From Halomonas sp. (GTDB lineage: Bacteria > Pseudomonadota > Gammaproteobacteria > Pseudomonadales > Oleiphilaceae), in assembly GCA_007135745.1 (NCBI GenBank), contig SLIH01000130.1, positions 1 to 11,491 of the forward strand: DNA of 11,491 nucleotides, read 5' to 3'. Made by a program: the position numbers and the translations under genes. Under the pieces are notes generated by a model. The model was not told the DNA's origin. It saw only the letters and a program-made list of their open reading frames with translations, and made no database searches. Below are positions 1 through 11,491 of this stretch, in pieces. Within the stretch, counting starts at the first letter, position 1. The number at the start of each line of letters is the position of its first letter.

Positions 1-1179
1 AACACCCTCGCTGGGTGTATCCCGGCGTTGAGGGTTACGCTGCAGACCGACCAGCCGCAACAGGCTCCCGCGCACGAGCGGCGGATTGCGGGAGCGATTG
101 GATGAATTGCGTGCGGAATTCCTCTCACCAGCCTGCTCGTCATTATCTGTTTCATACCGACTGGAACGTTTGCGAACCGGGGCCCAGGTTACGGGCATGT
201 TCTCCAGTTCCAACACTCGAAGACCGCCCTCACGGAGACGCTGCATGAGCTCCTCCGTACCCCGGGGCCAGTGCTGCCGGAGTGCGGATTCAAAGGCGTT
301 ATAGAAAAGGGGTTTGACGTCATCACCGATCCCGGAGCGGAACACCGAGTAGTGAAGACACTGACACAGGGGTATGGGCGCAAGCGGATTGGTACGGTCG
401 TCGAGATCACTGAGACTCAGCTGTAACAGCAACTGATTAAGCTGAAAAAGCCGATTACGCTGATCGCTGGCAAATCGCGTTGCCACCATCTGCAGTTCCA
501 GCCAATCCTCAAACAGGGCCTTGTCGACTATGCGCAGGTCCTCGACCAACCCGCTGGCCTCTGATTCACCCTGCATTGCCGAGCGAAAGACATGCCAGCG
601 GCGCAGAAAATTCCGCGCCATTTCGTCGCCACCCTGAACCAGGGTGACGCGCGCATCTTTAAGCTGGCTTATCTCATTTGTCGCTCCAGCCTTTTCCAGG
701 CGGGTTTGAACCGCCTCCAGGGCCGCTTCCCTGAAACTGTCCAGCAACGGATTGAGCAATTCCCGGGCACCGTCCCGGAAGGTTTTCCAGAGGCGAATGC
801 GCTCCCCTTCATCCAGCAACACCTGGCGGTAACTCGCAGGCTCGGTTTCCAGCAAAAGCTTTACCAGATCCGGCATGGGCTCGAAAAACCGGATGCCGAC
901 ATGGGGAGAATCAATGCGCCGCACCTCCCCCATGACGCGGGAGTGGACTTCCGACCCGGTCCCCGCGACAAAGAGATGCATTTCTACCGGTGTTTCCGGC
1001 TCATCCAGCAACTGCTCCAGAACGTTGCGGGAGCCGACATTTTCGATCCACATACCCTGTTCACAGATATCCGCCACCTCACAGGGGGCGGGGTTCTGCC
1101 CGCGAGCAACAATCAGGGCATCGTGGCGCAGAGCGTGGCGAACGTGTTGACGGCGATCCTGATAAGGCATGAAATCCAT
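1..1179 (-). CDS. PilZ domain-DUF1631 protein, C-terminal part beyond the window edge
   Basis: The minus strand is open from the left edge to an ATG at 1179, giving 393 residues. Residues about 6-115 look like a PilZ domain: R10-xxx-R14 fits the RxxxR arginine motif, D37-I-C-E-Q-G42 fits DxSxxG with Cys replacing Ser, and the domain ends in the typical VGIRF strand. PilZ domains commonly bind cyclic di-GMP. From about residue 120 the protein is mostly helical, and the segment FEDWLELQMVATR (about 223-235) with the later NPLAP...LC stretch is typical of DUF1631, a proteobacterial family of unknown function. Family members are usually 700-800 residues, so roughly half is missing, cut by the window rather than by mutation. 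The start is uncertain: ATG at 1179 and ATG at 1170 are in frame and neither has a clear ribosome site. Cyclic di-GMP binding is inferred, and the Cys substitution leaves it open. Confidence 0.85.
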   Translation of the reverse strand, partial: MDFMPYQDRRQHVRHALRHDALIVARGQNPAPCEVADICEQGMWIENVGSRNVLEQLLDEPETPVEMHLFVAGTGSEVHSRVMGEVRRIDSPHVGIRFFEPMPDLVKLLLETEPASYRQVLLDEGERIRLWKTFRDGARELLNPLLDSFREAALEAVQTRLEKAGATNEISQLKDARVTLVQGGDEMARNFLRRWHVFRSAMQGESEASGLVEDLRIVDKALFEDWLELQMVATRFASDQRNRLFQLNQLLLQLSLSDLDDRTNPLAPIPLCQCLHYSVFRSGIGDDVKPLFYNAFESALRQHWPRGTEELMQRLREGGLRVLELENMPVTWAPVRKRSSRYETDNDEQAGERNSARNSSNRSRNPPLVRGSLLRLVGLQRNPQRRDTPSEGV

Positions 1180-1211
1180 TTGGGCAATGAGACGATAATT
1201 GCAAAAAGTGT

Positions 1212-1228
1212 AGTCCAAGTTCAGGACT
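1212..1228. repeat. Small inverted repeat upstream of the PilZ-DUF1631 gene
   Basis: AGTCC and GGACT flank a 7-base spacer, 33 bp upstream of the minus-strand start. It could be an operator half-site pair or chance. A second small inverted repeat, CTCCC-CACAA-GGGAG at 1276-1290, lies in the same divergent region and has no T-tract, so it does not look like a terminator. Both are short enough to occur by chance. Confidence 0.2.
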
Positions 1229-1394
1229 TAAAACACGAGATAGATCAAGCTCTGGCGCCGAAAACTCAACTCAGCCTCCCCACAAGGGAGCCACATCATC
1301 CTGCACATGAGGGACAACACCCGACACTCATTTCTCAACAGCCACAACCACGCTATGATGCATTGCGTTGAATAATCGATAAAAGGAGTGCCGC

Positions 1395-2402
1395 ATGAAA
1401 GCCGTAACCGTACGCAGCCCCGGTGGACTGGACCACTTGCAGATCACCGACCGGGAAGCGCCAGGAGAACCGGGGCCCGGTGAAATCCGGGTGCGCATTC
1501 ACGCCAGCTCCCTCAATTTCCATGACATGAGCGTCGTCACCGGCGTCATTCCCTCCGAGGATGGACGCATTCCCATGTCCGACGGGGCCGGTGTTGTCGA
1601 GGCCGTTGGTGAAGGGGTCCGTGAATTTGCTGTTGGCGACGCGGTGGTTTCCACTTTCCTTCCCCCCTGGCAGGACGGCCTGCCGCATCAGGACAACTTC
1701 TCCGCAGTTCCCGGCGATGGTGTCGATGGCTATGCCTGCGAGCAGGTGGTACGACCCGCCAACTGGTTCACCCACCAGCCCAGCGGCTACACTCACAAGG
1801 AGTCCGCTACCCTCACCACCGCTGGCCTCACTGCCTGGCGTGCACTGGTGGAAGACGGCAATCTCAAGGCCGGTGATACGGTGCTGGTTCTTGGGACCGG
1901 TGGCGTCTCCATCTTTGCCCTGCAGTTCGCGCGCATGATGGGAGCTCGGGTTATCGCCACCTCCTCTTCGGACGACAAGCTTGAGCGCCTGCGCGAACTG
2001 GGGGCGGAACACACCATCAACTACGTAACCGAACCCAAGTGGGGCAAGAAGGTGAAAGCGCTTACCAATGGCCGTGGCGTAGATCAGGTCATTGAGGTGG
2101 GTGGTCCGGGTACGGTTCCGCAATCCATTGATGCAGTTCGCATCGGGGGGCTTATTTCCCTGATCGGTGTGCTCACCGGCACCGGTGGCAACATTCCCAC
2201 GGCCAAACTCATGATCAAGCAGGCCCGGCTCCAGGGTGTGGTCGTGGGCAGCCGCCGCCATCAACTGGATATGATCCGGGCGATCGAAGCCAGTGATATG
2301 CGCCCGATCATCGACAGCACCTTTGCGCTGGAGGAAATCGCCAAGGCCTTCGAGCACGAGAAATCGGGCCAGCATTTCGGCAAAATCTGTCTCGAATATT
2401 GA
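1395..2402 (+). CDS. Zinc-free medium-chain dehydrogenase/reductase (quinone oxidoreductase/ADH-like)
   Basis: This is a 335-residue soluble NAD(P)-dependent oxidoreductase of the medium-chain (MDR) superfamily. The N-terminal GroES-like catalytic domain (about 1-125) carries the SLNFHD segment (39-44) and the GAGVVEAVGEGV turn (64-75). The Rossmann domain starts at DTVLVLGTGGVSIFALQFA (161-179), with the GxGGVxxFA nucleotide loop at 167-175, followed by ATSSSDDK (188-195) where the adenosine ribose or phosphate is normally contacted. Only two cysteines are present (115 and 332). The Cys of the catalytic zinc site and the four-Cys structural lobe are absent, so this is a zinc-free member. Such proteins reduce quinones or activated carbonyls and enones; the substrate cannot be read from sequence. 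The start is well supported by AAAAGGAG ending 6-7 bases upstream. The M48 protease gene follows after 52 bp on the same strand, so co-transcription is likely but no shared function is evident. Confidence 0.92.
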   Translation: MKAVTVRSPGGLDHLQITDREAPGEPGPGEIRVRIHASSLNFHDMSVVTGVIPSEDGRIPMSDGAGVVEAVGEGVREFAVGDAVVSTFLPPWQDGLPHQDNFSAVPGDGVDGYACEQVVRPANWFTHQPSGYTHKESATLTTAGLTAWRALVEDGNLKAGDTVLVLGTGGVSIFALQFARMMGARVIATSSSDDKLERLRELGAEHTINYVTEPKWGKKVKALTNGRGVDQVIEVGGPGTVPQSIDAVRIGGLISLIGVLTGTGGNIPTAKLMIKQARLQGVVVGSRRHQLDMIRAIEASDMRPIIDSTFALEEIAKAFEHEKSGQHFGKICLEY

Positions 2403-2439
2403 GAAACTCAACGGCCCGTTTCCGCAGACCATTCACAAC

Positions 2440-2457
2440 GGAGGTGTATTTCCAGTG
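2440..2457 (+). promoter_or_regulatory. Ribosome binding site fixing the GTG start of the M48 protease
   Basis: GGAGG at 2440-2444 lies 10 bases before a GTG at 2455. The reading frame remains open upstream into the dehydrogenase gene (to a GTG at 2293), but residues encoded there are unlike any M48 N-terminus. The GTG at 2455 begins a short polar tail just before the first membrane helix, as HtpX-type proteases do. Confidence 0.65.
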
Positions 2458-4383
2458 AACTTCTTCGAACATCAGGACCAGGCGCGCCGGCAGACCACCC
2501 GGTTGATCATACTGTTCAGCCTTGCCGTACTGGCCATATTGGCAGCAGTGAATCTCCTGATTCTGGGGGTAGTCGTCTACGGCGACGTTGAAGCCGGTGC
2601 ACCGCCCCCTGATATGTGGTCGCTGGACTTTATCATGGCCAATCTGGACGTGGTCATGGTCATCTCACTGATTACGGGCGGACTTATTGGCATGGCAAGT
2701 CTTGTGCGCAGCCAGAAGCTCAAGGCCGGTGGCAGCGTTGTCGCCCGGGAGCTGGGCGGAACCCAGGTCGAGCCGGATACCCGCGATCCGCTCAAGCGTC
2801 GCCTGCGCAATGTCGTGGAGGAAGTTGCCATCGCCTCCGGGGTTCCGGTGCCGGACATCTTCGTGCTGGAAGAGGAGATGGGGATCAACGCCTTTGCCGC
2901 CGGCTACTCCACCTCGGACGCGGCGGTGGCGGTCACACGCGGCACCCTGGAAACACTGGATCGGGACGAGCTTCAGGGCGTAATCGCCCACGAGTTCGCT
3001 CACATCGTGAATGGCGATATGCGGCTCAACATCCGACTGATCGGCATTCTGTTCGGCATTCTGGCCCTGGCTCTGGCCGGTCGCCTGCTGATGCACTCGG
3101 GCAGCATGTCCCGCAACCGCAATTCCGGGGGCATTGTCATGGCCGGGCTTGCGATCATGCTCATCGGCTATATCGGCGTGTTTTTCGGGCGCTGGATCAA
3201 GGCCTCGGTGTCTCGTCAGCGCGAGTATCTGGCGGATGCCTCGGCCGTGCAGTTCACCCGGAATCCGGAGGGCATCGGCGGGGCCCTGAAAAAGATTGCC
3301 GCCAACCAATACGGCTCCAAGCTCCAGGCGGACAGTGAACAGGTTGGTCACATGCTGTTTGCCAGCGGGTTCATGGGGCAGATGCTGGCAACCCACCCGC
3401 CGCTGGAAAAGCGCATAAAAGCCATCGATCCGAATTTTCGCATGGAGCAACTGCGCGACGTTCACGAGCAGATGCAACGCCATGACCAATCACGCAAGGC
3501 CGAAGCGGAAAACGAGGAGACCTCGCGCCGTGCACCAGGAGCCATCGGAAGCCTGCTTGACCCGGATCAGCTCATTGAGCGGATCGGGCAGCCCGGTCTG
3601 GGCCAAATCCTGGCGGCCACCCTGCTCGCCCAGTCCATTCCTCGGGCCATGGAACAGGCGGCGCACTCCAGCGAATGGGCGACGGAGCTTGTCTGTGCCC
3701 TTCTCATTTCTGATGATCCGGAGGTCCGTTCGCGCCAACTTTCCATGGTGACGGAGTCTCTGGGCACGGAAAGCGAAAAACAGATACGCAACCTTCTGGA
3801 AGCCGGCAGCGAGCTTGTGCCTGAGCAACGGTTGCCCTTGCTGGAAATGGCCTTTCCCGTCATCCGCCATCTTCCGGCCCCCGAAGTCGACCGTTTGCTG
3901 GCTCTGATTGACCAGTTGGTCCAGGCGGACGGCAAGGTCGACGCCTTTGAATACGCCCTCGCCCGCCTGCTGCGCAAACAGCTCGAGGACAACCGTTATC
4001 CGGAGCGCGCCCGCCCCGGCGGGAAGCGACGGCTCAAGGACTGCCAGCCACAGGTTAACGACCTGCTTCGAATCCTGGCCCACCACGGCCACGAAGACGA
4101 AAACGAGGCGGTAGCGGCCATGACGGCTGGACTGAAGGTGTTGGGACTGAGCCCCGGCGAGACTCACGCGCTGCGCGCAAACTGGCACGAACGGCTGGAC
4201 ACGGCCCTGAAGCAACTGGATGGGCTGCGCATGCAGGATAAAGCGCAACTGCTCCGTGCTCTGATCACCGCCATCCAGCACGCCGGCCAAATCGTACCCT
4301 CGGAAGCCGAGTTGCTGCGGGTAATCTGCGCCTGCCTGCATGTGCCCCTGCCCCCGCTGGACGCGGAGGCAACAGAGGGCTGA
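2455..4383 (+). CDS. HtpX-like M48 family membrane metalloprotease with long C-terminal extension
   Basis: This is a 642-residue inner-membrane zinc protease, probably in quality control of membrane proteins as for HtpX. Two hydrophobic helices lie at about 17-42 and 65-84. The catalytic HEFAH (179-183) sits in VIAHEFAHIVNGD, and the third zinc ligand is probably E257 in RQREYLAD. Two further hydrophobic segments lie between them, at about 194-213 and 226-246, the HtpX layout. HtpX itself is roughly 290 residues; here a predicted soluble, charged, helical region of about 290 residues follows residue 350. Within it, LVQADGKVDAFEYALARLL (about 488-506) resembles the acidic-Asp repeat of TerB-like domains, though that match is weak. 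Translation begins at a GTG with a good ribosome site. The gene lies 52 bp after the dehydrogenase gene and ends 22 bp from the convergent M50 protease gene. The protease call is firm; the role of the extension is unknown. Confidence 0.92.
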   Translation: MNFFEHQDQARRQTTRLIILFSLAVLAILAAVNLLILGVVVYGDVEAGAPPPDMWSLDFIMANLDVVMVISLITGGLIGMASLVRSQKLKAGGSVVARELGGTQVEPDTRDPLKRRLRNVVEEVAIASGVPVPDIFVLEEEMGINAFAAGYSTSDAAVAVTRGTLETLDRDELQGVIAHEFAHIVNGDMRLNIRLIGILFGILALALAGRLLMHSGSMSRNRNSGGIVMAGLAIMLIGYIGVFFGRWIKASVSRQREYLADASAVQFTRNPEGIGGALKKIAANQYGSKLQADSEQVGHMLFASGFMGQMLATHPPLEKRIKAIDPNFRMEQLRDVHEQMQRHDQSRKAEAENEETSRRAPGAIGSLLDPDQLIERIGQPGLGQILAATLLAQSIPRAMEQAAHSSEWATELVCALLISDDPEVRSRQLSMVTESLGTESEKQIRNLLEAGSELVPEQRLPLLEMAFPVIRHLPAPEVDRLLALIDQLVQADGKVDAFEYALARLLRKQLEDNRYPERARPGGKRRLKDCQPQVNDLLRILAHHGHEDENEAVAAMTAGLKVLGLSPGETHALRANWHERLDTALKQLDGLRMQDKAQLLRALITAIQHAGQIVPSEAELLRVICACLHVPLPPLDAEATEG

Positions 4384-4405
4384 GCGCCGTGCCGTGGATG
4401 CGTTC

Positions 4406-5530
4406 TCAGCGGCGGTTCAGCTCCATGTGCAACTCGATGGAACGCAGAATCCGTTGACGGTCAATCCAGCCGGACGGACGCTTGTCGTCCATGACCGGAA
4501 TCTGATTCAGATTCTTCTCGTTCATCAGCATCAGTACATCGGTGGCTGGCGTATCGGCCTCCACCGTAATCAACTGATCCAGAGGGGTCATCACGTCCCG
4601 CACCGGAGTGGAAGGCCACTGGTCCCGAGCCATCCTGCGCGCATCACTCAGGCTCACGAGGCCATGAACCTGTCCACGCTCACCCACAAGAGCAGCACGT
4701 TCACCTTTAGGCAACACCTGCTGGTTTACCCATTCCTCAATCGGCGTTTCCGGTGCAACCATTGGCAGCGCGCTATCGGCCAGATCCCGCGCCCGCGTGC
4801 CCGTCAGACGCTCACGCAGGTCATAGCTTCGTCCATGGCCCTCGGCCATGCTCAACAGGAACCAACCGATGAGAATGGCCCATAGCCCCCCGATCAGGTT
4901 TCCAATGACCAGTATGTTCCAAAGGCCCAGCCCGAAAAGCCCGTAGGAGACCAGTCGGCCCCCGGCAACCGCCGCGCGATTCCCCTTGCTGGCATCGCCG
5001 GTGAGTTTCCAGACCAGGGCGCGGAAGACACGTCCACCATCGAGTGGAAAGCCCGGCACCATGTTGAATATGGCCACGACAAGATTGATCACGGCAAGCC
5101 ACCCCAGAGCAACCGAAACCGGTTCCGGAAGCCAGATCGTGAGACCGGAAAGTACGGCAAAAGTCAGCGCCAGAACCAGGCTGACAATGGGGCCGGCGAT
5201 GGCAATCTTGAACTCATCACCGGCGGTTTTCGCTTCGCTGCTCATCTGGGCCATACCCCCGAAGATGAACAGCGTGATGGCTTTGACCGGAATACCGCGC
5301 TTCATGGCAACGAGACTGTGGCCCAGCTCGTGAGCCAGAATGGAGGCAAAAAATGCCAGTGCGGTGACCACAGCCGTGGTAATGGCAACACCCAGCGACC
5401 AGTGGGAGAACTGCTGCTGCAACCCTGTGCTCATGGTGACCACAAGAAGCGCAAAGATAAACAGCCAGCTGACATGAACCTCCAGGCGGATTCCACGAAA
5501 ATGGCCCAGCAATAATACCGATTTAAACAT
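4406..5530 (-). CDS. Site-2 protease family (M50) membrane metalloprotease with two CBS domains
   Basis: This is a 374-residue polytopic intramembrane zinc protease. Hydrophobic helices lie at about 20-35 and 46-65. The catalytic HELGH (67-71) lies in SILAHELGHSLVA, and the conserved second motif NMVPGFPLDGGRVFRAL (156-172) supplies the third ligand D164. Further membrane segments lie at about 108-130, 140-158 and 195-228. After residue 245 come two CBS-like units (about 245-300 and 307-368); the second contains VRDVMTPLDQLITVEADTPA, a classic CBS start. CBS pairs often bind adenosyl ligands and may gate protease activity, an inference here. No PDZ domain is visible, placing it with the SpoIVFB-like/CBS branch rather than RseP. 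ATG at 5530 is preceded by AAGGAA 6 bases away. Length and motifs appear intact; the substrate is unknown. It is transcribed divergently from the methyltransferase-ATPase fusion gene. Confidence 0.94.
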   Translation of the reverse strand: MFKSVLLLGHFRGIRLEVHVSWLFIFALLVVTMSTGLQQQFSHWSLGVAITTAVVTALAFFASILAHELGHSLVAMKRGIPVKAITLFIFGGMAQMSSEAKTAGDEFKIAIAGPIVSLVLALTFAVLSGLTIWLPEPVSVALGWLAVINLVVAIFNMVPGFPLDGGRVFRALVWKLTGDASKGNRAAVAGGRLVSYGLFGLGLWNILVIGNLIGGLWAILIGWFLLSMAEGHGRSYDLRERLTGTRARDLADSALPMVAPETPIEEWVNQQVLPKGERAALVGERGQVHGLVSLSDARRMARDQWPSTPVRDVMTPLDQLITVEADTPATDVLMLMNEKNLNQIPVMDDKRPSGWIDRQRILRSIELHMELNRR

Positions 5531-5588
5531 TCAGAGTTCCTTTTCTCAGCGAATTAAGGCGATCTCCAGCCGTTTCTAGCATATCACT

Positions 5589-5617
5589 TTGACTCTGCTT
5601 TAATTGTTATGGATTAT
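5589..5617 (+). promoter_or_regulatory. Candidate sigma-70 promoter for the fusion ATPase/MoxR pair
   Basis: TTGACT at 5589-5594 and GATTAT at 5612-5617 are separated by 17 bases, matching 5/6 and 4/6 of the sigma-70 consensus. They lie about 80 bp before the GTG start at 5699, in the AT-rich middle of the 168-bp divergent region. I found no convincing matching promoter for the M50 gene on the other strand; TATGCT read on the minus strand at 5583-5578 is the best -10-like hexamer but lacks a -35. Confidence 0.35.
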
Positions 5618-5687
5618 CCGATTTAAAAACCAGTCTGCCGCCGGCCTCCAACTGGCCAGGTACGACAACATCTGACCCATTGGATTT

Positions 5688-5701
5688 CGGAGCAAACAGT
5701 G
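5688..5701 (+). promoter_or_regulatory. Ribosome binding site fixing the GTG start of the fusion gene
   Basis: CGGAG at 5688-5692 lies 6 bases before the GTG at 5699. No nearby in-frame ATG is better placed, and starting here keeps the whole N-terminal methyltransferase-like fold. Confidence 0.6.
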
Positions 5702-7966
5702 AGCAGTAACAATCCAGGAATTCAGGCGGCGCTGGCGGACACTCCGCGAGGGGCATTTATTGCCTCAGCGGACCTGGCCGAGCAGATCTCGGGCCACAGC
5801 ATCCCACCCCGCGCTGTCGTGCAACGCATTCTGAAATTCCTCCCTCCCCTGTCACGGGATCATACACTGCTGTATGTCGGAGCCGGTTCCGGCTATGTGC
5901 CTGCAGTGCTTTCGCGCCTGGTGGAAAAGCTTTATGTGGTGGAGAAAGAGCCTGCCATAGCTGACATTGCGGCAACCAACATGGCCGGCCTGGGCATCGA
6001 GAATGTGGAGCTGATCGTCGCTGATGCCGAGACCGATATCCTCCTCGACGCGCCATGCGACCTGATAATCAGCGGCACCTTCCTGCAGACCCCACAGAAC
6101 CTGCTGCAGTCACTGCGCGAGGCGGGTCAGTTGATCAACCTTGAGCCGGAGAAAGGCAGACCGCCCTCTCTTGTGCAGTACGAAAGGCGGGGCGATCGGC
6201 TGGAACGGATCAAAACTCTCGGCTGGGTTGATTTCCGGCGCAATACGGACGATGTCCTGATTGACCTCGGAGTCGCCGGGGAAGACGTCGTACGCAAAGC
6301 GCGGGAGGAAGCCGTAACCAGTGGCAAGCCGCTGCTGCGCACCCTGCGCAGGATGATCAACTACGAGGAGGCGGACCTCTACCGCCGCCTGGCCGCTCAG
6401 AAACGGGGCGTTTCGTTCATTGAACTGGACAAACTGCTTCCCAGTCTGGACCCACGCCTGTTTGCGGAATTTTCACGCACTTTCCTTGACCGCCATCGGC
6501 TGATTCCTGCCTATTTCCAGGAAAACCAGCTGATGGTCGTCAGCGATGACCCGGACGTTCGTCTGGAAGCCATCGAACGACTGACCACGGCGGATTCGGT
6601 GAATGTACTATTGGTCACCCCAGCCGATTTCCAGCGGCTCTGGTCGCACCTGACCATCACCCAACGAGGCGACATGCTGGCGCGGAATCAGCTGGCGGAA
6701 GTGGAACAGCCGAAGGCAGACGAGGATCTGACAGGCAGCTCCGACACCAGCATCAGCCCCTATCTCGTTTCCATCTACGAGGGCATCCTGCTTGAGGCCG
6801 TTACCAATCAGGCCAGCGATGTGCATATTGAGCGCTACGATGATCGTGTCCGCATCCGTCTGCGCATTGACGGGGAGTTGCGCGACCTCGGTCACTATCG
6901 GCTGACGCCCCGGGAACTGCTCGGGATCGTCAATGTCATCAAGCTCCGGGCCGAGCTCAATATCGCCGAACGGCGACTGCCCCAGGGAGGGCGCTCCAGG
7001 CTGCGCTTTGGGGACTCCTCTTACGACCTTCGGGTCCAGACCCAGCCTTCCCTGCACGGCGAACATGTGGTCATTCGGCTGCTGCGCCAGACCGGTCGTG
7101 CCATGACGATGAAAGAGCTGGGGATGTCCCGCAAGACGGCGGGCCACTACCAACGGCTTTTGAACAACCCCGCCGGCCTGGTCCTTGTTGTGGGCCCCAC
7201 CGGTTCGGGCAAGTCCACCACGCTCTATGCAGGCCTTCAGGAGCTCGCCGACGACGGTTTGCGCAAGGTCATTACCGTGGAAGACCCGATTGAGTATTCC
7301 ATAGACAACATCCAGCAGACCCGCGTCCGTCCCGATATCGGCTTCAGCTTTGCCAACGCAATGCGCGCTTTCGTTCGCCAGGATCCTGACGTCATCCTGG
7401 TCGGTGAGATCCGTGACCAGGAAACTGCCCTGGAAGCCATCCGTGCCTCCCAGACCGGCCATGTCGTGCTCTCCACCCTGCACTGCAACGATGCCGTTGA
7501 TTCACTTCAGCGGCTCTATGACCTGGGAATTCACCCCAACTCCATCGCCAGCGAGTTGCTGGCGGTCATTGCCCAGCGGCTTGCGAAAAGGATCTGTGCG
7601 GAATGTCGTACCGAGGTGGAACCGGATCCCGTCATTATGGCGGAGCTTTTCCCCGAGGGTGCCCCCACGGGCTTCCGTTGCTTTGCGGGCAAGGGTTGCC
7701 CCAGCTGCAACGGCAAAGGCACTCGGGGTCGTGTGGCCGTGATCGAGTACATGCATGTGAACACCGACATCCGCAATGCCATCTCGCGCCAGCCCCCCAT
7801 CGGAGAGATGCGCTGGCTGGCGTTGGATGCGGGACTGAGCACCATGCGCGACAGCGCGCTTGACCATGTCATTGCCGGGACCATACCGCTTTCAGAGCTG
7901 CCCCGTATTCTGCCCGAGGAACGTATGGCACCGGAGACCCGTGGTGGGCGGAGAGAAACCCAATGA
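5699..7966 (+). CDS. PCMT-like methyltransferase fused to a GspE/PilB/MshE-type assembly ATPase
   Basis: This is a 755-residue cytosolic fusion protein. Residues about 10-185 follow the layout of protein-L-isoaspartate O-methyltransferase: LLYVGAGSGY (57-66) is the SAM-binding motif I, VVEKEP (80-85) the acidic end of strand 2, NVELIVADAE (102-111) and APCDLIISG (118-126) the following strands, and SLVQYERRGDRLERI the closing hairpin. The substrate loop normally reading GQTISQP is GHSIPPR here (32-38). Residues about 205-320 resemble a reduced T2SSE N-terminal (MshEN) domain. The ATPase core has Walker A GPTGSGKST (499-507), Asp box VITVEDPIEY (524-533), Walker B DPDVILVGEIRD (562-573), His box ASQTGHVVLSTLHCND (583-598) and a C633xxC636...C667xxC670 zinc knuckle. 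All ATPase motifs look intact. Such ATPases power type IV pili or type II secretion, but no pilin, platform or secretin gene is nearby. Its stop overlaps the MoxR start. Confidence 0.9.
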   Translation: MSSNNPGIQAALADTPRGAFIASADLAEQISGHSIPPRAVVQRILKFLPPLSRDHTLLYVGAGSGYVPAVLSRLVEKLYVVEKEPAIADIAATNMAGLGIENVELIVADAETDILLDAPCDLIISGTFLQTPQNLLQSLREAGQLINLEPEKGRPPSLVQYERRGDRLERIKTLGWVDFRRNTDDVLIDLGVAGEDVVRKAREEAVTSGKPLLRTLRRMINYEEADLYRRLAAQKRGVSFIELDKLLPSLDPRLFAEFSRTFLDRHRLIPAYFQENQLMVVSDDPDVRLEAIERLTTADSVNVLLVTPADFQRLWSHLTITQRGDMLARNQLAEVEQPKADEDLTGSSDTSISPYLVSIYEGILLEAVTNQASDVHIERYDDRVRIRLRIDGELRDLGHYRLTPRELLGIVNVIKLRAELNIAERRLPQGGRSRLRFGDSSYDLRVQTQPSLHGEHVVIRLLRQTGRAMTMKELGMSRKTAGHYQRLLNNPAGLVLVVGPTGSGKSTTLYAGLQELADDGLRKVITVEDPIEYSIDNIQQTRVRPDIGFSFANAMRAFVRQDPDVILVGEIRDQETALEAIRASQTGHVVLSTLHCNDAVDSLQRLYDLGIHPNSIASELLAVIAQRLAKRICAECRTEVEPDPVIMAELFPEGAPTGFRCFAGKGCPSCNGKGTRGRVAVIEYMHVNTDIRNAISRQPPIGEMRWLALDAGLSTMRDSALDHVIAGTIPLSELPRILPEERMAPETRGGRRETQ

Positions 7967-9051
7967 GCAAGTACGAAAACAAGCAACGCCTGCCGGCGGA
8001 AGTGGAATATCAGGAAGAGCTGGAACGCTTGCGACAACTGGACCCACACCCGGTGCCGCCTGGCTGGCGCATGTCCCCGGTAGCGGTGGAGAAGTTCGTC
8101 CAGGGGGACGAAGAACTGGGCATAGAACGCAAATTTGTCTGCGATCCGGAGGTGGTAACACGCGTGGTTATTGCGCTGTGCACCAATCGGGGGTCGCTGC
8201 TGGTGGGTGAGCCCGGTACGGCCAAATCGCTGCTTTCTGAACTGATTGCGGCCGCCGTGTCCGGGGATTCCTCGCTGATGATCCAGGGCGGCGCCGTCAA
8301 CAGCGTCAACCAGCTTCTCTATACCTGGAACGAAGCCCTGCTGCGCCAGCATGGTCCCTGTGCCAAGGCGCTGGTACCCAGCCCCCTGCTGCGCGCCATG
8401 CGCGACGGCAAATTCCTTCGCTTCGAGGAAATCGCCCGCTGCCCCCAGACACTGCAGGATTCCGTTCTTTCCATCCTCTCGGACCGCGTGATCACAATCC
8501 CCGAACTCTCCGGGGATGAAGGCGTCATCTACGCCACGGAGGGCTTCAACATCATTGCCACCTCCAACAGCGTGGATGAAGGCGTCAATCGCATGAGTGC
8601 CGCCCTGAAGCGGCGTATGAATTTCGAGACCGTCAAACCGATCGCGCGGCTCAATGATGAAATCGACGTGGTGGTCCGCCAGACCGATAAGCTCAATGCC
8701 AAGGCCGGGATCAGCCTAAAGCCCGACCCGATGGTGCTGGAAGTCCTGGTGACCGTATTCCATGAACTGCGCAACGGGCAGTCGATAGCCGGACGCAGCA
8801 CGGATCGTCTGGCGGGCGCCGCCATGTCGACGGCCGAGGCAGTTTCAGTCGCCCACGCGCTGAGCGTGCACGCCTTCTACTACGCGGAGGGAAAGATGAC
8901 CATCGACAATCTGGTGCACTTCATTCTGGGCTCTGCGCTCAAAGATAAGCCCGATGACCGTCGTCGGCTGAGACATTACTTTGACACGGAAATCGCTGAG
9001 CGCAGCGGCGACCATTGGGAGGCGCTCTATGGGCAGCGTCATCTTCTCTAG
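7963..9051 (+). CDS. MoxR-family AAA+ ATPase (YehL-like type)
   Basis: This is a 362-residue cytosolic AAA+ ATPase. Residues about 55-230 form the core: Walker A GEPGTAKS (82-89), Walker B-like FLRFEEIAR (151-159) with E155/E156, sensor 1 IIATSNS (197-203), and arginine-finger region AALKRRMNFETV (213-224). The pattern of ALVPSP, a Walker B followed by the QDSVLSILSDRVITIPEL segment, and MSAALKRRMNFE matches the MoxR subgroup containing E. coli YehL. Relatives usually work with a VWA-domain protein on chaperone-like or metal-insertion tasks. No VWA gene follows here, since the next gene is convergent. The ATG at 7963 lies inside the stop of the preceding gene (ATGA, 4-bp overlap), so translation is probably coupled to the methyltransferase-ATPase fusion. 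That makes a joint function likely, for example remodelling of the assembly ATPase or its partners. The function is inferred; the family is firm. Confidence 0.9.
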   Translation: MSKYENKQRLPAEVEYQEELERLRQLDPHPVPPGWRMSPVAVEKFVQGDEELGIERKFVCDPEVVTRVVIALCTNRGSLLVGEPGTAKSLLSELIAAAVSGDSSLMIQGGAVNSVNQLLYTWNEALLRQHGPCAKALVPSPLLRAMRDGKFLRFEEIARCPQTLQDSVLSILSDRVITIPELSGDEGVIYATEGFNIIATSNSVDEGVNRMSAALKRRMNFETVKPIARLNDEIDVVVRQTDKLNAKAGISLKPDPMVLEVLVTVFHELRNGQSIAGRSTDRLAGAAMSTAEAVSVAHALSVHAFYYAEGKMTIDNLVHFILGSALKDKPDDRRRLRHYFDTEIAERSGDHWEALYGQRHLL

Positions 9052-9059
9052 AGAAGGAT

Positions 9060-10658
9060 TCAACCGCCGGGCATGGGCGATTCCACGGAGAGGAGAATCT
9101 GGTAGCTGTCCAGCCCGCCCCTTTCGTCGCGGGTAACCCGTGTCTGATCGGCGCTGACGCTGAGGTTCAGGTCCATCCCCGGCCACTGATGTACCGGTGC
9201 GAAGGCCTTCCAATGTAACTCCCCTGATATGTGACGCCTACCGTCGTTGCGGGCAAGCAGAGGATCCGTGACGCCCCGGGTGCGGTTAAACTCAACCTTC
9301 TGGCGCCAGGAAAGCTGCTCGGGGATAAGCCAGGCATCCGCCGTGAATCCGAAGAAGCTGTGATAGGCAATAACATCGCGGTCCGGGCGCCTCTCCCGCT
9401 GCAGCTGTCCGGATGGCTGAATCCACAGGCGATCCGACAGCGTCAGTGTCGCATCCGCGAAGACCTCATCAGCGCGCGTGTCCAGAGGCGAATACTCGCG
9501 CCCGCGGCACTCACTGGCACTGTACCCCAGGGACAGGCTTCCAAGCGGATTGGCAAACCGGGAGGCCAGAGTGAGCTCATGCTTCACTCGATCGCGCGGT
9601 GTGTACATGGGTCGATCACTGAGGTCATCGGTGACCACCCGGGTCAGCCCCAGATCATAGATGGGCGATTCCAGCCACCGTGTCCCGAAGAATTCGGGCG
9701 CCTGGTAATTCAGGTTGACCTGGTGCTCCGTATGACGCGCCGCGGGGAGCATATCGCGCCGCGAGGTATTTTCCTCGCGAACGCCGACGCTACCATCAAC
9801 AGCCCAGCGTCCAGCCGCCAGACGGCTGAACACCCGATCCATCGACTGATCCCGGACCAGGGGTTGATTACCTGGACTGCGATAGTCGGAGCCAACATCC
9901 GTGGTTTCAGCGCCCAACCGCCAATCCAAAGGAAAACGCCCCAAATCGGGATCAAAGGTCAACGCTGCCCGGTAGGCGCCGTCTGTGATTCGGCCTGTCT
10001 CTTCCCTACCAGCCGAGAAACGCGTTATCGCCTTCTCCATGTCCAGCTGCAACCGATCGTCCCACCAGACCGAATCAACCCCGACGGAATAACCCGTGCT
10101 CTGTCCCGGGCGCCGGCCATCCGATAGAGCCCCACCCTGGAATCGGCCACTGATGTAACCCGCTGAAACACTCATGTCGGACCATCGCGTATCGAAACGC
10201 GAGCGCCAGATGCCTCCCGCGTAGCCCCCATGGCCTTCGGCGACATCTTCTGCCGAGCCCTGAATGCCAAAGACCGAGAGATCACTGTTGAAGGCGTCCA
10301 GTTGAGCGTCAGCGGACAGGCCCCGGTGGGACTTGCCGTCAAACAGCAAGCCTTTTTCTGTCGGTTGGTGGTTGCCCAGGCGGAAGTCCAGCCGGTCGCC
10401 TTCGCCGGTAAACAGGAACGAATCCAGAGCCGCCCCCTGCCCCGATTCGTCAAAGCCAGTCTCCTGCTCAACCGTCGCATCAAGATCGAGCTCAAACTGC
10501 CAGTGCTCAAGACCCGCTATCCCCAGCTCGCTTCCGGCAAAGCGTGTCTGAACGTCACGCTGTTCGGTGACCGGACCGGCATCAAGGGCCGCCTGCACGG
10601 AGGGCAGACAGAATCCGTAAATCAGCAGCGTCAGCGGCAACCAGGAGGACAGTTTCAT
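9060..10658 (-). CDS. Signal-peptide-bearing, beta-rich, probably outer-membrane protein of unknown function
   Basis: This is a 532-residue exported protein. The first 23-24 residues are a Sec signal peptide: MKLS, a hydrophobic core SWLPLTLLIYGFCLP, then SVQA-A as the likely cleavage site. The rest has no long hydrophobic helix and consists of alternating polar/hydrophobic stretches with many aromatics and Gly turns, as in RLDFRLGNHQPTEKGLLFDG and DLSVFGIQG, typical of a beta-barrel. The mature part has a single Cys, so it is not an MtrB-like CXXC porin. It does not end in the usual terminal aromatic, so a barrel is likely but not certain. I cannot assign a family. The start is chosen because the signal peptide begins there, although the ribosome site is weak. 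It is convergent with the MoxR gene, 8 bp apart. A link to the fusion ATPase is possible from position only. Confidence 0.8.
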   Translation of the reverse strand: MKLSSWLPLTLLIYGFCLPSVQAALDAGPVTEQRDVQTRFAGSELGIAGLEHWQFELDLDATVEQETGFDESGQGAALDSFLFTGEGDRLDFRLGNHQPTEKGLLFDGKSHRGLSADAQLDAFNSDLSVFGIQGSAEDVAEGHGGYAGGIWRSRFDTRWSDMSVSAGYISGRFQGGALSDGRRPGQSTGYSVGVDSVWWDDRLQLDMEKAITRFSAGREETGRITDGAYRAALTFDPDLGRFPLDWRLGAETTDVGSDYRSPGNQPLVRDQSMDRVFSRLAAGRWAVDGSVGVREENTSRRDMLPAARHTEHQVNLNYQAPEFFGTRWLESPIYDLGLTRVVTDDLSDRPMYTPRDRVKHELTLASRFANPLGSLSLGYSASECRGREYSPLDTRADEVFADATLTLSDRLWIQPSGQLQRERRPDRDVIAYHSFFGFTADAWLIPEQLSWRQKVEFNRTRGVTDPLLARNDGRRHISGELHWKAFAPVHQWPGMDLNLSVSADQTRVTRDERGGLDSYQILLSVESPMPGG

Positions 10659-10727
10659 TGAGATACAGTCTTGTCGTTTGTTTTCGCATGTTTCGAGACG
10701 CGGCTGACGCCCCCAAAAGCTAGAATG

Positions 10728-10757
10728 AGTATAAAGTACTTTTCAGAGACTGTTGAT
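10728..10757 (-). promoter_or_regulatory. Candidate sigma-70 promoter for the outer-membrane protein gene
   Basis: Read on the minus strand, TCAACA (10757-10752) and TATACT (10733-10728) are 18 bases apart, matching 4/6 and 5/6 of consensus. Transcription would start near 10721 and leave a leader of about 60 bases before the ATG at 10658. Confidence 0.35.
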
Positions 10758-10828
10758 TACATTGTTAAAAATCGCTACAAAAAAGGACACACAGATACGT
10801 TCAAAAAATAACCAGACGATGCACGGAA

Positions 10829-10884
10829 AACACGAAAATCCTGGAAAACCCCCCTTTCCTGAAGCCATTTGTTCCTTTCGTGTT
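10829..10884. repeat. Nested inverted repeat between divergent genes
   Basis: AACACGAAA at 10829-10837 is perfectly mirrored by TTTCGTGTT at 10876-10884. Between them, GGAAA (10843-10847) and TTTCC (10855-10859) form a smaller stem around a C-rich loop. The outer right arm runs directly into a TTGACT hexamer. It could be a regulator binding site or a cruciform-forming element; no T-tract follows, so a terminator is unlikely. Confidence 0.4.
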
Positions 10885-10990
10885 GACTCCATGTGCATTA
10901 CGGGCGCAGATTACAATTTAACGGTCCATTCAGAATCAGGATCCGGGTAACGAGAATCCATCAAACGGAATTGCCCAGCGGTAAGCCATT

Positions 10991-11467
10991 ATGTTCGAAG
11001 ACAGAATTGATGCCGCGGATCAACTCGCCCGCAAGCTCAAAGAGCGGGACCTGGATAACCCTCTCATTCTTGCCATTCCTCGCGGTGGGGTGCCCATGGG
11101 GCGGATCCTGGCCAGAGAGCTTCACGGGGAGCTGGATGTCGTCCTGGTGCGCAAGCTTCCCGCCCCCGGCAACCCGGAATTCGCCATTGGCGCCATCAGC
11201 GAGGACGGCACGCTTCACGCGCCCAGCCCTTACCTCAAACAGATCAGCCAGGACTACGTCCGTCGTGCCACGGACGCCCAGATCGACCTCATCCGTCGCC
11301 GGCGCAAACAGTACACACCCGCCAGAAATCCGGTTGATCCGGCGGAACGGAATGTTGTGATCGTGGATGATGGCAGCGCTACCGGCGCCACCAGAGCAGC
11401 GTCAAGTGTATCCGAAAGAAAATCCCCAAACCGGTCTTTTACCTGGTACCAGATCCTATCAGGATAA
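10991..11467 (+). CDS. Phosphoribosyltransferase family protein, C-terminus probably lost by frameshift
   Basis: This is a 158-residue cytosolic protein of the type I phosphoribosyltransferase fold. LILAIPRGGVPMG (25-37) and DVVLVRKLPAPGNPEFAIGA (49-68) are typical of the stand-alone predicted PRT family, and VVIVDDGSATGAT (122-134) is the PRPP-binding loop with D126 and D127. Family members are usually about 210-230 residues. Here the frame leaves the family pattern right after the PRPP loop: residues from about 138 do not fit and a TAA follows at 11465. Reading one base over restores AVKCIRKKIPKPVFYLVP, which resembles the family's IRK..PK...AVPV region, so one G seems missing near 11401. 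This could be a sequencing error or a true pseudogene. The substrate is unknown. The ribosome site before the ATG is weak. Confidence 0.75.
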   Translation: MFEDRIDAADQLARKLKERDLDNPLILAIPRGGVPMGRILARELHGELDVVLVRKLPAPGNPEFAIGAISEDGTLHAPSPYLKQISQDYVRRATDAQIDLIRRRRKQYTPARNPVDPAERNVVIVDDGSATGATRAASSVSERKSPNRSFTWYQILSG

Positions 11468-11491
11468 GAGGAGTCGGATATGTGTACTTCG
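11468..11491 (+). other. Possible ribosome site and start of another reading frame at the window edge
   Basis: GAGGAG at 11468-11473 lies 6 bases before an ATG at 11480, directly after the TAA that ends the phosphoribosyltransferase frame. Only four codons are visible, so nothing can be said about a product. The alternative is that this stretch is still part of the frameshifted phosphoribosyltransferase gene, since its restored frame is also open to the edge. Confidence 0.25.

Follow-up and report, generated by a model that had tools for sequence, protein, structure and literature searches.

The window, an 11,491-nucleotide stretch of DNA from Halomonas sp. (GCA_007135745.1, contig SLIH01000130.1), encodes a protein that joins a PIMT fold, an MshEN domain and a GspE/PilB-type ATPase core (T2SSE) in one chain, with a MoxR-type AAA+ ATPase gene directly downstream. 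The near-obligate pairing of fusion and MoxR points to a previously undescribed two-gene machine. With a probability of about one half, we read the pair as a module made up of an orphan assembly motor carrying a pseudo-PIMT regulatory or docking domain and a translationally coupled MoxR ring. The PIMT-fold domain, having lost isoaspartate methylation, would serve in regulation or docking, placed before an MshEN domain that lacks the c-di-GMP motif. The motor, which we infer to be hexameric, would borrow an existing inner-membrane platform of the T4P/T2SS kind, the pseudo-PIMT crown, by binding either another protein or a nucleoside ligand, would decide when the motor engages, and MoxR would load, remodel or release the motor.

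The fusion is a single conserved gene

In profile searches of the fusion all three domains, PCMT, MshEN and T2SSE, exceed their curated Pfam cut-offs (Table 1). The T2SSE core scores 365 bits against a cut-off of 24.9 and thereby belongs to the GspE/PilB ATPase superfamily, and the PCMT profile together with a fold match assigns the N-terminal domain to the PCMT/PIMT fold. A sequence-only reading of this DNA had proposed a methyltransferase-like domain fused to a pilus-type ATPase with its motifs retained, and the fusion proved genuine: a methyltransferase match was returned for the N-terminal region, Walker A is near-invariant and the four cysteines of the zinc knuckle are invariant. The same reading had by implication put the methyltransferase in place of the N1 domain, which was wrong. 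MshEN is still present, and the methyltransferase fold precedes the N1/MshEN domain as an addition and not a substitution. A full-length structure prediction gave a pTM of 0.42, and the domain arrangement in this model was set aside on account of that value.

Table 1. Features of the fusion gene and its MoxR neighbour, in window coordinates.
Feature	Position	Strand	Remarks
Shine-Dalgarno-like GGAG	5689..5692	+	6 nt upstream of the GTG start of the fusion; read from sequence
PCMT-MshEN-T2SSE fusion gene	5699..7966	+	755 aa; full-length relatives known
PIMT-fold (PCMT) domain, residues 9-177	5723..6229	+	Pfam PCMT
G32-H-S-I-P36, at the place of the PIMT (G)QTIS substrate loop	5792..5806	+	P36 in 63/63
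SAM-type glycine loop G61-A-G-S-G-Y66	5879..5896	+	residue 59, two before the loop, acidic in 0/63
Helical segment, residues 181-235	6239..6403	+	helices 183-233 in the model; occupies the position of the helical half of MshEN; no c-di-GMP motif
MshEN domain (Pfam part), residues 239-323	6413..6667	+	Pfam MshEN, E 7e-9
GspE/PilB-type ATPase core (T2SSE), residues 360-734	6776..7900	+	Pfam E 3.6e-109
Walker A GPTGSGKST, residues 499-507	7193..7219	+	invariant in 30 rows except S506 (90% or more)
Four-Cys zinc knuckle, C633, C636, C667, C670	7595..7708	+	invariant in 30 aligned rows
MoxR-type AAA+ ATPase (AAA_5)	7963..9051	+	362 aa; Pfam AAA_5 E 3e-28, 99 bits against a cut-off of 22

The whole fusion lies in one open frame in 62 of 64 related loci, the exceptions being L097, which ends at a contig end, and L057, where the frame is disrupted. 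This recurrence, together with that in 63 of 120 Marinobacter-genus genomes, shows that the fusion is no assembly artefact, and the split-gene alternative raised alongside the original proposal is ruled out. At L057 (positions 6001-8250, Marinobacter flavimaris) MoxR still adjoins the broken fusion frame. Purifying selection acts on the methyltransferase domain: dN/dS does not exceed 0.21 in any of 13 pairs, although many of these pairs have a dS close to 1 or higher and some of the values are rough. In a tree of PCMT domains, those of 20 fusions fall together on one side of a branch with 99/99 support, consistent with one fusion event. The architecture had been put forward as one without a characterized example, and no prior description was found in the literature searched, a body of work with subscription journals mostly outside its coverage.

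The remainder of the window contains an HtpX-like M48 protease whose long C-terminal region weakly resembles TerB (2458-4383, forward strand), a Site-2-type M50 protease that carries a CBS domain and whose gene is divergent from the fusion (4406-5530, reverse strand), and a 532-aa protein convergent with the MoxR gene and matching no Pfam or NCBIfam family at the limits used (9060-10658, reverse strand). No RNA element was found within the window at gathering scores.

The motor forms a clade apart from GspE and PilB

The ATPase of the fusion resembles those of GspE, PilB and MshE (T2SSE, PF00437) in its core fold, its motifs, the four-Cys knuckle and an MshEN domain ahead of the core. It differs from them in its extra PIMT-fold domain, its own clade and its sub-cut-off family scores. 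The NCBIfam scores are 419.5 against a cut-off of 630.25 for GspE (TIGR02533) and 413.5 against 675.65 for PilB (TIGR02538), which places the fusion outside both equivalogs; control proteins scored above the cut-offs, with 710 for the GspE of the same genome (L002) and 855 for the PilB (L011) of a relative (G005). In a 52-row tree the ATPase cores of 15 fusions form one group with 100/100 support and a stem of 2.16 changes per site. The tree omits L003-L006 and L008 and drew a tool warning of long branches meeting, and because they meet it does not fix the sister of the fusion clade. Motors with an N-terminal receiver domain were considered as the nearest sister, a placement without support since the two groups form separate long-stem clades. 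We read the fusion as an orphan motor of the GspE/PilB superfamily, its clade being distinct from those of the GspE, PilB and receiver-domain motors in the comparison. Unfused members of this clade were not seen among the 120 Marinobacter-genus genomes, where every match listed at E 1e-110 or better begins at residues 3-11, nor among the matches listed for 38 relatives, of which the window and G024 gave the sole matches at this level.

In contrast to GspE, PilB and MshE, the fusion lacks a platform gene in its scanned surroundings. Scans of 20 neighbour proteins, drawn from eight loci, and of the window found no GspF, GspL or pilin family, so it is the family of the ATPase that links the locus to pili or secretion. 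The number of GspF/PilC proteins (PF00482) per genome, counted as matches halved in genomes of at least 90% completeness, is 3.19 for the 60 carriers and 3.11 for the 48 non-carriers, two of the latter being 6% contaminated (Mann-Whitney p 0.57). A dedicated platform in carriers was dropped as an explanation, there being no PF00482 excess, and the motor therefore probably shares an existing platform or uses none. A report of Myxococcus PilB as a signalling protein (PMC5544727) makes a non-motor role conceivable, and by analogy the fusion may have one.

The fusion and MoxR form a two-gene cassette

The gene downstream of the fusion, which the sequence-only reading had left unmentioned, is a MoxR AAA+ protein with an AAA_5 core and Walker A and B motifs, which we take to be the stretches GEPGTAKS and FEE seen in its alignment. 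Its ATG overlaps the stop codon of the fusion, and four bases are common to both genes. With the window included, MoxR lies directly downstream of the fusion in 64 of 65 loci: it is the next gene in 57 by ORF clustering, and tblastn located it in seven of the remaining eight, three of these truncated by contig ends. Of the 57 loci measured, 44 have an overlap of exactly 4 bases. The one locus lacking the partner is from a Myxococcota genome (L093), with no MoxR in the locus or in the genome record. The MoxR partner is the strongest functional clue to the locus.

Genes flanking the pair vary between genera. In many Marinobacter loci a DUF2802 gene lies on one side of it and, on the other, a 99-aa ORF, a FliK-like gene and ccmABC. 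In each of six fusion-less genomes examined, out of 57 Marinobacter genomes without a fusion match, fewer than 100 bases separate the DUF2802 gene from the 99-aa ORF and neither fusion nor MoxR matches there. On the strength of this empty site, fusion and MoxR come and go together.

The fusion is more widespread than a single locus could show. The 64 loci came from a scan of genome contigs with six short peptide patterns, which is no census, and they cover Marinobacter, Wenzhouxiangella, Alishewanella, Alkalimonas, Rheinheimera, Halopseudomonas, Parahaliea, a Porticoccaceae MAG, a Myxococcales MAG and others. The 63 carriers among the 120 Marinobacter-genus genomes have one copy each (E 1e-110), every match spans residues 3-11 to 752-755, and three contain stop codons in the matched frame. 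Outside this genus the fusion looks rare: two of 369 genomes sampled across the class, the window's own and G384, match the methyltransferase-domain profile at 1e-80 or better, G384 being confirmed as a fusion with MoxR, and the best matches in the rest are 1e-36 or weaker, a range in which a very divergent fusion could be hidden. None of four congeners of the window's genome has the fusion, and G024 is the only carrier among 20 genomes drawn from its family. A phage or plasmid origin finds no support. Seven stretches of viral contigs fit a pattern and none encodes a relative, in a search sensitive to close relatives only, and among the best 5000 plasmid records no single place covers 80% of the query, the 10 plasmid matches listed all starting at residue 163 or later.

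The PIMT-fold domain looks like a pseudo-enzyme

Compared with Pcm/PIMT, the domain shares the fold, the GxGxGY loop and the acid at position 82, whereas the QTIS loop, the motif-I acid and the Asp-Gly contact are not kept. The isoaspartate-binding serine is replaced by Pro36 in all 63 fusions, against Ser/Thr in 29 of 29 comparison PCMT domains. Residue 33 is His or Arg in 63/63 (Arg in 20), compared with Gln in 29/29, and the motif-I acid at residue 59, Glu or Asp in all 29, is lost in every fusion. In addition, the segment ahead of the substrate loop is about 8 residues shorter in the fusions, and the Asp-Gly SAM contact (109-110) is variable, with Asp in 35/63 and Gly in 18/63. Scores against PIMT-enzyme equivalogs stay below their cut-offs (47.8 against 159 for TIGR00080, 62.8 against 188 for PRK00312), and with Ser/Thr at 36 and an acid at 59 each found in 0/63, the domain falls outside the PIMT enzymes (isoaspartate O-methyltransferases). 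Judged by these residues, it looks unlike a normal isoaspartate repair enzyme, its repair chemistry apparently lost. Besides the fusion, the window's genome encodes a separate PCMT (C290, L007) in which the usual motifs are present.

The glycine motif, described as intact from the single sequence, holds throughout: G61, G63 and G65 are kept in 63/63 fusions, Y66 in 62/63 and an acid (Glu/Asp) at 82 in 63/63. Sequence signs for SAM binding are thus mixed, with the glycine loop and acid 82 kept, the motif-I acid lost and 109-110 variable, and binding of SAM by the domain is possible. The same kind of losses is described for CI-PIMT of Paracoccus complex I in the text of PMC11522691, a dead PIMT in which the glycine loop is present without cofactor density and Arg59 obstructs the cofactor; in our own alignment, position 33 of the fusion aligns with this arginine. 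Unlike the fused domain, CI-PIMT is a separate supernumerary subunit of a respiratory enzyme and unfused to an ATPase.

A regulatory or docking role for the domain is our preferred reading. The invariant glycines and the acid at 82 are a counterpoint to pure docking, as a docking domain does not obviously need them, and because they are kept, ligand binding or altered catalysis is possible. The best-surviving alternative is a sensor that no longer methylates and still binds SAM or SAH, so that the status of the methyl cycle, instead of c-di-GMP, would gate the motor. The conserved glycine loop and acid and the purifying selection on the domain favour such a sensor, as does the MshEN domain, in which the relaxed form of the 24-residue c-di-GMP motif given in PMC5013675 is missing from the N-terminal part of 63/63 fusions, outside the sequence definition of an MshEN c-di-GMP receptor. 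However, 34 of 42 comparison proteins, a set that includes one fusion (L008), a fragment and retraction-type ATPases, likewise lack the relaxed motif and eight have it, so its absence is only weakly informative; according to PMC5013675, perfect motif conservation may also not be required. The variable 109-110 contact, the missing motif-I acid, the arginine found at position 33 in 20 fusions and the empty glycine loop of complex-I PIMT count against a sensor, and we hold it as a tentative alternative. We regard as doubtful an extended form in which a pilus or secretion motor has given up c-di-GMP as its input in favour of a pseudo-methyltransferase that reads SAM/SAH, with a MoxR ring of its own to load or strip the motor, the whole being a movable two-gene plug-in. 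If true, this would put the state of the methyl cycle in charge of an existing envelope machine.

It is unlikely that the domain is an active methyltransferase that has acquired a new substrate, such as a pilin, the platform protein or MoxR, and methylates it within the motor cycle. The loss of the motif-I acid, the variability of position 109 and the shortened substrate segment argue against it, and the domain is more variable than the motor, with a mean column conservation of 0.58 against 0.85.

We consider it improbable that the pair is a signalling or conflict device and not a pilus motor, with two ATPase rings serving as a switch that is gained and lost like a defence cassette. The patchy occurrence in Marinobacter and the empty site would fit, as would the surroundings of related MoxR proteins. 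The three nearest kin of the window's MoxR in the relatives searched (L151-L153; 50% identity to L151, about 37% to L152 and L153) adjoin DUF5682 genes, and profile scans of L151 and L152 found a VWA_CoxE gene beside each. In contrast, the window has no DUF5682 or VWA gene, the partner here being a motor gene, and VWA_CoxE is absent from the window's genome, which is 68% complete. MoxR matches no PADLOC model, and in the Marinobacter locus L039 the cassette is surrounded by genes for chemotaxis, flagella and cytochrome maturation. The stretch encoding residues 31-147 (5789-6139) does match PADLOC mad2 of MADS defence (E 1.3e-16), but this probably reflects a shared PCMT-like fold. MoxR-VWA conflict systems are described in PMC7159879, the main text of which does not contain pilus, PilB, type II secretion, isoaspartyl or isoaspartate. 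The fusion locus L082 does have a VWA gene nearby, and cluster mates of that gene occur near L080 and L087.

The further suggestion that the motor is coupled to damaged, isoaspartyl proteins, as a damage sensor or repair-linked motor, draws on homology to PIMT and is very improbable given Pro36 at the isoaspartate-contacting position, the shortened pre-loop segment, the separate PCMT in the same genome and the loss of Drosophila PIMT activity on S62A substitution, cited in PMC11522691.

Related motors carry other input domains

The layout of input domain, MshEN and T2SSE recurs in two motors of 748 and 745 aa (L101 and L103) with a receiver in place of the PIMT fold. They belong to a separate clade and neither locus has a MoxR match. 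That receiver motors share the layout with another input supports exchange of N-terminal input domains on this motor. If our preferred reading is true, the N-terminal input domains of assembly motors are interchangeable and can include a repair enzyme that was recruited and is now dead, and a GspE/PilB-type motor can have a MoxR AAA+ ring dedicated to it. As a compact pair of genes that some species of a single marine genus carry and others lack, the cassette allows a direct test of how orphan motors are used.

The receiver motor of L101 (4843-8354, reverse strand) adjoins a histidine kinase gene, and motors of similar length in L106 and L108 fall in the same clade as the receiver motors. A further input-domain variant, in L102 (4004-6055, forward strand), has a STAS-like domain (E 3e-5) followed by MshEN and T2SSE. 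PCMT domains also occur in another kind of fusion, joined to an erythromycin-esterase-like domain in proteins of 667 and 710 aa from two genomes of one family (L117, 133-2265, reverse strand; L126, 1426-3429, forward strand), and a long frame in L128 is similar to these two.
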